This document shows, one piece after another, positions 1-64,000 of a DNA stretch of 64,000 bases. The first letter of the stretch is position 1; each line of letters begins with the position of its first letter. A model generated the notes under the pieces. The model saw only the letters and a list, made by a program, of their open reading frames with translations, made no database searches and had not been told where the DNA came from. The position numbers and the translations under genes were made by a program. The DNA is from a virus. The stretch covers positions 1-64,000 of IMG/VR virus record IMGVR_UViG_3300032287_003559; one strand, written 5' to 3'.

Positions 1-24
1 CTATAGTATGAACACCACTCAACC
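1..24 (+). promoter_or_regulatory. Repeat promoter element, copy A (cut by window edge)
   Basis: The window opens with the 3' end of an element that recurs at 1161, 1900, 2143 and 4480. What remains is the TATAGT box (2-7) and the CA-rich leader that follows it. The upstream CTCTGGGGCC part lies outside the window. It would drive the gene string starting at 26. That this is a -10 box is inference from the five-copy comparison. Confidence 0.6.
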
Positions 25-25
25 G

Positions 26-253
26 ATGATCGTCTCTGAAGTCTACTCCTACCACACAAATTGGAAGGAAGGTAAAGTTAATCAAATGTGGATTGAGCAG
101 ATTACTGATAAAGAGTGCGACAATCTCTACGTTGCTGTCGCACACAATCCCCGCAATGGTTCGACAATGGAGATGAGCAATCCCCGCACATCTTACCATG
201 AAACTCTAAACTGGGTTCGTCGGTATTGTGGTACTTTCTGTATTCTTCCCTGA
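26..253 (+). CDS. Small hypothetical protein, first gene of unit A
   Basis: Unrecognised 75-residue protein (MIVSEVYSYHTNW... to ...YCGTFCILP), polar, with four cysteines, two of them in the C-terminal CGTFC. An in-frame ATG at 8 exists but lies inside the TATAGT/leader part of the promoter repeat; two other repeat copies have GTG-TAA at that place, so 26 is preferred as start. There is no Shine-Dalgarno sequence; the leader is CA-rich. The stop overlaps the next ATG (TGATG), so it is translationally coupled to the signal-peptide gene at 253. Function unknown. Confidence 0.6.
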   Translation: MIVSEVYSYHTNWKEGKVNQMWIEQITDKECDNLYVAVAHNPRNGSTMEMSNPRTSYHETLNWVRRYCGTFCILP

Positions 254-375
254 TGCGATTCTTTCTTTCTTTTCTTCTCATCTTCGCGACTATTCCGAGT
301 GCATTTGCAACAGTAAATCCACAACAGGAACAACGCGCTGAACAATTCTGCCAAACTAACTCAAATCGCTGCTGA
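253..375 (+). CDS. Tiny secreted protein with signal peptide (40 aa)
   Basis: A 40-codon frame starts in the TGATG overlap with the previous gene. Residues 1-19 look like a signal peptide: MR, a hydrophobic core FFLSFLLIFATI, then PSAFA with an A-x-A type cleavage site. The mature part would be about 21 residues, Q/N-rich, with three cysteines (one central, two at the C-terminal RCC). No family is recognised. The position in an early-type gene string suggests an envelope-directed function such as superinfection exclusion, but that is only inference. A chance frame is possible at this length, though the tight coupling on both sides argues for a real gene. Confidence 0.5.
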   Translation: MRFFLSFLLIFATIPSAFATVNPQQEQRAEQFCQTNSNRC

Positions 376-377
376 TT

Positions 378-575
378 ATGCAATTCCAAGTTACTGAAAT
401 TGAGTTTGATTTTGATGATGATGAAGAGTTCACTCAACATCATTATGATAACATCACTGCCGACACTATCGGTATGATTTGGGAAGCAGATGATGAAGAT
501 GACCTAGTAGAAGAAATCACTGCTGCGACAGGTTGGTGTATCAAATCCATTGATTATCGTATCATTCTCAAATGA
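378..575 (+). CDS. Small acidic conserved cyanophage protein
   Basis: 65 residues, strongly acidic in the first half (FDFDDDEE) and around residues 37-44 (EADDEDDL), ending in an aromatic/basic segment (GWCIKSIDYRIILK). From memory, very similar small proteins with the WEADDEDDL...TGWCIKSIDYR pattern are common in T4-like cyanophages and are unnamed. It starts two bases after the preceding stop, and its own stop overlaps the next start by four bases (ATGA). Function unknown. Confidence 0.75.
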   Translation: MQFQVTEIEFDFDDDEEFTQHHYDNITADTIGMIWEADDEDDLVEEITAATGWCIKSIDYRIILK

Positions 576-733
576 AACACTCTAACACAGTTCGTATCAT
601 CGACAAACTGGGATTGTTCCCTGAGACTAAAGGTAAAGCACGTTACATCTCCGTCAAGACATACAATCATGCGATGGAGATTGTTGACGAACAAAACAAA
701 CTTGGTAACAAAGCTGTCCTGATTAACTGGTGA
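572..733 (+). CDS. Small basic hypothetical protein (53 aa)
   Basis: A 53-codon frame (MKHSNTVRIIDKLGLFPET... to ...KAVLINW) starts in the ATGA overlap with the acidic gene upstream. It is basic and mixed polar, with no membrane segment or metal-binding motif. The unbroken chain of 4-base overlaps in this string supports it being a gene. No family is recognised. Confidence 0.55.
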   Translation: MKHSNTVRIIDKLGLFPETKGKARYISVKTYNHAMEIVDEQNKLGNKAVLINW

Positions 734-750
734 TTTCCCTTCCTAATCCT

Positions 751-933
751 ATGTCTGAAACTCAAAAACGTGGTCTGAATGGATTAACTGAACTTGAGTT
801 CTTTTTGAATGAAAAGTGTCGCGAAGATCCTGACCTGTTAGCAACGATTATCAGTGAGTATGTTTGGAGTTTGACTCCTACTAAACTTGCTGAACTTGAG
901 GACTTTCTTGTAAACAACTTCGGAGACAACTGA
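751..933 (+). CDS. Small hypothetical protein, predicted alpha-helical
   Basis: 60 residues from ATG 751 (MSETQKRGLNGLTELEFFL...). An in-frame GTG at 730 overlaps the previous stop and would add seven residues; ATG 751 is preferred because the extension (ISLPNP) is unlike the rest. Content is Leu/Glu-rich, with a helical pattern in TPTKLAELEDFLVNNFGDN. Its stop overlaps the next ATG (TGATG). Function unknown. Confidence 0.6.
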   Translation: MSETQKRGLNGLTELEFFLNEKCREDPDLLATIISEYVWSLTPTKLAELEDFLVNNFGDN

Positions 934-1151
934 TGACTCTTTCACACGAACAAATCGAAGATCTGCGGCAGACTTATGCTGAAATGGTTGTTGATAGCAT
1001 GGACATGGAGACATTGGTATCATTTGCGATTGATTCGATTGTTGATGCTCTGCCTGTGAATGAGCAACAACTGAAACAAGAAATCATTGATCTTTATGAT
1101 GAAGAAATGTACGAAGATTTGCTGGAGAGTGTAACAAACTCAGCAGGTTGA
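933..1151 (+). CDS. Small acidic alpha-helical hypothetical protein
   Basis: 72 residues (MTLSHEQIEDLRQTYAEMV... to ...LLESVTNSAG), acidic and amphipathic, with no cysteine and no membrane segment. It is coupled to the preceding gene through TGATG. It is the last gene before promoter-repeat copy B, which begins ten bases after its stop, so unit A appears to end here without a visible terminator. No family recognised. Confidence 0.65.
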   Translation: MTLSHEQIEDLRQTYAEMVVDSMDMETLVSFAIDSIVDALPVNEQQLKQEIIDLYDEEMYEDLLESVTNSAG

Positions 1152-1160
1152 TAACTGAAA

Positions 1161-1193
1161 CTCTGGGGCCTTTAAATTGTCCCTATAGTATGA
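1161..1193 (+). promoter_or_regulatory. Repeat promoter element, copy B
   Basis: CTCTGGGGCC, then TTTAAATTGTCCC, then TATAGT (1184-1189). It differs from copies C and D at only one or two positions. There is no TTGACA-like -35 at 16-18 bp; the conserved GGGGCC block occupies that place, which would fit an activator-dependent promoter. It sits directly upstream of the gene at 1205. Confidence 0.65.
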
Positions 1194-1204
1194 GCAACAG
1201 TCAA

Positions 1205-1441
1205 ATGCAAACCACTTACACTTCGCCTGATACTGGCAAACTCTATCACATCATCGAATCGCAATCTGAGCGTGGTGCATGGGATGAGAATGGTAACTAT
1301 GCTCCGAAAGTTGTAACACAGTACAGCATCTATGATGACATGAAGATGGTGCAATTTGCATTTGATGAGAATGGAATTGCCAAATCTGTGAGACATCATG
1401 AAGGTTTTCATGATGGTTGGACTTCTTCCCGTTTCGACTGA
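1205..1441 (+). CDS. Hypothetical protein, first gene of unit B
   Basis: 78 residues from ATG 1205 (MQTTYTSPDTGKLYHIIES...). An ATG at 1190 also lies in frame, but it falls inside the TATAGTATGA part of the promoter repeat and would precede the expected transcription start. The protein is rich in Tyr, His and Asp (RHHEGFHDGW near the end). The N-terminal MQTxxxx matches the start of the gene at 1950 (MQTPKVY), which follows another repeat copy. Function unknown. Confidence 0.6.
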   Translation: MQTTYTSPDTGKLYHIIESQSERGAWDENGNYAPKVVTQYSIYDDMKMVQFAFDENGIAKSVRHHEGFHDGWTSSRFD

Positions 1442-1451
1442 TTTTACCACA

Positions 1452-1598
1452 ATGACATTCTCAACTGCTGAAATCTCTGCGCTTCGTTCACTCATTGAGT
1501 TTCATGATGATTGGGATGAAGTGAGCGAACTTCTGGGCACTGACATTGATACTTTGTATGAAAAAGTATGTGCTCTTGATGAGGTGATTGCGCAATGA
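1452..1598 (+). CDS. Small acidic hypothetical protein (48 aa)
   Basis: 48 residues from ATG 1452 (MTFSTAEISALRSLIEFHDD...). An in-frame ATG at 1398 lies inside the preceding gene and would give an unlikely 54-base overlap, so 1452 is chosen. The helical, acidic pattern DWDEVSELLGTDIDTLYEKV resembles a small DNA- or protein-binding helical bundle, but no family is recognised. Its stop overlaps the next ATG (ATGA). Confidence 0.55.
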   Translation: MTFSTAEISALRSLIEFHDDWDEVSELLGTDIDTLYEKVCALDEVIAQ

Positions 1599-1738
1599 TT
1601 CAGACGCAATTCTTTATTCTTACTTCTGAACAGTACGAAACATTTAATGATGAATCTGCTGCTGCTGGGGTTAGTCTCGATTACTTTCTTCTAGAGTTTT
1701 GTCAAATCGAAGGTGACTGGGTTAGTGTAGAAAACTGA
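1595..1738 (+). CDS. Small hypothetical protein (47 aa)
   Basis: A 47-codon frame (MIQTQFFILTSEQYETFNDE... to ...GDWVSVEN) in ATGA overlap with the upstream gene and TGATG overlap with the downstream one. Acidic, one cysteine, no membrane segment. Support comes only from the overlapping string. Function unknown. Confidence 0.5.
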   Translation: MIQTQFFILTSEQYETFNDESAAAGVSLDYFLLEFCQIEGDWVSVEN

Positions 1739-1893
1739 TGAGAAGCAGAACTTTAACATTCAAATCACCTGATAAAGTGAAACTGATCGCACTATTTTTC
1801 ATTGTTGGTATTGTTTTTTTCCCATCAGTTCGTCATGCTACTGCCTCTGCACTTCATACAACTGCTGACATTTTATCATCCGATTCTCAGTAA
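1738..1893 (+). CDS. Small membrane or secreted protein (51 aa)
   Basis: 51 residues with a basic N-terminus (MRSRTLTFKSPDKVK), a hydrophobic stretch LIALFFIVGIVFFPSV (about 16-31), and ATASA near residues 34-38 that could be a signal peptidase I site. It could be either a single-pass membrane protein or a precursor with about 13 mature residues. It is the last gene of unit B; its TAA starts the 38-bp block shared with copy D. Like the genes at 253 and 2518 it adds a tiny envelope-targeted product to an early-type unit. Confidence 0.5.
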   Translation: MRSRTLTFKSPDKVKLIALFFIVGIVFFPSVRHATASALHTTADILSSDSQ

Positions 1894-1899
1894 TCACAA

Positions 1900-1937
1900 C
1901 TCTGGGGCCTTGAAATTGTCCCTATAGTATGAACACC
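1900..1937 (+). promoter_or_regulatory. Repeat promoter element, copy C
   Basis: CTCTGGGGCCTTGAAA, TTGTCCC, TATAGT (1923-1928), then the CA-rich leader ACACCGCAACC. The stretch 1891-1928 is identical to 2134-2171 over 38 bases, including the TAATCACAA that ends the preceding coding unit in each case. Confidence 0.7.
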
Positions 1938-1949
1938 GCAACCAACCAA

Positions 1950-2135
1950 ATGCAAACCCCGAAAGTCTATGCTGTCATTGCTGGAAATGATTATGAAGGT
2001 GAAGATTTCGACACGCTGAAACTCTTTGATTGCAAATCTGCTGCAGAAAAGTATAAGGAAGAACTGGAAAAGGATTATGATTATGTGCTGATGGAAACGA
2101 AAGAAGTTTGTATGGAATCTGCAATCGCTGTCTAA
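1950..2135 (+). CDS. Hypothetical protein of single-gene unit C
   Basis: 61 residues from ATG 1950 (MQTPKVYAVIAGNDYEGED...). The ATG at 1929 in the same frame lies within the promoter repeat and is rejected for the reasons given for copy A. The sequence has an alternating hydrophobic start (KVYAVIAG), an acidic middle, and helical AAEKYKEELEKDY, suggesting a small alpha/beta fold. It is flanked on both sides by repeat copies C and D, so it seems to be a one-gene transcription unit. Function unknown. Confidence 0.65.
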   Translation: MQTPKVYAVIAGNDYEGEDFDTLKLFDCKSAAEKYKEELEKDYDYVLMETKEVCMESAIAV

Positions 2136-2180
2136 TCACAACTCTGGGGCCTTGAAATTGTCCCTATAGTGTAAGCACCA
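2134..2180 (+). promoter_or_regulatory. Repeat promoter element, copy D
   Basis: Same element as copy C with TATAGT at 2166-2171. The bases after the box read GTGTAAGCACC, so no ORF can start at the position where copies A, B and C have ATG. This is the main evidence that the box is a promoter rather than a start context. The real ATG of the next gene is 30 bases downstream. Confidence 0.7.
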
Positions 2181-2200
2181 CACCCAACCAACTTCCTACC

Positions 2201-2518
2201 ATGCGACTCATCGAACGTCAAATGAACAAAGCAATTCTGAACTCTCAGGATTGGAAATCTGACAACACTGAAGTTATCTATTCCCCCGAACGTGATGCAA
2301 GTTATGTAATGCTTCATGGCAATCACATTGCGACAATCAATGAGACTTCGCTTGAACTTTACACTTGTGGTTATAAAACAAACACCACCAAGTCTCGTCT
2401 CAATGCTATTCTGAAAGAGCACGGAAATGATGCCCGTATCTTTCAACGTAACTTCGAATGGTTTGTTGTAGATAACGATCAAACAGTTCCGTTCACTGAA
2501 GGAATGATCTTGGTCTGA
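2201..2518 (+). CDS. Hypothetical protein, first gene of unit D (105 aa)
   Basis: 105 residues (MRLIERQMNKAILNSQDWKSD...), with beta-type patterning in the middle (TEVIYSPERDASYVMLHGNHIATI) and a C-terminal DARIFQRNFEWFVVDND. From memory, T4-like and other phages carry small proteins with the pattern R..I..D.....N..V.Y......V.L.G..I, but I cannot name a family. A CA-rich leader without a Shine-Dalgarno sequence precedes the start. Its stop overlaps the next ATG (TGATG). Confidence 0.7.
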   Translation: MRLIERQMNKAILNSQDWKSDNTEVIYSPERDASYVMLHGNHIATINETSLELYTCGYKTNTTKSRLNAILKEHGNDARIFQRNFEWFVVDNDQTVPFTEGMILV

Positions 2519-2682
2519 TGAAAGTTATCACTGTTGCCCTATTCACTGTTATCTTTTTTGCCTCATGTGTCGTCGGTCTAAAAACAATCAATCCAAAGAT
2601 CGAAGCACAATGTATAGCAAAAGGAGGACAAGTCTTCACAACTCCTGGTAAGTTTAGTTCTTGTCTTTACTCTGCAAACTAA
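2518..2682 (+). CDS. Tiny secreted or lipoprotein-like protein (54 aa)
   Basis: 54 residues: MK, hydrophobic VITVALFTVIFFASC, then a polar mature part with two further cysteines (QCIAKGG and FSSCLYSAN). FASC partly fits a lipobox, so it could be a lipoprotein with Cys17 modified, or a secreted protein with a disulfide. It starts in TGATG overlap with the gene upstream. Third envelope-directed tiny gene of this block. Function unknown; superinfection exclusion is a guess. Confidence 0.55.
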   Translation: MKVITVALFTVIFFASCVVGLKTINPKIEAQCIAKGGQVFTTPGKFSSCLYSAN

Positions 2683-2699
2683 CACTCAACATCCCAAAC

Positions 2700-2882
2700 A
2701 TGATGATGACTAACGAACAAAAGCTTGAGGCATTGACTGATCTTCTATCCAATGTGATTCACTCTCTGGAGATGACAAAGTATGAGATTGAAGATGTATC
2801 AGAAGCAGCAAATGTTGTTCGTGAAGCAGACAACTATCACCAACAAATGCTAGACATTCTTCACTCTAACAACGCACAATGA
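2700..2882 (+). CDS. Small acidic helical hypothetical protein
   Basis: 60 residues if the first of three consecutive ATG codons (2700, 2703, 2706) is used: MMMTNEQKLEALTDLLSNV... . The whole protein looks alpha-helical and acidic. The ATGATGATG start repeats at the next gene (2879), whose first residues MMMTEN resemble MMMTNE here, so the two starts look duplicated. Its stop overlaps the next gene by four bases. Function unknown. Confidence 0.6.
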   Translation: MMMTNEQKLEALTDLLSNVIHSLEMTKYEIEDVSEAANVVREADNYHQQMLDILHSNNAQ

Positions 2883-3073
2883 TGATGACTGAAAATTATA
2901 CTGAACAAATTGACTTTCTTATTGCTGACACTCTAGAGAAAGTTCAACATCTAAATCCTGAACTTTATGGTCAATGGTATAGTAAACTCTATCCTCCTCA
3001 TGGTGATATTAAGAACTGGAATGTAGAGACGCTTCATACACTCGAACAACTCATTATTGATTATACAAAATGA
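2879..3073 (+). CDS. Small hypothetical protein (64 aa)
   Basis: 64 residues (MMMTENYTEQIDFLIADTL... to ...LHTLEQLIIDYTK), helical N-terminus, a central aromatic segment (YGQWYSKLYPPHGD), and a helical C-terminus. It begins with three ATG codons in overlap with the previous gene and ends in overlap with the next. No family recognised. Confidence 0.6.
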   Translation: MMMTENYTEQIDFLIADTLEKVQHLNPELYGQWYSKLYPPHGDIKNWNVETLHTLEQLIIDYTK

Positions 3074-3213
3074 CTGAAACTCAAGTGTTCACGATTCGCT
3101 ACTTTACGCCTTATCAACAACAATGGAGAACGCAAACGTTTTCTACACTTGATGAAGCACAAAGAATGGTCAGTTTCTATCAGTCTTGTGGTTCACCGTG
3201 CCATTTAGTTTAA
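3070..3213 (+). CDS. Small hypothetical protein (47 aa)
   Basis: 47 residues (MTETQVFTIRYFTPYQQQWR... to ...QSCGSPCHLV). A C-x(3)-C pair lies at the C-terminus. The N-terminal beta-like half and the TLDEAQRMVSFY helix resemble the gene at 4762, which also has a short strand followed by TINQAMVFVQSL, so the two may be distant paralogs. It starts in ATGA overlap; its TAA overlaps the following ATG (TAATG). Confidence 0.5.
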   Translation: MTETQVFTIRYFTPYQQQWRTQTFSTLDEAQRMVSFYQSCGSPCHLV

Positions 3214-3317
3214 TGTCTAAAGTTCTTGCCTTTCTTGATACTTTGACTGATGAACAGTTAGAGACATTGACTGATGAAGAAATCATCCAAATGATGAAAG
3301 AACAAGAGGAACAGTAA
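3213..3317 (+). CDS. Very small acidic protein (34 aa), last gene of unit D
   Basis: 34 residues, MSKVLAFLDTLTDEQLETLT followed by DEEIIQMMKEQEEQ. It contains the near repeat LTDEQLETLTDEE and is predicted fully helical. It starts in TAATG overlap. It is followed about 95 bases later by the terminator at 3413. Very short, so confidence rests on its place at the end of an overlapping string. Confidence 0.4.
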   Translation: MSKVLAFLDTLTDEQLETLTDEEIIQMMKEQEEQ

Positions 3318-3412
3318 GTATAAGAGAGGAAGGGAGTTTGCCTCTGTCATGTAAAGAAAGTGACTTCCGTAGAGTATAGATAATGCCTTAAACTTGTTGG
3401 TTGGTGGGTTAT

Positions 3413-3445
3413 AGAGAGAGGACTGGTAATCCTCTCTCTTTTTTT
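3413..3445 (+). terminator. Rho-independent terminator after unit D
   Basis: Perfect 10-bp stem AGAGAGAGGA / TCCTCTCTCT with loop CTGGTAA, followed by seven T residues (3439-3445). It closes the string that begins at promoter copy D. Confidence 0.9.
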
Positions 3446-3482
3446 ATGCTTACTTATACCAATATAGACGAAAAATGTGTAA

Positions 3483-3581
3483 ATGAAAACAATTAAAAAA
3501 TGTATTAAAAAACATATATGCCCTTTCATTCTCTCGCTATGTGTTTATGCTTTGTGTGTCTTTATGCGTGTAGAAGCATAA
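3483..3581 (+). CDS. Possible 32-aa membrane peptide
   Basis: ATG 3483 opens 32 codons: a basic start (MKTIKKCIKKH) and a hydrophobic, cysteine-rich segment ICPFILSLCVYALCVFM. It looks like a one-span membrane peptide or uncleaved signal. There is no promoter or Shine-Dalgarno site that I can see and it lies after a terminator, so it may be a chance frame in AT-rich intergenic DNA. Confidence 0.25.
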   Translation: MKTIKKCIKKHICPFILSLCVYALCVFMRVEA

Positions 3582-3741
3582 CGATTCTCCTGTAACTTAT
3601 GTCCTTAAAATCCTTCTAGACCTTGTTATCTTACACGTCATTGTATCACACTCCCGCATAAATCCGTCAACCCCCCACGGTCACAAAATCCCCACAATTC
3701 CCGCCCAGAATCCCCCGGAAGACCCCTAAATACCCCCAGAC
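3582..3741. other. Intergenic region with C-tract array (G-quadruplex motif on minus strand)
   Basis: No gene is visible. From 3671 the + strand carries C runs at 3671-3676, 3690-3693, 3700-3702, 3704-3706, 3712-3716, 3723-3726 and 3733-3737. The last six are separated by 6, 1, 5, 6 and 6 bases, so the minus strand satisfies the usual G-quadruplex pattern with spare tracts. This is striking in an AT-rich phage. It ends four bases before the -35 box of the promoter at 3742. Confidence 0.7.
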
Positions 3742-3771
3742 TTGACACACTACCTCACAGCATCTTATAAT
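3742..3771 (+). promoter_or_regulatory. Consensus sigma70-type early promoter
   Basis: TTGACA (3742-3747), 18-bp spacer, TATAAT (3766-3771). Both boxes are perfect. The leader that follows (CCACAACACCCAACG) is CA-rich like the leaders after the TATAGT repeats, which helps to align those repeats as promoters. Confidence 0.9.
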
Positions 3772-3800
3772 GGTTCCACAACACCCAACGGAGAGAGATC

Positions 3801-3974
3801 ATGTCGGTTGCGTATCATCAAGCTCAGAAGCAGCGTTATAGAATCACTCTGGAAATGTCAGTGCTAGCAGACTTTGACCCTCATCAAATTGACTGGGAGA
3901 AACTCTTCAAACTTGAGCCAAGTGAGAAGTGTGAAGCATACGTTGAGGACCTCGATTGCCCTTCTAAGTGGTAA
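3801..3974 (+). CDS. Small conserved cyanophage protein (57 aa)
   Basis: 57 residues (MSVAYHQAQKQRYRITLEMS... to ...YVEDLDCPSKW). From memory, cyanophages encode many small proteins of the pattern YR(I/V)TL......F.PH.I.WEKLF.LEP.E....YVEDL, all unnamed. Start ATG 3801 has the purine-rich GGAGAGAG a few bases upstream and lies about 22 bases after the expected transcription start of the consensus promoter. It is therefore likely a host-polymerase-transcribed early gene. Function unknown. Confidence 0.75.
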   Translation: MSVAYHQAQKQRYRITLEMSVLADFDPHQIDWEKLFKLEPSEKCEAYVEDLDCPSKW

Positions 3975-4016
3975 AACAGCACTTTTAGTTTTGATAGCAT
4001 ATTACATCTAAAAACC

Positions 4017-4024
4017 ACTAAATA
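4017..4024 (+). promoter_or_regulatory. Putative late promoter box (ACTAAATA)
   Basis: ACTAAATA, 28 bases upstream of the HNH gene, matches the CTAAATA form of the late box used elsewhere in this window (5368, 31929, 50282). It suggests the endonuclease gene is transcribed late, unlike its early neighbours. Confidence 0.5.
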
Positions 4025-4051
4025 ATGAGGTATTAAGTTATCAAAATACCT

Positions 4052-4507
4052 ATGAACTTATTAAGAGAAATTCTAATCGAAAGGTTGGGTGGAAAGTGTG
4101 TAGAATGTGGTCGAACTGAAACATTAGAGTTCGACCACATTGATCCCTCTACAAAGTCATTCAATATTGCATCAGGTTATAGCAAACCGAAAGAAGTTTT
4201 GTTAGCGGAAGTTGCAAAGTGTCAACTTCTATGTAACAAATGCCACATAGAAAAGAGTAAGAAAGACCTCAAGTTTCGCCCTAAAAATTGTGCTGGCGGC
4301 AGACCTCTTAAGTATAAAGATTTGGGTGTAGGAGTGATGATAAGGGTGCCCGAAAGTGTCACCTTTATTCTACCACAACTGCTAGACGTTATGCAACAGT
4401 TAGAGGAGAAGGGTGAGGATAGTCGTGAGGTGATTTTACAGGTCCTCAGTGACATCGAAGAACGTCTGAGTAACCGAAACTCTGGGGCCTTGAAAGTGTC
4501 CCTATAG
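4052..4507 (+). CDS. HNH endonuclease
   Basis: 151 residues. The N-terminal half is an HNH domain: C16-V-E-C19, then LEFDHIDP with the catalytic D-H (about 28-29), and LLCNKCHIEKSK, giving the second Cys pair and final His. Residues about 80-150 are a separate helical part (ESVTFILPQLLDVMQQLEEK). HNH enzymes of this kind are free-standing homing endonucleases in phages, cutting and spreading into related genomes; that role is inferred. A 14-bp perfect inverted repeat (4104-4141) lies in the codons between the first Cys pair and the DHID motif. The last codons read into promoter-repeat copy E and the stop TAG is part of its TATAGT box. It has its own late-type box. Confidence 0.9.
   Translation: MNLLREILIERLGGKCVECGRTETLEFDHIDPSTKSFNIASGYSKPKEVLLAEVAKCQLLCNKCHIEKSKKDLKFRPKNCAGGRPLKYKDLGVGVMIRVPESVTFILPQLLDVMQQLEEKGEDSREVILQVLSDIEERLSNRNSGALKVSL
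4104..4141 (+). repeat. 14-bp perfect inverted repeat inside the HNH gene
   Basis: Left arm AATGTGGTCGAACT (4104-4117), 10-nt spacer, right arm AGTTCGACCACATT (4128-4141). All 14 pairs match. In RNA it would be a very stable hairpin about 50 nt downstream of the start codon, encoding the region between the Cys pair and DHID. Confidence 0.9.
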
Positions 4508-4517
4508 TGTAAGGACA
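4480..4517 (+). promoter_or_regulatory. Repeat promoter element, copy E
   Basis: CTCTGGGGCCTTGAAA, GTGTCCC, TATAGT (4503-4508), then GTAAGGACAACC. One base differs from copies C and D up to the box. It overlaps the last codons of the HNH gene. The gene it serves starts at 4534, and the GTGTAA after the box again rules out a start codon there. Confidence 0.7.
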
Positions 4518-4533
4518 ACCCAACCGCCCTTAA

Positions 4534-4737
4534 ATGTCTCAAACCGCTCTGAACTTCGCTATCGAAAATGCCTTCCAATCTCTTGCTAAAAAGGATTGGA
4601 ATCTGTTCGATGCTTGGTATGAGCGTCTGCACAATGTTCAGATGATTGGTGATATTGAGCAGACTGAAATCATCGAATCTGAGTGGAACGCAACCAACCT
4701 GGATTTGATGCTTGCCGATGTTATGTCTGCTGCCTGA
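4534..4737 (+). CDS. Hypothetical protein, first gene of unit E
   Basis: 67 residues (MSQTALNFAIENAFQSLAKK... to ...LDLMLADVMSAA), mostly helical, slightly acidic, two Trp in the first half (DWNLFDAWYERL). No family recognised. The leader between the TATAGT box and the ATG is CA-rich (ACAACCCAACCGCCC), like those of the other repeat-driven genes. No Shine-Dalgarno sequence. Confidence 0.65.
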   Translation: MSQTALNFAIENAFQSLAKKDWNLFDAWYERLHNVQMIGDIEQTEIIESEWNATNLDLMLADVMSAA

Positions 4738-4761
4738 TTTCACCTCTTAACTAACACTCAA

Positions 4762-4923
4762 ATGACCCAAGTTCGCACCGTCACCTACACCAACGTTCGG
4801 GACAATGTAGAGCGTACTGTAGAGTTCCCCACTATCAATCAAGCGATGGTATTTGTGCAGTCTCTGCATATCGCTGGTGTGGATGCGATTGTTAATCTGC
4901 TACCTGAAGATGTAGCAGTCTGA
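4762..4923 (+). CDS. Small hypothetical protein (53 aa)
   Basis: 53 residues: strand-like MTQVRTVTYTNVRDNVERTV, then EFPTINQAMVFVQSLHIAGV and a short tail. The strand-helix layout resembles the gene at 3070. The start is 24 bases after the previous stop in a CA-rich spacer (CTAACACTCAA) without a Shine-Dalgarno site. Function unknown. Confidence 0.55.
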   Translation: MTQVRTVTYTNVRDNVERTVEFPTINQAMVFVQSLHIAGVDAIVNLLPEDVAV

Positions 4924-4966
4924 TATACTCAACTCCTGTCGCATGAGTATAAACTAGGCACCGCTC

Positions 4967-4991
4967 CAGGAACTAGCACAACTGCTAGAAT
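4967..4991 (+). promoter_or_regulatory. Possible extended -10 promoter with palindrome
   Basis: TGC-TAGAAT (4983-4991) has the TGn extended -10 form, with no good -35. An inverted repeat CTAGC (4973-4977) / GCTAG (4984-4988) overlaps the box, and AACTAG recurs three times around it. It would drive the small gene at 5050. Moderate support only. Confidence 0.4.
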
Positions 4992-5049
4992 GAGGGAACT
5001 AGGGGCACCCTTACTCAACACACAGTTCACTACACTTTCCTTCTTCATT

Positions 5050-5190
5050 ATGTCTAAGACCGTGATGCTTTCTCTGCTGGCTCAAGGTAACAACGGCACT
5101 GAGATTATGTCGATTCTTGATGCAATCGTTGCTGATAATGTTACTGAGGATGATGATAGTCAGGGAACGCTGAATCCGATTGAGTTCTGA
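5050..5190 (+). CDS. Small acidic hypothetical protein (46 aa)
   Basis: 46 residues from ATG 5050 (MSKTVMLSLLAQGNNGTEIM...), ending in an acidic tail (TEDDDSQGTLNPIEF). An ATG at 4990 is in frame but would start on top of the TAGAAT box and add a hydrophobic/neutral stretch unlike the rest, so 5050 is chosen. The pattern LSLLAQGNNGTEIMSILD suggests a short helix-turn-helix-like arrangement, unproven. It is the last gene before the terminator at 5202. Confidence 0.6.
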   Translation: MSKTVMLSLLAQGNNGTEIMSILDAIVADNVTEDDDSQGTLNPIEF

Positions 5191-5201
5191 TAGTCTACTG
5201 T

Positions 5202-5229
5202 GCGCCCTCTGGTTGACTCTGGAGGGCGC
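5202..5229 (+). terminator. Terminator-like hairpin closing the early block
   Basis: Perfect 8-bp GC-rich stem GCGCCCTC / GAGGGCGC with a 12-nt loop. The following bases (TTATGTTATGCTTGG) have only a weak T tract, so termination may be incomplete. It marks the boundary between the early block and the structural region. Confidence 0.75.
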
Positions 5230-5308
5230 TTATGTTATGCTTGGTGATGATAGTGATCCGGCAGTGTTTTGCCGCCGATTTGTTATAGCGTGGTGCGGCG
5301 TTGTTATG

Positions 5309-5318
5309 CCCCCCCCCC
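5309..5318 (+). repeat. C10 homopolymer tract
   Basis: Ten consecutive C residues in the gene-free stretch 5230-5408, followed by TTATT and A7. No coding frame depends on it. Apart from this tract and the late box at 5368, I see nothing else in that stretch. Confidence 0.9.
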
Positions 5319-5367
5319 TTATTAAAAAAAGCAAACTACCCTAACCTACAGAGGTGACAAATCGAGC

Positions 5368-5375
5368 TCTAAATA
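5368..5375 (+). promoter_or_regulatory. Putative late promoter box (TCTAAATA)
   Basis: TCTAAATA 33 bases upstream of the gene at 5409; the extended CTAAATATC is identical to the box upstream of gp13. Confidence 0.6.
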
Positions 5376-5408
5376 TCAATTTCAAAAAAAATTTCCGGAG
5401 GTAAAAAA

Positions 5409-5489
5409 ATGGGTGTAAAGTGGATTCATAAGGGTGGATATTCTCGCCCAGATAAAAGAACTCTAAAGAAAGGCAGTAAAAAGAAATGA
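5409..5489 (+). CDS. Very small basic protein (26 aa)
   Basis: 26 residues, MGVKWIHKGGYSRPDKRTLK plus KGSKKK, very rich in Lys. An unusually good Shine-Dalgarno sequence, CCGGAGGT, sits seven bases before the ATG. Together with the late box upstream, this argues for translation despite the size. It overlaps the next start by four bases. A nucleic-acid-binding role is suggested only by charge. Confidence 0.6.
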   Translation: MGVKWIHKGGYSRPDKRTLKKGSKKK

Positions 5490-5629
5490 GTCGAAATGTT
5501 CCTTATTGGAATTTTTGGAAGGTTGTTTTTGCAGGATGGATGATACGCTATCCTGGAAGAATGATAAAAATTTTCGGAGTACCAATTGGAATTGTATTAA
5601 TAATGATATATAATGCTGTGAAGAAATAA
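5486..5629 (+). CDS. Small single-span membrane protein (47 aa)
   Basis: 47 residues with an aromatic amphipathic N-terminus (NVPYWNFWKVVFAGWMIRYP), a basic hinge (RMIK) and a hydrophobic span IFGVPIGIVLIMIYNAV near the C-terminus. Predicted inner-membrane protein; function unknown. It starts in ATGA overlap with the basic peptide gene. Confidence 0.6.
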   Translation: MSRNVPYWNFWKVVFAGWMIRYPGRMIKIFGVPIGIVLIMIYNAVKK

Positions 5630-5649
5630 AAAATTCCGGAAATTTTTTT

Positions 5650-5850
5650 ATGAAAGAACAGGAAAAAATATATCACATATATGCAAAGGGGCAGTGCATA
5701 TATCACAGTTTATCAGAAGAAAAATTTTCTGAGATCTGGGAGATGTTACACAGGATGATTGATTTTTTGGATATGAGTATTTCATCCGAAGATTTGCAAT
5801 ATGAGGAAGTCAGTGTGAATAAACTGATATCATTAAATTCTTCATATTGA
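5650..5850 (+). CDS. Conserved cyanophage small protein, paralog of 6663-6824
   Basis: 66 residues (MKEQEKIYHIYAKGQCIYHS...). It shares a layout with the gene at 6663: a short strand IY.(I/L)Y.KG, Y.(S/N)LS.E, a helix, and a final acidic segment with a DLxxEE core. Such proteins recur in cyanophages, from memory, without assigned function. GGA precedes the ATG after ATTCC, a weak Shine-Dalgarno site. The two paralogs flank the glycosyltransferase-like gene. Confidence 0.7.
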   Translation: MKEQEKIYHIYAKGQCIYHSLSEEKFSEIWEMLHRMIDFLDMSISSEDLQYEEVSVNKLISLNSSY

Positions 5851-5855
5851 CAAAT

Positions 5856-5863
5856 GATAAATA
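5856..5863 (+). promoter_or_regulatory. Putative late promoter box (GATAAATA)
   Basis: GATAAATA, 35 bases upstream of the gene at 5899; same form as the box upstream of gp8. Confidence 0.6.
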
Positions 5864-5898
5864 GAACGATAAAATTGATCTGATGGTTTTTTTAACTT

Positions 5899-6663
5899 AT
5901 GGCAAAAGGATTTAGTGTTAAGGCATCAACACCAATTTCGAAAGAAGAGTGGGATTATGATGCAATCAAAGAACGAATGAAAGGCAAGTCTATTGTCTTT
6001 TGTCTACCTGGAAGAGGTTGTTCTTTTATTTTTCTAAAAGCATTTGTACAACTTTGTTTTGATCTTGTACAAAATGGAATGAGTATTCAAATTTCACAAG
6101 ACTACTCATCGATGGTTAATTTTGCACGTTGTAAGGTACTTGGTGCAAATGTTCTAAGGGGTCCGAATCAAATTCCTTGGGATGGAAAACTGCAGTATGA
6201 TTATCAACTTTGGATTGACTCGGATATTGTCTTTGACTCTCAAAAGTTCTGGCAACTTTGTGATCTAGCAATTTCAGCAGACGGCACAGAACGTGAGATT
6301 GTTGCTGGGTGGTATGCTACTGAAGATGGTCACACAACATCAGTAGCTCATTGGTTAGAGGAAGAAGACTTCCGTAAGAATGGTGGAGTGATGAATCATG
6401 AAACTGTTGAGTCAATTTCAAAGCGTAAGAAGCCATTTACTGTTGACTACACAGGATTTGGATGGGTCATGATCAAACATGGAGTTTTTGAACGTCTTGA
6501 GTATCCTTGGTTTGCTCCAAAGATGCAAGTCTTTGATTCTGGTAAAGTTCAAGATATGTGTGGTGAGGATGTTTCTTTCTGTCTTGATGCAAAAGAAGCA
6601 GGTATGGTAACCTGGTGTGATCCCAGGATTCGTGTTGGACATGAAAAAACTCGTATTATCTGA
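5899..6663 (+). CDS. Glycosyltransferase-like protein (GT-A fold)
   Basis: 254 residues. The layout fits a GT-A family enzyme: an N-terminal strand (KSIVFCLPGRGCS), NFARCKVLGANVLRG, then the metal-binding type motif LWIDSDIVF (D-x-D, about residues 111-119), and a C-terminal MCGEDVSFCLDAKEAG segment containing the E-D pair typical of an acceptor/catalytic site. It would transfer a sugar from a nucleotide-sugar; substrate unknown. Cyanophages commonly carry such genes near structural clusters, so virion or host-surface glycosylation is plausible but inferred. A late-type box precedes it. Confidence 0.7.
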   Translation: MAKGFSVKASTPISKEEWDYDAIKERMKGKSIVFCLPGRGCSFIFLKAFVQLCFDLVQNGMSIQISQDYSSMVNFARCKVLGANVLRGPNQIPWDGKLQYDYQLWIDSDIVFDSQKFWQLCDLAISADGTEREIVAGWYATEDGHTTSVAHWLEEEDFRKNGGVMNHETVESISKRKKPFTVDYTGFGWVMIKHGVFERLEYPWFAPKMQVFDSGKVQDMCGEDVSFCLDAKEAGMVTWCDPRIRVGHEKTRII

Positions 6664-6824
6664 TGGAAAAATCATACAATCTTTTATATAAAGGTCGTAA
6701 GATTTACACGAATCTCAGTGCAGAAGATTGTACTGAGATTCTCCAAGACTTCTCAGAGCGTTTTTTCTCGGGAGAAGACATTGACCCAAATGATTTAGAA
6801 ATGGAGGAACTTTTAAATGGCTAA
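6663..6824 (+). CDS. Small acidic protein, paralog of 5650-5850
   Basis: 53 residues (MEKSYNLLYKGRKIYTNLSA...). It aligns with the 5650 gene over most of its length: Y.LLYKGRKIYTNLSAEDC against YHIYAKGQCIYHSLSEEKF, and DLEMEEL against DLQYEEV. It starts in TGATG overlap with the glycosyltransferase-like gene and ends overlapping the next gene. Function unknown. Confidence 0.65.
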   Translation: MEKSYNLLYKGRKIYTNLSAEDCTEILQDFSERFFSGEDIDPNDLEMEELLNG

Positions 6825-6957
6825 AGGTGGAATGAACAAGACGTTGTTTGAACCAGGAGCACCTAAGAAAACTCGTCAAGGAAAATCAGCTCGTACTTTG
6901 TTAAGTGCAACCTCTCGTAATGGACGCAAAAAAAAGTATCGCGGGCAAGGAAAATAA
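6817..6957 (+). CDS. Small basic conserved cyanophage protein (46 aa)
   Basis: 46 residues, MAKGGMNKTLFEPGAPKKTR then QGKSARTLLSATSRNGRKKK and YRGQGK. Proteins of this pattern (MAKGGMNKTLFEPG...RNGRKK.YRGQG) are, from memory, nearly universal in T4-like cyanophages and unnamed. It is highly basic, so nucleic-acid or ribosome contact is possible. GGAGGAAC lies upstream of the start as a Shine-Dalgarno site inside the previous gene, with which it overlaps by eight bases. Confidence 0.8.
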   Translation: MAKGGMNKTLFEPGAPKKTRQGKSARTLLSATSRNGRKKKYRGQGK

Positions 6958-6963
6958 TTTAAC

Positions 6964-7179
6964 ATGCTTCAATTAAACCCACAGATCCCAGTTCTTACTC
7001 CAAAAGGTAAGGGTTGGGCATTTTTTTTAGTAGATCGATCTCAAGAGCACGATCTTGAATGGATTGTATTTTTAGATGATGGCGGATACTGTTGGACTTT
7101 TCGTAATTCTGATATTAGAATTCAAAAAAATGATACTTTTGGTCGAAGAAATATAGAAAGCTTTGATTTCAAGGGATAG
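6964..7179 (+). CDS. Conserved cyanophage small protein (71 aa)
   Basis: 71 residues (MLQLNPQIPVLTPKGKGWAF...). The pattern LNPQIPV.TPKGKGWAFF..D.S.EH...W.VFLDD.G.CWTFRN.DIR is familiar from T4-like cyanophages and unnamed. It is beta-rich, with four Trp including the WAFF and CWTF segments; a small SH3-like barrel is a reasonable guess. It is spaced six bases after the basic gene. Function unknown. Confidence 0.75.
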   Translation: MLQLNPQIPVLTPKGKGWAFFLVDRSQEHDLEWIVFLDDGGYCWTFRNSDIRIQKNDTFGRRNIESFDFKG

Positions 7180-7196
7180 CAACCCCTTTAAAAGTT

Positions 7197-7212
7197 CTGA
7201 TTTTTAAATCAG
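7197..7212 (+). repeat. Small hairpin overlapping a ribosome binding site
   Basis: CTGATTT (7197-7203) TT AAATCAG (7206-7212); the right arm runs into the AGGAG Shine-Dalgarno site of the gene at 7223. A 5-bp AAGGG/CCCTT hairpin lies just upstream (7171-7189). Possible weak terminator or translational control. Confidence 0.4.
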
Positions 7213-7222
7213 GAGTAAAAAA

Positions 7223-7414
7223 ATGCACAAGCAAACTGATAAGGAACAAAAAACAGAAGAGCAAAAAATGCTCAGGGAAATTTCAAATGATGATTTGATT
7301 CCAAAAAAACATGATTTTAGAATTCAAAAAGAAATTCATGAAAAAATTCGTAATGATGATGATTATGATGATTGGGAATACGGAACTGAACCAATTCCTC
7401 TAGCAGAATTTTGA
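7223..7414 (+). CDS. Small charged hypothetical protein (63 aa)
   Basis: 63 residues, MHKQTDKEQKTEEQKMLREI and onward, extremely charged, with an acidic patch RNDDDYDDWEYGTEP near the C-terminus. Probably disordered or helical. A good Shine-Dalgarno site (CAGGAG) lies eight bases before the ATG. It is the last small gene before the baseplate cluster. No family recognised. Confidence 0.6.
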   Translation: MHKQTDKEQKTEEQKMLREISNDDLIPKKHDFRIQKEIHEKIRNDDDYDDWEYGTEPIPLAEF

Positions 7415-7426
7415 TCGATATTCTCT

Positions 7427-7434
7427 AATAAATA
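7427..7434 (+). promoter_or_regulatory. Putative late promoter box upstream of gene 25
   Basis: AATAAATA in CTCTAATAAATAAGG, 20 bases before the gene 25 start. Likely entry point for the whole 25-6-7 baseplate string. Confidence 0.7.
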
Positions 7435-7454
7435 AGGTAGAATTATAATAATAA

Positions 7455-7856
7455 ATGCCATTAGAGCGGGTAAGTCAAGGTTTCAAGGATATTAGCATGT
7501 CTTTTCAGATTAATCCTCTGAATAATGACTTAATTGCGCTTAAAAATGAAACTGCGATTGCTCGCTCTATTCGTAATATTGTTTTTACTCTTCCCGGAGA
7601 AAAGTTTTTTAATCAAAATTTTGGTTCTAGGGTAAGTAGATCTCTTTTTGAAAATGTAGATGAAATTTCTGCATCTATTATTAAAGATGAAATTGAGAAC
7701 TCAATCAATAATTATGAGCCAAGAGTTCAATTAATTGAGGTGCAAACAATTCCCGATTATGATAATGGTGCATTTGACGTAATCATTTCTTACAGAATTA
7801 TTGGCGCAGATGTTCCTGCTCAACAATTACAGTTTGTTCTGCAACCTACCAGGTAA
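7455..7856 (+). CDS. 25: Baseplate wedge subunit gp25
   Basis: 133 residues, almost exactly the T4 gp25 length (132). The central motif NIVFTLPGEKFFNQNFGSRVSRSLFE is the gp25/GPW family signature (F-x-PGE-R-x-x-x-x-x-G). gp25 sits at the inner baseplate wedge and contacts gp6 and the sheath initiation site. It is followed eight bases later by gene 6, as expected from its partner. An in-frame ATG at 7497 (MSFQIN...) is an alternative start; 7455 is kept because it matches the T4 length. Confidence 0.93.
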   Translation: MPLERVSQGFKDISMSFQINPLNNDLIALKNETAIARSIRNIVFTLPGEKFFNQNFGSRVSRSLFENVDEISASIIKDEIENSINNYEPRVQLIEVQTIPDYDNGAFDVIISYRIIGADVPAQQLQFVLQPTR

Positions 7857-7864
7857 TTAGGTAA

Positions 7865-9793
7865 ATGCCATTAGTAAATTTCACAAATCTGGATTTTGAC
7901 CAGATTAAAACAACTCTTAGAGATTACTTAAAATCCAATTCCAACTTTACTGATTACGACTTTGACGGGTCGAATCTTTCAACAATTCTTGACGTTCTTG
8001 CATATAATACATATATTACTTCATATAATGCTAACATGGTAGCAAATGAAGTATTCATTGATAGTGCTACACTTAGGGAAAATGTTGTCGCACTAGCAAG
8101 AAACATTGGATATATTCCAAGATCAAAGAAAGCAGCAACAGCAACGATTAGTTTCTTTGTTGATGCAACAAACATAACTCCATCTCCAACATCATTAACT
8201 CTCAAAAAAGGTCCTGTTGCTAGTACTAATGGTTCATTTGGAAATCAATCTTTTGTTTTTTCTATCTTAGATGATATTACTGTTCCTGTAGTTGATAATA
8301 TTGCATCTTTTACGGACATTAAAATTTACGAAGGAGTATTATTAAATACTGATTTTACCTATAGTTCAAGAAATCCAAATCAAAGATTTATTTTACCAAA
8401 CAGTGGAGTTGATACTGACTTGATTTCGGTATCAGTAAAAAATAATCCTTCACCAACAACAGCATCTATAAAATATAATATTCAAGATAGTTTATTTGAA
8501 ATAGATGGAGAGTCCGAAGTATATTTTTTACAGGAAATAGAAGACGAAAGGTATGAATTAATTTTTGGAGATGATGTATTTGGAAAGGCACTTCAAGAAG
8601 GATATTATATCAGCGCATCATATATTGTTACTAATGGAGATAGTGGTAATGGTATCAATCAATTCACCTTTTCTGGAAGATTAACCTACACAAGAAATTC
8701 TGTAGAATATGTCGTTTCTTCTGGAATTTCTTTACTAACTACAGGTCTATCGTCCAGTGGTGGAGAAAATATTGAATCTGTAGAATCTATCAAAAAATAT
8801 GCACCAAGGATTTATGCATCTCAAAATAGAGCATTGACTGCGAATGATTACGAGACATTAATTCCTGCAAAAATTTATCCAGAAACTGAATCAATTTCTG
8901 TTTTTGGTGGCGAAGAATTAATTCCACCACAATACGGAAAAGTTTTTATTAGTATTAAACCAAGATCTGGAGATTTTCTTCCAAACCTAATTAAAGAAAA
9001 TATTAAACTGAAACTTAAAAAATATGCAGTTGCTGGAATTGTTCCAGAAATTTTAGATTTGAAATATCTTTATATAGAAGTTGATTCAAAAATCTACTAT
9101 AATTCAAATCTTGCCCCTAGCCCTGCATATGTTTCTAGCATAATTCAATCAAATGCTAATAAGTACGCAGAATCATCTGAGTTAAATAAGTATGGTGCAA
9201 GGTTCAAATACAGTAAATTTTTAAAGATAATAGATGACAGTCATTCATCAGTTACCTCAAATATTACTAATATCCAAATGAGAAGAGACCTTAGGGTTGT
9301 TTTGAATACATTCTCAGAATACTCAATCGGATTTGGAAATCAATTCCATATTAATAGTATGGATGGATATAATATTAAATCCTCTGGTTTTGTTGTAAGT
9401 GGAATCAATGAAACTGTTTATCTATCTGATATCCCAGATACCAATAGAACAACAGGATCTATATTTTTATTTACTTTACCAAATTCTTCATCTAGAAGTT
9501 CAACAGTTGTTAAAAGAGGAGTTGGTAAAATTGACTATACCAAAGGTATTATAACATTAAATCCAATCAATATTATCTCAGCAAAAACTAAAGATTCTCA
9601 ATCAATTATTGAGATATCTGCGGTTCCGCAATCAAATGATATAATTGGATTGCAGGATCTGTATTTGCAACTAGATATTAATAACAGTATATTTGAAATG
9701 GTTATTGATGAAGTTTCATCAGGTCTTGATCCTTCAGCATCAAATTATATTGTAACTTCAAGCTATAGCAACGGGAATTTAGTAAGATCGTAA
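7865..9793 (+). CDS. 6: Baseplate wedge subunit gp6
   Basis: 642 residues, close to T4 gp6 (660). The N-terminal MPLVNFTNLDFDQIKTTLRD and SNLSTILDVLAYNTYITSYN segments, followed by NEVFIDSATLRENVVALARN, are typical of gp6/baseplate J-like proteins. gp6 dimers form the inner ring joining the wedges around the hub. The C-terminal ~150 residues (from about 490) are less conserved and beta-rich. It follows gp25 and precedes gp7, the usual wedge assembly order. Confidence 0.92.
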   Translation: MPLVNFTNLDFDQIKTTLRDYLKSNSNFTDYDFDGSNLSTILDVLAYNTYITSYNANMVANEVFIDSATLRENVVALARNIGYIPRSKKAATATISFFVDATNITPSPTSLTLKKGPVASTNGSFGNQSFVFSILDDITVPVVDNIASFTDIKIYEGVLLNTDFTYSSRNPNQRFILPNSGVDTDLISVSVKNNPSPTTASIKYNIQDSLFEIDGESEVYFLQEIEDERYELIFGDDVFGKALQEGYYISASYIVTNGDSGNGINQFTFSGRLTYTRNSVEYVVSSGISLLTTGLSSSGGENIESVESIKKYAPRIYASQNRALTANDYETLIPAKIYPETESISVFGGEELIPPQYGKVFISIKPRSGDFLPNLIKENIKLKLKKYAVAGIVPEILDLKYLYIEVDSKIYYNSNLAPSPAYVSSIIQSNANKYAESSELNKYGARFKYSKFLKIIDDSHSSVTSNITNIQMRRDLRVVLNTFSEYSIGFGNQFHINSMDGYNIKSSGFVVSGINETVYLSDIPDTNRTTGSIFLFTLPNSSSRSSTVVKRGVGKIDYTKGIITLNPINIISAKTKDSQSIIEISAVPQSNDIIGLQDLYLQLDINNSIFEMVIDEVSSGLDPSASNYIVTSSYSNGNLVRS

Positions 9794-9797
9794 TAAA

Positions 9798-12700
9798 ATG
9801 ACAGAAACTAGAATCAAATTTAGCAACATTGTACAAAATCAGCTTCCTGCATATATTAGGGAAGAGTTCCCTTTAGTTTCTGAATTTTTATCGCAATATT
9901 ACATATCACAAGAATTTAAGTCATCACCAATTGACTTAATACAAAATATTGATAGATATGTAAAAATTGATGAGCAGACAAATCTAACGGAGAGTGCTGT
10001 CTTATCAGGAGATCTATCAATTAATGACGATACAATATATGTTTCATTTGACGGATCGGTATCAAATGGAACATATGGATTCCCAGATTCTTATGGTCTA
10101 ATTAAAATTGACGATGAAATTATCACATATACTGGAAAGACTTCAAATTCATTTACAGGATGTATAAGAGGATTTAGTGGGATCACTTCATATGATAAAC
10201 CAAATTCTCCGGACGAATTAGTATTCTCACAATCTGAAATTAGAGAACATACTTCTGGAGCAGTAATTACTAATCTAAGCTCATTATTTTTAAAAGAGTT
10301 TTTAGTAAAATCAAAATACCAATTACTTCCAGGTTTTGGTAACAGAGAGTTAAACGAAAATATAAATCAGTCTCTGTTTATTAAGCAAGCAAAGGATTTT
10401 TATAGAAGTAAAGGAACTGATGAATCTTTTCAGATTTTATTTAAAGCATTATATGGGGAACATGTATCTATAATTAGACCTAAAGATTATTTGTTTAGAC
10501 CATCTGATGCTCACTACTTAGTAACTGAAGATTTAGTTGTTGAAAGTATTTCTGGCGATCCTCTCAATTTAAGCAACTTAACCTTATATCAAGACGAATA
10601 TAATAATATTTCGAAGGCATATGCGCCTATCACTAAAGTTGAAAAAATAATATCTGGAATAGGTAATACTTATTACAAGTTAAGTCTTGATGCTGGATAT
10701 AATAGAGATATTGGCGTAGACGGATCTATATACGGAAACTTCTCAATTCACCCAAAAACAAAAGTAATCGGACAAGTTTCTACCGGAACTACATTTTTAT
10801 CAGTAGATTCTACGGTAGGATTTCCTCAAAGTGGCGAACTATCTGTAGTTTACAGTGATGGTAGCTCAGGAGTTATATCCTACTCCTCAAAGTCTCTTAC
10901 ACAATTCTTTGGATGCTCAAATATATCTGGGACAATTTTAGATGCAAGCAATGTTGGAATCAATACATTTGCATATGCAGTATATGAAAATGAAGTAATA
11001 AAAATAAAAATTAATTCTGTTTTAGAAAATCTTACAATATCTGACGATACTTATTATTATTCAAAGGGAGATAGTGCAGAAATTAAAACATTAGGAATTA
11101 ATTCAAAAGATAGCATATCAAACAATTGGTTGCTAAATTTATCAACAAAATATGATATTCAATCTTTAGTAAGAACAGATAGCTCAGATAATACTTATCA
11201 AATTACCACAAAAAATAATCATATTTTTAAAATTGGAGACAGTGTTACTATCATAGGTAATGGTGGAACTCAAAGAAATTCTACAATAATAGATATTACT
11301 TCCCAAAAATCTTTTACAATAAAGGGTCAGGGAGAACTTCCTTCTAATGAAACTTATTCAATAAAAAGAAATATATTAAAGGTAAATTCTTCGGTATTTC
11401 CATCAAGCTCTATTATTGATGCTAATGTTCAGAATGTTTATAAGTCCAAAGATAAACTTTTAGTTTCTTCACCATCTTTACCATATTATAATCAACAAGC
11501 TCTTGATGCATCAAATAGACTAATAACTTTTACAGGAACATTTGCTCCTGTTGGTATAGCATCAACAGATATTTTTAATATTACTTCTGGTGTTGATCAT
11601 GGATTTTATACTGGAGATTTGATTTATTATACTCCAGAAAAGACATCAACATCTTCAACAGATAGTGAAGGAAATGTAACGGTATCATCCACCATATTAA
11701 GTTCCTTATTTGATGAGGGTCTTTACTATGTTAAGAGAGTAGATCCCAATAACGTAAAATTTGCTAAGAGCAGAACAAATATAAACAATTCAATTTTTAT
11801 ATCAGTTTCTGGTAACGTTACTGTTACTAACAATACAATAGAGCCTTATGATCTTAGGGCAAAATCTTTAGGATCTCAAAAACTATTAAGAGAAATTTCA
11901 ACTGCAATTGATGATGGGCAAGTATATCCAACAAAACCTGGGACAACTGGAATACTTATTAATGGAGTAGAAATCTTAAATTATAAATCAAAAGATAATG
12001 TTTATTATGGTCCTATTGAAGAGATAATAGTAACTGCTGGTGGATCTAACTATGATGTCATCAATCCACCTATTTTAAATATTACAGATTCTGTTGGTGT
12101 TGGTGCTACTGGATACTGTGCAGTAAGTGGTAATTTAAAAGAGATTAGAGTTATTGATCCTGGATTTGATTATGAGGGAACTCCATCTGTAAACATTACT
12201 GGAGGTAATGGACTTAACGCTACTGCGTTAGCAAATATGAAATTAATTTCATATGAAGTATCTTTCAATTCACAATCAAATGCTGCTCTTGTTTCGTTAG
12301 GAAGTTCACTATCAACTATTGGATTTAGCACTTATCACAAATTTAGAAATTCCGAAAGAGTTATCTATAAAACAAGTGGACAAAAAGCAGTTGGTGGATT
12401 ATCGACAGATTCATCATACTATGTTTCAGTAACAAATCCATATACAGTTAGATTGCATAAAACATTAGATGATGCTGTATCTGGTATTAATACGATTACA
12501 TTAACATCTTATGGCGTCGGAAGTCATGCTTTACAATCTTACGATAAAAAATCAGTTTTAGCATCTGTCACTATAGTTGATCCAGGAAGTGGATATGAGA
12601 ATAAGAAAAAGACAGTTTCGTCCAGTGGAATCAGCACTTCTTTAGATTCTATACAATTAAAAAATCATGAATTTAAATCTGGAGAAATAATAACATATAA

Positions 12701-15700
12701 TACAGATGGTACATCAATTAGTGGATTATCAACAAATACAAATTATTATGTAACGAGGATTGATGATGATAGTTTTAAACTTTCACAGGTAGGAATTACT
12801 ACTTCAGATAAAGATTTTTATTATAAAACGAACCAGTATGTTAAATTAAATTCTGTTGGTTCTGGAAACCATATTTTTAATTATCCAGAAATTTCTGTTG
12901 AGATTGTAGGGAATATTGGAATTGCTTCTACTAGCGGAAGCAACTTCAAAGCAATCGTTCAACCAATTTTTAGGGGCGAGATAACTTCTATTCATCTTTC
13001 TAATACTGGAGTTGGTTATGGATCTCCGGATATTTTAAATTATAACAGGATTCCATCAGTTACTCTAAATGCTGGAGTTGGTGGACAATTTACCCCCGTT
13101 ATTTCTGATGGAAAATTAGTCGAAGTAATTGTTAATGATAGAGGAAATGGTTATAATTCTCCACCAGATTTAACTGTAAATGGAGATGGAACAGGTGCTT
13201 CAATTACTCCAATCGTTGAAAATGGAAAGATACAATCAGTAAAAGTAATTGAAGGTGGTGCCGGATATAAATCAAGCACAACCTCAATAATTGTTACTTC
13301 TGCTGGAACAGGAGTTAAATTTTTACCTAAAATAAAATCATGGAATGTCAATCTTTTCCAAAAGTATTTTAATAATATTACAACGGATGATGGATTTATA
13401 GTAAGTTCACTAAATTCGAATTATGGTTTGCAGTATACTCATGTATATGCTCCACGAAAATTAAGAGAAATAATTTATTCAGTAGATCAGACAGGTAATA
13501 TTTTATATGGTGGATCAAAAACTGATCTGAAAAAAATAGATAATAATGAAGTTGTCTCAACAGATCATTCTCCAATTATTGGATGGGCATATGATGGAAA
13601 CCCAATTTATGGACCATATGGATATGTAACTAAGCAGGGTGGAATAATATCTCAGATGAAGTCTGGGTATGTTGAAGACTTAAAGCCAAATAGACCATCA
13701 TTAACAGAATTTCCTCTAGGATTTTTTACTGAAGATTATACTTACTTAAAAGTTTCGGACGAAACTGTTTTAGATGAAAATAACGGAAGATTTTGCGTAA
13801 CTCCAGAGTTTCCTAATGGAACTTATGCTTATTTTGCAACCATTAATAATTCTTATGCAGATTCTTCAGGAACTTTCTCTGGATATAAGAGACCAGTTTT
13901 TCCATATTTAATTGGAGAAAATTATAAATCAAAACCAAACGATTTTAATTTTAAAAAGTCATCAAATCAAGATGAAATTGATTTAAATCAGACAGATTGG
14001 TCAAGAAATACTTATCCATATAATTTAATCGATAATAGTTCTTCATATTCATACTTAACAGTACCAAACCTTTTAAATCAGACTATTGATGTAAAGTATG
14101 CTTCTCCCGGATATATTGAAAGTATTGGAATAACAACAGGTGGTAGTAACTATAAAGTTAATGATTCTGTAGTCTTTGATAATGATGCATCAGGTGGATA
14201 CAGTGCAAGTGCTAAAGTTTCAAGATTAAAAGGAAAATCTGTAAATTCTGTTAGTGTTGCAACAAGTACAATTTATAATGTAGAGTTTTATCCAACTGAT
14301 AATAAAGGATCTCTCATCTTAATTTCTCCAAATCCCCATAAATTCACAAATGGAGATACAATATCTGTTTCTGGATTAAGTACAGATGCAACTCTAATAG
14401 AAGGTTCTTATAAGGTTGGAATCTCAACTATCAATACCTTAACTCTTTCGGCAGGAATTGGCGCCAGCACTGTTACTGGAATAGATACTTATTTTTCAGT
14501 TGTTGGAAATTTAAATCAAAATTATATTAGAGAAAATGATATTTTTGTTATAGGCAGTGAAAGAGTAAAAGTTTTGGCTGTTGATAACAATTCTTCTAGA
14601 ATTAGAGTTCTAAGATCTATTGATAGTACTGTAGGATCATCGCACACTGCTACAGAAGTTCTATACGAAGATCCAAGAAAACTTACAATAAATTCTGGTT
14701 TTAAAACTTCTTATGATTATAAAATCAATAAAGAAATATATTTTGATCCCAGACAATCTGTAGGATTAGGTACTAGATCTGGAGTTGGAATTGGTACAAC
14801 AATATTCTTCTCAAATCCTGGAGTAGGAATTACCCAAATTTTTATTCCAACTAAAACGATTTATATTCCAAACCACCAACTACAAACTGGAGATCAACTT
14901 GTATATTCTCTAAATGGCGGTAGTGCAATTGGAGTTTCTACAAATGGAATTTCTAGTTCAGTTACTCTCTCGGACCAATCCATTCTTTATGTCGCAAAAG
15001 TTTCTGATGACCTGATAGGAATATCTACAGTAAAAGTTGGTCTTGGATCTACTGGAACGTTTTTGGGAATTACTACAGCAACTAATGGGCTAAGTACTTT
15101 ATTTTTTACTGGAATAGGAACAGGAACATATCATAGTTTTAAAACAAATTATTCAGTTATAAGTGGCAGAATTTCTAGGAATTTAGTTACAGTTTCTGTC
15201 GGAGAAACTCATGGATTGCAAAATGATGATAATGTTTTTGTTGATGTAAATCCATCAATATCGACATCATTTGTAATTAAATACAATGATTATAATAGAA
15301 AATTATTAGTATCTCCAAAATCATTCTCATCAGCTGGAGTTAATACATCCACCGAAACAATAACAATTACTAATCATGGATTTATTAATGGTCAAAAAGT
15401 AATTCATAATTCACCATCTCCATCTGGAGGACTTCAAGATAATCAAATTTATTATGTTGTTATTGTTGATGATAATAATATCAGACTTTCAAACAATTAC
15501 TACAGTTCTATTGGTCAGAAACCAACAATAGTAGGTATTACTAGTTCTTCAAGCGGAACCCTTTCTCCGGTCAATCCACCAATTCAGGTATATAGAAATT
15601 CTACAGTAACCTTTGATTTATCAGATTCTTCCCTTTCATATTTAAGTTTATCAAATAGATACCCTGCATTTGATCTAACTTTCTATAAAGATTCTAATTT

Positions 15701-18700
15701 TACGGAAGTATTCAATTCGACAAAGGAAACCAACGTTTTTGAAATACAAAAGTATGGGACTGTTGGTGTAACTACTGATGCAAAGGTAATTTTGACTGTT
15801 AATGATTACATTCCGGATAAACTTTACTATACACTAGTACCAATTTATAATAATATTAATCTTCCTGCAGAAAAAGCGCAAGTAAATATAGATTCTTCAG
15901 TATTTTCAAATAATGAAATTCAGGTAAGGACAAGTGTTTATAATGGTAAGCACAATGTAACTATTGCATCAACAAATTCATTTACATATAATTTATCACA
16001 AACTCCAGAAGCAACTTCTTATTCTTCCACAACGTCTATATTGGAATATGAGACAGATTCTCTGTCCGCATATGGACCTATTTCCAAAATTGATATCGTA
16101 AACAAGGGACAAAATTATTATTCTCTTCCAGGAATAACCTCAGTTATTTCCAATATTGGATCAAATGCATTATTAGAGGCATCTAGTAATACTATAGGAA
16201 AAATAAAGAAAACTAAAATTAACGATATTGGATTTGATTTTCCATCAGATTTTACTATTAGACCAAGTGTTTCTTTACCTCAGATTTGTAAAATAGATCC
16301 CTTAGCATCATTTGAGTCTATAGGAATTACTTCTGTAGGAAGAGGATATACTTGCCCCGCAAAATTGGTAGTTCTTGATGGAAAAACAAACCAAATTGTT
16401 CCTGAAGTTGACCTTAGATATAATCTTGGAGATACTCAAGTAACAATACTAAGAAATGCTTATGGATTGAACAATGTAACTCCAACGATACTACCAACAC
16501 AAAATTCAAATGGTGTTGGAATTAGTTCTATAAGTTTTGATTCAATAACTAAAGATGTAACAGTTGTATTATCTGTAGGATTTAGCACTGCAGATTCTTT
16601 CCCATTTGCAATTAACGATAAAGTTTTAATAGAAAACATTAGTGTAGGCGTTAATTCTACTGCTAAAGGTTACAATTCATCAGATTATAACTATCAATTA
16701 TTCACAATAAACTATGTTGACGCAAATCTTGGCGGAAATAATGCTACAGTAAAATACAATATAGGTCAATTTTTAAATTCAGGCGAAATTCCTGGAAATT
16801 ATGATTCTACAAATTCTTCTGGACGAATTGTACCTCAAAAGTATTTCCCAATCTTTAACCCAATTCTTAAAAAGAATAATTTCTTAATTGATGAAGCAAT
16901 TAAGTCGCCTTCGGCAAATGGATATGTTGAAAGTTGGAATAATTTGACAAATTATTTAAAAATACGTTCTACAGAAGATTTTGTTATCGGAGAAACTGTA
17001 GAAGGTTCAGTATCTAAAACACAAGGTATTATTTCCACTCTCAACAGGTTTGATTCATTCTTAAAATTAAACTCAAAATCAAAAGTTGAGAAGGGATGGC
17101 AAGATGATGCTGGATTTTTAAATCAAAATTTACAAAAGATTCAGGATAGTTATTATTATCAAAATTTCTCATATTCACTTAAATCTAAAGTAGATTATGA
17201 TACTTGGAAAGATTCTGTAGATACTTTAAATCACACTCTAGGATTTAAACGGTTTGCAGATTATCAATTAGAGTCAGCATTACCAAAATTAAATTCCAAC
17301 TCTATGGTTGTTGGTCTTTCAACAGATTTAACATACTTTGATTCTACAACTGATATTGTAAGTTTTGTTGATTTAAATTGCGTTTATGATTTTGATTCTG
17401 TAAGGGAAAATTCTTTACAGATTGGATCATCTAGTTTTTCAGATGAAATAACATTTTCAAGTAGAATTTTGACTGACTATTTTGAGTCAGTTGGAAATAG
17501 AGTTTTATATATTGATGATATTAGTTCTCAATTTAATAGTAATCCTAGATCATCAAGATTTAGTGAGGTTCATAGATTTGATCTTGGTGATGCTAGAGCC
17601 CAAAAATACATTACCTATGTAAGAGATAGAAGATATAGTGGACAGAGGCAGGTAATGCTCGTAACTCTTTTGCATGATGGTTCTTTAGGATATATTAGCC
17701 AATATGGTAGGGTTGAATCTACATATGATCAAGGATCTTTTGATTTTGCTATTGAGGGAACAGAGGGTATTTTATTATTCTATCCAACAAAATATACAGT
17801 AAATGATTATAATGTAACTACATTATCATATAATCTAAAAGATAATCTTACTGGCGCAGGTTCATCTAGTTTTGGTGGTATTGTAGATATAAAAACTAGC
17901 AGCGTTAGTGTTTCTTCTGGAGCAACCACGATTGTTGGAATTGCTAGTACTTATACGTCAGCAAAGGTTTTAGTGGAAATAACGGGTTCAAACGGTGATT
18001 ATCAATTTGATGAATTGAGCATTTTGCATGATGGTACAACGATAGAATTTATAGATTATGGACAATTAACAACTATATCCGCTAACCAATATTCAAATAC
18101 AGGTCTGGGAACTTACTACCCATATCTTTCAGGATCTCAATTAAAAATTGATTTTACTCCATTTGCTGGAATAGGTGTAACTGTTAATACGATACAAGTT
18201 GCTATTGGTAATACTTTATCATCTGGTATTGGAACTTTTGATATGAAACGTGCTAGATTAAGTGCAAGATCAACATCAATATCTTCATCACCATCTCCAG
18301 TAGCTACCGTAATTGCAGAATATCCACAAGATTATGACTGCGCTTATGCAATACTTCAAGTTTCCGATACAACTAACAATAGACATCAATTATCAGAACT
18401 TGTTATCTTAGATGATGACGCAGAGACTTATTTTGCAGAATATGCAAATGTAGAAACTTTTGCTGGACTGGGAACTGTGGGAGCAGCAACAACAACATCA
18501 ACCAGAATAACTTTTACACCTCTTCCAAATATAAATGTTCAAGTAAAAATATTCTTTAATGCTTTAAGATATCAAGATGATGAGAAAGATGTTGTTGATT
18601 TTAATAATGCTACATTAGAAACAAATGATGGCGTGTATTATGGTACAGAAAGAGATATTAAGAGAGCATTTGAACTATCACATGATGGATATAAAATTTT

Positions 18701-21700
18701 CCAAAGATATTTTGATGCTAGCGATTCCACTGTGGTTGATACTACAACAAATATTATAAAATTACCAAACCACTTCTTTGTAAGTGGTGAGGAGTTAATT
18801 TATACTAATGCAGGAGCTGGAAGTACGACAGCGATTGGTATAGCTACAACTAGCTTTGTTGGTGTTGGAACTACTAACAGATTGCCTTCAAGTGTCTATG
18901 CAGTAAAACTCAATAATAATTCGATTAGGTTGGCTGCTAGTGCAGCAGATGCTCTCAAATCGGTTCCAGTAACTTTAGATATTACAAGTGTTGGTATAGG
19001 TACTACCCATTCATTTACATCCAAAAATCAAAATGCTAAAGTTCTAGTAGCGATTGACAATTTAATTCAATCTCCAGTTGTTGCAAGTGCAGTTACTACT
19101 ACATTATCAATTAATGCATATACAACTGATGATGTATTATATTTTAGTGGGATTACTTCATTTTTTGGAGGAGATTTAATCAAGATTGGAAGCGAAATTA
19201 TGAGAATTGATGCTGTTGGATTTGGGAGTACTAATGCAATAAGAGTTCGCAGACCATGGCTTGGAACTGTAGTTGCAGGATATTCAACAGGATCTTTAGT
19301 AACTAAAGTTTCCGGAAATTATAATATTGTCGATAATACTATTAATTTTGTTGAAGCACCATATGGAAATATTCCACTGAGCACAAGTACAAATGCACCA
19401 GATGAAAGAGATTGGGTGGGAATATCTACATCTTCTAGTTTCCAAGGAAGAACTTTCTTGAGATCTGGTGTACCAAATACGTCTAATGAGACTTATTATA
19501 AAAACTATATCTTTGATGATATTTCTTCTGCATTTAATGGAATAAGAAGAGATTTTACACTAAAGTCGAATAAATCTAATGTAAGTGGTATTTATGATGA
19601 AAATGCTATCATATTAATAAATGATATTTTCCAAGAACCTGGATTATCAGCAGGATATACTCTTTCAGAAAACACTGGAATAACTTCAATTAGTTTTGTT
19701 GGAACTGGAATTTCAGTTTCATATGACATAAACAATTCAAATCTTCCAGTTGGTGGAATTATTGTATCGGTTGGTTCATCTGAAGGATTTGGGTATCAAC
19801 CTCTTGTTTCTGCTGGAGGAACTGCCTCAATATCTGGATTAGGTACAGTTTCTTCTATCAGCATTGGAAATAGTGGTTCTGGATATAGGGCAGCAAATCT
19901 GTATCAGGTTGTTACAAATACTTCATCCATTACAGGCATAGGATCTACTGTTTTTGCTATTGCTAATAATAATAGTGTCTTTAAAGTTTTAGAATTTACA
20001 AATAGTGGTTCAAATTGTAAAGTAAGTATTGGAACTTATATTTCCAATGCAAATATCATATCAGTTGGTACAACAACTATCAATATTGGATCCGCTAGCA
20101 CATCAACAAGACAAATCCCATCTGGAACTAAAGTTATTGTTTCAATAACAAATCCTACAGTAGGGTATGTAAATGTTGGTGTTGGTACTAGTGGTATTAA
20201 TACCTCTGGAATTTCTACAATCACTCATATTGGAATTGCGACAATTAGGGGTGGATATGTTGTATCTCCAGTTAGCATAACTAATCCAGGATCTGGATAC
20301 ACTTCAACAAGTAGACCATATGTAGTTATTGACGATCCTCTTTCATATTCAAATATTCCATTAATTTATAGTTCATCTTCATCTGGAATTGGAACACAAG
20401 CAACGATTGATATTGTTGTTGGACAAGGATCTAGTATTATTGATTTTGAGCTAAAAAATACGGGATATGGATATGGGCAAGGAGAAATTTTAACAATTGC
20501 CCCAGGTGGACTTACTGGAATTCCAACAACATCAAGTGCATTATTCAGAGAATTTCAAATTAGTGTTCAGAATACATTTTCAGATAAATTTACTGGATGG
20601 TCTATTGGACAATTACAAGCATTAGATGATTTGGATAGTCTATTCAATGGAAAAAGAGTTGTTTTCCCAATCACTTATCTAGGAAGTCTTGTTTCAATAC
20701 TTGCTTCAAAAGGTTCAAATATAAGTGTTCAAGACTCATTACTTGTTTTTATCAATGATGTTCTTCAAGTTCCTGGAGAAGCTTATTATTTCCCAGGAGG
20801 AAGTTCTATAACATTTGCAGAACCACCAAAATCTGGAGATAGTTCAAAAATTATTTTCTACAAAGGAAGCGGTTCTATTGATGTCGTTGAAAGAAATATT
20901 TTAGAAACTGTAAAAATAGGTGATGAATTAACAATAGGTTATGATTCATCTAGTGGACAAAGTTCAACATTGCAAGAGGAAACAAGAACAGTTACGAATA
21001 TAAATTCAACTGATTTGGTAAATACAAATCCTTATTTTGGTCCAGGAAATACATCAGATGAAACACTATTGAGACCTGTTGTTTGGTGTAGACAAACTGA
21101 AGATAAGATTATAAATGAGAAAGGAATTGGAAAAGATAGAATTCTCTACGAAGCGTCTATTTATCCATCATCATATCTTATTCAATCTGTTGGAATTGGA
21201 TCGACAATTGTTTATGTTGATAATATAAGACCATTTTTCAATCCATTAAATGAGAATAACACATCGCTTTCTTTCCAGAAAGATATTGCAATTATATCTC
21301 AGGATTCTAAAGTAGCAGCAGCTGCAACTGCAGTTGTATCTACTGCAGGAACTATATCTAGAATAGTTATTTCTGATGGTGGAGTTGGATATACAACTAA
21401 TCCTTCGGTAACTATACAAAATCCTGTGGGTTTGGGAACAACTCAAAGAGCACAGGCATCATCAACAATTTCTGCTGGTGGTACAGTTTCTTCTATAACA
21501 GTAACTTCTCCAGGTACAGGATATACATTTATATCTCCACCAAATGTATTGATTGAGTTACCATTCTTTAGTATTGAAAGTAATACTGTTAATTCTTATG
21601 AGGGTGATTTTGGAATAATCACAGGTATAGCAACTACTTCAGTTGGAGTTGCATCTACAGCAATTGTATTTGATTTTCTTATTCCAAATAATTCGTTCTT

Positions 21701-22130
21701 AAGAAATTCTGCGATAAGTGGTGTGACGACCGTTAGTGCAATTCAACCAGGATACTACTTTGTCGTATACAATTCTAATGTCGGTAGAGGTGTAACTTCT
21801 CTTAATTCTTCTAGAGCAGTTGTTGGAGTAGGATCAACTTTCTTAGATAATGTATATCAGGCTGTAGCAGTCTCAATAGCTCAAACATCCACAGTTGGAT
21901 TTGGATTCACATATGTTGCAAAAGTAACTGCAAGTCTTTCATCATATAATGGACTAAGTGGAATTGGGTTTAGTAATTTTTATGGAGAATTTAGTTGGGG
22001 AAGAATTTCTTTAGGTTCAAGATCTAAAGATAATTCATATAATGCATATACCTTGAGGGGATTTGTTGGTTTAAGTACTGGTACAATGATTAGAAGGTCA
22101 AATTCTCTGAAGTATCTGAACTATATGTGA
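9798..22130 (+). CDS. 7: Giant baseplate wedge protein gp7 (4110 aa)
   Basis: Identified by position (6-7-8) and by an N-terminal region (NQLPAYIREEFPLVSEFLSQ; AKDFYRSKGTDESFQILFKA near 195-215) typical of cyanophage gp7. T4 gp7 has 1032 residues, so this is four times longer. The extra length is mostly beta-rich repeat modules of three kinds: GSGY-type units (for example around 12590, 13130, 20290, 21390, 21510); 'NHGFxxGDxVxY...YYVxxxDxxxxRL' units (around 11590, 12370, 12665, 14870, 15370, 18765); and 'GEIIxIGxExIxYT...RGxxGT' units (around 10110, 10830, 19170). A YHYH-type segment, GWAYDGNPIYGPYGYV, lies near residues 1261-1276. The frame is open throughout, with no sign of frameshift. 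gp7 initiates wedge assembly; the added modules probably form a large peripheral baseplate structure, possibly host-contacting (inference). Confidence 0.85.
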   Translation: MTETRIKFSNIVQNQLPAYIREEFPLVSEFLSQYYISQEFKSSPIDLIQNIDRYVKIDEQTNLTESAVLSGDLSINDDTIYVSFDGSVSNGTYGFPDSYGLIKIDDEIITYTGKTSNSFTGCIRGFSGITSYDKPNSPDELVFSQSEIREHTSGAVITNLSSLFLKEFLVKSKYQLLPGFGNRELNENINQSLFIKQAKDFYRSKGTDESFQILFKALYGEHVSIIRPKDYLFRPSDAHYLVTEDLVVESISGDPLNLSNLTLYQDEYNNISKAYAPITKVEKIISGIGNTYYKLSLDAGYNRDIGVDGSIYGNFSIHPKTKVIGQVSTGTTFLSVDSTVGFPQSGELSVVYSDGSSGVISYSSKSLTQFFGCSNISGTILDASNVGINTFAYAVYENEVIKIKINSVLENLTISDDTYYYSKGDSAEIKTLGINSKDSISNNWLLNLSTKYDIQSLVRTDSSDNTYQITTKNNHIFKIGDSVTIIGNGGTQRNSTIIDITSQKSFTIKGQGELPSNETYSIKRNILKVNSSVFPSSSIIDANVQNVYKSKDKLLVSSPSLPYYNQQALDASNRLITFTGTFAPVGIASTDIFNITSGVDHGFYTGDLIYYTPEKTSTSSTDSEGNVTVSSTILSSLFDEGLYYVKRVDPNNVKFAKSRTNINNSIFISVSGNVTVTNNTIEPYDLRAKSLGSQKLLREISTAIDDGQVYPTKPGTTGILINGVEILNYKSKDNVYYGPIEEIIVTAGGSNYDVINPPILNITDSVGVGATGYCAVSGNLKEIRVIDPGFDYEGTPSVNITGGNGLNATALANMKLISYEVSFNSQSNAALVSLGSSLSTIGFSTYHKFRNSERVIYKTSGQKAVGGLSTDSSYYVSVTNPYTVRLHKTLDDAVSGINTITLTSYGVGSHALQSYDKKSVLASVTIVDPGSGYENKKKTVSSSGISTSLDSIQLKNHEFKSGEIITYNTDGTSISGLSTNTNYYVTRIDDDSFKLSQVGITTSDKDFYYKTNQYVKLNSVGSGNHIFNYPEISVEIVGNIGIASTSGSNFKAIVQPIFRGEITSIHLSNTGVGYGSPDILNYNRIPSVTLNAGVGGQFTPVISDGKLVEVIVNDRGNGYNSPPDLTVNGDGTGASITPIVENGKIQSVKVIEGGAGYKSSTTSIIVTSAGTGVKFLPKIKSWNVNLFQKYFNNITTDDGFIVSSLNSNYGLQYTHVYAPRKLREIIYSVDQTGNILYGGSKTDLKKIDNNEVVSTDHSPIIGWAYDGNPIYGPYGYVTKQGGIISQMKSGYVEDLKPNRPSLTEFPLGFFTEDYTYLKVSDETVLDENNGRFCVTPEFPNGTYAYFATINNSYADSSGTFSGYKRPVFPYLIGENYKSKPNDFNFKKSSNQDEIDLNQTDWSRNTYPYNLIDNSSSYSYLTVPNLLNQTIDVKYASPGYIESIGITTGGSNYKVNDSVVFDNDASGGYSASAKVSRLKGKSVNSVSVATSTIYNVEFYPTDNKGSLILISPNPHKFTNGDTISVSGLSTDATLIEGSYKVGISTINTLTLSAGIGASTVTGIDTYFSVVGNLNQNYIRENDIFVIGSERVKVLAVDNNSSRIRVLRSIDSTVGSSHTATEVLYEDPRKLTINSGFKTSYDYKINKEIYFDPRQSVGLGTRSGVGIGTTIFFSNPGVGITQIFIPTKTIYIPNHQLQTGDQLVYSLNGGSAIGVSTNGISSSVTLSDQSILYVAKVSDDLIGISTVKVGLGSTGTFLGITTATNGLSTLFFTGIGTGTYHSFKTNYSVISGRISRNLVTVSVGETHGLQNDDNVFVDVNPSISTSFVIKYNDYNRKLLVSPKSFSSAGVNTSTETITITNHGFINGQKVIHNSPSPSGGLQDNQIYYVVIVDDNNIRLSNNYYSSIGQKPTIVGITSSSSGTLSPVNPPIQVYRNSTVTFDLSDSSLSYLSLSNRYPAFDLTFYKDSNFTEVFNSTKETNVFEIQKYGTVGVTTDAKVILTVNDYIPDKLYYTLVPIYNNINLPAEKAQVNIDSSVFSNNEIQVRTSVYNGKHNVTIASTNSFTYNLSQTPEATSYSSTTSILEYETDSLSAYGPISKIDIVNKGQNYYSLPGITSVISNIGSNALLEASSNTIGKIKKTKINDIGFDFPSDFTIRPSVSLPQICKIDPLASFESIGITSVGRGYTCPAKLVVLDGKTNQIVPEVDLRYNLGDTQVTILRNAYGLNNVTPTILPTQNSNGVGISSISFDSITKDVTVVLSVGFSTADSFPFAINDKVLIENISVGVNSTAKGYNSSDYNYQLFTINYVDANLGGNNATVKYNIGQFLNSGEIPGNYDSTNSSGRIVPQKYFPIFNPILKKNNFLIDEAIKSPSANGYVESWNNLTNYLKIRSTEDFVIGETVEGSVSKTQGIISTLNRFDSFLKLNSKSKVEKGWQDDAGFLNQNLQKIQDSYYYQNFSYSLKSKVDYDTWKDSVDTLNHTLGFKRFADYQLESALPKLNSNSMVVGLSTDLTYFDSTTDIVSFVDLNCVYDFDSVRENSLQIGSSSFSDEITFSSRILTDYFESVGNRVLYIDDISSQFNSNPRSSRFSEVHRFDLGDARAQKYITYVRDRRYSGQRQVMLVTLLHDGSLGYISQYGRVESTYDQGSFDFAIEGTEGILLFYPTKYTVNDYNVTTLSYNLKDNLTGAGSSSFGGIVDIKTSSVSVSSGATTIVGIASTYTSAKVLVEITGSNGDYQFDELSILHDGTTIEFIDYGQLTTISANQYSNTGLGTYYPYLSGSQLKIDFTPFAGIGVTVNTIQVAIGNTLSSGIGTFDMKRARLSARSTSISSSPSPVATVIAEYPQDYDCAYAILQVSDTTNNRHQLSELVILDDDAETYFAEYANVETFAGLGTVGAATTTSTRITFTPLPNINVQVKIFFNALRYQDDEKDVVDFNNATLETNDGVYYGTERDIKRAFELSHDGYKIFQRYFDASDSTVVDTTTNIIKLPNHFFVSGEELIYTNAGAGSTTAIGIATTSFVGVGTTNRLPSSVYAVKLNNNSIRLAASAADALKSVPVTLDITSVGIGTTHSFTSKNQNAKVLVAIDNLIQSPVVASAVTTTLSINAYTTDDVLYFSGITSFFGGDLIKIGSEIMRIDAVGFGSTNAIRVRRPWLGTVVAGYSTGSLVTKVSGNYNIVDNTINFVEAPYGNIPLSTSTNAPDERDWVGISTSSSFQGRTFLRSGVPNTSNETYYKNYIFDDISSAFNGIRRDFTLKSNKSNVSGIYDENAIILINDIFQEPGLSAGYTLSENTGITSISFVGTGISVSYDINNSNLPVGGIIVSVGSSEGFGYQPLVSAGGTASISGLGTVSSISIGNSGSGYRAANLYQVVTNTSSITGIGSTVFAIANNNSVFKVLEFTNSGSNCKVSIGTYISNANIISVGTTTINIGSASTSTRQIPSGTKVIVSITNPTVGYVNVGVGTSGINTSGISTITHIGIATIRGGYVVSPVSITNPGSGYTSTSRPYVVIDDPLSYSNIPLIYSSSSSGIGTQATIDIVVGQGSSIIDFELKNTGYGYGQGEILTIAPGGLTGIPTTSSALFREFQISVQNTFSDKFTGWSIGQLQALDDLDSLFNGKRVVFPITYLGSLVSILASKGSNISVQDSLLVFINDVLQVPGEAYYFPGGSSITFAEPPKSGDSSKIIFYKGSGSIDVVERNILETVKIGDELTIGYDSSSGQSSTLQEETRTVTNINSTDLVNTNPYFGPGNTSDETLLRPVVWCRQTEDKIINEKGIGKDRILYEASIYPSSYLIQSVGIGSTIVYVDNIRPFFNPLNENNTSLSFQKDIAIISQDSKVAAAATAVVSTAGTISRIVISDGGVGYTTNPSVTIQNPVGLGTTQRAQASSTISAGGTVSSITVTSPGTGYTFISPPNVLIELPFFSIESNTVNSYEGDFGIITGIATTSVGVASTAIVFDFLIPNNSFLRNSAISGVTTVSAIQPGYYFVVYNSNVGRGVTSLNSSRAVVGVGSTFLDNVYQAVAVSIAQTSTVGFGFTYVAKVTASLSSYNGLSGIGFSNFYGEFSWGRISLGSRSKDNSYNAYTLRGFVGLSTGTMIRRSNSLKYLNYM
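13575..13632 (+). other. YHYH-type motif within gp7
   Basis: Encodes IIGWAYDGNPIYGPYGYV, the conserved core of the YHYH domain seen in bacterial surface proteins and in cyanophage structural proteins. It is embedded between GSGY-type repeats. Function of the domain is not established. Confidence 0.7.
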
Positions 22131-22136
22131 TAAATA
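22129..22136 (+). promoter_or_regulatory. Putative late promoter box upstream of gene 8
   Basis: GATAAATA overlapping the gene 7 stop codon, 17 bases before the gene 8 ATG. Confidence 0.65.
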
Positions 22137-22153
22137 GATAAAAAACTCATAAA

Positions 22154-23704
22154 ATGGCTGCAATTATAACCGATCAAATTAGAATATTGAATGCTAAAAA
22201 TTTTGTAGCGGGAGTTACTACCTCTAGAAATTCTTATTATTCTTTTATTGGTTTGCCAAATGCAACTGATATTCAGTCTGATTGGGATACCACCCCACCT
22301 TCACCAAAAGATAATTTTAACGAAGAAAATAATTACTGGGATACGATGATTGCATTGAAAAAAATCAATGCAAGTGATATAAGACAGGTCATACAAAAGA
22401 GAGTTTGGTCATCAGGTACAGTATATGATATGTACCGTCATGACTATAGTAGATCAAACACTGCGAAGGTCTCTGGATCGACAAATTTATACTCTTCATT
22501 CTTTTATGTTTTAAATAGTGACTATAGGGTTTATATCTGCTTACAGAACGGAACAAATCCAGAAAATCCAAATGGAAAACCTTCATTAGATGAGCCAACA
22601 TTTACAGATTTAGAGCCAAGATCTGCTGGTTCTAGTGGAGATGGTTATATATGGAAGTATCTGTATACTATTAAACCAAATGATATTGTAAAATTTGATT
22701 CTACAGATTTTATGCCAGTTCCTTCTGATTGGGATACTGCAGCAGAAAATTCTGCCGTAAGAGATAACGCAGTGGATGGATCTATTAAAATTGTAACAAT
22801 TACTAATAGAGGAGTTGGTGTAGGGACTGCAAATAGAACTTATACGAGGGTTCCAATTAGAGGTGACGGTACAGGAGCAGAGTGTACAATTGTAGTTAAC
22901 AATGATCAGCAAGTAGAATCTGTAGTTGTTTCAAATCAAGGATCTGGATATACCTATGGGAACGTTGATTTAGCTGCTGGAGGAGCTCCAACTGGAACAA
23001 CAACTCCAACTTTTGATGTTATCATTCCCCCTCAGGGAGGACATGGATATGATATCTATAGGGAACTTGGAGCATACAATGTTCTTCTTTACTCAAGAAT
23101 AGAAAATGATGTAGAAAACCCAGATTTTATTACAGGAAATCAAATTGCCAGGGTTGGTATTGTAAAAGATCCCAAATCTTTTGCATCTTCTCAAATATTA
23201 ACCTTAGATAAGGCAAGTGCCCTACCTGCACTTAGATTAACTGGAATAGGTTATAGCTCTGCCACATTTACTGCAGATTCTTACATATATCAGACAGTAT
23301 CGACGGGAACTACTGCTGTTGGAAGAGTTGTAAGTTATGATCAAACAACAGGGGTATTAAAGTACTGGCAAGATAGAACTTTTGCAGGGTTTACCACCGC
23401 AGGAATTGGGATAACAAATCCATCTTATGGATATGACCTCACTGAATTTACAAGCTCACCTTCAACAGGCGGTAGTGTAACTATAGTTGGTGGAAGTGTT
23501 AATTTATCAATAAGTACTTCATTTACCGGTCTATCAACAGTAATAAATAGTAGGACCTATTATCTTGGGCAATCATTTACAAATGGTATTGCTTCACCTG
23601 AGGTTAAAAAATACAGTGGTAGTATCATTTATGTAGATAACAGGCCATCAATTACAAGATCATCAAATCAAAAAGAAGATATTAAAGTCATTTTGCAGTT
23701 CTAA
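22154..23704 (+). CDS. 8: Baseplate wedge subunit gp8
   Basis: 516 residues; T4 gp8 has 334. The N-terminal segment MAAIITDQIRILNAKNFVAG with YSFIGLPNATDIQSDWDTTPP (residues ~28-50) and the DNTxP-like spacing are typical of cyanophage gp8. The excess length includes a GSGY-type unit (SVVVSNQGSGYTYGNVDLAA, about residues 255-275), the same module that is amplified in gp7. C-terminal SGSIIYVDNRPSITRSSNQKEDIKVILQF is a conserved ending in these proteins. gp8 dimers bind gp7 in the wedge. Confidence 0.88.
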   Translation: MAAIITDQIRILNAKNFVAGVTTSRNSYYSFIGLPNATDIQSDWDTTPPSPKDNFNEENNYWDTMIALKKINASDIRQVIQKRVWSSGTVYDMYRHDYSRSNTAKVSGSTNLYSSFFYVLNSDYRVYICLQNGTNPENPNGKPSLDEPTFTDLEPRSAGSSGDGYIWKYLYTIKPNDIVKFDSTDFMPVPSDWDTAAENSAVRDNAVDGSIKIVTITNRGVGVGTANRTYTRVPIRGDGTGAECTIVVNNDQQVESVVVSNQGSGYTYGNVDLAAGGAPTGTTTPTFDVIIPPQGGHGYDIYRELGAYNVLLYSRIENDVENPDFITGNQIARVGIVKDPKSFASSQILTLDKASALPALRLTGIGYSSATFTADSYIYQTVSTGTTAVGRVVSYDQTTGVLKYWQDRTFAGFTTAGIGITNPSYGYDLTEFTSSPSTGGSVTIVGGSVNLSISTSFTGLSTVINSRTYYLGQSFTNGIASPEVKKYSGSIIYVDNRPSITRSSNQKEDIKVILQF

Positions 23705-23710
23705 AGAATT

Positions 23711-26700
23711 ATGTCTCAGCAAACTAATCTCAATACATCTCCATATTTTGATGATTTTGATGCAAATAATGACTATTATAGAGTTCTTTTTAAACCTGGA
23801 TACCCTGTACAGGCAAGAGAACTGACAACTTTACAATCAATATTACAAAACCAGATTGAAAAATTTGGACAGCACTTTTTTAAAGAGGGTGCTAAAGTTA
23901 TTCCAGGAAACACTGCATATAATGCACTTTATTATGCGGTCGAGTTAAATAATACTTATCTAGGAGTGCCCCTATTAGCTTATGCAGATCAGCTAATAGG
24001 GTCAAAAATTACTGGGCAAATTTCTGGAATTACTGCAGTAGTTAATCAAGTATTGTCGCCAACCGATTCTGAGAGAGGTAATATAACTTTATACGTTAGT
24101 TATATTGGTTCTAGCACTCAAAATAATTCAACTCAACAGTTTTTTGATGGAGAATCTTTAGTATCAAACGTATCAATTTCTTCCGGACTTCTTGGAAACT
24201 CAACCATTTCTGCAGGTTCTCCTTTTGGAATTACAGTAGCAAATAATGCAACTTCAATTGGATCTGCATTTTCAATAACAGATGGTGTTTATTTTGTTCG
24301 TGGACAATTTGTAAATGTTAATTCAGAAACATTAATTCTTGATCAATATACAAATAAACCAAATTATAGAATAGGTTTATTTGTTAATGAGGAAATTGTA
24401 AACGCTGATATTGATGAGTCACTAAATGACAATTCCCAGGGATTTAATAACTATTCAGCACCAGGTGCAGATAGATTAAAGATCTCAGTCTCTTTATTTA
24501 AAAAAAGTTTAGATGATTTTAATGATAATTCATTTGTTGAATTAGCAACTGTTAAAGATGGTGTTCTTATATCACAAAAAACAACGACCAGTTACAATAT
24601 AATTTCAGATGAACTAGCAAGAAGAACATATTCAGAATCTGGCGATTATTATGTAAACCCCTTTGATGTTTCTATAAAAGAATCTTTAAATAATGGATTG
24701 GGAAATCGTGGTATTTTCAATATTGGACAATTTACTTATGGTGGATCTACACCATCTGATGATTTAGCTGTATATCAAGTATCTCCAGGAAAAGCCTTTG
24801 TAAGGGGATATGAAATTGAAACAGTTTCCTCAACATTTTTAGACGTACCAAAGCCAAGAACAACAAAAACATTAGAAAATTTAGGAATTAATTATAATAC
24901 CGGACCAACATTAAGATTAAATAGAGTTTATGGTTCTCCAGTTGTTGGTGTTGGAAATACTTATGTTCTAAGTTTAAGAAGCGAAAGAGTTGGATCTGCT
25001 CAAACAACTGCCCCAGGGAAAGAAATTGGAGTAGCAAGAGTTTATGATTTTAAACTAGAATCTGGATCATACAATGCTTCTAATTTAAATACAAATCAGT
25101 GGAATATATCTCTTTATGATATTCAAACAACAACTGAAATAACTCTCAATGAGCCAACTACACTTTCAATTCCAACTTTTGTAAAAGGAAATTCGAGTGG
25201 AGCTACAGCATTCCTAAAAGATGCAGTTTCAAACTCAAAATCTCTTGTTTTATATGAAAAAAATGGAGATTTTATAGCAAATGAATCATTTAGCTTTAAT
25301 GGTATAAACAACGGAAGAGTTGCTGTCGCAGTAACGTCATATGGAATTTCTGATATTAAATCTGTTTATGGTATTGTAGGATCTGCGTCTACATTTACAG
25401 CTGATACAATTCAATCTAACGCATATTCTGTTGGAATAGCAACTATTAGTTCATATTCTGGAAGTATTAGTACAATAACAAGCACAAATGTTTTATTCCC
25501 AGGAACAATCGTCAAACCCGGCAATTTAGTTAGATATACTAGTGCTTCTTCACCCGATCCAATAATTGCTAGGGTTGTTAGTGTTGGTGCAACTTTGGTC
25601 ACTATTACTCAAGTACAATCAGTACCTGGAATTACAAGTAGTGTATTACCTTCAAGTTCACTATCAGTAACAGATTTACAGATATTAACAACCAATTTAG
25701 AAAGTTCCACCGATAATACTCTTTATACAAAATTACCAAAGAACAATATTTCTTCAGTAGATCTTACCAACTCTTCACTAACAATAAGAAAATCATATAC
25801 CGTTAATATTTCCGGAAATCAACTATCTACTCCAGTTAGTGCAGGAACTAATGAAACATTTTTACCTTTTGATGAGGAAAGATATTCATTAATCAGGTCT
25901 GATGGAACAACCGAGGTTCTTACTTCTGATAAATTTGCTTTTATTTCTGGTTCAACGCAGTTGCAGATATACAATTTAGGTTCCAATAATATTGGAGCTA
26001 CTTTAATTGCTAGTTTAACAAAATCTAAACCAAAAGCAAAAATAAAGAGAAAAAATAGAGTTAATTCAATATTAATCAATAGATCTGCTTATTCATCTTC
26101 GGGTATTGGATCAACTACTCTGAATGACGGTCTAGTATATGGAAATTATCCATATGGAACTAGGGTTCAGGATCAAAATTTATCCCTAAACGTTTCAGAC
26201 GTTGTTGAAGTACATGCGATTTATGAATCATTAGATACATCAAACCCTTCAGCGCCAACAGTAATATTATCTTCAATTAGTGGACCATCGACAAAAACTG
26301 CAGATTTAATTATTGGAGAACAATTTGTTGGTCAACTTAGTGGAGCAATTGGCATATGTGCAGAAAAACTTACAGACTCTCAGATTTCATTTATTTCAAA
26401 AAATCAAAATAATTTTAAAGAAGGCGAAACAATTAAATTTGCAGAGTCAAATATAACAGCAGTAATTACTACTTTAAATTCTCCAAGTTCAAATATTTCA
26501 TCCAACTTTATTTTTACAAACGGTCAAAAAGATACTTTTTATGATTATGGAGTTATTTCAAGAAAATCTAATGCTGAAGAACCATCAAGAAAATTAAGAA
26601 TATATTTCTCAAATGGATACTATGATTCTACAGATGATGGAGATATTACGACAATAAATTCTTATACTGGATTTGATTATGGAAAAGAAATTCAAACTGT

Positions 26701-29700
26701 TAGTGGGATAAGAAATTCTGATATTATTGATATAAGACCAAAGACTACTGATTTCTCGGTTGCAGAAAATGTAAGATCTCCATTAGAATTTTATGGAAGA
26801 ACTTTTAATGGATCCGGAAACTCTGCAGCAAATATACTAGCTTCAGATGAACAGATTGTAACTACTTTTTCATTCTATCTAGGAAGAATAGATAGAATTT
26901 ACGTCACAAAAGACGGAAAAATGCAAGTTAAATATGGAACTCCATCTGAAAAACTTGAAAAACCTGTTTCTGTCGATGATGCTCTTGAAATTGCGACCGT
27001 AATTCTTCCACCTTATCTTTATAATGTATCCCAAGCTTCAATGGAGTTTTTGGATCATAAGAGATATAGAATGGTTGATATTAAACAACTTGAAAATAGA
27101 ATTAAAAATATCGAATATTATACCACACTATCTCTTCTTGAAACTAATACTGCGAATTTATTTGTTTCTGATGATAATGGATTGAATAGATTTAAATCTG
27201 GATTTTTTGTAGATAATTTCACTTCTCTTCTTGCACAAGAAGATAGTATCTTATATAAAAATAGTATTGATATTGAAAATAAAGAACTTAGACCAGCACA
27301 CTATACAAATTCAATTGATCTAGTTGCCGGTCCAGTTATTGGTATTGACCCAACAGATGATTTGCAATTTACTCCAATAGAAGGAACAAATGTTAGAAAA
27401 TCTGGAGATATTGTAACACTAGATTATGCTGAAGTAGAGTGGTTTAAGCAATCTTTTGCAACAAGATCGGAAAGTGTAACTCCTTTCTTAATTAGTTTTT
27501 GGCAGGGAACTGTAGAATTAACACCTTCATCAGATACATGGGTAGATACAACTCGTTTAGAAGCAAAGATTATTAATACTGAAGGAAATTATGCAGAAAC
27601 TCTTGCAAATGCAGTTAAAACCTTAAATGTAGATCCTCAGACTGGATTTGCTCCTGTCGTTTGGAATGCATGGCAAACTAATTGGACTGGAACTGAAATT
27701 GTTAATACAACAGCGACAAGAACCGAAGTTTCTGGAGGTGCTTGGAGAGGTGGTGGTGGAGCTCGTGCATCATTTGAAACCCAAACAACTTCTGTAATCC
27801 AAGATCAACTTAGAGAGACTAGAGATACTGGTGTTACTAGTAGAACTGGTTTGAGGACAATTGTTACGGAACAATTTGATAAGACTTCAGTTGGGGATAG
27901 AGTCGTAAGCAGAAATCTTATTCCTTATATGAGATCTAGAAATATTCAATTTATTTCTAAAAAAGTCAAACCATTAACACAATTATATGCGTTCTTTGAT
28001 GGTGTAGATGTTACAAAATATTGTGTCCCTAAACTTCTTGAAATAAGCATGGTTTCGGGAACTTTCCAAGTTGGAGAAACTGTAATAGGTGTAGCACAAA
28101 AAACTGGACTTGGACCAGAATCCGGACAAAATACTCCTAAGATAACATTTAGAGTTGCTCAATCAGATCATAAAGAAGGACCATACAATTCAGCGACTTC
28201 AACTTTCTCATATAACCCATATACTGGACAAACAATTCAGGCAACCTATTCTTCAACCTCAACAATTTTAAACGTTGATACTTTCTCTTTATCGAATCAA
28301 CCACAAGGACAATATAGTGGATGGGTTGAATCTGGAATGAGACTGGTTGGTCAAACAAGTGGTGCCCAAGCTACAATTACTAATTTAAGATTAGTATCCG
28401 ATATATCTGCAACATTGATTGGTAGTTTCTTTATTCCAAATCCAAATATCAATATCCATCCAAAATTTGAATCTGGTACTAAAACATTTACTCTAGTCAA
28501 TAATAATTTAAATGACCAGAATGCAGCTACAACAATTGCAGAAGAAGGATTTATTTCAAGTGGAACACTAGAAACGGTTCAAGAAAATATTATTTCTGTT
28601 AGAAATGCAAGAATTCAAAATAAGCAAGAATTTGAGCAAAATGCAGTATCAAGAACGACAGGAACTCAGATTGTTTCGAGTAGTGTTATTTCTAGAACCC
28701 AGAGACAAGTTCTTGTTGGATGGTATGATCCTCTTGCACAATCATTCTTAGTTGAAGATGAAACTGGAGTTTTCTTGACCAGATGCGATGTCTTCTTTAG
28801 ATCTAAAGATGATATGGATATTCCTGTAACGTTCCAATTAAGAACGATGCAGAACGGATTCCCAACACAGAAAGTTTTACCACTTTCAGAGGTCACTTTA
28901 GATCCAGATCAAGTAAATACCTCATCTGACGGATCTGTTGCAACTTCATTTGTATTTAAAGCTCCCGTTTATCTAGAGGGTGGAAAAGATTATTGCGTAT
29001 GCCTTGCTTCAAATTCTACAAAATATAGCGTATATATTTCAAGAATTGGAGAAAATGATCTATTAACACAAACATTTATTTCAAATCAACCAACTCTTGG
29101 TTCTCTATTCAAATCACAAAATGCATCTACTTGGGAAGCAAGTCAGTGGGAAGATCTTAAATTTACTCTTTATAGAGCAGACTTTTTAACTTCAGGTACT
29201 GTAGAGTTTTACAATCCAGAATTAACATCTGGTAATAATCAAATACCAACACTACTCCCAAATTCTCTGATTACAAATTCAAAGAGAATTAGAATTGGAA
29301 TTGGATCAACTTTAAATGATTCTGGTTTAACTTTGGGGAATACTGTTCTACAATCAAATACAAATGCAACAGGAAATTATGTAGGATCTGCTGGAATTGC
29401 TACAGGAACTCTTGGTATAATCAATCCTGGAATAGGATATACACCTACAAGTGGTGGATTAACTTTCAACAGTATTAATCTTACAACTATTACTGGTAGT
29501 GGTAGAGATGCGACTGCAAATGTTACCATTAGTAATGGAGTGGCTGTTGCAGCAACAATTGTAAGTGGAGGAACTGGATATCAAGTTGGAGATGTTTTAA
29601 GTATTGGTCCTATTGGAATATCTTCAGTTGGAAAAAATATAAGACTTTCTGTTGGATCAATTTCTGCAGTTAATCAACTAATTCTAGATAATGTTCAAGG

Positions 29701-31159
29701 AGATTTTATAACAGGAGTTGGAAATACAGTACAATACATTAATAATTCTGGAGTTACAACTACTTTAAATGCATCTACTGGAGGAAATGTAACAATAAGT
29801 CAGATTAATACTGAAACTGATGGATTACATATTCAAGTTAATCATAAAAATCATGGAATGTATTCCAATCAAAACTATGTAACTATTTCTGGAGTAACTC
29901 CAGACATTGCACCATCAAAATTAAATGTTGCATATAATTTTGATTCTACTTCATCTCTTTCATTAAGCAGTATTGCAAACTTTAATACATTTGAAAATGT
30001 TGGTGTCGGAACTACCAATCCTGGATATATTTTGATTGGAGAAGAAGTTATTTCTTACACATCCACATCTGGTGGAGTTATTGGCGGGACAATTACAAGA
30101 GGATCAAATCCAAAAAATTATCCTGCAGGAACTCCTGTTTATAAGTATGAACTTGGCGGAGTCTCTTTAAACAGAATCAATACTACACACAATCTCAGTG
30201 ATGTAACAGTATCTGATCCAATAACCTTTGATTCATATTATGTTAAACTTAATATGACCTCAAATGGAACTGACAGATCTGTTGGAACTGGTTTCCCTAA
30301 ACTCTACTTAAATTCATCAAAATCAACTGGAGGATTTAATATTAAAGCAACTCAAAATATTCCATTTGAATTAATTACTCCAATGGTACAAAATCTTACT
30401 GTTCAGGGGACATCATTAAGTGGAGAACTCAGAACAGTAACTGGAAAGAGTATTAGTGGGTCAGAAATTCCATTTGTAGATAATGGATTTGAAACTATCT
30501 CCTTGAATAAAACAAATTATTTGGATAGTACTAGAATAATCTCATCTAAAGTTAACGAAGATATTAAATTAACAAATTTACCTGGAAATAAATCATTAAA
30601 TATGAGATTGTCTCTGAACACAACAAACACTAAACTGAGTCCAGTTATTGATACTCAAAGAGTTAATGTTATAACTACTTCAAATAGAGTAAATAGCGTT
30701 ATAAGTAATTATTCTACTGATAATAGAGTTAATAGCATATCAGATGATCCTACTTCTTTCCAATATATTTCAAAAGAAATTAATTTGGAAAATTCTGCAT
30801 CATCTCTATTAGTTCTAGCAAATGCGAATATCAACCTTTATTCAGATATTCGTGTTTTCTATGCAATTGGACAAAATCAAAACTTTACTCCAGTTTTTGT
30901 ACCATTCCCAGGATATATGAATTTGAATGATAGAAAGCAAATTATTGATCCATCACTAAATGATGGTCGTCCAGATTCTTTTGTTTCTCCATCAACACAT
31001 TTAGCATTTTCCCCACAAGACTTGGAGTATAAGGAATATTCTTTCAGTATTGATCAATTGCCTGCATTTAGATCATATAGAATCAAAATTCTTCTGACTT
31101 CTACGAATCAGACTTATGTACCAAGATTGAAAGATCTTAGAGTTATTGCTTTAGCATGA
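23711..31159 (+). CDS. Large DUF4815 baseplate/tail-periphery protein (gp9/gp10 position)
   Basis: 2482 residues. The N-terminus (NTSPYFDDFDANNDYYRVLF; QARELTTLQSILQNQIEKFG; FGQHFFKEGAKVIPG) is the DUF4815 signature found in cyanophages where T4 has genes 9 and 10. A conserved middle (KRYRMVDIKQLENRIKNIEY, about 1110-1130) and a C-terminal galectin-like or tail-associated part (AQSFLVEDETGVFLTRCDVF, residues ~1680) follow. GSGY units occur near 29430 and 29570, and an IGEEVISYT unit at about 30030, shared with gp7. It probably forms the outer wedge/pin or fibre attachment; whether it is a true gp10 homolog I cannot tell. Confidence 0.8.
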   Translation: MSQQTNLNTSPYFDDFDANNDYYRVLFKPGYPVQARELTTLQSILQNQIEKFGQHFFKEGAKVIPGNTAYNALYYAVELNNTYLGVPLLAYADQLIGSKITGQISGITAVVNQVLSPTDSERGNITLYVSYIGSSTQNNSTQQFFDGESLVSNVSISSGLLGNSTISAGSPFGITVANNATSIGSAFSITDGVYFVRGQFVNVNSETLILDQYTNKPNYRIGLFVNEEIVNADIDESLNDNSQGFNNYSAPGADRLKISVSLFKKSLDDFNDNSFVELATVKDGVLISQKTTTSYNIISDELARRTYSESGDYYVNPFDVSIKESLNNGLGNRGIFNIGQFTYGGSTPSDDLAVYQVSPGKAFVRGYEIETVSSTFLDVPKPRTTKTLENLGINYNTGPTLRLNRVYGSPVVGVGNTYVLSLRSERVGSAQTTAPGKEIGVARVYDFKLESGSYNASNLNTNQWNISLYDIQTTTEITLNEPTTLSIPTFVKGNSSGATAFLKDAVSNSKSLVLYEKNGDFIANESFSFNGINNGRVAVAVTSYGISDIKSVYGIVGSASTFTADTIQSNAYSVGIATISSYSGSISTITSTNVLFPGTIVKPGNLVRYTSASSPDPIIARVVSVGATLVTITQVQSVPGITSSVLPSSSLSVTDLQILTTNLESSTDNTLYTKLPKNNISSVDLTNSSLTIRKSYTVNISGNQLSTPVSAGTNETFLPFDEERYSLIRSDGTTEVLTSDKFAFISGSTQLQIYNLGSNNIGATLIASLTKSKPKAKIKRKNRVNSILINRSAYSSSGIGSTTLNDGLVYGNYPYGTRVQDQNLSLNVSDVVEVHAIYESLDTSNPSAPTVILSSISGPSTKTADLIIGEQFVGQLSGAIGICAEKLTDSQISFISKNQNNFKEGETIKFAESNITAVITTLNSPSSNISSNFIFTNGQKDTFYDYGVISRKSNAEEPSRKLRIYFSNGYYDSTDDGDITTINSYTGFDYGKEIQTVSGIRNSDIIDIRPKTTDFSVAENVRSPLEFYGRTFNGSGNSAANILASDEQIVTTFSFYLGRIDRIYVTKDGKMQVKYGTPSEKLEKPVSVDDALEIATVILPPYLYNVSQASMEFLDHKRYRMVDIKQLENRIKNIEYYTTLSLLETNTANLFVSDDNGLNRFKSGFFVDNFTSLLAQEDSILYKNSIDIENKELRPAHYTNSIDLVAGPVIGIDPTDDLQFTPIEGTNVRKSGDIVTLDYAEVEWFKQSFATRSESVTPFLISFWQGTVELTPSSDTWVDTTRLEAKIINTEGNYAETLANAVKTLNVDPQTGFAPVVWNAWQTNWTGTEIVNTTATRTEVSGGAWRGGGGARASFETQTTSVIQDQLRETRDTGVTSRTGLRTIVTEQFDKTSVGDRVVSRNLIPYMRSRNIQFISKKVKPLTQLYAFFDGVDVTKYCVPKLLEISMVSGTFQVGETVIGVAQKTGLGPESGQNTPKITFRVAQSDHKEGPYNSATSTFSYNPYTGQTIQATYSSTSTILNVDTFSLSNQPQGQYSGWVESGMRLVGQTSGAQATITNLRLVSDISATLIGSFFIPNPNINIHPKFESGTKTFTLVNNNLNDQNAATTIAEEGFISSGTLETVQENIISVRNARIQNKQEFEQNAVSRTTGTQIVSSSVISRTQRQVLVGWYDPLAQSFLVEDETGVFLTRCDVFFRSKDDMDIPVTFQLRTMQNGFPTQKVLPLSEVTLDPDQVNTSSDGSVATSFVFKAPVYLEGGKDYCVCLASNSTKYSVYISRIGENDLLTQTFISNQPTLGSLFKSQNASTWEASQWEDLKFTLYRADFLTSGTVEFYNPELTSGNNQIPTLLPNSLITNSKRIRIGIGSTLNDSGLTLGNTVLQSNTNATGNYVGSAGIATGTLGIINPGIGYTPTSGGLTFNSINLTTITGSGRDATANVTISNGVAVAATIVSGGTGYQVGDVLSIGPIGISSVGKNIRLSVGSISAVNQLILDNVQGDFITGVGNTVQYINNSGVTTTLNASTGGNVTISQINTETDGLHIQVNHKNHGMYSNQNYVTISGVTPDIAPSKLNVAYNFDSTSSLSLSSIANFNTFENVGVGTTNPGYILIGEEVISYTSTSGGVIGGTITRGSNPKNYPAGTPVYKYELGGVSLNRINTTHNLSDVTVSDPITFDSYYVKLNMTSNGTDRSVGTGFPKLYLNSSKSTGGFNIKATQNIPFELITPMVQNLTVQGTSLSGELRTVTGKSISGSEIPFVDNGFETISLNKTNYLDSTRIISSKVNEDIKLTNLPGNKSLNMRLSLNTTNTKLSPVIDTQRVNVITTSNRVNSVISNYSTDNRVNSISDDPTSFQYISKEINLENSASSLLVLANANINLYSDIRVFYAIGQNQNFTPVFVPFPGYMNLNDRKQIIDPSLNDGRPDSFVSPSTHLAFSPQDLEYKEYSFSIDQLPAFRSYRIKILLTSTNQTYVPRLKDLRVIALA

Positions 31160-31160
31160 T

Positions 31161-31388
31161 ATGAATTATATTAAAGTTGAGGGTCACTCAAATTTAATGA
31201 GAGACCCCAATACAAATTCAATAATAAACAAAAATATGACAGAATATCAAGAGTATATTTCAAAACGTAATGCAAAAAATGAGGAGAATCAAAAGTTACA
31301 GAATCTTGAATATGATCTTGCTAATATGAAGGGTGACCTTGACGAAATTAAATCTTTACTAAGGAGTTTACTTGATGGATCCAGATAA
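31161..31388 (+). CDS. Small coiled-coil protein (75 aa)
   Basis: 75 residues (MNYIKVEGHSNLMRDPNTNS...). The first 30 residues carry a pattern V.GH.NL.RD..T.AI.N.N, recognisable from many marine T4-like phages; the rest is a predicted coiled coil (NLEYDLANMKGDLDEIKSLL). It begins one base after the DUF4815 stop and is probably a structural or assembly accessory protein. Function unknown. Confidence 0.7.
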   Translation: MNYIKVEGHSNLMRDPNTNSIINKNMTEYQEYISKRNAKNEENQKLQNLEYDLANMKGDLDEIKSLLRSLLDGSR

Positions 31389-31557
31389 AATACAACTTGA
31401 AAATTTAAGTAAAAGTTTTGAATACTTTAAAGTTTCAAATGAAATAGATAATATAGAAGATATTGAATTAATCAAAAATATTGCAAAGTGCTATTATAAA
31501 TTATACTTAAAGCAACAAGAAGTAGTATCCTCTTTAGGAGTCCCAAATGTCAACTAA
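31375..31557 (+). CDS. Small helical hypothetical protein (60 aa)
   Basis: 60 residues from ATG 31375 (MDPDKIQLENLSKSFEYFKV...). It overlaps the previous gene by 14 bases, and AAGGAG lies eight bases upstream as a Shine-Dalgarno site. Predicted all-helical; two adjacent Tyr in KCYYKLYLKQQEVV. No family recognised. Its tail overlaps the next gene by 11 bases. Confidence 0.6.
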   Translation: MDPDKIQLENLSKSFEYFKVSNEIDNIEDIELIKNIAKCYYKLYLKQQEVVSSLGVPNVN

Positions 31558-31933
31558 AAACATAACATTTGATACTGATTCTGGAGTTGCTTATCATGTT
31601 CACTTTGTTATTAACTCCGGAGCAGATTTTAGGGCAAATTTTAACGTAAATAATGTTTCCAATGCTCCCTTCAACTTTACTGGATGGACAGGAACATCCA
31701 GAATGGCTAAAAGTGTCTCTATAGGTTCCTCATCTTACCCCGTAGCAACCTTTAATGTCGGTTTTACTAGTGCTTCCTCCGGAAAATTTAATATATCTTT
31801 AGGTTCATCTGCCACTAGAACATTAACCGAAGGTAGATATGTTTACGACATTTTGGTCAGCTCTGGTTCTACAGTTTATAGAATAGTAAGTGGAAATATC
31901 GTAGTTATACCAGGAATTTCTTCGGCACCCTAA
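31547..31933 (+). CDS. Beta-rich structural protein candidate (128 aa)
   Basis: 128 residues (MSTKNITFDTDSGVAYHVHF...), Ser/Gly/Thr-rich with regular beta patterning and ending TVYRIVSGNIVVIPGISSAP. This layout (an Ig-like or BppU-type N-terminal domain: GADFRANFNV... GWTGTSRMAK ... LTEGRYVYDILV) resembles small fibre-adaptor domains of phages; the assignment is by pattern only. Shine-Dalgarno AGGAG lies seven bases upstream. The position between the baseplate and neck genes suits a virion component. Confidence 0.6.
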   Translation: MSTKNITFDTDSGVAYHVHFVINSGADFRANFNVNNVSNAPFNFTGWTGTSRMAKSVSIGSSSYPVATFNVGFTSASSGKFNISLGSSATRTLTEGRYVYDILVSSGSTVYRIVSGNIVVIPGISSAP

Positions 31934-31936
31934 ATA
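31929..31936 (+). promoter_or_regulatory. Putative late promoter box upstream of gene 13
   Basis: CCTAAATA in CCCTAAATATC, overlapping the stop of the preceding gene and 20 bases before the gene 13 ATG. Confidence 0.6.
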
Positions 31937-31956
31937 TCTCTAGAGGTATTAGATAA

Positions 31957-32802
31957 ATGGCTCAACCATCTACTAGACAAGAATTAATTGATTATTGCAA
32001 AAGAAAACTGGGAGCACCAGTCTTGGAAATTAATGTAGCTGATGAGCAAATTGAAGATTTAGTTGATGATGCTATACAGTTTTTTCAAGAGCGTCATTTT
32101 GATGGCGTATATCCAACATTTTTCAAATATCAATTTACTCAAGATGATGTTGATAGAGGTAGAGCAAGGGGAGCAAATTCTAGCGTAGGAATTGTAACTA
32201 CTAATGTTACTGCAAATGTTGCAGGAATAACAACTACTTTTAAATATGAGGAAAATAGCAATTATTTGCAAGTTCCTCCAGGAGTCATAGGTGTAAATAA
32301 AATATTCCAATATGATGGATCTAACACTATTACACATAACATGTTCAGTGTTAAGTATCAGTTATTCTTGAATGATATTTATTATTGGGGAACTACTGAG
32401 CTTTTGTCTTATGCAATGGTAAAAACATACTTAGAAGATTTGGATTTTCTACTCAACACGCAGAAGCAGATTCGTTTCAATAAAAGACAAGATAGACTTT
32501 ATCTTGATATTGATTGGGGAGCCGTAAATGTAGGAAGCTACGTTATAATTGATTGTTATTCGGTGTTGGATCCAAATGATTATAGTCGGGTTTGGAATGA
32601 TTCATTTATTAAACCATACTTAACATCATTGATAAAAAAACAATGGGGACAGAATATGATGAAATTTACTGGTGTTAAACTTCCAGGTGGCGTTGAACTT
32701 AATGGTCGTCAAATGTATGATGATGCCCAAAGAGAACTTGATATTTTAATGGAAAAAATGTCGAATACTTATGAACTTCCACCTCTAGACATGGTTGGTT
32801 AA
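31957..32802 (+). CDS. 13: Neck protein gp13
   Basis: 281 residues (T4 gp13: 309). The N-terminal MAQPSTRQELIDYCKRKLGA, VADEQIEDLVDDAIQFFQER and the middle YYWGTTELLSYAMVKTYLED are the conserved gp13 segments of T4-like cyanophages. gp13 and gp14 form the neck between portal and tail and complete the head. It is followed four bases later by gene 14. Confidence 0.92.
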   Translation: MAQPSTRQELIDYCKRKLGAPVLEINVADEQIEDLVDDAIQFFQERHFDGVYPTFFKYQFTQDDVDRGRARGANSSVGIVTTNVTANVAGITTTFKYEENSNYLQVPPGVIGVNKIFQYDGSNTITHNMFSVKYQLFLNDIYYWGTTELLSYAMVKTYLEDLDFLLNTQKQIRFNKRQDRLYLDIDWGAVNVGSYVIIDCYSVLDPNDYSRVWNDSFIKPYLTSLIKKQWGQNMMKFTGVKLPGGVELNGRQMYDDAQRELDILMEKMSNTYELPPLDMVG

Positions 32803-32806
32803 TTAA

Positions 32807-34222
32807 ATGCTTAATCCATTTTTTCTTCAAGGTTCTGAATCAGAGAGAAATCTTATTCAAGATTTGGTCAATGAACAATTGAGAATGTATGGAATTGAAG
32901 TTTATTATTTGCCAAGAAAGTATATTACACAAAAAACTGTTATAAAAGAAGTTATAGAATCTTCGTTTGAAGATGCTTATCCAATAGAAGCTTATCTAGT
33001 AAGTTATGAGGGATATGGAGATAATCCAACTATTCTTTCAAAATTTGGAATTCAAGCACTTAATGAATTAACTTTAACCATATCAAGAGAGAGATTTGAA
33101 ACATATATTTCTCCTCTTATGAAAAATGAACAAAATATTCGATTATCTACTAGACCGAAAGAAGGAGATTTAATTTATTTTCCTCTTGGAGATCGTTTGT
33201 TTGAAATAAAATATGTCGAACATGAACAACCATTCTATCAAATTAATGGAAATACTAGTTATGATTTACGATGCGAATTATTCAGATATGAAGACGAAGT
33301 AATTGATACCGGAATATCTGAGATTGATAATTATATTGGTGGAACTGGTACAGGCGATGTAGATTATGAAACTAATGTTTACGCATCGATTCAAACATTA
33401 ACTCTTGTTGGGACTGCATCGACTGCATCTGCAATAACTACATTGGTTAACAATGGTATAAGATTCTTTACTGTTACTAATAGGGGTGGTGGATACTCTT
33501 ATCCACCAAGAGTTGCAATTTCTTCTGCACCAACGGGCGGTATGACTGGTGTAGGATCAGCAACAATGATTGGTGGTATTGTTGTTTGCGACAGGAATGT
33601 TAATCCCAATTTAAAATCAGTTCAATCTGTGGAAGTTATAAACCCAGGATATGGATACACTATTGCACCTAAAGTTGCATTTTTTGGTGATGGTGTTGGA
33701 GCGGCGGCGACAGCAACAATTGGTAGTGGAATCGTAGGAGTAATAACGGTTACAAACGGAGGATCTGGATATACATCTCCACCGCCAATCACATTTGTGG
33801 GGATTTCGACTGTTTCTGCTGCTGCCACAGCAGTAGTAAGCTCCGCCGGAACTATTACGCAAATAAGAATAACGAATGCTGGTCTTGGATATTCACAGGC
33901 ACCAACAATTATAATAGGAAATCCTTCAACAACTTCCAGTGGAGATTATATTTTTAATGAAATAATAACAGGATCAATAAGCAACACTACAGCAAGAGTT
34001 AGATCGTGGAATTCTGTGACTAATAAACTTGAAATTTCAAATGTATCTGGAGAATTTGCAATTTCAGAATCTATTATTGGATCAGATTCTGGCGCTTCGC
34101 ATGTATTAAGAGTAGTTGATTCAACCCCAGTCAATGATGGATTTTCAGATAATAAAAATATAGAAACAGAAGCAGATTCAATCATAGATTTTAGTGAGAT
34201 AAATCCGTTCGGAATGCCGTAG
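32807..34222 (+). CDS. 14: Neck protein gp14 with inserted GSGY repeats
   Basis: 471 residues against 256 in T4. Residues 1-175 (SERNLIQDLVNEQLRMYGIE; PRKYITQKTVIKEVIESSFE; GDLIYFPLGDRLFEIKYVEH; YDLRCELFRYEDEVIDTGIS) are the gp14 core. From about 190 to 390 at least four GSGY-type units follow (VTNRGGGYSYPPRVAI, VINPGYGYTIAPKVAF, VTNGGSGYTSPPPITF, ITNAGLGYSQAPTIII), the same module as in gp7, gp8 and the DUF4815 protein. A short C-terminal part ends SEINPFGMP. gp14 joins the tail to the filled head; the repeats could form neck appendages or whisker-like decoration (inference). Confidence 0.9.
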   Translation: MLNPFFLQGSESERNLIQDLVNEQLRMYGIEVYYLPRKYITQKTVIKEVIESSFEDAYPIEAYLVSYEGYGDNPTILSKFGIQALNELTLTISRERFETYISPLMKNEQNIRLSTRPKEGDLIYFPLGDRLFEIKYVEHEQPFYQINGNTSYDLRCELFRYEDEVIDTGISEIDNYIGGTGTGDVDYETNVYASIQTLTLVGTASTASAITTLVNNGIRFFTVTNRGGGYSYPPRVAISSAPTGGMTGVGSATMIGGIVVCDRNVNPNLKSVQSVEVINPGYGYTIAPKVAFFGDGVGAAATATIGSGIVGVITVTNGGSGYTSPPPITFVGISTVSAAATAVVSSAGTITQIRITNAGLGYSQAPTIIIGNPSTTSSGDYIFNEIITGSISNTTARVRSWNSVTNKLEISNVSGEFAISESIIGSDSGASHVLRVVDSTPVNDGFSDNKNIETEADSIIDFSEINPFGMP

Positions 34223-34230
34223 TATAAATA
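34223..34230 (+). promoter_or_regulatory. Late promoter box upstream of gene 15
   Basis: Perfect T4-type TATAAATA, directly after the gene 14 stop and 40 bases before the gene 15 ATG. Confidence 0.75.
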
Positions 34231-34270
34231 TATTTTATTATGATCAAATACTAGTAAAAAATTTATAGCA

Positions 34271-35272
34271 ATGTTTGAATATTTTTATAACGAAATCTTA
34301 AGAAAAACCGTAATTGCTTTTGGTTCTTTATTTAATGGTATAGAAATAAAGCATACGAATACATCAGATAATGTTGTTAGTGTTATAAAAGTTCCACTTG
34401 CGTATGGACCAACACAAAAGTTTTTGGCTAGACTTGAGCAATCTGCAGATCTTAGTCAAAAAACTCAAATAACTTTACCAAGAATGTCATTTGAGTTTAC
34501 TGGATTGACTTATGATGCAACAAGAAAAGTCACAACAACTCAAACATTTACTGTAAAAGATTCCACTGACGGCACAGAAACGAAGAAAGTTTTTATGCCT
34601 GTTCCATATAATATGCAATTTGAATTAAGCATTATGTCAAAACTTAATGATGATTGCCTTCAAATAGTTGAGCAAATTTTACCTTATTTTCAACCAGCTT
34701 ATTCTTTAACAGTTGAACTATTAGACAACATTAATGAAAAAAGGGATATTCCAATAGTTTTAGAAAATATAACTATGCAGGATGACTATGAGGGCAATTT
34801 TACTACTAGAAGAGTTTTAATTTACACTCTAAGATTTACAGCAAAAACATATTTGTTTGGACCTGTTGCCTCTGCAACGAAGGATGTTATCAAAAGAGCT
34901 TCTATTGGATATATTTCGGGCGGAACTACTTCCTCTCCAAAAAGAGAAGTTGTATATGCTTCCGAACCTAGAGCAATTAAGAACTATACCGGAATTGTTG
35001 TTGCAAACATCACTAAAGATATTGGAACGTCAGATACACTAATTTCAGTAAATAATGCAAGTCAAATTAGTGCAAATAGTTACATTGAGATTGAGGGTGA
35101 AGAAATTTACATTAAATCAAAATCTGGAAATGTTCTTACAGTTGAAAGAGGTAGAGATGGGACAAATATTATCTCGCATATTTCTGGAGCAGAAGTCAAA
35201 TCAATCACTACTGCAGACAATCTTCTAATTGAAGAAGGTGACGATTTTGGATTTAGTGGATCAATCGTATAA
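34271..35272 (+). CDS. 15: Tail sheath terminator/stabiliser gp15
   Basis: 333 residues (T4 gp15: 272). The N-terminal MFEYFYNEILRKTVIAFGSL, PLAYGPTQKFLARLEQ and PRMSFEFTGLTYDATRKV are highly characteristic. gp15 caps the tail tube/sheath and docks the tail to gp13/gp14. The extra C-terminal ~85 residues contain SANSYIEIEGEEIYIKSKSG and ERGRDGTNIISHISGAEV, an 'I.GE.I.I......RG..GT' module also found in gp7 and the DUF4815 protein. It is followed ten bases later by gene 16. Confidence 0.93.
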   Translation: MFEYFYNEILRKTVIAFGSLFNGIEIKHTNTSDNVVSVIKVPLAYGPTQKFLARLEQSADLSQKTQITLPRMSFEFTGLTYDATRKVTTTQTFTVKDSTDGTETKKVFMPVPYNMQFELSIMSKLNDDCLQIVEQILPYFQPAYSLTVELLDNINEKRDIPIVLENITMQDDYEGNFTTRRVLIYTLRFTAKTYLFGPVASATKDVIKRASIGYISGGTTSSPKREVVYASEPRAIKNYTGIVVANITKDIGTSDTLISVNNASQISANSYIEIEGEEIYIKSKSGNVLTVERGRDGTNIISHISGAEVKSITTADNLLIEEGDDFGFSGSIV

Positions 35273-35281
35273 AAAATTAAC

Positions 35282-35731
35282 ATGAAAATGACAAAAAAAT
35301 TTGATGATTTGAATGATGCATTTAATATTGCGGGAGAAATAATTTCTACTGATTCGGAAACTAATATTGAAAAAATAGAAAATAAAGTAGAAAATATTGC
35401 AAACATATCTGAAGATATTAAAAAAGATTATGATTATACTAGAGGTAATCTCTATTCTTTAATAGAAAAGGGGCAAGAAGCAATCAATGGAATTTTGGAA
35501 CTAGCACAAGAAAGTGAAATGCCTCGTGCTTATGAAGTCGCTGGACAACTTATAAAAAATGTTGCAGATATTGCAGATAAATTGATGGATCTTCAAAAGA
35601 AACTCAAAGATATTGATGAAAATACCTCAAATAAAGGACCAACGACAGTTAACAATGCTTTATTTGTTGGATCCACCGCAGAGCTAGCGAAACTTTTAAA
35701 GCAACAGTCTCAAGACACAAAAAATCAATAA
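35282..35731 (+). CDS. 16: Terminase small subunit gp16
   Basis: 149 residues (T4 gp16: 164). The conserved core YTRGNLYSLIEKGQEAINGI and SEMPRAYEVAGQLIKNVADI is that of gp16, and the C-terminus ends with the usual NNALFVGSTAELAKLLK. An N-terminal helical region (residues 5-55) precedes it. gp16 recognises concatemeric DNA and stimulates the gp17 ATPase. In T4 it directly precedes 17; here a 558-codon gene intervenes. Confidence 0.9.
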   Translation: MKMTKKFDDLNDAFNIAGEIISTDSETNIEKIENKVENIANISEDIKKDYDYTRGNLYSLIEKGQEAINGILELAQESEMPRAYEVAGQLIKNVADIADKLMDLQKKLKDIDENTSNKGPTTVNNALFVGSTAELAKLLKQQSQDTKNQ

Positions 35732-35734
35732 ATA
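35727..35734 (+). promoter_or_regulatory. Putative late promoter box
   Basis: AATAAATA overlapping the gene 16 stop, 22 bases before the ATG at 35757. Confidence 0.65.
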
Positions 35735-35756
35735 TAAAAAGATTCAGAGTATATAA

Positions 35757-37433
35757 ATGCAAAGGTTTAAACCACATAAAACGGTTGAGCAAATAGCAAA
35801 AAAACATCGTTTAGACGTTGCATTTATACAAAAGCAACTTGATATTGGAGAGCCTATAGAACACGAGCATACTAATGACCATGCTCTTGCAAGAGATATT
35901 GCTCTTCAACATTTGGATGAAATTCCAGACTATTATACTCGTCTTAAAAAAATGGAAGCATCTGCAAAGAAAGAACATAAAAAATTTAAAGATGTAAAAG
36001 AATCTCACGAAGAACAAAGATATTGTCCATTATGTGATAAAAGAGAAACTAGATCGGAGTGTAGTTATGGGGAAAAAGCATGGGATAAGGTATCCGTAAA
36101 AGATGAAGAATATTCAATGGTTCGCTCAGAATTAAAAACTATGGCGGATGCTATTAAGAGATTGGAAATGAAAGTTGGAAAAGGTGAAGGAAATTTAGAA
36201 GCATGGGTACAATCAAAAATCACTAAAGCAGCAGATTATATCGATACTGCAGCAGACTATGTTACAAACGAAGAAATAGAAGAGTCATGCTGGAAGGGAT
36301 ATAAGCAGATAGGAATGAAGAAAAAAGGAAAAAAAACTGTACCAAATTGCGTACCAGAAGAAACTAAATTGGTAGAAAAGATTATTGCTGAGATTATTGA
36401 GGAATCAAAATCGGGAGATTCTTCTCTGCACGATTGGTTCACCAAAAGTAAATCATCGGATGGAAAACCAGGGTGGGTTCAATTAGGTGGAAAATATGCA
36501 GGAAAACCATGTGCAAAACAACCGGGACAAACAACAAAACCAAAATGCGGTAGTTCCAAAATGTCTGCAGAAATGTCCCCAGAAGAGGAAGAAAGAGCTG
36601 CAAGAAGAAAAAGAAAGGAAGATCCAAATCCAGAGAGATCTGGTAAAGCAAGAAATGTTGCAACCGAAGAATACGTCGATGAGGATGCATGTAAAGAAAA
36701 AGTAAAATCGAGATATAAAATTTGGCCAAGTGCATATGCATCTGGAGCACTTGTAAAGTGCCGTAAAGTTGGATCTAAAAATTGGGGCAATAAGTCAAAG
36801 TCTAAAAATGAAGACGTTACTATTGAAGATTTGAATGGTAACACATTTGCAGAAGTTATTGATGTTATTAAACCAGATCCAATTAAAGGTTTTAAATCCC
36901 AGATAGAAGAAGCAACAAGACTTCAATCTGAAACTGGAAATATCATTGCGGTTGTTTTAAGTTGGAGGGGAAAAACATATTCAATTAGAATGTTTTTCCC
37001 ACAAGTATCAATTCCATCAAAAAAAGAAGTAACCTCAGAAATACAAAAAATATACCCAGGATCTATTGTTTTGCAATTCAATGTTTCATCAATTCAAGCG
37101 GGAATGCCGCTCATTCAAGTAGTAAATTCTAAATCAAAAAATTATCTTTTAAACAACAAAACAATTGGTGAAGAAACTATAGAAGAAGTTGCTGCATGGC
37201 AGCGTAAGGAAGGAAAAAACCAAAGTGGTGGACTTAATGAAAAGGGAAGAAAATCTTACGAAAGAGAAAATCCGGGAAGTGACCTTAAAGCGCCAAGCAA
37301 AAAAGTAGGAAATCCGCGTAGAGCATCATTCTGCGCCAGAATGAGGGGAATGAAAAACAAATTGACTTCAGCAAAAACTGCAAATGATCCAAATTCAAGA
37401 ATTAATAAATCACTTAGAGCCTGGAATTGTTAA
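35757..37433 (+). CDS. Mosaic protein with DUF5661- and DUF6321-like parts
   Basis: 558 residues made of distinct small modules. Residues ~1-65 (MQRFKPHKTVEQIAKKHRLD; HTNDHALARDIALQHLDEIP) look like DUF5661. A Cys-rich patch follows near 90 (RYCPLCDKRETRSEC), then SLHDWFTKSKSSDGKPGWVQ with PCAKQPGQTTKPKCGSSK (~223-265), DACKEKVKSRYKIWPSAYAS with GALVKCRKVG (~308-340), a middle alpha/beta part (360-460), and a C-terminal DUF6321-like segment (GGLNEKGRKSYERENPGSDL; RRASFCARMRGMKNKLTSAK). Several modules are basic with paired cysteines, suggesting nucleic-acid binding. It has its own late box and lies between the terminase subunits, so a packaging or virion role is plausible. No enzyme motif recognised. 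Confidence 0.7.
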   Translation: MQRFKPHKTVEQIAKKHRLDVAFIQKQLDIGEPIEHEHTNDHALARDIALQHLDEIPDYYTRLKKMEASAKKEHKKFKDVKESHEEQRYCPLCDKRETRSECSYGEKAWDKVSVKDEEYSMVRSELKTMADAIKRLEMKVGKGEGNLEAWVQSKITKAADYIDTAADYVTNEEIEESCWKGYKQIGMKKKGKKTVPNCVPEETKLVEKIIAEIIEESKSGDSSLHDWFTKSKSSDGKPGWVQLGGKYAGKPCAKQPGQTTKPKCGSSKMSAEMSPEEEERAARRKRKEDPNPERSGKARNVATEEYVDEDACKEKVKSRYKIWPSAYASGALVKCRKVGSKNWGNKSKSKNEDVTIEDLNGNTFAEVIDVIKPDPIKGFKSQIEEATRLQSETGNIIAVVLSWRGKTYSIRMFFPQVSIPSKKEVTSEIQKIYPGSIVLQFNVSSIQAGMPLIQVVNSKSKNYLLNNKTIGEETIEEVAAWQRKEGKNQSGGLNEKGRKSYERENPGSDLKAPSKKVGNPRRASFCARMRGMKNKLTSAKTANDPNSRINKSLRAWNC

Positions 37434-37450
37434 TATAAGAGAAATTTATT

Positions 37451-39100
37451 ATGGCCGATGATATTTACTTAGGTAATCCTAATCTAAAAAAAGCAAATAC
37501 TGCTATAGAATTTACTCAAGATCAAATTCTTGAGTTTGTAAAATGTAAAAATGATCCAGTTTATTTTGCAAAAAATTATGTGAAGATTGTCACATTGGAT
37601 CATGGTCTTATGCCTTTTGAAATGTACCCATTTCAAGAAAAATTGGTTAATAACTTTCATAAGCATAGGTTTAATATTTGCAAGATGCCGCGCCAGACCG
37701 GAAAGTCAACTACTGTGGTATCTTTTCTTTTACACTATGCAGTTTTTAACGATAATGTAAATATTGGTATTCTTGCAAACAAAGCAGCTACTGCTAGAGA
37801 ATTATTAGATAGACTTCAAACAGCTTATGAGAATCTTCCCAAATGGATGCAGCAAGGAATCATCTCTTGGAACAAAGGATCTTTGGAACTGGAAAATGGA
37901 AGTAAAATCTTGGCTGCTTCTACTTCTGCTTCTGCGGTTAGGGGCATGTCTTTCAATATCCTATTTTTGGACGAATTTGCGTTCGTTCCGAATCACATTG
38001 CAGATTCGTTCTTTGCTTCTGTTTATCCTACAATTACTTCGGGCAAAAACACAAAAGTAATCATTGTTTCTACACCGCACGGTATGAATCATTTTTACCG
38101 AATGTGGCATGATGCTGAAAAAGGAAAAAACGAATATGTCTTTACAGATGTTCATTGGAGTGAAGTTCCGGGAAGAGATGAACAATGGAAGGCACAAACC
38201 ATTGCAAATACTTCAGAGCAACAATTTAAAGTAGAATTTGAGTGCGAATTTCTTGGATCTGTTGATACTTTGATTGCCCCATCAAAACTTAGAAGCCTTG
38301 TCTATGACCATCCTAAGACTCGTAGCGCGGGTTTAGATGTTTATTTGGATCCGGTAGATCAACATGATTATTTAATTACTGTAGACGTTGCTAGGGGTGT
38401 TGGAAATGATTATTCGGCATTTACTGTTGTAGATATAACTCAATTTCCTCATAGAGTTGTTGCAAAATATAGAAATAATGAAATAAAACCGATGCTTTTT
38501 CCAAGCATAATTCATGAGACAGCAATTGCTTATAATGATGCATATATTCTCTGTGAAGTAAATGATGTTGGAGATCAAGTAGCAAGTATTCTCCAGTATG
38601 ACTTAGAGTATAATAATCTTCTTATGTGCTCTATGAGAGGAAGAGCTGGTCAAATTGTTGGGCAAGGATTTAGTGGAAAGAAAACACAACTTGGAGTTAA
38701 GATGTCCAAAACTGTAAAAAAAGTTGGATGTCTTAATCTCAAGACTATGATAGAAGAAAATAAATTATATTTGAACGATTATGAAATAATTAGTGAACTT
38801 ACAACTTTTATTCAGAAGCACAATTCATTTGAAGCTGAAGAGGGATGTAATGACGATTTGGCAATGTGTTTGGTAATTTATGCATGGTTAGTTGCTCAAG
38901 ATTATTTTAAAGAGTTAACTGATCAAGATGTAAGAAAACGTCTTTATGAAGAGCAAAAAAATCAAATAGAACAGGATATGTCCCCATTTGGATTCATATC
39001 AGATGGATTAGATGAAGAAAGTTTTGTAGATGTTGATGGAGATAGGTGGCATCTTGATGAGTATGGTGATATGGCTCATATGTGGAATTATATGACGTAA
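37451..39100 (+). CDS. 17: Terminase large subunit gp17
   Basis: 549 residues (T4 gp17: 610). ATPase domain: adenine/Q motif region near 56-66 (MYPFQEKLVNN), Walker A MPRQTGKSTT (~77-86), Walker B NILFLDEFAF (~168-177), coupling motif VIIVSTPHG (~198-206). Nuclease domain: TVDVARGVGNDYSAF (~312-326), with the catalytic Asp pair, and a final EGCNDDLAMCLVI (~465-477). It packages DNA into the prohead through the gp20 portal and cuts the concatemer at headful. The C-terminus WHLDEYGDMAHMWNYMT is acidic/aromatic. Confidence 0.96.
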   Translation: MADDIYLGNPNLKKANTAIEFTQDQILEFVKCKNDPVYFAKNYVKIVTLDHGLMPFEMYPFQEKLVNNFHKHRFNICKMPRQTGKSTTVVSFLLHYAVFNDNVNIGILANKAATARELLDRLQTAYENLPKWMQQGIISWNKGSLELENGSKILAASTSASAVRGMSFNILFLDEFAFVPNHIADSFFASVYPTITSGKNTKVIIVSTPHGMNHFYRMWHDAEKGKNEYVFTDVHWSEVPGRDEQWKAQTIANTSEQQFKVEFECEFLGSVDTLIAPSKLRSLVYDHPKTRSAGLDVYLDPVDQHDYLITVDVARGVGNDYSAFTVVDITQFPHRVVAKYRNNEIKPMLFPSIIHETAIAYNDAYILCEVNDVGDQVASILQYDLEYNNLLMCSMRGRAGQIVGQGFSGKKTQLGVKMSKTVKKVGCLNLKTMIEENKLYLNDYEIISELTTFIQKHNSFEAEEGCNDDLAMCLVIYAWLVAQDYFKELTDQDVRKRLYEEQKNQIEQDMSPFGFISDGLDEESFVDVDGDRWHLDEYGDMAHMWNYMT

Positions 39101-39330
39101 TGGAATTAGATAAACAAATAAAACTTGGACATTTATTGCTCACCGATAGAAAATGTAGAGTTTGTGGCGAAATAAAGAATCTAACAGATGACTTTTATAG
39201 GACTAGAAAAAACCGAGGACCAGTTGCATCATCTTATTCTTATGAATGTAAAGATTGTACAGTAAAGAGGGTGATAGAAGCGAGAAGAAATAAGCCATAT
39301 CAAAGTGACTGGGAATACCCAAATTGGTAA
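39100..39330 (+). CDS. Small zinc-ribbon protein (HNH-like Cys pairs)
   Basis: 76 residues from ATG 39100, which overlaps the gp17 stop (TAATG). Two CxxC pairs: CRVCGEIKNL and YECKDCTVKR, 30 residues apart, with LTDDFYRTRKNRG between, a layout seen in the zinc-binding N-termini of phage HNH proteins; the HNH catalytic residues themselves are absent. It could be a stand-alone DNA-binding zinc ribbon or a relic of an endonuclease. From memory similar proteins follow gp17 in other cyanophages. Confidence 0.65.
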   Translation: MELDKQIKLGHLLLTDRKCRVCGEIKNLTDDFYRTRKNRGPVASSYSYECKDCTVKRVIEARRNKPYQSDWEYPNW

Positions 39331-39353
39331 GTAGTTCACCACACATTTCCCCA

Positions 39354-39404
39354 CCGTAAAGTAATTTTTTAATAAATATTTTCAGATAAACTGAGACTTT
39401 ACGG
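39354..39404 (+). promoter_or_regulatory. Inverted repeat bracketing the gene 18 late promoter
   Basis: CCGTAAAGT (39354-39362) and ACTTTACGG (39396-39404) are perfect 9-bp complements, 33 bases apart. The late box AATAAATA (39371-39378) lies between the arms, and the right arm covers the first bases of the gene 18 Shine-Dalgarno site (CGGAG). See findings for the proposed RBS switch. Confidence 0.7.
39371..39378 (+). promoter_or_regulatory. Late promoter box upstream of gene 18
   Basis: AATAAATA, 34 bases before the gene 18 ATG; expected start of transcription near 39384. Confidence 0.75.
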
Positions 39405-39412
39405 AGAAAAAC

Positions 39413-41611
39413 ATGGCGACTCCTCAATTATCTCCAGGCGTACTCGTCAGAGAGGTTGATCTAACAGTAGGAAGAGCTGATAATGTTTTAAATAACATTG
39501 GAGCAATTGCAGGTCCTTTCCCAATTGGACCCGTAGATTTTCCAATTGATATTGCAACCGAACAAGATTTAATCAATACTTTCGGCAAACCAATTTCATC
39601 AGACACACAATACGAATATTGGATGAGTGCATCCTCCTACCTTTCATATGGAGGGGTTCTAAAAGTTGTTAGAACTGATGGAGCAACTTTAAATAACGCC
39701 AATGCGGGTGTTGGTATTGGTACTACAGCTAGTGCTAAAATCAAAAATTATGATGATTACCTATCCAATTGGTCTGAAGCAACTAATTTCACTTATGCAG
39801 CAAAAAATCCAGGAACATGGGCAAACGGATTAAAAGTTTGCTTTATCGATAACTATGCTGACCAAACTATTGGTATTGCATCAACTAACCCAGGAAACCT
39901 AGGCGCTGCTATTGGACTTGGAGTTACTGCAACTCTTACAAACGTGGTCCTCTCAGGTGCAGGGTCAACATCGTTGTTTAATGGATATCTTAAAGGAATT
40001 ATTACTGGGGTTACTACAGATACTGTAGCAGGAAATAGTTCGATTGATGTTCATGTCATTTCTAGAGTTTCTTCTGCTGGAACAGAGACCTTCATCAATT
40101 ATGCTCAAGGAACTACTTCAGCATCATTCACAACTGCAAGTACAATTAGATTTATAAACACAACTGGAATTGCTACTGGAGCATCTGCAGCAACTGGAGT
40201 AACTCCATCATCAGTTGTTGACTGGTATGATCAACAAACTTTAGGTCTTACAAATAGCACAATTTTCTGGAAATCGATAGCACCAAAACCAACATCTAAT
40301 CAATATTCTATTGATAGATCTGGCGAAAACGATGCTATGCATATTGCCGTGGTTGATGACTTAGGAACAATCACAGGAAGCCAAGGAGCCTTAATTGAAA
40401 AGCACGTAGGCATTTCAAAGGCTCTTGATGCAGTGTCTTCGGTCAATTCCCCACAGAAAATATGGTATAAGCAGTATCTTGCAGATTTTTCAACACAAAT
40501 CTGGGCTGGGGTCAATCCATCATCTGGTGCGGATTCTTTCTGGGGAACTTCACCAAGAGCAATTGGATTCTCTACTTTCTTTACTCCATATACTACAGCA
40601 CAAGGTCTCTGGGGACAAAACGCACAAGGAATCAAATTCAGTGCAATTGGAAATAAAACTTATAACTTAAGTGGTGGAACCAACTACTCAGCTGCTGGCG
40701 GATATGCAGCCACTCTCGGAGATTTACAAAACTCATACAATCTTTTCTCAAATAAAGATAATATCCAAGTTGATTACTTGATCATGGGTCCTGGTTTGAC
40801 CAACAAATCAGATTCACAAGCAAAGGCAGGTTATCTAATATCTCTTGCTGATGGAAGAAAGGATTGTATGGCGGTTATTGGACCACATAGAGCGGATTTG
40901 ATTGGTGTTACAAACAATGTAACCCAAACAACTAACTTAATTAACTACTTTAGCCCCCTTTCCTCCTCATCATATGCAGTATTTGATAGTGGATATAAGT
41001 ACACTTATGATAGATTTAATAATAGATTCGTATATATTCCTTGCAATGCTGATGTTGCAGGTCTAATGTGCCGTACAAACATTGTTGCATATCCATGGTT
41101 CTCCCCTGCTGGACAGCAAAGAGGAGTTTTAAACAATGTTGTAAAACTTGCATATAATCCATCCAAAGCACAAAGAGATCAACTCTATCCATTAAGAATC
41201 AATTCGATTGTTACACAACCAGGAGTTGGGACACTTCTCTTTGGAGACAAAACTGCAATTGGTTATGCATCAGCTTTTGATCGTATTAATGTTCGCCGCC
41301 TGTTCCTTACGGTAGAGCAAGCGTTGCAAAAAGCAGCACAAGCTCAACTCTTTGAACTCAATGACGAACTAACAAGAGCAAACTTCAGAAACATTGTTGA
41401 ACCATACCTCCGTGATATTCAAGCAAAGAGAGGTCTTTATGGTTTCCTTGTTGTTTGCGATACTTCAAATAACACTCCAGATGTTATTGATAACAATGAA
41501 TTTAGAGCTGATATCTACCTGAAACCATCCAAGTCTATCAACTACGTCACTCTGACCTTTGTGGCCACCAGAACTGGTGTAAGTTTTGAAGAAGTTGCTG
41601 GTACAGTTTGA
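39413..41611 (+). CDS. 18: Tail sheath protein gp18
   Basis: 732 residues (T4 gp18: 659). Begins MATPQLSPGVLVREVDLTVG, the conserved sheath N-terminus ('SPGV.V.E.D'), and ends with KSINYVTLTFVATRTGVSFE, the conserved C-terminal strand that swaps between neighbouring subunits. The region NVRRLFLTVEQALQKAAQAQ with NDELTRANFRNIVEPYLRDI (~630-670) is also diagnostic. It forms the contractile sheath. A long variable segment (about residues 90-300) is Thr/Gly/Ser-rich and likely a surface domain. Confidence 0.96.
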   Translation: MATPQLSPGVLVREVDLTVGRADNVLNNIGAIAGPFPIGPVDFPIDIATEQDLINTFGKPISSDTQYEYWMSASSYLSYGGVLKVVRTDGATLNNANAGVGIGTTASAKIKNYDDYLSNWSEATNFTYAAKNPGTWANGLKVCFIDNYADQTIGIASTNPGNLGAAIGLGVTATLTNVVLSGAGSTSLFNGYLKGIITGVTTDTVAGNSSIDVHVISRVSSAGTETFINYAQGTTSASFTTASTIRFINTTGIATGASAATGVTPSSVVDWYDQQTLGLTNSTIFWKSIAPKPTSNQYSIDRSGENDAMHIAVVDDLGTITGSQGALIEKHVGISKALDAVSSVNSPQKIWYKQYLADFSTQIWAGVNPSSGADSFWGTSPRAIGFSTFFTPYTTAQGLWGQNAQGIKFSAIGNKTYNLSGGTNYSAAGGYAATLGDLQNSYNLFSNKDNIQVDYLIMGPGLTNKSDSQAKAGYLISLADGRKDCMAVIGPHRADLIGVTNNVTQTTNLINYFSPLSSSSYAVFDSGYKYTYDRFNNRFVYIPCNADVAGLMCRTNIVAYPWFSPAGQQRGVLNNVVKLAYNPSKAQRDQLYPLRINSIVTQPGVGTLLFGDKTAIGYASAFDRINVRRLFLTVEQALQKAAQAQLFELNDELTRANFRNIVEPYLRDIQAKRGLYGFLVVCDTSNNTPDVIDNNEFRADIYLKPSKSINYVTLTFVATRTGVSFEEVAGTV

Positions 41612-41645
41612 TTTTTAATTAAACCAAAAAAGGAGGAACTAAAAA

Positions 41646-42212
41646 ATGGCACATTCTATTCAGGATTTTAAATCAGCACTTGTTGGGGGCGGTGCCCGCC
41701 CCAATCTATTCCAAGTTGAAATTCCAGCACCACCAGCAGGAGTAAATTTAACTTCGAATTTCCCAATTCTTTGCAAAACTGCCGCACTGCCTGCATCAAA
41801 CATTGCTTCAATTGATATTCCTTTTAGAGGGAGAATCTTTAAGGTTGCAGGTGATCGTACATTTGATACTTGGACAATTACTGTTATCAATGATCAAGAC
41901 TTTACAATTAGAAAAGCATTTGAAACTTGGATGCAATCTATTGGACAGTATGGAGATGCTAGTGGTTTTACTGATCCATCCGATTATATGGTAGATGCAT
42001 TTGTTAAGCAGTTTAAGAGAGGTGCTTCCGCTACTGGAACTGGAGTTGCTACTGGAACCGGATTAGAAGTCGCTGCAACATATCAATTTTACAGCATTTT
42101 CCCAACCAATATTTCTGCAATTGATCTTTCATATGATACCTCAGATACAATTGAGGAATTTACTGTTGAATTCCAAGTTCAGTACTGGACACCTGCCGAA
42201 AATAAAGGCTAA
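41646..42212 (+). CDS. 19: Tail tube protein gp19
   Basis: 188 residues (T4 gp19: 163). IDIPFRGRIFKVAGDRTFDT and FTIRKAFETWMQSIGQYGDA are the conserved gp19 core; the end (TIEEFTVEFQVQYWTP) is the final strand of the tube fold. A strong Shine-Dalgarno site, AAGGAGGAAC, stands nine bases upstream, as expected for an abundant protein. A Gly/Thr-rich loop (ATGTGVATGTGLE) near 132-146 is probably exposed. Confidence 0.95.
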   Translation: MAHSIQDFKSALVGGGARPNLFQVEIPAPPAGVNLTSNFPILCKTAALPASNIASIDIPFRGRIFKVAGDRTFDTWTITVINDQDFTIRKAFETWMQSIGQYGDASGFTDPSDYMVDAFVKQFKRGASATGTGVATGTGLEVAATYQFYSIFPTNISAIDLSYDTSDTIEEFTVEFQVQYWTPAENKG

Positions 42213-42218
42213 TAAATA
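42211..42218 (+). promoter_or_regulatory. Putative late promoter box upstream of gene 20
   Basis: AATAAATA overlapping the gene 19 stop, 30 bases before the gene 20 ATG. Confidence 0.7.
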
Positions 42219-42248
42219 GTCTAAAGATAAAGACTAAAAAAATAAATT

Positions 42249-43964
42249 ATGGCAAAATTATTTGGATTCTCTATTGAGGATACTGAAAACCAATCACCCA
42301 CTGCTTTGTCTCCAGTCCCACCTAATAGTGAGGACTCGGCTGACTACTATCTAAGCAGTGGGTTTTTTGGTTCTTACGTAGATATTGAGGGAGTTTATAG
42401 AACAGAATTTGATCTAATTAAAAGATATAGGGAGATGGCACTTCACCCAGAATGTGATAGTGCAATTGAAGATATTGTAAACGAAGCAATAGTAAGTGAT
42501 ACTAACGATAGTCCTGTAGAAATTGAACTTTCAAATCTTAATGCTAGTGACGGTATTAAAAAGAAAATCAGAGAAGAATTTAAATATATTTTAGAACTTT
42601 TAGATTTTGATAAAAAATCCCACGAAATTTATAGAAATTGGTATATTGATGGAAGACTTTATTATCATAAAGTAATTGATTTAAAAAACCCAGAGGCAGG
42701 TATTCAAGAACTGCGATATATTGATGCAATGAAAATGCGTTATGTGAGACAAGCAAAGAAAAAGGAAGGTAATAGATATACATTCACGAACAGGAATATT
42801 GATAATCCAATGGATTTTGAGTTTCCTGAAATTGAAGAATATTTTGTATACAATCCAAAAATGACTTATCCGACAGGAACCCCTGCTCCAGGAGCTCTTG
42901 GAGGTTCTAGTCAAGGAATCAAAATGTCTAGGGATTCTATTACATATTGCACTTCGGGTCTTGTAGATAGAAATAAAGGATCAACTCTTTCATATCTTCA
43001 TAAAGCAATTAAGTCTCTCAATCAACTTCGCATGATTGAAGATAGTCTTGTTATCTATAGACTATCTCGCGCTCCAGAAAGAAGAATTTTTTATATTGAT
43101 GTAGGCAATCTTCCTAAAGTAAAAGCAGAACAATATCTTCGTGATGTAATGATGCGTTATAGAAACAAACTTGTTTATGATGCAAGTACTGGAGAAATTC
43201 GCGATGATAAAAAATTCATGGCTATGCTTGAAGATTTTTGGCTCCCTCGTAGAGAAGGTGGTCGCGGAACAGAAATTTCCACTCTTCCCGGAGGACAAAA
43301 TCTTGGAGAAATTACTGATATTGAATACTTTAAGAAAAAACTCTATCGCTCTCTAAATGTTCCACCATCAAGAATGGACGGCGAAGGTGGTTTTAATCTC
43401 GGTCGTTCTTCAGAGATTCTTCGCGATGAAGTAAAATTTAGCAAATTTGTTGCTAGACTAAGAAAGAGATTTTCTGCAATGTTTAGCGATATGCTAAAAA
43501 CTCAACTAATTCTGAAAAATATTATTACACCAGAAGATTGGAATGTTATGGATGAGCACATCCAATACGACTTTTTATATGATAATCATTTTGCGGAACT
43601 TAAGGATGCAGAACTATTAAATGAAAGACTTAACATGGTACAGGTTGCCGAACCGTATGTAGGGAAATATTTTTCACAAGATTATGTGAGACGTAAGATT
43701 CTTCGTCAAACTGATATTGAAATTATTGAGCAGGATAATTTAATCAAAAAAGAAATTAAAGATGGTGTTATTCCTGATCCAAATATTCCTATCGATCCTA
43801 CAACAGGAATGCCAATTCAACCAGGAATGGGTATGGATTTAGGACAACCAGTAGTAGAACCAAATCTTGATGGGGCAGCAGACGCTGGATCTACAAAAGT
43901 AGATGGAAAAGCAGTTGAAATGAATACAAATATTGTAAAAATGCCCAAGGGTGGTGAGATATAA
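42249..43964 (+). CDS. 20: Portal vertex protein gp20
   Basis: 571 residues (T4 gp20: 524). Diagnostic segments: VYRTEFDLIKRYREMALHPE with CDSAIEDIVNEAIV (~52-85), the RAPERRIFYIDVGNLPKVKA stretch (~275-295), and SLNVPPSRMDGEGGFNLGRS (~365-385), the region used for cyanophage g20 diversity surveys. A dodecamer forms the DNA entry/exit gate and the starting point for prohead assembly. The C-terminal ~60 residues are Pro/Gly/Asp-rich and probably disordered. Confidence 0.96.
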   Translation: MAKLFGFSIEDTENQSPTALSPVPPNSEDSADYYLSSGFFGSYVDIEGVYRTEFDLIKRYREMALHPECDSAIEDIVNEAIVSDTNDSPVEIELSNLNASDGIKKKIREEFKYILELLDFDKKSHEIYRNWYIDGRLYYHKVIDLKNPEAGIQELRYIDAMKMRYVRQAKKKEGNRYTFTNRNIDNPMDFEFPEIEEYFVYNPKMTYPTGTPAPGALGGSSQGIKMSRDSITYCTSGLVDRNKGSTLSYLHKAIKSLNQLRMIEDSLVIYRLSRAPERRIFYIDVGNLPKVKAEQYLRDVMMRYRNKLVYDASTGEIRDDKKFMAMLEDFWLPRREGGRGTEISTLPGGQNLGEITDIEYFKKKLYRSLNVPPSRMDGEGGFNLGRSSEILRDEVKFSKFVARLRKRFSAMFSDMLKTQLILKNIITPEDWNVMDEHIQYDFLYDNHFAELKDAELLNERLNMVQVAEPYVGKYFSQDYVRRKILRQTDIEIIEQDNLIKKEIKDGVIPDPNIPIDPTTGMPIQPGMGMDLGQPVVEPNLDGAADAGSTKVDGKAVEMNTNIVKMPKGGEI

Positions 43965-43967
43965 ATA
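43960..43967 (+). promoter_or_regulatory. Late promoter box
   Basis: Perfect TATAAATA overlapping the gene 20 stop, 27 bases before the ATG at 43995. Confidence 0.75.
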
Positions 43968-43994
43968 TACACAGTTACAAATTAATGCATAAAA

Positions 43995-44183
43995 ATGGAT
44001 GATTTACTGGATATGATTCTCGCGGACGAATCTCCCTCACAAATTAGTGATCAAATTAAAGATTTACTTTTTGCAAAATCTGCAGAAAGAATAGATTCTT
44101 TGCGTCCTTCTGTAGCAAATTCTATGTTTGGTCAAGATGAACTAAGTAATGATGAAGGAGAATATGGAGCAGAAGAAAACTGA
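43995..44183 (+). CDS. Putative prohead core protein (gp67/gp68 position)
   Basis: 62 residues (MDDLLDMILADESPSQISDQ...), acidic at both ends, with KDLLFAKSAERIDSLRPSVA (~23-42) resembling small T4-like core proteins. It sits where T4 has genes 67 and 68, between portal and protease, and has its own perfect late box. Such proteins fill the prohead core and are cleaved by gp21. Assignment is by position and character, not by clear sequence match to T4. Confidence 0.6.
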   Translation: MDDLLDMILADESPSQISDQIKDLLFAKSAERIDSLRPSVANSMFGQDELSNDEGEYGAEEN

Positions 44184-44195
44184 GAGTGATGAATA

Positions 44196-45071
44196 ATGGC
44201 AGGTCTGTCGGACTTTTTTAAACTTATTGAAGAAGAAAAAAAGAAACAGGATAAAGAACTATATTCTCTTCTTGGTGAAGAATTTTCCACGGATAAATTT
44301 ATTGATACTCTGATTTCATCTGCAAAAAAAGAGGTAAAAAAAGAAAAAATTATTGAAAAGAAAATAGAAAAAATATTTAATGATATCCTAATAGATGAAA
44401 AAGATTCTACAGAATCAAAAATAGTTGAAGAAAATATAGAAGAAATAATAGAAGAAGAACTTTTTGAAGAGACTGTTGAGGATCCTTTGATTGAAAAATC
44501 TTTGGGTCTTCTTTCAGAACCATCTAATATTAAACAACAAAACGATCCATTGACTCCAATAGATCAAAAATTTGCAACTCTTGAAGATTTACAGAATCAC
44601 TATAAGATTTTTATTTCTCGTATTCAACAACAACTTTCTACTCTTGGGGGAAGTGGTGAGACTCGTTTAGAATTTTTAGATGATGTTGATAGAAATTCAG
44701 TAAAGGTAAATAATAAATTTCTAAGATATAATTCAAATACTGGGAAATGGAAAGGTTCTGACGCTGGAGAAGGTCCATTTATATCTTCAACAACTTATGT
44801 AACTACATCATCTTATACAATTCTTGAAGGTGATTATTACATAGGAGTTAATTATGCCGGAGCGGTTACAATCACTCTTCCAAATGGAGTGATTCAAGGA
44901 ACAACATACATTGTAAAGGATGAACTTGGGGAAGCTTCCAAGGGAACAAATAGATATATAACAATACTTCCATCTGGATCTGATTTGATTGATGGTAGAG
45001 ATAGAGCAATTCTTGCTTTTGATTATGGTTCACTTACTTTTGTTTATAGAAACGGTTGGAGGGTAGTTTAA
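44196..45071 (+). CDS. Virion structural protein candidate with acidic N-terminal half
   Basis: 291 residues. Residues 1-115 are a very charged, helical, Glu/Lys-rich region (FFKLIEEEKKKQDKELYSLL onward); 130-170 form a helix plus linker; and from 195 a beta-rich domain runs to the end (FISSTTYVTTSSYTILEGDY; AVTITLPNGVIQGTTYIVKD; FVYRNGWRVV), which resembles a small tail-spike or trimerisation domain. The late position between core and protease genes suggests a head-associated protein. The stop overlaps the next ATG (TAATG). Confidence 0.65.
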   Translation: MAGLSDFFKLIEEEKKKQDKELYSLLGEEFSTDKFIDTLISSAKKEVKKEKIIEKKIEKIFNDILIDEKDSTESKIVEENIEEIIEEELFEETVEDPLIEKSLGLLSEPSNIKQQNDPLTPIDQKFATLEDLQNHYKIFISRIQQQLSTLGGSGETRLEFLDDVDRNSVKVNNKFLRYNSNTGKWKGSDAGEGPFISSTTYVTTSSYTILEGDYYIGVNYAGAVTITLPNGVIQGTTYIVKDELGEASKGTNRYITILPSGSDLIDGRDRAILAFDYGSLTFVYRNGWRVV

Positions 45072-46291
45072 TGTCTCATTTATATCAACCAAGTTTAGAC
45101 CAACACGATGCATTTGGTCGTTTAAGAATTTCAAGTCCACTTACACTTTTTGATTCATCGCATAGATATAGGGATAATAATTTATGGACTAGTTTAGTTG
45201 TAGGAACTGGTTCTACTGTTGGATTTGTAACGACACAAGGATTAGTGCAGATTGGTATTGGAACTACTGCAGGATGTTCTGTTATCAGAGAAACAACAAA
45301 GGTATTTTCATATCAACCAGGAAAATCTCTGGAAGTTATGAATACTTTTGTAATGAATGCACCAAAACAAAATCTAATGCAAAGAGTTGGATATTTTGGA
45401 GCAGATAATGGAATATATTTTGAGGTTGATGGAAATACTGTAAATTTTGTTGAAAGAAGCATTGTATCTGGAATGATGTCTGAAAGCAGAGTTCCACAAT
45501 CACAATGGTTATATGATAAAATGGATGGAACTGGTCCTTCTGGACTTGTACTTGATACATCTCAAGCACAAATCTTCTGGATGGATATTGAGTGGTTAGG
45601 AGTCGGAACAGTAAGAGTTGGTTTCGTAATTGATGGACAATTCATTCACTGCCATTCGTTTCACCACGCAAATAGAATTCAATCAACATATATTACAACT
45701 GGTTCATTGCCTCTAAGATATGAGATTGCAAATACTGGAATTACAACAAGTTCAAGCACACTTAAACAGATTTGTTCCACGGTAATTTCAGAAGGTGGTT
45801 ATGAACTTCGCGGATTGCAACAGGCAGTAGGAACTGCAGTTACATCACCAGTCAATTTACCATTACCTGCCGGAACTTATTATCCAATAATATCACTTAG
45901 ACTTAGGACAACACCAAATCGTCTAGATGCAATTGTAATTTTGACGGCAATTTCAATGTTGGGTATCACAAATAATGCAAATTATAATTGGCAGGTGAGA
46001 GCAAGTTGCATTACGTCTGGGGGAACTTGGAATATTGCAGGTATAGATTCTGCTGTAGAATATAAAATTGACGGAGGAACAGTTAGTGGTGGTAGAGTTT
46101 TAGCAAGTGGATATTTCAATTCTTCACAGCAAGCGTCAGTTCCAGTAGATATTCTTAAGGAAGCATTATTTTCTTTCCAATTGGAAAGAGATGGTTTAAC
46201 TTCAACTCCATATGAGACGGCACTAGTTTGCTCTGCAAGTGTGAATGCCGACATTCTTGCTTCTATGGATTGGGAAGAAATTAGTAGGTAA
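45071..46291 (+). CDS. Virion structural protein (406 aa)
   Basis: 406 residues from ATG 45071; an ATG at 45056 inside the previous gene is rejected because 45071 forms a TAATG overlap and starts with MSHLYQPSLDQHDAFGRLRI, a conserved beginning in marine phage structural proteins (DQ.DAFGRLR.S.P.TLFD). The rest is beta-rich, with HCHSFHHANR (~197-206) as a metal-binding-like His cluster and a C-terminal IDILKEALFSFQLERDG pattern. It is probably a capsid decoration or fibre protein. Exact role unknown. Confidence 0.7.
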   Translation: MSHLYQPSLDQHDAFGRLRISSPLTLFDSSHRYRDNNLWTSLVVGTGSTVGFVTTQGLVQIGIGTTAGCSVIRETTKVFSYQPGKSLEVMNTFVMNAPKQNLMQRVGYFGADNGIYFEVDGNTVNFVERSIVSGMMSESRVPQSQWLYDKMDGTGPSGLVLDTSQAQIFWMDIEWLGVGTVRVGFVIDGQFIHCHSFHHANRIQSTYITTGSLPLRYEIANTGITTSSSTLKQICSTVISEGGYELRGLQQAVGTAVTSPVNLPLPAGTYYPIISLRLRTTPNRLDAIVILTAISMLGITNNANYNWQVRASCITSGGTWNIAGIDSAVEYKIDGGTVSGGRVLASGYFNSSQQASVPVDILKEALFSFQLERDGLTSTPYETALVCSASVNADILASMDWEEISR

Positions 46292-46301
46292 TCTCATATT
46301 T

Positions 46302-46309
46302 TATAAATA
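46302..46309 (+). promoter_or_regulatory. Late promoter box
   Basis: Perfect TATAAATA (followed by a second AATAAAT at 46312), 24 bases before the ATG at 46334. Confidence 0.75.
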
Positions 46310-46333
46310 ACTAATAAATGTATTATAAGAATA

Positions 46334-46888
46334 ATGACGCATAGACCAGTTGGGGCTGGGTCCTCATTCACATTTACTGCAGGAACTGCATCAACTTCAT
46401 CTACATTTTCAGTTCAATCTGATACTTTAAGAGTTGTTGCTGTTGGTAACGCTGCACATGTTGCAATTGCAGCAAGTCCAACTGCATCAACAACTGATTA
46501 TTATATTCCCTCCGGAACTGCAATAACTCTTGCATTGACTAAAGCATCTAATAGAGTTGTCGGTGTTACTACAGGAACATCAACGATTCTTACCTTTGCA
46601 GAGGGAACTCAGGCACCTTTCGGTGTTGGTGATTATATTAGTTTAACTGCAAATGCACAGTCATATTATAACTTTACTCACCAACAAGTTACGTCAGTAG
46701 ATACTACTTCTGGCATAAATGGATTTTTCCAAGGGAGAATTGTTGTAAGTTATGATTCAAGTGGAATTGTAACTTCCTTCTCTTCTCCAAATGCAACAGC
46801 AGTTATTTCTCAAAGAATTTCTGCTTATGGCGCAACTGGAGATGGATCACTTTATTATCAGCAAGTACAAATTACCAACCAAGCATGA
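46334..46888 (+). CDS. Beta-rich virion structural protein (184 aa)
   Basis: 184 residues (MTHRPVGAGSSFTFTAGTAS...), Ala/Thr/Ser/Gly-rich with no charged clusters, regular beta patterning, and a C-terminal SLYYQQVQITNQA. It resembles small capsid- or fibre-associated beta proteins of marine phages, unnamed. A late box precedes it. Its stop overlaps the gene 21 start (ATGATGA). Confidence 0.65.
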   Translation: MTHRPVGAGSSFTFTAGTASTSSTFSVQSDTLRVVAVGNAAHVAIAASPTASTTDYYIPSGTAITLALTKASNRVVGVTTGTSTILTFAEGTQAPFGVGDYISLTANAQSYYNFTHQQVTSVDTTSGINGFFQGRIVVSYDSSGIVTSFSSPNATAVISQRISAYGATGDGSLYYQQVQITNQA

Positions 46889-47538
46889 TGAAACTTATCA
46901 CAGAAGAAATAGAATCAGTAGAAGTTATTTCTGAAAATGTAAACGGTAAAAAGACTCTGTATATTCAAGGACCTTTCCTTCAGACTGAGCAACCAAATAG
47001 AAATAACAGAATATATCGTCTTCCAGTAATGGAAAGAGAAGTTAAAAGATATACTGAACAGTATGTAAATAAGGGACGTGCTCTTGGCGAACTTGGTCAT
47101 CCAGATGGACCAACTGTAAATCTTGATAGAGTTTCTCATAAGATCGTTTCACTTCATCGTGAAGGAAATAACTTCATTGGAAAAGCGCAGATTCTTTCCA
47201 CTCCTATGGGAAAGATTGCAGAATCTCTCCTTAAGGAAGGCGTAACTTTGGGAGTTTCTTCTCGTGGAATTGGATCTCTAAAACCAACTCGTGAAGGATA
47301 TAACGAAGTAGGCGAAGATTTTATGCTTGCAACTGCTGCTGATATTGTCGCTGATCCTTCTGCACCTGATGCTTTTGTTCAAGGAATTATGGAAGGAAAG
47401 GAGTGGGTATGGGATGGTGGGGTTTTGAGGGAGAAAGAAGCAGAAAACACTAGACGCAGAATAAACACTCTTGTTGATGAAGGAATTCTTGAAGAGTATA
47501 AAATATCATTATTCAATGAGTTTTTAAATTCATTGTAA
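46885..47538 (+). CDS. 21: Prohead core protease gp21
   Basis: 217 residues (T4 gp21: 212). The serine protease fold of the herpes/T4 prohead protease class is visible in GRALGELGHPDGPTVNLDRV (~68-87, with the catalytic His) and LKEGVTLGVSSRGIGSL (~115-131, with the catalytic Ser). The N-terminus (QGPFLQTEQPNRNNRIYRLP) is also conserved. It cleaves scaffold and head proteins after (L/I)-x-E and then itself. Two start ATGs (46885, 46888) are adjacent. Confidence 0.95.
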   Translation: MMKLITEEIESVEVISENVNGKKTLYIQGPFLQTEQPNRNNRIYRLPVMEREVKRYTEQYVNKGRALGELGHPDGPTVNLDRVSHKIVSLHREGNNFIGKAQILSTPMGKIAESLLKEGVTLGVSSRGIGSLKPTREGYNEVGEDFMLATAADIVADPSAPDAFVQGIMEGKEWVWDGGVLREKEAENTRRRINTLVDEGILEEYKISLFNEFLNSL

Positions 47539-47548
47539 TTTATTAATT

Positions 47549-47560
47549 TATAAATAAATA
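47549..47560 (+). promoter_or_regulatory. Double late promoter box upstream of gene 22
   Basis: TATAAATA (47549-47556) overlaps AATAAATA (47553-47560) in register; 34 bases before the gene 22 ATG. A Shine-Dalgarno CGGAGAG follows. Confidence 0.75.
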
Positions 47561-47593
47561 TAGATTAAATTAGAGGTTAATCGGAGAGTTCAA

Positions 47594-48748
47594 ATGTCTC
47601 GTGGAGATTTACAAGAAATGGAAGTAGGCACAAAGCAATCCAGAACCGCCGTAAATGCAAATGCAAAGGCGGGAGCACCAATGCCAAAACTAGATGCAGG
47701 TGCTGTTGCAGGTCAAACTGGAGATTGGGAAGATCTTGGTGGACCAGATCCTTCAAACTACCGCCCAGATGATGATTCAGCAAAACTTAAAACCCCTGGA
47801 GCAACTCTTAAGCAAGTAAGAGATGTTGTCAATAAGGGCGCTAAGGCTGCAGAACCGATGAAGGGTTTGAATAAAGAAGATACTGAATATGATGAAGATG
47901 AAGAACTCTTAGAAGAAATTGACGAAGAAGACGAAGATCTAGTAGAAGCAAAGAAAGAGAAGAAGGAAAAGGAAGAAGAGGATGAAGAAGATGAGGATGA
48001 AGAAGAAGATGAAGATATGAAGGAAGAGTATAGCATTGAAGAAGATGTCAATGCTCTCTTAGGAGGCGAAGAACTTTCTGAGCAATTCAAGGAGAAAGCA
48101 AAGACAATTTTTGAAGCTGCTTTAAAATCAAAAGTTACTGAAATTAAAGAAGCACTTGAAGTTCAGTATGAAGAGAGACTTTCTGAAGAAATTGAGGAAG
48201 TTAAAGAAGAACTTAAGAATCGTGTAGATTCATATCTAGAATATGTTTCTGACGAGTGGTTTGCTGAGAATACTCTCGTTATCGAGAAAGGACTCAAAAC
48301 CGAAATGACTGAATCATTCCTAACTGGAATGAAGCAACTTTTTGAAGAGCATTATGTAACAATCCCTGAAGATAAATATGATGTACTTGAGAGTATGGTA
48401 GAAAAACTTGATGAAATGGAGACAAAACTCAACGAGCAAATTGAGAAGAATATCTCCCTTAACAAGCGTCTCGCAGAGTCGGTTGCTGATGGGATTTTAG
48501 ATCAAGTTTCTGAGGGACTAGCTCTTACTCAGAAAGACAAGCTCGCTTCACTTGCCGAAAGTGTTGAGTTTGAAAGTGAAGAAGAATATCGTGAGAAACT
48601 GGAGACCTTGAAGGAGGCATACTTCTCAAGATCTGCATCTCCATCCGCTAAAACTGAAACCCTTTCAGAGGGAGTAAGCGTTGCACATGAGTCCGTCTCA
48701 AATTCAATGGCTACTTATCTGAAAACTCTTTCAGCATTCAGCAAATAA
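47594..48748 (+). CDS. 22: Prohead scaffold core protein gp22
   Basis: 384 residues against 269 in T4. Residues 95-150 are an extreme acidic/lysine block (EEEDEEDEDEEEDEDMKEEY), followed by a long coiled-coil-like region with FKEKAKTIFEAALKSKVTEI, TESFLTGMKQLFEEHYVTIP and KYDVLESMVEKLDEMETKLN, which is the typical gp22 core. It is the main internal scaffold, cut to peptides by gp21 during maturation. The N-terminal 90 residues (Ala/Gly/Pro) are extra relative to T4. Confidence 0.92.
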   Translation: MSRGDLQEMEVGTKQSRTAVNANAKAGAPMPKLDAGAVAGQTGDWEDLGGPDPSNYRPDDDSAKLKTPGATLKQVRDVVNKGAKAAEPMKGLNKEDTEYDEDEELLEEIDEEDEDLVEAKKEKKEKEEEDEEDEDEEEDEDMKEEYSIEEDVNALLGGEELSEQFKEKAKTIFEAALKSKVTEIKEALEVQYEERLSEEIEEVKEELKNRVDSYLEYVSDEWFAENTLVIEKGLKTEMTESFLTGMKQLFEEHYVTIPEDKYDVLESMVEKLDEMETKLNEQIEKNISLNKRLAESVADGILDQVSEGLALTQKDKLASLAESVEFESEEEYREKLETLKEAYFSRSASPSAKTETLSEGVSVAHESVSNSMATYLKTLSAFSK

Positions 48749-48768
48749 TTGAATTTAATATAATTCAA
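48749..48768 (+). promoter_or_regulatory. Palindrome with TATAAT upstream of gene 23
   Basis: TTGAATT (48749-48755) and AATTCAA (48762-48768) form a 7-bp inverted repeat around TATAAT (48759-48764). There is no (N)ATAAATA late box in the gap between 22 and 23, unlike most structural genes here. AAAGG gives a weak Shine-Dalgarno site before the gene 23 ATG. Confidence 0.45.
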
Positions 48769-48803
48769 ACCCCAAACAAACACACTAGAAAAGGTAAACG
48801 CAA

Positions 48804-50234
48804 ATGTTCCAATCAGAGCATCTGCAGGAAAAGTGGGCACCACTCCTCAACTATGAGGGTCTTGATCCAATCAAAGATTCCCATCGTAGAGCAGTAACCG
48901 CTGTCCTGTTAGAAAACCAAGAAAAATTCCTTCGTGAGCAATCAGCTTTCGAAATGTCAGGTTCATTCCTGTCAGAAGCACCAACCAACTCAGCTAATGC
49001 TGTTGGTGGTTCTGGTGGTTTCGGTGGCGGTGCAACTGCTGCTGGTCCTACCGCAGGTTTCGACCCTGTTCTAATCTCACTAATCCGCCGTTCAATGCCT
49101 AACCTGGTCGCTTATGACCTGGCTGGCGTTCAACCAATGAGTGGTCCTACTGGACTCATCTTCGCAATGCGTTCACGTTATACCAACCAGAGTGGTACTG
49201 AAGCATTCTACAACGAAGTAGACTCTTCATTCTCTGGTCAAGACGCTGGATTCAACATTGCTGGTTTTGGTAGCACAAACGCTGGTCTTGGTACAACTGG
49301 ACCACAAAGAGGCACCAACCCATCAGTTCTTAACCCAGTTGGTGGTGGTGGCGATCAAGTAGCATACAACGTTGGACAAGGCATGCCAACGGGTGATGCA
49401 GAACAACTTGACGGTACTACTGGTGACGCATTCAACCAGATGGCTTTCTCGATCGAGAAAGTCACCGTTACTGCAAAGTCACGCGCTCTGAAAGCTGAGT
49501 ACTCACTTGAGCTCGCTCAAGACCTCAAGGCAATCCACGGTCTGAATGCTGAAGCGGAATTAGCAAACATTCTCTCAACTGAGATTCTTGCTGAAATCAA
49601 CCGCGAAGTCATCAGAACCATCTATAAGGTTGCTGAACAGGGTGCTGTACAGAACGTTGCAACCCCAGGTATCTTCGACCTCGACGTTGACTCCAACGGT
49701 CGTTGGTCAGTTGAGAAGTTCAAGGGTCTTCTGTTCCAAATTGAGAGAGATGCTAACGCTATCGCTCAGAGAACTCGTCGTGGAAAGGGTAACATCATCA
49801 TGTGCTCTGCTGACGTTGCTTCAGCACTGACCATGGCTGGTGTTCTCGACTACACCCCTGCACTCAACGCTAACCTGAATGTCGATGATACCGGCAACAC
49901 CTTTGCTGGTACTCTGATGGGCAAGTTCCGCGTCTATATTGACCCATATTCGGCTAACTTGACCTCAGCTAACGCTGCACCAGGTAACCAGTATTATGTC
50001 GTAGGTTATAAGGGTTCTTCCCCTTATGATGCAGGTCTCTTCTACTGCCCATATGTTCCTCTCCAAATGGTACGTGCCGTTGGTGAGAACAGCTTCCAGC
50101 CCAAGATTGGCTTTAAGACCCGTTATGGTCTTGTTTCCAACCCATTCGCTGAAGGCACCACTCAGGGTCTTGGTAGACTACAGGTTGACTCCAACCGTTA
50201 CTACAGACGTGTTGCAGTTAAAAACCTCATGTGA
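48804..50234 (+). CDS. 23: Major capsid protein gp23
   Basis: 476 residues (T4 gp23: 521). LISLIRRSMPNLVAYDLAGV with QPMSGPTGLIFAMRSRY (~85-125) and EMSGSFLSEA (~50-59) are hallmark segments. Cleavage by gp21 is expected after Glu58 in F-L-S-E/A, which fits (L/I)-x-E, giving a mature protein from Ala59. The 3' part is rich in C-ending codons (AAC, ACC, CTC, TTC), unlike the A/T-ending usage of its neighbours, consistent with high expression. It is followed by a strong terminator. Confidence 0.97.
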   Translation: MFQSEHLQEKWAPLLNYEGLDPIKDSHRRAVTAVLLENQEKFLREQSAFEMSGSFLSEAPTNSANAVGGSGGFGGGATAAGPTAGFDPVLISLIRRSMPNLVAYDLAGVQPMSGPTGLIFAMRSRYTNQSGTEAFYNEVDSSFSGQDAGFNIAGFGSTNAGLGTTGPQRGTNPSVLNPVGGGGDQVAYNVGQGMPTGDAEQLDGTTGDAFNQMAFSIEKVTVTAKSRALKAEYSLELAQDLKAIHGLNAEAELANILSTEILAEINREVIRTIYKVAEQGAVQNVATPGIFDLDVDSNGRWSVEKFKGLLFQIERDANAIAQRTRRGKGNIIMCSADVASALTMAGVLDYTPALNANLNVDDTGNTFAGTLMGKFRVYIDPYSANLTSANAAPGNQYYVVGYKGSSPYDAGLFYCPYVPLQMVRAVGENSFQPKIGFKTRYGLVSNPFAEGTTQGLGRLQVDSNRYYRRVAVKNLM

Positions 50235-50253
50235 GTCTTTCTCACAATTTTTC

Positions 50254-50280
50254 AAAGGTGCCGAAAGGCACCTTTTTTTT
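50254..50280 (+). terminator. Strong terminator after gene 23
   Basis: 9-bp stem AAAGGTGCC / GGCACCTTT with a GAAA tetraloop, followed by an unbroken T run to 50280. Confidence 0.95.
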
Positions 50281-50281
50281 A

Positions 50282-50289
50282 TCTAAATA
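50282..50289 (+). promoter_or_regulatory. Putative late promoter box
   Basis: TCTAAATA, immediately after the gene 23 terminator and 12 bases before the ATG at 50302. The spacing is short, so the leader would be only a few bases. Confidence 0.55.
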
Positions 50290-50301
50290 TTTAAAAAAAC
50301 A

Positions 50302-50847
50302 ATGGCAACTCAGATTGAAAATAGAAATTTTCTATCCCCTACAGGATTTAAATTTACTTTAAAAAGAAGTCCAAAAGTTGCATTTTTTTGTAATGAAGCA
50401 AACATACCCGAATTAAATCTTGGAATTGCTCTTCAACCGACATATTTGAAAGATATCGACATTCCAGGAGATAAAATTGTTTTTGGTGATTTAAATTTAA
50501 GATTTTTGGTTGACGAAAATCTTGAAAATTATATGGAAATTCAAAATTGGATTCGTGGATTAGGGTATCCAGAAAATCTACAGCAGTTTGCAGATTTAGA
50601 AAATCAAGGATTGATTCAAGGGAATTATGCCAAAGATAGGCAGAACATATATTCTGACGGCACCCTTCAGATCTTAACAAGCAGTTCTATTCCAAATTTT
50701 CAAGTCGTTTTTAAAGATTTGTTTCCTTATTCGTTAGGAACTCTTACCTTTGATGCAACATCTACGGATATTGCATACTTTACGGCAGATGTAAGTTTCA
50801 AGTATACTATCTACAGTATAACTGATCTTAGTGGAAATAATTTATGA
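50302..50847 (+). CDS. 3: Tail completion / tube terminator-like protein (gp3)
   Basis: 181 residues, T4 gp3 having 176. The segment TYLKDIDIPGDKIVFGDLNL with VDENLENYMEIQNWIRGLGY (~50-95) is a tail-tube fold like gp19's (IPFRGRIFKVAGDRTF...). Cyanophage annotations, from memory, place gp3 here between 23 and uvsY. gp3 terminates the tail tube and prepares it for the sheath terminator gp15. A gp54/gp48-type tube-initiator protein is the alternative, since all share the fold. It overlaps uvsY by four bases. Confidence 0.7.
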   Translation: MATQIENRNFLSPTGFKFTLKRSPKVAFFCNEANIPELNLGIALQPTYLKDIDIPGDKIVFGDLNLRFLVDENLENYMEIQNWIRGLGYPENLQQFADLENQGLIQGNYAKDRQNIYSDGTLQILTSSSIPNFQVVFKDLFPYSLGTLTFDATSTDIAYFTADVSFKYTIYSITDLSGNNL

Positions 50848-51281
50848 GTATTGATTTAGCAACTATTCAAGAGATGTGGGAGAAAGATTCAAAAATAGAT
50901 CCAGATAATCTTCATACAGAATCTTTAAACATACCAACTCTTCATGCGAAATATTTTGATTTATATAATACAATAAATCTATTGAAGAAAAAAGCAGAAC
51001 AACAAAGAAAAAGAATTCGTCATGAAAGATATGAATATTTTACAGGAAAGGCAGATCCAGAAATTTATTTAGAAAATCCATTTCCCAAAAAGATAAGAGA
51101 TAAAGAAACGCTTCAAGGATATTTGGATTCTGACGAAAAATTATCTCAAGTATCTCTTAAAATTGAGTACTATGAAACTCTCCTAAATTATATTGAGAGT
51201 ATTCTTAAGGTTATTCAAAATAGAACTTACCAAATTAAGAATGCTATTGAATTTATAAAATTCCAGGCAGGTTATGGTTGA
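50844..51281 (+). CDS. uvsY: Recombination mediator UvsY
   Basis: 145 residues (T4 UvsY: 137). IDLATIQEMWEKDSKIDPDN and the helical YYETLLNYIESILKVIQNRT segment (~110-130), with a basic KAEQQRKRIRHERYEYF (~48-64), match the UvsY pattern. It loads the UvsX recombinase on gp32-coated single-stranded DNA. ATGA overlap with the preceding gene and 8-base overlap with uvsW make a coupled recombination string. Confidence 0.92.
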   Translation: MSIDLATIQEMWEKDSKIDPDNLHTESLNIPTLHAKYFDLYNTINLLKKKAEQQRKRIRHERYEYFTGKADPEIYLENPFPKKIRDKETLQGYLDSDEKLSQVSLKIEYYETLLNYIESILKVIQNRTYQIKNAIEFIKFQAGYG

Positions 51282-52755
51282 TACGACGAATTTGATTATA
51301 AGCAAGTCTAATGAAGTTTTTTTAAAGATAAGAACAGAACCTCATATAGAGTATGAATTAAGAGATCATTTTAAGTTTGAAGTTCCTGGGGCTAAATTTA
51401 TGCCCCAGTATAGAAACAAATACTGGAATGGTGAGATACATTTATATGATATTAGATCCAAGCAGATTTATGTTGGTCTTTTAGATAGACTAGTAAGTTT
51501 TTGTGAGCAATATGGATATTCATACAAATTTGAAACCAATAAATTCTATGGGCAACCCTTTGAAGTAAATGAAGATATATCATTTGAGGGTGTTAGAGAT
51601 TACATGCACTCTATTTGCTCACATTCTCCTCGACAGTATCAAATAGAGGGTGTATATGATGCATTGAGACACAATAGGAAACTATTGATAAGTCCCACTG
51701 CATCAGGAAAATCTTTGATGATTTATTCTCTCGTAAGATATTACGTAGATAAAGGTCAAAAAATTCTTTTAGTTGTTCCAACGACATCTCTCGTAGAACA
51801 GATGTATAAGGATTTTCTAGACTATGGTTGGGATGCTGAATCATATTGCCACCGTATCTATTCTGGAAGAGAAAAAACAAATGAACATTCTGTTACGATT
51901 ACTACGTGGCAATCAGTATATAAACTAGAACGTTCATTTTTTGAAGATTACAATGTGATTATAGGAGATGAAGCTCATTTGTTCAAGAGCAAATCTCTAG
52001 TTGAAATTATGACTAAACTTCATCATGCAAAGTATAGATTTGGTTTTACCGGAACTTTAGATGGAACTCAAACACATAAATGGGTTCTTGAAGGGTTATT
52101 TGGACCATCATATAAAGTTACAAGAACTGATGAATTAATGCAACAAGGACATCTATCTCAGTTGGATATTCGATGCCTTGTGCTTAAGCATCCTCCTCAA
52201 AAATTTGAAACCTATGAGGATGAAATACAATATCTTATTTCTCATGAGCAAAGAAATAAATTTATAACCAATCTTACTTTAGATTTGAAAGGAAATACTC
52301 TTGTTCTTTTCTCCAGAGTAGAAGCGCATGGAGCAGTTTTATATGAAAAGATAAATACTAACAAGCGAGATGATCGTAAAGTATTTTTTGTTCATGGCGG
52401 TGTCGACACCGAAGAAAGAGAGTTGGTTAGAGAAATTACAGAAAGAGAAAATAATGCAATTATTGTAGCTTCTTATGGAACTTTTTCTACCGGAATTAAT
52501 ATTAAAAATCTACATAATGTAATATTTTCTTCTCCTAGCAAATCAAGAGTTAGGAATTTACAATCAATTGGAAGAGTGCTAAGAAAAGGTAAAAATAAAA
52601 CAAAAGCAGTACTTTATGATATTGCAGATGATTGCACATACAACTCAAGAAAAAATTATACTTTAAATCATCTCATTGAAAGAATAAAAATCTATAATGA
52701 AGAAAATTTTAATTATGAAATAATAACTATACAACTTAAGAAAAATGGGAATTGA
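51274..52755 (+). CDS. uvsW: RNA-DNA and DNA helicase UvsW
   Basis: 493 residues, SF2 helicase. Motif I LLISPTASGKSLMIY (~129-143), motif II (DEAH) VIIGDEAHLFK (~228-238), motif III RFGFTGTLDG (~252-261), and motif VI SIGRVLRKGKNKT (~430-442). The N-terminal ~100 residues (HFKFEVPGAKFMPQYRNKYW) are the UvsW substrate-binding part. It unwinds branched intermediates and R-loops, shutting off origin-dependent replication late in T4. Confidence 0.95.
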   Translation: MVDTTNLIISKSNEVFLKIRTEPHIEYELRDHFKFEVPGAKFMPQYRNKYWNGEIHLYDIRSKQIYVGLLDRLVSFCEQYGYSYKFETNKFYGQPFEVNEDISFEGVRDYMHSICSHSPRQYQIEGVYDALRHNRKLLISPTASGKSLMIYSLVRYYVDKGQKILLVVPTTSLVEQMYKDFLDYGWDAESYCHRIYSGREKTNEHSVTITTWQSVYKLERSFFEDYNVIIGDEAHLFKSKSLVEIMTKLHHAKYRFGFTGTLDGTQTHKWVLEGLFGPSYKVTRTDELMQQGHLSQLDIRCLVLKHPPQKFETYEDEIQYLISHEQRNKFITNLTLDLKGNTLVLFSRVEAHGAVLYEKINTNKRDDRKVFFVHGGVDTEERELVREITERENNAIIVASYGTFSTGINIKNLHNVIFSSPSKSRVRNLQSIGRVLRKGKNKTKAVLYDIADDCTYNSRKNYTLNHLIERIKIYNEENFNYEIITIQLKKNGN

Positions 52756-53140
52756 AGAAGACTTTTATGCTACAGTCAAATTAAAAACAGGTGAAGAAAT
52801 ATTCTGCAAGATCGCTGCATCAGAAGAAGAAGATAGGACAATGTTAATTATTTCCAATCCTATTGTTCTAGTAGAGGTTAAGAGTAGGAGTGGAATGATT
52901 GGATATAAAATTGAACCATGGATCAAAACTTCTACAGAAGATATGTTTATTATTAATCTTGAAGATGTTCTGACTTTATCTGAATCATCAGATATAGAAA
53001 TGATTATTATGTATCAAAATTATATTCGTCAATCAAATAAAGAAAAAACAAATCAAGCAAAACTAACAAGAAAGATGGGATACATCTCAAATGTTAATGA
53101 TGCTAAAGAGATCTTAGAGAAACTTTATAAGAATAGCTAA
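52745..53140 (+). CDS. Hypothetical protein with Sm-like start (131 aa)
   Basis: 131 residues in 11-base overlap with uvsW. The N-terminal half (FYATVKLKTGEEIFCKIAAS; LIISNPIVLVEVKSRSGMIG) has the alternating pattern of a small SH3/Sm-like barrel, and the C-terminal half is helical and basic (NKEKTNQAKLTRKMGYISNV). Not a known T4 gene. An RNA-binding role is a guess from the barrel pattern. From memory, a protein of this type commonly lies between uvsW and 55 in cyanophages. Confidence 0.7.
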   Translation: MGIEEDFYATVKLKTGEEIFCKIAASEEEDRTMLIISNPIVLVEVKSRSGMIGYKIEPWIKTSTEDMFIINLEDVLTLSESSDIEMIIMYQNYIRQSNKEKTNQAKLTRKMGYISNVNDAKEILEKLYKNS

Positions 53141-53176
53141 ACCTAATCTTATCAACCTCAACAAAGGTAATTGTAC

Positions 53177-53220
53177 AGGTATTTGAATACCTTGTCAACT
53201 ATTTGTATAGATGTTATAAT
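53177..53220 (+). promoter_or_regulatory. Sigma70-type promoter of gene 55 with adjoining palindrome
   Basis: TTGTCA (53192-53197), 17-bp spacer, TATAAT (53215-53220): near-perfect host-type promoter. A 7-bp inverted repeat AGGTATT/AATACCT (53177-53192) touches the -35 box and could be an operator. Confidence 0.85.
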
Positions 53221-53245
53221 CCATACATAATAATGATAAAAACTT

Positions 53246-53743
53246 ATGATAACCACAGCAGTCATGACCAAGAGAAAGAGGTCAGAGCATTACGTCAATA
53301 ACAAAGAGTTTCTTGCAGCTCTAATTAAGTACCGCGAAGACAAGGAAATTGCAGAAATCCAAGGGAAACCAAAACCTCCTATTCCTCGCTACATTGGGGA
53401 GTGCTTCCTGAAGATCGCAAATCATCTTTCCTTCAAGCCAAACTTCGTGAACTATATGTTCAAGGAAGATATGATTTCTGATGGTATTGAAAATTGTGTC
53501 CAGTATATTCATAATTTCAATCCCGAGAAGTCACAAAATCCTTTTGCATACTTTACTCAGATTATTCACTATGCTTTTCTTCGTCGTATTCAAAGAGAAA
53601 AGCGTCAATTAGAAATCAAAAATAAAATTCTTGAGCGTTCTGGATACTCTGAAGTGTTTGGAGACGACAACACGGTTGACGGAAGCAATTATTCCGATTA
53701 CAATAGCATCAAGGACAACGTTCATTCAAAACTTCGTTACTGA
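53246..53743 (+). CDS. 55: Late-transcription sigma factor gp55
   Basis: 165 residues (T4 gp55: 185). HYVNNKEFLAALIKYREDKE, MFKEDMISDGIENCVQYIHN and FNPEKSQNPFAYFTQIIHYA are the gp55 landmarks and include the sigma70 region 2-like helix. It directs polymerase to TATAAATA late promoters with gp33 and the clamp gp45. Start uncertain: ATG 53246 or 53264 (MTKRKRSEHYVNN), the latter giving a start closer to T4 gp55. Its host-type promoter fits the need to make it before late transcription. Confidence 0.94.
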   Translation: MITTAVMTKRKRSEHYVNNKEFLAALIKYREDKEIAEIQGKPKPPIPRYIGECFLKIANHLSFKPNFVNYMFKEDMISDGIENCVQYIHNFNPEKSQNPFAYFTQIIHYAFLRRIQREKRQLEIKNKILERSGYSEVFGDDNTVDGSNYSDYNSIKDNVHSKLRY

Positions 53744-54777
53744 TGCGTATCGCTATCATCACAGACACTCACTATGGTGCTAGAAAAGGTTCAAAACTTT
53801 TTCATGATTATTTTGAACTTTTCTACAAGAATGTGTTTTTCCCGACGCTGGAACAGTACGGGATTGATACAGTCATTCATATGGGCGATGCTTTTGATAG
53901 TCGTAAGTCAATTGATTATCAAAGTTTAGAGTGGGCTAAAAGAGTTGTATTTGAACCTCTTAAAAATTATCAGGTTCATATGATTGTTGGTAATCACGAC
54001 AGTTATTATAAGAACACAAATAATACAAATTCTCCACAACTTCTTCTGAAAGATTATCCAAATATTCAAACTTATTCCGATCCGAGTGAGATCAGAGTTG
54101 GAAATCTTGATATTCTTCTTCTACCCTGGATTTGTTCGGAAAATGAAGAAAAGACTCTTAAGATGATTAAAAAGACCAAGGCAAAAGTTGCTATGGGACA
54201 TCTAGAACTTCAAGGATTCCGTGTAAATAGTCAGATTATTATGGAACATGGACTTGAAGCAAATATTTTTAAAGACTTCTCTAGGGTATTTTCTGGTCAT
54301 TACCACACTCGTTCTAATAATGGAAATGTATTCTATCTTGGAAATCCTTACCAGATGTTTTGGACTGACGTAAATGATACTCGGGGATTTACAATTTTCG
54401 ATACAGAAACATTAGAACATATTGCTATAGATAATCCTTATAGAATGTTTTATAATATTTACTATGAGGATACTAACTATCAAACATTTGATACTCGTGA
54501 GTATGAAAATAAAATAGTGAAAGTAGTTGTTCGTAAAAAGTCAGATACTAAAAAATTTGAAAAGTTTATTGATAAACTCTATTCTTCCAATATCGCAGAA
54601 CTTAAGATTATTGAAAACTTCGATATTCAAGAACCAGAAGATTTTGAAGCATTTGAAAGTGAAGATACTATTTCGATCTTGAATAGATATATTCAGGAGG
54701 CAGAAATTAATCTTGATAAATCTACCATTCAGAAAATGATGCAAGAAATTTATCAGGAGGCTTGTGAATTGGTTTAA
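53743..54777 (+). CDS. 47: Recombination nuclease subunit gp47 (Mre11-like)
   Basis: 344 residues (T4 gp47: 339). Metallophosphoesterase motifs in order: AIITDTHYGARKG (D-x-H), VIHMGDAFDS (G-D), MIVGNHDSYY (GNHD), MGHLELQG and FSGHYHTRS (G-H-x-H). It forms the nuclease with gp46 (Rad50-like), resecting DNA ends for recombination-dependent replication. ATG overlaps the gp55 stop (TGATG). Confidence 0.96.
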   Translation: MRIAIITDTHYGARKGSKLFHDYFELFYKNVFFPTLEQYGIDTVIHMGDAFDSRKSIDYQSLEWAKRVVFEPLKNYQVHMIVGNHDSYYKNTNNTNSPQLLLKDYPNIQTYSDPSEIRVGNLDILLLPWICSENEEKTLKMIKKTKAKVAMGHLELQGFRVNSQIIMEHGLEANIFKDFSRVFSGHYHTRSNNGNVFYLGNPYQMFWTDVNDTRGFTIFDTETLEHIAIDNPYRMFYNIYYEDTNYQTFDTREYENKIVKVVVRKKSDTKKFEKFIDKLYSSNIAELKIIENFDIQEPEDFEAFESEDTISILNRYIQEAEINLDKSTIQKMMQEIYQEACELV

Positions 54778-55052
54778 TGTTTATTTTAACAATTAATGGT
54801 AGAGAAACAGAAGGTGCATATTCAGTAATTGATGATGAGGGAGAGCATATCTTATATCTCTTTGAAGAAGAGGACGATGCTGTAAGATATGCTATGATGT
54901 TAGAAGAAGATGGATACCCTGAAATGCATGTAATTGAAATTGAAGATGATGTGATGATAAAAACATGTGAACTTCATGGATATCAATACACTCTTATTAC
55001 TCCAAATGATATTGTAATTCCACCAAATAACTCTAGTTATGATTTTATTTAA
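54777..55052 (+). CDS. DUF3110-like small protein
   Basis: 91 residues (MFILTINGRETEGAYSVIDD...). The pattern 'V.....G.YS..D..GE..LY.F..E.DA.RYA..LE..G.P' with the VIEIEDD ending matches DUF3110, a small domain of cyanobacteria and plastids. This suggests a host origin. It lies in TAATG overlap with 47 and 14-base overlap with 46, the position T4 uses for the unrelated 47.1. Function unknown; the placement suggests coupling with the 46/47 nuclease. Confidence 0.8.
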   Translation: MFILTINGRETEGAYSVIDDEGEHILYLFEEEDDAVRYAMMLEEDGYPEMHVIEIEDDVMIKTCELHGYQYTLITPNDIVIPPNNSSYDFI

Positions 55053-56751
55053 GACTATTCGTTGGAAAAATTTTCTTTCTACCGGCAATCAATATACTGA
55101 AGTTGACTTTACAAAAAATAAAACTAATTTGATCGTTGGTACGAATGGTGCAGGTAAGAGTACTGTTCTTGATGCTCTGACCTTTTCTTTGTTTGGAAAA
55201 CCATTTCGTAAAATTAATAAACCTCAACTTATCAATTCCGTAAATGAAAAGGATTGTAAAGTTGAGGTTGAGTTTTCTGTTGGAAAAACAGAATGGAAGA
55301 TCGTGCGCGGAATTAAACCTGCCTTGTTTGAAGTATGGAGAAATAATTCTATTCTGGACCAATCTGCTGCTGCATTGGACCAACAGAAATGGTTGGAACA
55401 AAACGTTCTGAAAATGAACTATAAGTCTTTTACTCAGATTGTTATTTTGGGTTCTAGTACTTTCGTTCCTTTCATGCAACTTTCTGCTGCTAATCGTCGC
55501 GAAGTGATTGAGGACTTGCTTGACATTAAAATTTTCTCTTCTATGAATGTGGTTATCAAAGAGAAAATTCGTCAGGCAAAGGAAGAGATTAAAGTTCTGG
55601 ATCTTAAGAAACAATCTCTTGCAGAAAAACTTAAGATGCAAGAAGAGTTTATTGAAGAGTTAGAGAACAGAGGAAAAGAAAGTATTGATAACAATAATCG
55701 GAAAATTTCCGATTTGGATAAAGAAATTCAACAACATATGGATGAAAATACTTCTCTGGAAGAACCTCTTTATGAGTATATCCGAGAGCAAGATAAGTTA
55801 GTTGGATATGCAGATAAGCTTCGTAAGTTGGGAAATCTGAAAGGTAAAATATCTCAAAAAGTATCGACTATTACTAAAGAGCATAAATTCTTCACAGAAA
55901 ATACGGTTTGTCCTACCTGCACTCAAGAGATTGATGAGACCTTTAGAATAAATAGAATTACCGACGCTCAAAATAAAGCAAAGGAGTTGCAATCTGGTTA
56001 TAAAGAACTAGAGGAGGCAATTAAAGAGGAAGAAGAGCGAGAGCGTCAATTCACCGCTCTATCGAAGGAGATTTCTAAATTAACGAATGGCATTTCTCAA
56101 AACAATATTAAGATTAACGGACTACGGAGACAAATCCGAAATCTTGAAAATGAAATTCAAACTCTTACCGAGAACCTTGCAAACCGAAATTCTGAACATG
56201 AGAAGTTAGAATCCTTCAAAGACAATCTAAAAACTACATACGACGAACTCGCTTCTAAAAAAGACCTAATCAACTACTACGATTTTTCGTATAGTTTGCT
56301 CAAAGACGGTGGAGTAAAATCCAAAATCATTAAGAAGTATCTACCGCTGATAAATCAGCAAGTAAATCGTTATCTTCAGATGATGGATTTCTATATTAAC
56401 TTCACACTTGATGAGGAATTTAACGAAACCGTCCAGTCTCCTATTCACGAAGATTTCTCCTATGCTTCCTTTAGTGAAGGAGAAAAAATGAGGATTGACC
56501 TTGCACTACTCTTTACTTGGAGAGAGGTTGCAAGATTTAAGAACTCCGTAAATACAAATCTTCTGATTATGGATGAGGTATTTGATTCATCTCTGGATGG
56601 ATTTGGAACAGAAGAGTTTCTTAAGATTATTCGTTATGTAATTAAAGACGCAAACATTTTTGTTATCTCTCACAAAACTGGTCTTGAGGACAAATTTGAA
56701 AGTGTCACAAAGTTTGAGAAAGTCAAAGGTTTTTCTCGTATGGTGGTCTGA
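55039..56751 (+). CDS. 46: Recombination endonuclease subunit gp46 (Rad50-like ATPase)
   Basis: 570 residues (T4 gp46: 560). Walker A VGTNGAGKSTVLDA (~33-46), coiled coils ~175-275 and ~305-410, zinc-hook VCPTCTQEID (~291-300), ABC signature YASFSEGEKMRIDLA (~475-489), Walker B NLLIMDEVFDSSLDG (~508-522). It is the ATPase of the gp46/47 complex. The start is inside the DUF3110 gene. Confidence 0.96.
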   Translation: MILFKTIRWKNFLSTGNQYTEVDFTKNKTNLIVGTNGAGKSTVLDALTFSLFGKPFRKINKPQLINSVNEKDCKVEVEFSVGKTEWKIVRGIKPALFEVWRNNSILDQSAAALDQQKWLEQNVLKMNYKSFTQIVILGSSTFVPFMQLSAANRREVIEDLLDIKIFSSMNVVIKEKIRQAKEEIKVLDLKKQSLAEKLKMQEEFIEELENRGKESIDNNNRKISDLDKEIQQHMDENTSLEEPLYEYIREQDKLVGYADKLRKLGNLKGKISQKVSTITKEHKFFTENTVCPTCTQEIDETFRINRITDAQNKAKELQSGYKELEEAIKEEEERERQFTALSKEISKLTNGISQNNIKINGLRRQIRNLENEIQTLTENLANRNSEHEKLESFKDNLKTTYDELASKKDLINYYDFSYSLLKDGGVKSKIIKKYLPLINQQVNRYLQMMDFYINFTLDEEFNETVQSPIHEDFSYASFSEGEKMRIDLALLFTWREVARFKNSVNTNLLIMDEVFDSSLDGFGTEEFLKIIRYVIKDANIFVISHKTGLEDKFESVTKFEKVKGFSRMVV

Positions 56752-56765
56752 ACCACTCAAGAACA

Positions 56766-56987
56766 ATGCAAGTCCCAAACTGGAAGCACCATTCCAAGAA
56801 AGAACAGAAACGAAAACTTAAACCGCAAGCACTGAGGCAAGCAAAAGCACGACTAGCCCAGTTCAAAAAGCGTCACATGGGTCGCCCACAAGGCGACCTT
56901 TCGTTTTATGATGGTCTCATACGAAACAAATCCAATGGCTGTCAATCACGAAATCAAGTCTCAACTCGCCAAGTTGCTTGCGACTGA
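56766..56987 (+). CDS. Small basic hypothetical protein (up to 73 aa)
   Basis: MQVPNWKHHSKKEQKRKLKP and the helix QALRQAKARLAQFKKRHMGR are extremely Lys/Arg-rich; similar starts are familiar from other cyanophages. From about residue 38 the frame crosses a 7-bp GC hairpin (56879-56898) and then the first 80 bases of the next gene, so the last third may not be under selection. Likely nucleic-acid binding by charge. Function unknown. Confidence 0.55.
   Translation: MQVPNWKHHSKKEQKRKLKPQALRQAKARLAQFKKRHMGRPQGDLSFYDGLIRNKSNGCQSRNQVSTRQVACD
56880..56907 (+). terminator. Hairpin and T-rich tail after the gene 46 string
   Basis: GGTCGCC / GGCGACC 7-bp stem with a CACAA loop, followed by TTTCGTTTT. 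It resembles a terminator but lies inside the frame of the 73-codon gene and right before the start at 56908. Confidence 0.65.
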
Positions 56988-59124
56988 AGACCTTGTAGTA
57001 GAGCACAAGAAGGTTGAGACTGCCTGCTTTAACGTTCATACGAGGGTTTTGACTCTTCCGATGTGGGAGCGTGCTTCTGGGACCGTCTACGACCTTCTGG
57101 TGGGGCATGAGGTTGGACATGCACTCTTTACCCCCGATGAGGATTGGACTGAAACTGTAAAGGTTCCTCCGCAGTTTGTGAATGTGGTTGAGGATGCTCG
57201 CATTGAGAAACTGATGAAGCGTAAGTATGCTGGACTTGCTAAAACTTTCTTCTCTGGTTATAAAGAACTGAACGAAGAAGATTTCTTTCAACTTGAAGAT
57301 GAAGATGTTTCCAAGTTTAATCTTGCTGACAGGGCAAACCTTTATTTTAAGGTAGGTAATTTTCTTTCTCTTGAGTTTACTGCTAAAGAGAAGGAGATTA
57401 TTGACCTGATTGCAGTTTCTGAAAGTTTTGCAGACGTTCTGATTGCTGCAGAAGAACTTTACAAGTATTGTAAGAAAGAAAAGGAACAAGAAAAGGTTGA
57501 TGAGATTGAAACTCAACAACCTCAAGGTTCTGCAACTTCTCCTACTGAGAATCAATCGGATGAAGGTGAAGGTGATAGTGAAGAAGAAGGTAAAGCAAAT
57601 AAACCCGATACAAATGGTGAGTTGGATGAAAACAAATCTTCCGATAGTAGTCAGCAATCTACTTCTTCTAATGTGAGTGTAGATGAAGAACCTGAAATCA
57701 AGACTGTAGATAATCTTGAGGATAAAATCCGTGAGCTTGTAAGTAAAGATGGATATGAGAATGTCTATGTTGAAGTTCCGAAAGTAAATCTGGAAACGAT
57801 TATCGGCAAGAACTCTGAGATTCATAAAGAGATTACTGGTGCTTTTAATCAGCAACAGAACTCTTACAATGAGTGTAACAACACCACTTCAGTTGATTTG
57901 TTTAAAGAAGCAGATACTTCTTTCCGTCAGTTTAAAGTTTCCGCTCAAAAGGAAGTGAACTATCTGGTGAAAGAGTTTGAGTGCCGTAAGTCTGCGGATT
58001 CTTATGCTCGTGCATCTACTGCTCGCACTGGAGTTCTTGATACTGCTCGTCTTCATTCTTACAAGTTCAGTGAGGATTTGTTTAAGAAAGTGACTGTGCT
58101 TCCTGATGGTAAAAATCATGGACTGATTTTCATTCTGGATTGGTCGGGTTCTATGGCTAATGTTCTTCTGGATACTTGCAAGCAACTCTTTAATCTGATT
58201 TGGTTCTGTAAGAAAGTTTCTATTCCTTTTGAGGTTTATGCTTTCACAAATGAATGGCGACGTAACGCATATGATTATGAAACTGGGAAACATGTTGCAG
58301 CAGACCGTACCTCTCACTATGAAAAGAAAGAAGGTGTGTTTTGTATTGATGAAGACTTTGCCTTGATGAATATTCTCACCAGCAAGGTTTCTGGTAACGA
58401 ACTGGAAAAGCAACTGATGAATATTTGGCGTCTTGCTGTGTATTTTGGAGATACTTATCACACTCCTTATACTTGTCCTTCTCGTCTATATTTGTCTGGA
58501 ACTCCTCTAAATGAAAGTTTGGTTGCTCTGCATCAAATTCTTCCCAAGTTTCAAAGTGAGAATAAACTGCAGAAGGTTCAGTGCGTGATTCTGACTGATG
58601 GTGAAGCAAACGTTCTTCCTTATCATAAAGAAGTGAAGCGTGCTTGGGAAAAACAACCTTATCTTGGAGTTCATGGTATTGGTTCCAATTCTTTTCTGCG
58701 AGATAGGAAACTTGGAACTACCTATAAACTGGATGGTGTTTATCAGGGATATCATAAGTTCACTGATGTGATGCTTCTCAATCTTCGTGATAAGTTTCCT
58801 TTTACAAACTTCATTGGTATTCGGGTTCTTTCCAGCCGTGACGCATATCGCTTCATTAGTCTCTATCATTCTGCTTCTGATGAAGACTATAAGCAGTACA
58901 TTAAAATTCAGGATGATTGGAAGAAACTGAAGAGTTTCACGATTACCAAATCTGGATATCACGCTTACTTTGGTCTTTCTTCCTCTGCTCTGTCTCAAGA
59001 TGCTGAGTTTGATGTTTCAGAATCTGCAACAAAAGCACAAATCAAATCTGCTTTTGTGAAGTCTCTGAAGACTAAGAAACTTAACAAAAAGGTTCTTGGT
59101 GAGTTCATTTCTCTTGTTGCATAA
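56908..59124 (+). CDS. CobT-like VWA protein with HExxH metallopeptidase motif
   Basis: 738 residues. LLVGHEVGHALFTPDEDW (~64-81) contains HEVGH, a zinc-protease motif, with VEDARIEKLMKRKY (~95-108) supplying a possible third ligand region. A long acidic, low-complexity linker follows (~195-270: EEEGKANKPDTNGELDENKS). Then comes a VWA domain with the MIDAS motif FILDWSGSMAN (~409-419), and ILTDGEANVLPYH (~566-578). Cyanophages carry this as a CobT-like 'peptidase'. Its natural partner is the CobS-like AAA+ ATPase at 60088. A direct cobalt-chelatase role is doubtful, since CobN is absent from the window; a MoxR/VWA-type remodelling role is an alternative (inference). In-frame ATGs at 56911 and 56935 are possible starts. 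Confidence 0.85.
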   Translation: MMVSYETNPMAVNHEIKSQLAKLLATEDLVVEHKKVETACFNVHTRVLTLPMWERASGTVYDLLVGHEVGHALFTPDEDWTETVKVPPQFVNVVEDARIEKLMKRKYAGLAKTFFSGYKELNEEDFFQLEDEDVSKFNLADRANLYFKVGNFLSLEFTAKEKEIIDLIAVSESFADVLIAAEELYKYCKKEKEQEKVDEIETQQPQGSATSPTENQSDEGEGDSEEEGKANKPDTNGELDENKSSDSSQQSTSSNVSVDEEPEIKTVDNLEDKIRELVSKDGYENVYVEVPKVNLETIIGKNSEIHKEITGAFNQQQNSYNECNNTTSVDLFKEADTSFRQFKVSAQKEVNYLVKEFECRKSADSYARASTARTGVLDTARLHSYKFSEDLFKKVTVLPDGKNHGLIFILDWSGSMANVLLDTCKQLFNLIWFCKKVSIPFEVYAFTNEWRRNAYDYETGKHVAADRTSHYEKKEGVFCIDEDFALMNILTSKVSGNELEKQLMNIWRLAVYFGDTYHTPYTCPSRLYLSGTPLNESLVALHQILPKFQSENKLQKVQCVILTDGEANVLPYHKEVKRAWEKQPYLGVHGIGSNSFLRDRKLGTTYKLDGVYQGYHKFTDVMLLNLRDKFPFTNFIGIRVLSSRDAYRFISLYHSASDEDYKQYIKIQDDWKKLKSFTITKSGYHAYFGLSSSALSQDAEFDVSESATKAQIKSAFVKSLKTKKLNKKVLGEFISLVA

Positions 59125-59127
59125 ATA
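59120..59127 (+). promoter_or_regulatory. Putative late promoter box
   Basis: CATAAATA overlapping the stop of the VWA gene, 25 bases before the ATG at 59152. A 6-bp inverted repeat AAATAC/GTATTT spans the box and leader. Confidence 0.65.
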
Positions 59128-59151
59128 CCTAAAAAGTATTTCTGCGTAAAA

Positions 59152-60000
59152 ATGAGAACCTATCAAGAATTTGTTTCTGAAATGACCTATGGTAGAGGTC
59201 GTGGACCAATCGGTAGAGCAGATAGGAACAGTGGTAGAAATCGTTATCTGGGGTCTCCTACACCAGAACAGGAAAGAGAAAACAAATCTGCAGCAGATAA
59301 AGCTGCTGCAGATGCTGTTGCAAAATTAAGAAGAGCAAGAGCAAGAGAAATGAAGGAAGAGGTAGAACTTGATGAAGGTATGACGATGAAGGACTTTAAG
59401 GCAAATCGTCAGAAGAATAAAAGAAGAGCTGCTTCTGCCGATGCTGTGAAGAGAGGTCATGTAGGTAAGGAATGGTATAACAGCGGTAGAAAGTATTCTC
59501 CAGATGAAGCAAAGAGAATGCGTTCAAAACTGGATGATGAAGAAAGACGTACAAGACATCGTAGTGCTGTAGAACCTGATAATGAGAGTGATGATAACTT
59601 CTCTGCAGACAAGACGAAGAATCCAAAGAAACTCCGTAAGCAAAAAGCGATGGGAGAACTTGGTGAAGCATTAGATAAAAAATTCGATTCTATGAGAAGT
59701 CGTGGTGGAAGAAGTGCTCCTCCAGAAGAGCGTTCTGTTGGTGGCGAAATGAATAGAAAAAGTAAGGATTATTGGGCGGATACTTTAGGTAAGAATAGAG
59801 ATAGAGGAAAGGGTAGTAAAGCAAAAAGAAGAGCTGCGGCACTTGGGGAGGATAACGTTCAGGAGTTATTCATTACAAGAAAATCTCCAGAACAAAAAGC
59901 AGATGAGGCAAGAAAGAAAAAAGTAGCAACACTCATTCGTTTAATGCAACACGCAAAAGACCCTGCTGCTGATGTTGCTAAGTCCAAAAAGGAAGGTTGA
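59152..60000 (+). CDS. Putative internal head protein with capsid-targeting N-terminus
   Basis: 282 residues, highly charged and basic, probably disordered (RRARAREMKEEVELDEGMTM; RRTRHRSAVEPDNESDDNF; NRDRGKGSKAKRRAAALGED). The first ten residues MRTYQEFVSE closely match the capsid-targeting sequence of T4 internal head proteins (MKTYQEFIAE), after which gp21 cleaves. A late-type box lies directly upstream although its neighbours are replication/early-type genes. Together these point to a DNA-associated protein packaged in the prohead and perhaps injected with the DNA. No other motif recognised. No sequence similarity to T4 IPI-III beyond the targeting peptide is visible. Confidence 0.65.
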   Translation: MRTYQEFVSEMTYGRGRGPIGRADRNSGRNRYLGSPTPEQERENKSAADKAAADAVAKLRRARAREMKEEVELDEGMTMKDFKANRQKNKRRAASADAVKRGHVGKEWYNSGRKYSPDEAKRMRSKLDDEERRTRHRSAVEPDNESDDNFSADKTKNPKKLRKQKAMGELGEALDKKFDSMRSRGGRSAPPEERSVGGEMNRKSKDYWADTLGKNRDRGKGSKAKRRAAALGEDNVQELFITRKSPEQKADEARKKKVATLIRLMQHAKDPAADVAKSKKEG

Positions 60001-60026
60001 TGGACCAGTTGCTGAACTGACTACTC

Positions 60027-60049
60027 GGGGTCTCTAGGACCCCTTTTTT
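60027..60049 (+). terminator. Rho-independent terminator
   Basis: GGGGTC / GACCCC stem, TCTAG loop, then six T residues. It closes the 59152 gene. Confidence 0.93.
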
Positions 60050-60053
60050 GTCC

Positions 60054-60059
60054 TATAAT
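60054..60059 (+). promoter_or_regulatory. Possible -10 box upstream of the CobS-like gene
   Basis: Perfect TATAAT ten bases after the terminator stem; no convincing -35 at 16-18 bp (that place is taken by the terminator). The leader is CA-rich (GAAACAAACCACTCACATC), like those of the early genes. Confidence 0.55.
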
Positions 60060-60087
60060 AACTTCAGTGAAACAAACCACTCACATC

Positions 60088-61215
60088 ATGACTCGCACTA
60101 AAATGACTGACGACCAAATCCTTGAGGACCTCAAAAATACTTTTGGAAAAGAATTCACTGCTGCCGATGTTCGCGGATACTGTGCTGCTAAAAGCATCTC
60201 CTATCAAACTGTTACTAAGCGACTGGAGCAGTTTAAAGTTGGTCGTGGTAAGTGGAATCTGGAAGTGACTCAAAAGAAAGTGGAAGAAATCGAACGTTCC
60301 TTTAATTCCGTTGCTGTTCTTCCTGAAGTACATCAAAACCTCATTCCTGATAAAGATGATACCTTCGTCAAGTTTGGTAACTTTAACGATATTAAAAAGA
60401 TTATTCAGTCCCGTCTCTTTTATCCTACGTTCATTACGGGTCTTTCGGGTAACGGTAAAACGTTCAGTGTGGAGCAAGCGTGTGCTCAGCTTAAGCGTGA
60501 ACTCATTCGTGTAAATATTACGATTGAGACTGATGAGGATGATTTGATTGGTGGTTTTCGTCTTGTGAACGGTGAGACTGCCTGGCACAATGGTCCTGTG
60601 ATTGAGGCACTTGAGCGTGGTGCGATTCTGCTTCTGGACGAGATTGACCTTGCTTCCAATAAGATTCTTTGCCTCCAGTCTGTTCTTGAGGGTAAAGGTG
60701 TCTTCCTCAAGAAGATTGGTCGTTTTGTAAAACCTGCCGCTGGATTCAACGTGATTGCTACTGCAAACACGAAGGGTAAGGGTTCTGATGACGGACGCTT
60801 TATTGGTACTAACGTTCTCAATGAGGCATTCTTGGAACGCTTCCCTGTGACCTTCGAACAGTCTTATCCTGCTCCTGCAGTAGAGCAGAAGATTCTGGAA
60901 TGTATTGCTCTGGACCTAGGTGTGGAAGACCGCGACTTCTGTAAGCGTCTGGTTGACTGGGGTGATATCATCCGTAAGACCTTCTACGATGGTGGTATTG
61001 AGGAAATCATCAGCACCCGCCGACTGGTTCATATCATCCGTGCTTACAGCATCTTTGGTGATAAAGCTAAAGCGATTCAAGTTTGTGTGAATCGTTTTGA
61101 TGATGAAACTAAGCAAGCATTCTTGGAACTGTATGATAAAGTTGATGTTGACTTTGTGATGCCTAGTAATGAGATGCAGGTTGAGGGTCTTCTTGACGAA
61201 CAACCTCAATCTTGA
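60088..61215 (+). CDS. cobS: CobS-like AAA+ ATPase
   Basis: 375 residues from ATG 60088 (MTRTKMTDDQILEDLKNTFG); an in-frame GTG at 60067 lies at the expected transcription start and is rejected. Walker A TGLSGNGKTFSVEQ (~117-130), Walker B GAILLLDEIDLAS (~178-190), sensor 1 NVIATANTKGKG (~219-230), then ISTRRLVHIIRAY near 307-319. This is the AAA+ type of cobaltochelatase CobS/MoxR and a hallmark gene of T4-like cyanophages. It is likely to work with the VWA protein at 56908. The N-terminal 60 residues (DVRGYCAAKSISYQTVTKRL) look like a helix-turn-helix and are not part of the AAA+ core. Confidence 0.9.
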   Translation: MTRTKMTDDQILEDLKNTFGKEFTAADVRGYCAAKSISYQTVTKRLEQFKVGRGKWNLEVTQKKVEEIERSFNSVAVLPEVHQNLIPDKDDTFVKFGNFNDIKKIIQSRLFYPTFITGLSGNGKTFSVEQACAQLKRELIRVNITIETDEDDLIGGFRLVNGETAWHNGPVIEALERGAILLLDEIDLASNKILCLQSVLEGKGVFLKKIGRFVKPAAGFNVIATANTKGKGSDDGRFIGTNVLNEAFLERFPVTFEQSYPAPAVEQKILECIALDLGVEDRDFCKRLVDWGDIIRKTFYDGGIEEIISTRRLVHIIRAYSIFGDKAKAIQVCVNRFDDETKQAFLELYDKVDVDFVMPSNEMQVEGLLDEQPQS

Positions 61216-61221
61216 TAGAAT
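61193..61221 (+). promoter_or_regulatory. Sigma70-type promoter of the clamp gene string
   Basis: TTGACG (61193-61198), 17-bp spacer, TAGAAT (61216-61221), overlapping the end of the CobS-like gene. Transcription would start near 61228, at the hairpin noted next. Confidence 0.75.
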
Positions 61222-61224
61222 ATA

Positions 61225-61244
61225 AGGAGGTAAATGTGCCTCCT
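61225..61244 (+). repeat. Hairpin at the mRNA 5' end of the clamp string
   Basis: AGGAGG (61225-61230), TAAATGTG loop, CCTCCT (61239-61244), followed by a T-rich stretch. It contains a Shine-Dalgarno-like AGGAGG and an ATG (61234) in its loop, but the ATG is too close to the AGGAGG. It could be a terminator for cobS or a 5'-end stabiliser. Confidence 0.7.
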
Positions 61245-61260
61245 CTTTTGTCCTTTTACT

Positions 61261-61707
61261 ATGAAAATTATGCCCGAAAACTTTGAGAGCACTTATAAAG
61301 ATTCTATTGCTAACTATTGGTGTGATGATGGAATTAGTTTCACTGGAAATCCTAACTACGCTCCCGATACTATTACCTTTAATTTGAATATGCCCGAAGA
61401 TACAAACAAAAACGGTTTCTGGAAATATGAGGAAGATAAAACTCTGAAGCAAGTCGAAGAGTATCTTGTTAGTACATACAAATCCCACTATACTTCCGAA
61501 CAGTCTAAAACTCAAACTCTTGATTTGATTGAAAGTATTGGTGACGCTGAACCATTTACTCGCTCAAATGCTATCAAATATCTTTCTCGTTTTGGGAAAA
61601 AGAATGGTAAATCCAAACAAGATATTCTAAAAGCAATTCATTATTGCATTCTTCTTTATCATTTTGCTGGTCTTCACAAGAACAAATCTGACCAATATAA
61701 CTACTGA
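61261..61707 (+). CDS. DUF3310-like protein
   Basis: 148 residues from ATG 61261 (MKIMPENFESTYKDSIANYW). An in-frame ATG at 61234 lies in the hairpin loop and would add LLFCPFT, so it is rejected. The C-terminal part, IGDAEPFTRSNAIKYLSRFG, then KKNGKSKQDILKAIHYCILL, matches DUF3310 ('F..GNAIKYI.R...K.G...DL.KA..Y'). This domain occurs in many phages, and its role in nucleotide or DNA metabolism is only suspected. It is the first gene of the string leading to the clamp. Confidence 0.8.
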   Translation: MKIMPENFESTYKDSIANYWCDDGISFTGNPNYAPDTITFNLNMPEDTNKNGFWKYEEDKTLKQVEEYLVSTYKSHYTSEQSKTQTLDLIESIGDAEPFTRSNAIKYLSRFGKKNGKSKQDILKAIHYCILLYHFAGLHKNKSDQYNY

Positions 61708-61712
61708 TTATT

Positions 61713-62378
61713 ATGAAACTCTCTGATAAAACCCTTACGCTTCTTAAGAATTTTTCTTCTATCAACCAGTCTATTCTTTTTAAAGAAGGAAACTCTCTTC
61801 GTACTATTTCTGTAATGAAGAATATTCTCGCTGAAGCAACAATTGAAGAAGAACTTCCTAAAGACTTTGGTATCTATGATCTTAATCAGTTTCTGAATGG
61901 TCTAAATCTTCATCAGAATGCTGAACTTGATTTTGAGAACGATAATTATGTTGTTATCCGCGAAGGAAAGTCTCGCTCAAAGTATTTCTTTGCAGATCCT
62001 AATGTAATTGTTACTCCTCCGGATAAAAATATTTCTCTTCCATCCGAAGATGTTTGTTTCATTCTTGATACCAAAGAACTTGATAAACTACTCAAGGCTG
62101 CTGGTGTATATCAACTTCCAGATCTTTCTGTGGTTGGTGAAGCAGGTGTAGTGAAACTAGTTGTTCGTGATAAGAAAAACGATACATCTAATGATTTTTC
62201 TATTGTTGTTGGGGAGACTGATGAAGTCTTTACTTTCAACTTCAAAGTGGAAAATATCAAAATTCTTCCTGGTTCCTATGAAGTTGTGATTTCATCTAAA
62301 CTTTTGTCGCGATTTAAGAATACTGGATATGATGTGCAGTATTATATTGCTCTAGAGCCTGATTCAACATTCGGATGA
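61713..62378 (+). CDS. 45: Sliding clamp gp45
   Basis: 221 residues (T4 gp45: 228). MKLSDKTLTLLKNFSSINQS, FGIYDLNQFLNGLNLHQNAE and the closing EVVISSKLLSRFKNTGYDVQ with YYIALEPDSTFG follow the gp45 pattern. It is the processivity ring for the gp43 polymerase and also the mobile enhancer that activates gp55-dependent late promoters, which makes its presence here functionally tied to the late boxes in this window. Stop overlaps the next ATG (ATGA). Confidence 0.94.
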   Translation: MKLSDKTLTLLKNFSSINQSILFKEGNSLRTISVMKNILAEATIEEELPKDFGIYDLNQFLNGLNLHQNAELDFENDNYVVIREGKSRSKYFFADPNVIVTPPDKNISLPSEDVCFILDTKELDKLLKAAGVYQLPDLSVVGEAGVVKLVVRDKKNDTSNDFSIVVGETDEVFTFNFKVENIKILPGSYEVVISSKLLSRFKNTGYDVQYYIALEPDSTFG

Positions 62379-62884
62379 ATATCTTTGTAACAAGTGAATA
62401 TCCTGCAGAGAGTGCTATCTGTCTTCCCGACAAGCACATTGTCAAAATGCCTTTAGAATGTTGCCAAATGCTTTCTATTGTATCATCTAAATGGTATCAC
62501 AACTACGGACCTCTTCTTAAGGCAGACAATACTCCCTACAGTACAGAGAAGGGTGCCTTTCGCAACCATCCTTGTACAAAATGGGCAGCAGAGAGTATTC
62601 ATAATGCCTACTGGCTGATTAAGCATGGTCTTAATCTTTGTGATGAATATACTCTACGTTATGGTAAGGTTCATTCCTGTTACAAGACACTCGTAGATGC
62701 CTTTTATTTGTTTCCCCGTGGTAAAATTAATAAGGTAGAAAACTTTGTTCGTGCTATGCCTGATGAGTATAAACTTGACACAAGCATTGACACTTTTACT
62801 GCTTACAAGATGTATATCGCATCCAAACCTTGGGTTGCATCTAATTATCTTCGTATGCCAGAACGAAAACCTGAATGGATTTGA
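62375..62884 (+). CDS. Conserved phage protein of unknown function between clamp and clamp loader
   Basis: 169 residues. DKHIVKMPLECCQMLSIVSS, NHPCTKWAAESIHNAYWLIK, LCDEYTLRYGKVHSC and RAMPDEYKLD ... LRMPERKPEW are blocks I associate with a widespread phage/bacterial family, sometimes labelled as pyrimidine-dimer-glycosylase-like; I cannot confirm that label from the sequence. Conserved His, Cys, Glu and Arg residues would suit an enzyme acting on DNA. It overlaps 45 by four bases and 44 by ten. Confidence 0.7.
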   Translation: MNIFVTSEYPAESAICLPDKHIVKMPLECCQMLSIVSSKWYHNYGPLLKADNTPYSTEKGAFRNHPCTKWAAESIHNAYWLIKHGLNLCDEYTLRYGKVHSCYKTLVDAFYLFPRGKINKVENFVRAMPDEYKLDTSIDTFTAYKMYIASKPWVASNYLRMPERKPEWI

Positions 62885-63831
62885 TTATGACAAGTGAATT
62901 TCTTTATGTGGAAAAGTACCGTCCTCAAGTGATTGAGGATTGTATTCTTCCCGATGATACTAAAAAAACTTTTAAGGAGTTTGTGGAGAAGGGTGAGATC
63001 CCAAATCTACTTCTTGCAGGACCTCCTGGTATTGGTAAAACTACAATCGCAAAAGCATTATGTAATGAATTGGGGGCAGACTATTATGTCATCAACGGAT
63101 CCGACGAAGGACGTTTCTTGGATACTGTACGGAACCAAGCGAAGAACTTCGCTTCGACCGTTTCACTTACGGGATCTTCTAAACACAAAGTTATCATCAT
63201 CGACGAAGCTGATAACACAGGCAACGACGTACAACTCTTACTACGGGCAAATATTGAGGCATTTTATAACAACTGCCGATTCATCTTTACCTGCAACTAT
63301 AAGAATAAGATTATTGAACCTCTGCACTCCCGTTGTGCCGTCATTGACTTCACAATCAAAGGCAAACAAAAGCAGCAACTTGCAGGAGCATTCTTCAAAC
63401 GTCTCCAAACAATCTTGGATCAGGAAAGGATTGAATATGACCAAAAAGTTCTTGCGGAATTGGTATCTAAGCACTTCCCAGACTTCCGCAGAGTCCTTAA
63501 TGAATGTCAAAGATATTCAACTGGAGGAAAGATCGACACTGGCATTCTTGCATCTTTCTCAGACATCTCAGTAAATGAACTCATCAAGAATCTCAAAGAG
63601 AAAAACTTCACCGAAGTACGCAAGTGGGTGGTCTCCAACTTGGACAACGATGCTACTAGTTTACTTCGTAGGGTGTATGACTCCTGTTATGATTGCCTTT
63701 CACCCCAATCTATCCCTGCTGCCGTTCTTGTTATTGCTAAGTATCAATACCAATGTGCGTTCGTGGCTGATCAGGAAATTAACCTCCTAGCAGCATTGAC
63801 TGAACTGATGTGTGAGTGTGAATTCAAATGA
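62875..63831 (+). CDS. 44: Clamp loader large subunit gp44
   Basis: 318 residues (T4 gp44: 319). EFLYVEKYRPQVIEDCILPD, Walker A LLAGPPGIGKTTIAKAL (~43-59), Walker B HKVIIIDEADNTGND (~104-118) and the arginine-finger segment EPLHSRCAVIDF (~152-163) define an AAA+ clamp loader. An alternative start is ATG 62887 (MTSEFLYVEKYRP), more like T4 gp44. It loads gp45 onto primer junctions together with gp62, which is expected downstream outside the window. Confidence 0.96.
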   Translation: MDLIMTSEFLYVEKYRPQVIEDCILPDDTKKTFKEFVEKGEIPNLLLAGPPGIGKTTIAKALCNELGADYYVINGSDEGRFLDTVRNQAKNFASTVSLTGSSKHKVIIIDEADNTGNDVQLLLRANIEAFYNNCRFIFTCNYKNKIIEPLHSRCAVIDFTIKGKQKQQLAGAFFKRLQTILDQERIEYDQKVLAELVSKHFPDFRRVLNECQRYSTGGKIDTGILASFSDISVNELIKNLKEKNFTEVRKWVVSNLDNDATSLLRRVYDSCYDCLSPQSIPAAVLVIAKYQYQCAFVADQEINLLAALTELMCECEFK

Positions 63832-64000
63832 AATCTCTTAAGACACCGTTGCGCTATCCTGGAGGCAAGTCCCGTGCTTGCGTCAAAATGGATCCATACT
63901 TCCCAGATCTCCGTAACTATGATGAGTTTCGTGAACCATTCTTGGGTGGTGGTTCTGTTGCTATTCACGTTACAAAGAAATATCCTTTTCTTAAGATTTG
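63828..64000 (+). CDS. dam: DNA adenine methyltransferase, Dam/D12 class (partial)
   Basis: 57 codons are visible before the window edge. MKSLKTPLRYPGGKSRACVK contains the D12-class motif LRYPGGK, and EFREPFLGGGSVAIH contains the SAM-binding F-x-GGGS motif I. It starts in ATGA overlap with gene 44, so it belongs to the replication string. It would methylate adenine in short target sites; a self-protection role against restriction is plausible. The C-terminal catalytic DPPY motif is beyond the window. Confidence 0.9.
   Translation, partial: MKSLKTPLRYPGGKSRACVKMDPYFPDLRNYDEFREPFLGGGSVAIHVTKKYPFLKI

Follow-up and report, generated by a model that had tools for sequence, protein, structure and literature searches.

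The window (the 64,000 nucleotides analyzed here, positions 1 to 64,000 of the 175,135-bp virus record IMGVR_UViG_3300032287_003559) presents near its start a series of short genes headed by a repeated 29-bp element. Four full copies are found, all on the + strand, at 1161-1189, 1900-1928, 2142-2170 and 4480-4508. The window begins with CTATAGTATGAACACC, which comprises the final 7 bases of a fifth copy (CTATAGT, 1-7, + strand), truncated by the record start, and the start of the gene behind it. The repeat reported by an earlier sequence-only reading is therefore real, with the beginning of the third copy corrected from 2143 to 2142. The whole record holds no other copy on either strand, and dinucleotide-preserving shuffles give no matches, even with 3 mismatches allowed. 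A second IMG/VR contig, L013, shares 13,122 identical bp with the record and has its first base at the corresponding point of an element, which indicates that assembly breaks at the repeat. Further copies probably lie upstream, beyond the record.

Each copy precedes a short gene or gene string, as had been proposed, and all features described here lie on the + strand. In the fifth, truncated copy the ATG of an 81-aa gene (8-253) follows TATAGT directly; a second in-frame ATG lies 18 nt on, which relatives of this gene in other phages (MSNPIVSEIYSYHTNW...) do not have. Copy 1 (upstream half 1160-1173, type A; core 1174-1189) heads an 83-aa gene (1190-1441) whose ATG is the first base after TATAGT, with a second in-frame ATG at 1205. 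The same arrangement is seen at copy 2 (upstream half 1899-1912; core 1913-1928), where a 68-aa gene (phrog_17343, 1929-2135) is a single-gene unit flanked by copies 2 and 3. The latter two copies share 38 identical bp, including the preceding stop codon TAA, in agreement with the original observation. Copies 3 and 4 are of the GTAA form, in which the element itself has no start codon. Copy 3 (upstream half 2141-2154; core 2155-2170) lies 30 nt before the ATG of a 105-aa gene (Kyano_Gp96/phrog_554, 2201-2518), the first of a gene string that finishes near 3317 and is followed by an intrinsic-terminator-like hairpin with T-run at 3413-3439. An HNH ORF (4052-4507) ends within copy 4 (upstream half 4479-4492; core 4493-4508), and the ATG of the 67-aa gene headed by this copy (4534-4737), which has no Shine-Dalgarno sequence, is 25 nt away. 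As a contrast outside the family, the canonical sigma70-type promoter TTGACA-18-TATAAT noted previously is present at 3742-3771, preceding a gene at 3801 whose leader (GGAGAGAG) is purine-rich and Shine-Dalgarno-like. Rfam and tRNA scans of the whole window gave no matches. The motif as first spelled is exact in copies 2 and 3 and deviates in copy 1 (a TTTAAA variant) and copy 4 (GTGTCCC in place of TTGTCCC). The CA-rich leader described behind each box needs revision, as in three of the five copies it is coding sequence that starts with the ATG right after TATAGT.

A motif search among related cyanophages places these copies in a family of about 600, spread over 121 contigs and records, all from T4-like cyanophages and with the cultured S-SM2 (upstream type B) and SynMITS9220M01 (type C) among them. 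A search of 84,980 species genomes of bacteria and archaea found the element in none, which bears out its being private to the phage group and speaks against a host origin. All copies lie on one strand in 98 of the 106 multi-copy contigs. They are confined to 42.7-57.1 kb in S-SM2 and to 38.9-50.0 kb in SynMITS9220M01, all on the + strand, and the elements recur between the small genes of the hyperplastic region. In S-B05, the first copy sits where the minus-strand late genes and the plus-strand tiny-gene array diverge, and upstream of it no same-strand gene is annotated that could supply a transcript. In three phages without the element (Syn9, S-CREM1 and S-SRM01), 11 of 13 orthologs of element-headed genes stand behind gaps of at least 25 bp, compared with 17 of 51 other genes (p=0.001).

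Comparison of the copies reveals two parts. The core, AAAGTGTCCC-TATAGT-RTRAGCAC, is common to all lineages (mean difference 0.09 within contigs and 0.11 between), while the upstream half of about 14 nt is nearly uniform inside a contig and different between lineages (0.17 within, 0.54 between). Copies match the majority upstream type of their own contig in 96.8% of cases, versus 42% when shuffled, with occasional foreign-type copies. The same gene families carry different upstream halves in different phages, so the half goes with the genome and not with the gene. The GGGGCC block that had been taken as conserved at the -35 position is just one lineage spelling among nine or more; the underlying point, that the position lacks a sigma70 -35, stands. 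In a literature search with the GTCCCTATAGT string, the papers listed were unrelated.

This architecture bears on the idea that the element is mainly a recombination repeat, its uniformity serving gene shuffling (as proposed for PeSLs) with expression secondary. The element-gene-element cassettes, the 38-bp identity of copies 2 and 3, the foreign-type copies and the assembly breaks would all fit such a role. Its orientation and its spacing to the start codon are strict, however, and the core is kept while the upstream halves have diverged, a pattern that recombination alone does not need; we consider this the least probable of the explanations. Part of the uniformity within a genome could come from recombination between copies and not from a reader of the upstream half, which weighs against the reading favored below.

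The relation of the element to translation starts is close. The upstream gene's stop lies at a median of -33 on the element scale, so the element fills the inter-gene gap. Of 565 copies, 486 have a start codon within 0-60 nt downstream (238 at position 0, 248 at 1-60), which places the element at the heads of genes and gene strings. The positions form a spike at 0, with few at 1-14 and then more at 15 or beyond; GTAA-form start codons and second ATGs are mostly 15-24 nt away. The gene's start codon is the ATG adjoining TATAGT in about half of the family. Among 300 ATG copies, 92% open at least 40 codons in the frame of that ATG, versus 1% and 4%, and the ATG is scarce where it would not share the frame of the downstream start (odds ratio 12). 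About 106 genes have no start other than the position-0 ATG; 99 of them were scorable, and 49 of these stand alone between two elements as single-gene units, a 298-aa DUF6267 gene being one example. A Shine-Dalgarno sequence was found in 0 of 264.

The tight coupling of the start codon, together with the absence of a Shine-Dalgarno sequence, might suggest an RNA element instead of a promoter, one that acts on long polycistronic RNAs as a signal for processing or ribosome entry and in this way creates or marks the gene start. We judge this improbable. The fold of the element as RNA is not significant (z -0.9 to -1.3), only a subset of genes is headed by it, the start codon is 15-60 nt distant in about half of the copies, one copy sits at a divergent junction, and the orthologs elsewhere stand behind promoter-sized gaps. 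A specific hairpin, in which ACTCTGGGG pairs with CCCTATAGT in type A, was discarded, as its z-scores are weak and the other lineages are unable to form it; the nine lineage consensuses share no inverted repeat.

We favor, with moderate confidence, the reading of the element as a phage-private promoter of the early region, used by the host RNA polymerase with a putative genome-specific factor, with RNA starting near the end of TATAGT. In broader terms, it is probably a virus-private switch that turns genes on. The promoter would serve the early-type tiny-gene region in one large group of T4-like cyanophages (Kyanoviridae). The host polymerase would meet the conserved core, and the upstream half would be the lineage-specific site of the factor, as its uniformity within genomes suggests; the factor would have changed together with all upstream halves of its genome. 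RNA would begin at the base that follows TATAGT or slightly upstream of it. In the ATG form the transcript would start with AUG or a few bases earlier, hence near-leaderless, and in the GTAA/ATAA form it would bear a CA-rich leader that usually measures 15 nt or more and has no Shine-Dalgarno sequence. The element-gene-element units could also supply short homologies for gene swapping.

The main competitor is a conventional promoter, with TATAGT as a sigma70 -10, RNA beginning at the A 6 nt on, and the embedded ATG used only on longer RNAs that read through from elements upstream. TATAGT is indeed similar to a -10, C(+5)A(+6) stands at the canonical spacing (the A is conserved at 92% in one form and 79% in the other), the GTAA-form starts and second ATGs at 15-24 nt would leave leaders of 9-18 nt, and related phages carry TATAAT or TATACT with starts about 20-30 nt downstream. 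On the other hand, half of the scorable genes with only a position-0 start (49/99) are single-gene units for which the RNA of their own promoter would be useless, and the spike at 0, with few starts at 1-14, fits an RNA start near 0. We regard the conventional promoter as rather unlikely. The frequent use of the ATG as start codon and the many single-gene units make an RNA start at or before the ATG probable. The 5' ends earlier proposed near 1195, 1934, 2177 and 4514 consequently appear wrong from the pattern of ATG use, since an RNA starting 6 nt past TATAGT would miss an ATG that is used in about half of the family, and they are left unsupported. The CA initiator at the canonical -10 distance favors a start 6 nt past TATAGT and so speaks against our preferred reading, as does the non-standard sigma70 geometry of a host-type polymerase starting within or beside TATAGT. 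The embedded ATG would itself be odd if TATAGT were a normal -10 box.

The polymerase and the putative reader were also sought. A sigma70 scan found no site that takes a copy's TATAGT as its -10; TATAGT alone is -10-like. A T7-like promoter was considered because of TATAG and of GTGTCCCTATAG, which resembles the SP6 promoter. It was rejected, as T7-type polymerase (PF00940) is absent from S-SM2, SynMITS9220M01, S-B05, Syn9 and G000, with P-SSP7 as the positive control (2.7e-69). A sigma54-like -24/-12 spacing was dropped for want of GC at -12; cyanobacteria are not known to have sigma54. A transcription start upstream of the entire element was rejected also, as no conserved -10-like sequence is found there. 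For the reader, presence and absence over seven genomes left 29 candidates and no convincing DNA-binding one; a small zinc protein encoded at 39082 matches endonuclease VII families. The activator or appropriated factor invoked by the sequence-only reading is upheld in part: the upstream block behaves like the recognition site of a phage-specific reader, and no factor was identified.

T4-like cyanophages have no known MotA/AsiA and Alt/Mod systems (PMC2984593), and how their early and middle genes are switched on is described as unclear in the literature. The element provides a sequence-defined candidate for this switch-on, with exact positions in cultured S-SM2 and SynMITS9220M01. Should the upstream half prove to be a lineage code, the family offers a natural series of co-changed promoter/reader pairs and a handle on the reader; if our reading is true, promoters would carry the start codon of the genes they drive. 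It is conceivable, at somewhat below an even chance, that the element represents a promoter class whose RNA starts within TATAGT or immediately behind it and which supplies the start codon of near-leaderless mRNAs, with a lineage-spelled half read by a fast-changing factor of its own, a private transcription code in one virus family.

The nearest precedent is the early-gene element of cyanophage Syn9, reportedly described by Doron et al. 2016 (ISME J) as a novel non-T4 element before early genes, abundant among T4-like cyanophages. Syn9 differs in having 0 copies of the present core at up to 3 mismatches. Gaps of its early region show (C/G)TGKCMC, about 30 nt and then a TATAAT-like box, which may or may not correspond to the published element. 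The PeSLs of T4-type phages, composites of a stem-loop and an early promoter (PMC4503421), are similar as repeated regulatory cassettes between small genes of hyperplastic regions, but the cyanophage element has no significant stem-loop, T-run or sigma70 -35. The start-associated sequences (SAS/ESAS) of Cluster K mycobacteriophages (PMC3203893) share a constant part beside start codons and an upstream part that varies by subcluster (here, by lineage), one main orientation, and rarity or absence in host genomes. They differ in that the ESAS upstream part consists of imperfect 17-bp inverted repeats, whereas no inverted repeat is conserved here, and in that SAS is placed for translation initiation while the cyanophage element has no Shine-Dalgarno sequence. 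The earlier comparison with T4 middle promoters, in which a MotA box accompanies a -10 (PMC1524935), is fair as logic, with host RNA polymerase, a -10-like box and a phage-specific block replacing the -35. It does not extend to the sequences: the upstream block has many lineage spellings, and the Mot box (TGCTTtA, 11-13 bp before the -10) is absent from all nine lineage consensuses. A search for MotA (PF09114) without positive control gave no match in 7 records. Halovirus HF2 is an archaeal virus and its sequence is unrelated, but it too belongs to a virus group with repeated intergenic sequences, and those of its genus proved to be promoters by reporter assay (PMC8707807).

The record (175,135 bases; window, bases 1-64,000) is that of a T4-like cyanophage, since it has gp25-like and gp6-like baseplate wedge genes (at 7455 and 7865) and shares gene order with S-SM2, Syn9, S-B05 and S-SRM01, all four of which have the annotated order tiny genes, gp25, gp6. 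Copies of the 29-bp element stand at 1161, 1900, 2142 and 4480, all on the plus strand. Shuffled sequence gave no match with up to three mismatches, and no further copy was found in the rest of the 175,135-base record. The first base of the record falls within a fifth copy, and a second contig of identical sequence begins at the same base; the assembly therefore stops at the repeat, and additional copies are probably missing from the record. Separately, a T4-late-promoter-like box (AATAAATA, 7427-7434) lies 28 bp upstream of the gp25-like gene, and WATAAATA is matched elsewhere in the window nine times on the plus strand and once on the minus strand.

The repeat noticed in the sequence-only reading is borne out, and its family is far bigger than was stated there. 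An exact search of IMG/VR with the spelling of the window phage (type A) returned 28 contig stretches, a single 54-kb contig carrying 13 exact copies, and a core-only search returned at least 120 stretches; no copy of the core turned up in species genomes of bacteria and archaea, of which 84,980 were searched. The proposed search of the whole genome and of related cyanophages gave a divided answer: of the cultured phages, S-SM2 and SynMITS9220M01 hold 7 and 9 copies respectively (at most three mismatches), all on the plus strand within the tiny-gene region, and S-B05 has a variant core, AAATGTCCMCTATAGTG, while Syn9, S-CREM1, S-SRM01 and S-CRM01 have none at that threshold.

Comparison of about 600 copies among the matches listed, from 121 contigs or records, resolves the element into two parts. 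With position 0 set at the base that directly follows TATAGT, the core AAAGTGTCCCTATAGT occupies -16 to -1, conserved bases continue to about +10 (RTRAGCAC), and the upstream half spans -30 to -17. The core differs per base by 0.09 within contigs and 0.11 between them, a conservation partly due to selection, as loci were retrieved by the core or by the type A element. The upstream half differs by 0.17 within contigs versus 0.54 between, a contrast for which core-based retrieval does not select. The upstream halves were grouped under nine spellings, and the copies so typed matched the majority type of their own contig in 96.8% of cases, against 42% in 500 shuffles (largest, 45%), although contigs are mutually non-independent and p-values nominal. 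The consensus is tctGGGGCCTT in the window phage and TtaCTCACCTCt in SynMITS9220M01, and another is AAGGGGGGaCG, of which S-SM2 has the TCG form; further spellings include GGATCgTCc, AcTGGGCCCcTG and ACTGAggC. Because the commoner gene families stand behind elements of many types, the spelling is a property of the genome and not of the gene. A few contigs hold foreign-type elements amid their own, namely IMGVR_UViG_3300046804_002762 (stretches L021, L063 and L025), L012 (at 6156) and L072; these copies look as if gene cassettes had been imported with their own promoter.

Of 565 copies, 238 have the start codon at position 0 and 248 have it at 1-60, though seldom at 1-14, and the stop of the upstream gene has its median at -33. 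All copies lie on one strand in 98 of the 106 contigs with at least two, and the first copy of S-B05 marks the junction of minus-strand late genes with the plus-strand tiny-gene array. In Syn9, S-CREM1 and S-SRM01, a gap of at least 25 bp precedes 11 of 13 orthologs of element-headed genes versus 17 of 51 other genes (odds ratio 11, nominal p = 0.001). Together these observations point to a promoter, and so lend indirect support to the role first suggested for the repeat. An HNH-endonuclease-like ORF at 4052-4507 (phrog_4234, E 4e-21) extends its last codons into the fourth copy, where the TAG of TATAGT is its stop codon; it is possibly a homing endonuclease adjoining a promoter.

An ATG occupies position 0 in 300 copies; its frame runs on without a stop for 40 codons or more in 92% of them, the other two frames in 1% and 4%. 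In copies that have another start 12-45 nt further on, an ATG fills position 0 in 117 of 199 if that other start is in frame but in 14 of 134 if it is out of frame (odds ratio 12; the alternatives at position 0 hold no start codon). By these reading-frame statistics, ribosomes do see the embedded ATG. For about 106 genes it is the sole start in the vicinity; 99 of these could be scored, and 49 form single-gene units immediately followed by another element, their commonest product being an approximately 298-aa DUF6267/phrog_455 protein. Were RNA to start 6 nt past TATAGT, as the sequence-only reading expected, these units would yield RNA without a start codon; that placement is probably wrong, and the 5' end probably falls at about -5 to 0. 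Against this placement stands a conserved C-A at +5/+6, the very spot where a normal -10 box would start RNA; a start there is unlikely in view of the single-gene units, yet this C-A is the main reason why our confidence is not higher. Shine-Dalgarno-like sequences occur in 0 of 264 ATG copies, in 3% of the leadered form and in 10% of other ATG reading frames, and the first 40 nt or so are G-poor, be they leader or coding. The DUF6267/phrog_455 protein is also the commonest gene product directly behind the element overall (L010, 2949-3845, and about 45 relatives); its KIDGSPAI stretch is reminiscent of the KxDG motif in nucleotidyltransferases and ligases.

We thus favor, with moderate confidence, a phage-private early-region promoter used by host RNA polymerase with a genome-specific factor, RNA starting at or just before position 0. 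The host enzyme is suggested because no T7-type polymerase was found in the five phage genomes searched while the positive control was detected. A phage factor would read the upstream half, and all copies would change together with it; the lineage-specific spelling strengthens the earlier idea of a phage-specific reader. Action as an RNA element is very improbable, as folds are weak and a distance of 15-60 nt separates roughly every second copy from its start codon, which argues for reading at the DNA level. The window also encodes a small zinc-type protein (39082-39330) matching endonuclease VII families, with 73% identity for G000 (a genome of the comparison set) and S-SM2 versus SynMITS9220M01, and unmatched in Syn9, S-CREM1 and S-SRM01.

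A novel early-gene element was reportedly described in Syn9 and P-TIM40 by Doron et al. in 2016; Syn9 lacks the present core. Gaps in Syn9 and S-SRM01 hold a second, promoter-like arrangement, a (C/G)TGKCMC box followed after about 30 nt by a TATAAT-like box and a leader of about 20 nt, with sites in S-SRM01 (MW015081; 54659, 57343, 87202), S-B05 (MK799832; 70015, 72214, 150640), SynMITS9220M01 (108592) and Syn9 (46306, 47220). The intervening stretch is often a G+C-rich hairpin and folds at z -2.0 to -3.9 in five of six tested from S-SRM01, S-B05 and SynMITS9220M01. This class looks like the stem-loop plus early promoter (PeSL) of T4-type phages and may be the published Syn9 element, whereas the present element has no such hairpin. 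Early and middle transcription of cyanomyoviruses has been called unclear, and motA and asiA are stated to be lacking (PMC2984593). For the combination of a constant with a subcluster-specific part at gene starts, the closest parallel is the ESAS of Cluster K mycobacteriophages (PMC3203893); the present element joins the already known phage-private early-region promoters and start-associated repeats as a variant.

Follow-up and report, generated by a model that had tools for sequence, protein, structure and literature searches.

The open reading frame (ORF) at 59152..60000 (+) of the window, the whole 64,000-nucleotide stretch analysed here, probably encodes a protein that is packaged inside the phage head and processed by the prohead protease. 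It begins with a T4-type capsid-targeting sequence (CTS) and belongs to a family of shuffled modules. Its siblings at the same locus end in a lyase of S-adenosylmethionine (SAM), a compound on which many bacterial defences depend, and the window copy is most likely a deletion allele that has lost this domain. The virus record is 175 kb long and the window covers its first 64 kb; among public records, the window matches cyanophages best.

The ORF encodes 282 residues. The preliminary description was right about its start, its N-terminal decamer and the highly charged nature of its product (net charge +24, pI 10.1, 43% charged residues). As it had noted, the decamer MRTYQEFVSE (59152..59181 (+), predicted cut after Glu10) is identical to the T4 CTS, MKTYQEFIAE, at 7 of 10 positions. 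Amber-suppressor substitutions in T4 showed that targeting depends mainly on residues 4 and 7, and processing on residues 8 and 10 (PMC9026906). The window decamer keeps these functional positions as Y4, F7, V8 (I8 in T4) and E10, that is, the aromatic residue 4, Phe7, hydrophobic residue 8 and Glu10 that define the class. A gp21-type prohead protease, the presumed processing enzyme, is encoded in the same genome at 46885..47538 (+) (Peptidase_S77 profile, E=2.1e-35). Among the 1965 possible starts in the phage genome, just two, those of this ORF and of a cytidyltransferase ORF at 75289, show the strict pattern. Conditioned on Met1 and on the N-terminal composition of a cyanomyovirus, seven or more matches to the T4 CTS are expected by chance at ~3e-6 per protein, or ~7e-4 per 220 genes.

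Scanning IMG/VR with M[KR]T[FY]QEF recovered T4-like internal head proteins, which served as positive controls. Records of ~170 kb yielded proteins starting MKTYQEFIAE, MKTYQEFITE or MKTYQEFINE, and some of the proteins found match PHROGs families annotated as internal head or internal virion proteins, in agreement with the T4 decamer. At a minimum length of 60 residues, this motif alone picked at least 149 distinct ORFs. Among the matches listed, a hydrophobic-x-Glu site lies at residues 8-22 in 132 of 149 ORFs, against 8 of 147 at the control residues 40-54. Without their first ten residues, the ORFs fall into at least 37 unrelated families in which SAM lyases are prominent, and at least 38 match the lyase domain with a single lyase query. 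A second-round profile count (53/149 among the matches listed) was set aside because that profile had absorbed the shuffled cassette described below and so included cassette-only ORFs. The motif is short, and one might ask whether the decamer is a chance resemblance on a product that is not a virion protein. This is very improbable given its expected frequency per genome, the co-occurring protease site, and the association of both tag and modules with virions elsewhere, and it was rejected on the counts and the co-conservation.

The second largest cargo group among the matches listed is a CTS family of at least 30 members (L225, L240 and 28 others) with RRTGEGGRIGAERKKSAPERRR; its tested member, L225, has no Pfam match. 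The CTS-tagged ORFs L159:962-1504 and L202:2458-2910 carry MKTFQEFIAEAKR and a YHGT motif, and one of them weakly matches PARP / ADP-ribosyltransferases, recalling the packaged T4 Alt. In the window itself, a 558-residue ORF at 35757..37433 with a late box upstream starts with MQRFKPHKTVEQIAKKHRLDVAFIQ, similar to the DUF5661 portion of L114:2325-3413, a CTS-tagged ORF.

Conservation of the decamer among homologues could be followed at two distances. It is present in the seven closest homologues (with Thr at position 8 in L008), which is weak evidence alone because these are recent relatives, whereas many distant relatives that share only the cassette have other N-termini. A tblastn search of phage records with the first 45 residues returned chance-level matches only, so the window N-terminus by itself finds no relatives in that way. 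The whole protein has no match in Pfam or PHROGs, and its structure model, with a pTM of 0.16, gives no confident fold. Searches of PHROGs and Pfam found no similarity between the mature part and the T4 IPI/IPII/IPIII family, and homology to that family was rejected.

The protein had been called otherwise unknown, which it is not: it is a member of a shuffled-module family. Relatives are encoded on 139 viral-contig stretches, of which 80 were fetched. In most of them the similarity is confined to residues ~66-175, a cassette that occurs with many different N- and C-terminal modules. In the window protein the cassette spans residues 76-169 (GMTMKDFKANR...KQKAMGE; 59377..59658 (+)), and across the 80 fetched loci it is joined to different modules. 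Since many distant cassette relatives are without the window-type CTS, packaging of the cassette may use other tags.

A second cassette protein of 306 residues is encoded in the genome (G000 73165-74085 (+); L084:9666-10586), with a late box 29 nt upstream; it shares TKNPKKLRKQKAMGELGE identically with the window protein and differs at its N-terminus (MEGKHIKDLMEAYLQMYAP). In phage S-SZBM1, a 707-residue multi-module protein (UNH61311.1; L001:3836-5959) lies beside neck and terminase genes and has an interior CTS-like ITYREFIAEG followed by a lyase-like module.

The left edge of the cassette coincides with a predicted protease site at Glu75 (LDE/G, the slash marking the cut; 59374..59376 (+)). 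In 42 distinct upstream contexts, which share descent and are not 42 independent events, Glu occupies P1 in 42/42 and one of Ile, Leu, Val and Met occupies P3 in 42/42, while P2 and P4-P6 vary. The same pattern of Glu at P1 and a hydrophobic P3 is found at the lyase edge in 14/14. It fits a cut after Glu with a hydrophobic P3. Candidate sites of the hydrophobic-x-Glu type are also found at the right edge of the cassette, Glu169 and Glu172 (AMGE/L and LGE/A; 59656..59667 (+)), and at Glu233 and Glu238 (LGE/D and VQE/L; 59848..59865 (+)). None of these internal sites is in the preliminary description. A basic, mostly unfolded chain with several protease-type sites would also suit a prohead core or scaffold-like protein, as T4 gp22, gp67 and gp68, which helps to build the core, is cut small, mostly leaves the head and is no injected effector; T4 core proteins are cut to short fragments by gp21 (PMC5694885). 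Such a role is unlikely here, however. The genome already has a gp22-like gene adjoining the gp21 gene, the siblings carry an enzyme that a disposable scaffold would not need, and module relatives persist in mature virions of the cyanophage S-CREM2. A head-internal protein that stays in the virion after processing is the reading we favour.

The closest relative, L004, lies at the same locus and is 96.5% identical in nucleotide sequence to ~60002 and 93.5% identical from 60004. Its protein has 441 residues, and the C-terminal part matches the SAM lyase family PF23780 (E=1.3e-14), passing the curated cut-off; L007, L015, L031 and L008 agree with L004. By comparison with L004, ~644 bp are absent from the window at a breakpoint placed by nucleotide identity on either side (59998..60004 (+)); in L004 they hold the lyase domain together with some or all of the small gene that follows. 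L005 and L006 are also without the lyase but keep the next gene, and have lost the domain separately. It is this combination of lyase-bearing siblings of the L004 type and of L005/L006 with the next gene retained that makes a deletion in the window most likely. PF23780 has no match in the window protein. A lyase search of the phage genome found no match either, but a control search also matched nowhere, so absence from the genome is unproven.

In 30 of 30 lyase domains the residues G, Y/W, E, S/T, Q and D/E are kept, and by order and spacing these correspond to G56, Y58, E69, S71, Q104 and E105 of Svi3-3, whose key residues were taken from the literature (PMC7877911). For a model of one CTS-lyase protein (mean pLDDT 73.7), the seven best solved structures were T3 SAM lyase and Svi3-3, with probability 1.00. 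These were found by structural comparison; when solved structures were queried by sequence, neither the lyase domain nor its profile gave a match. By profile, active-site residues and fold, L004 and the CTS-lyase ORFs are predicted S-AdoMet lyases. Since the domain was deleted in the window copy and, separately, in L005/L006, what is left of the gene might be a decaying remnant, functionless after lyase loss. We consider this very improbable, because the frame is open, the late box and CTS are intact, and dN/dS values of 0.14 against L004 and 0.11 against L005 point to purifying selection, although part of that divergence may predate the deletion and a recent relaxation is possible.

A late-promoter-like box, CATAAATA (also given as CATAAATACCTAAAAAGTAT), starts at 59120 (59120..59127 (+)), 32 nt upstream of the ATG, and is conserved in 7/7 close relatives, so that the late-type box claimed earlier stands. 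The same extended box precedes late-type genes, and similar boxes are found 25-48 nt ahead of many of them in this phage genome, late type being judged by sequence resemblance and by how the genes are arranged around gp21; no such box lies directly ahead of either flanking gene. As ATAAATA is not over-represented in the window (19 occurrences, below a shuffle mean of 30), the case rests on strand bias, position and conservation. Among the matches listed, ATAAATA occurs within 75 nt upstream of 41 of 148 CTS ORFs on viral contigs, compared with 1.9% in random stretches of the same loci. The flanking genes encode a phrog_459 peptidase and a MoxR/CbbQ-like ATPase, which places the gene outside the main structural cluster, in line with the preliminary description, to which the flanking genes looked early. 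A terminator-like hairpin (GGGGTCTCTAGGACCCC TTTTTT) follows the gene at 60027..60049 (+).

Published virion data from other cyanophages bear on packaging. The virion proteome of Synechococcus phage S-CREM2 comprises 52 proteins (PMC10665884), and the 219 protein-coding genes of its record were taken as the test set. Three patterns were run, all written after viewing the N-termini of detected proteins (their positions are independent of this, the allowed residues perhaps not fully): the T4 rule (F/Y at position 4, F at 7, I/L/V/M/F at 8, E at 10) chose 4 of 219 proteins, all four detected in the virion (p=0.003); for a looser rule 5 of 6 were in the virion (p=0.003); and for a search over the first 30 residues 7 of 8, including the Cas9 gp12 (p=2e-4). 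The T4-rule proteins are the SAM hydrolase gp6, the kinase gp14, gp136 and the cytidylyltransferase gp154. Eight S-CREM2 proteins share a module with 65 distinct relatives of the window protein, and 8/8 are in the virion (p=6.5e-6). The words 'targeting' and 'N-terminal' are absent from the S-CREM2 paper (PMC10665884). Annotated as S-adenosyl methionine hydrolase and detected among the virion proteins by 19 unique peptides (PMC10665884), gp6 has a CTS-like start, MKDFDSFLEE, and the same lyase domain as the siblings (59% identical to L069 over 168 columns). It differs from the window protein in being without the middle cassette and having its own C-terminal extension. A pattern nearly the same as the T4 rule, applied to the first 150 kb of S-SM1, picks a single protein, GC190. 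This cytidylyltransferase was reported from the virion by Sullivan et al. (PMC3037559); virion proteins are unlabelled in the S-SM1 record, which was used only for proteins named by these authors.

The S-CREM2 virion Cas9 (L090:7704-10313 (-)) has the CTS-like LRFASFMAE at residues 17-25, and the virion proteins gp13 and gp14, encoded next to it, also begin with CTS-like decamers. The second CTS protein of the window genome (G000 75289-76563 (+); L084:11790-13064) starts with MKSFLNFLTE, continues with a cytidyltransferase domain (phrog_395) and has a late box 28 nt upstream; its relatives are virion proteins in S-SM1 and S-CREM2.

The gene, predicted to be expressed late, would yield the precursor of a head-internal protein. 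The N-terminal decamer, with its aromatic residue 4 and Phe7, would dock this precursor to the prohead core, and a gp21-type protease would cut after Glu10 and probably again at the hydrophobic-x-Glu module edges (Glu75, Glu169/172, Glu233/238). Basic, largely unfolded polypeptides would be left, which would share the head with the DNA and enter the cyanobacterium on ejection. The last precursor segment of the same-locus siblings would be the SAM lyase; a cut of this kind would free it, and it would reach the cell in time to deplete the SAM on which restriction-modification or related defences draw. With its deletion allele, the window phage would have the targeted basic carrier without lyase, any role of that form being putative. 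The packaging and gp21 cut after Glu10 proposed earlier are well supported by the functional positions, the co-occurring protease site and the S-CREM2 virion rule, and for the window protein they are predictions. The counter-defence role proposed with them is well supported for the lyase-bearing siblings, because these end in a SAM lyase; it does not carry over to the window copy, which has lost it, and with no confident fold and no lyase an effector role of the window protein is unproven.

We lean towards the broader view that marine T4-like phages use the T4-type tag and prohead-protease sites as a general cargo system. Late precursors built of interchangeable cassettes would be cut in the prohead into basic peptides and enzymes (SAM lyase and, in S-CREM2, also kinase, cytidylyltransferase and Cas9), and every virion would bring a counter-defence load ready for use, the contents of which would vary as modules are swapped or deleted at fixed loci. 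The tag itself gives a simple sequence rule to predict what a marine virion injects and offers an explanation for the entry of SAM lyase, kinase, cytidylyltransferase and Cas9 into cyanophage virions, and whether cyanophages counter host defences just as their DNA enters the cell becomes directly testable.

CTS-tagged internal proteins were previously known from T-even coliphages, and the tag now extends to cyanophages, with support from published virion data. With T4 IPI, IPII and IPIII (MKTYQEFIAE) the window protein shares the functional CTS positions, a basic product and a presumed gp21 cut after Glu10, and it is predicted to be expressed late as they are. Unlike them, it has several internal protease-type sites, shuffled cassettes and no similarity beyond the CTS, and its siblings carry a SAM lyase. 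The T4 proteins are injected and inhibit GmrSD-type restriction enzymes (PMC12373910, PMC9391042). T4 Alt is a packaged enzyme processed by gp21 (PMC9026906); the window protein, predicted to be packaged and cut likewise, is without its ADP-ribosyltransferase domain, a fold to which some other CTS ORFs have weak matches. Compared with the phage SAM lyases (T3 SAMase and Svi3-3; PF23780), the window copy differs in the absence of the domain, whereas the C-terminal domain of its siblings agrees in profile, key residues and fold. In T3, the SAMase is the earliest viral protein to be expressed once the phage has entered (PMC8406200); the sibling lyase, in contrast, sits behind a CTS and a protease-type site.
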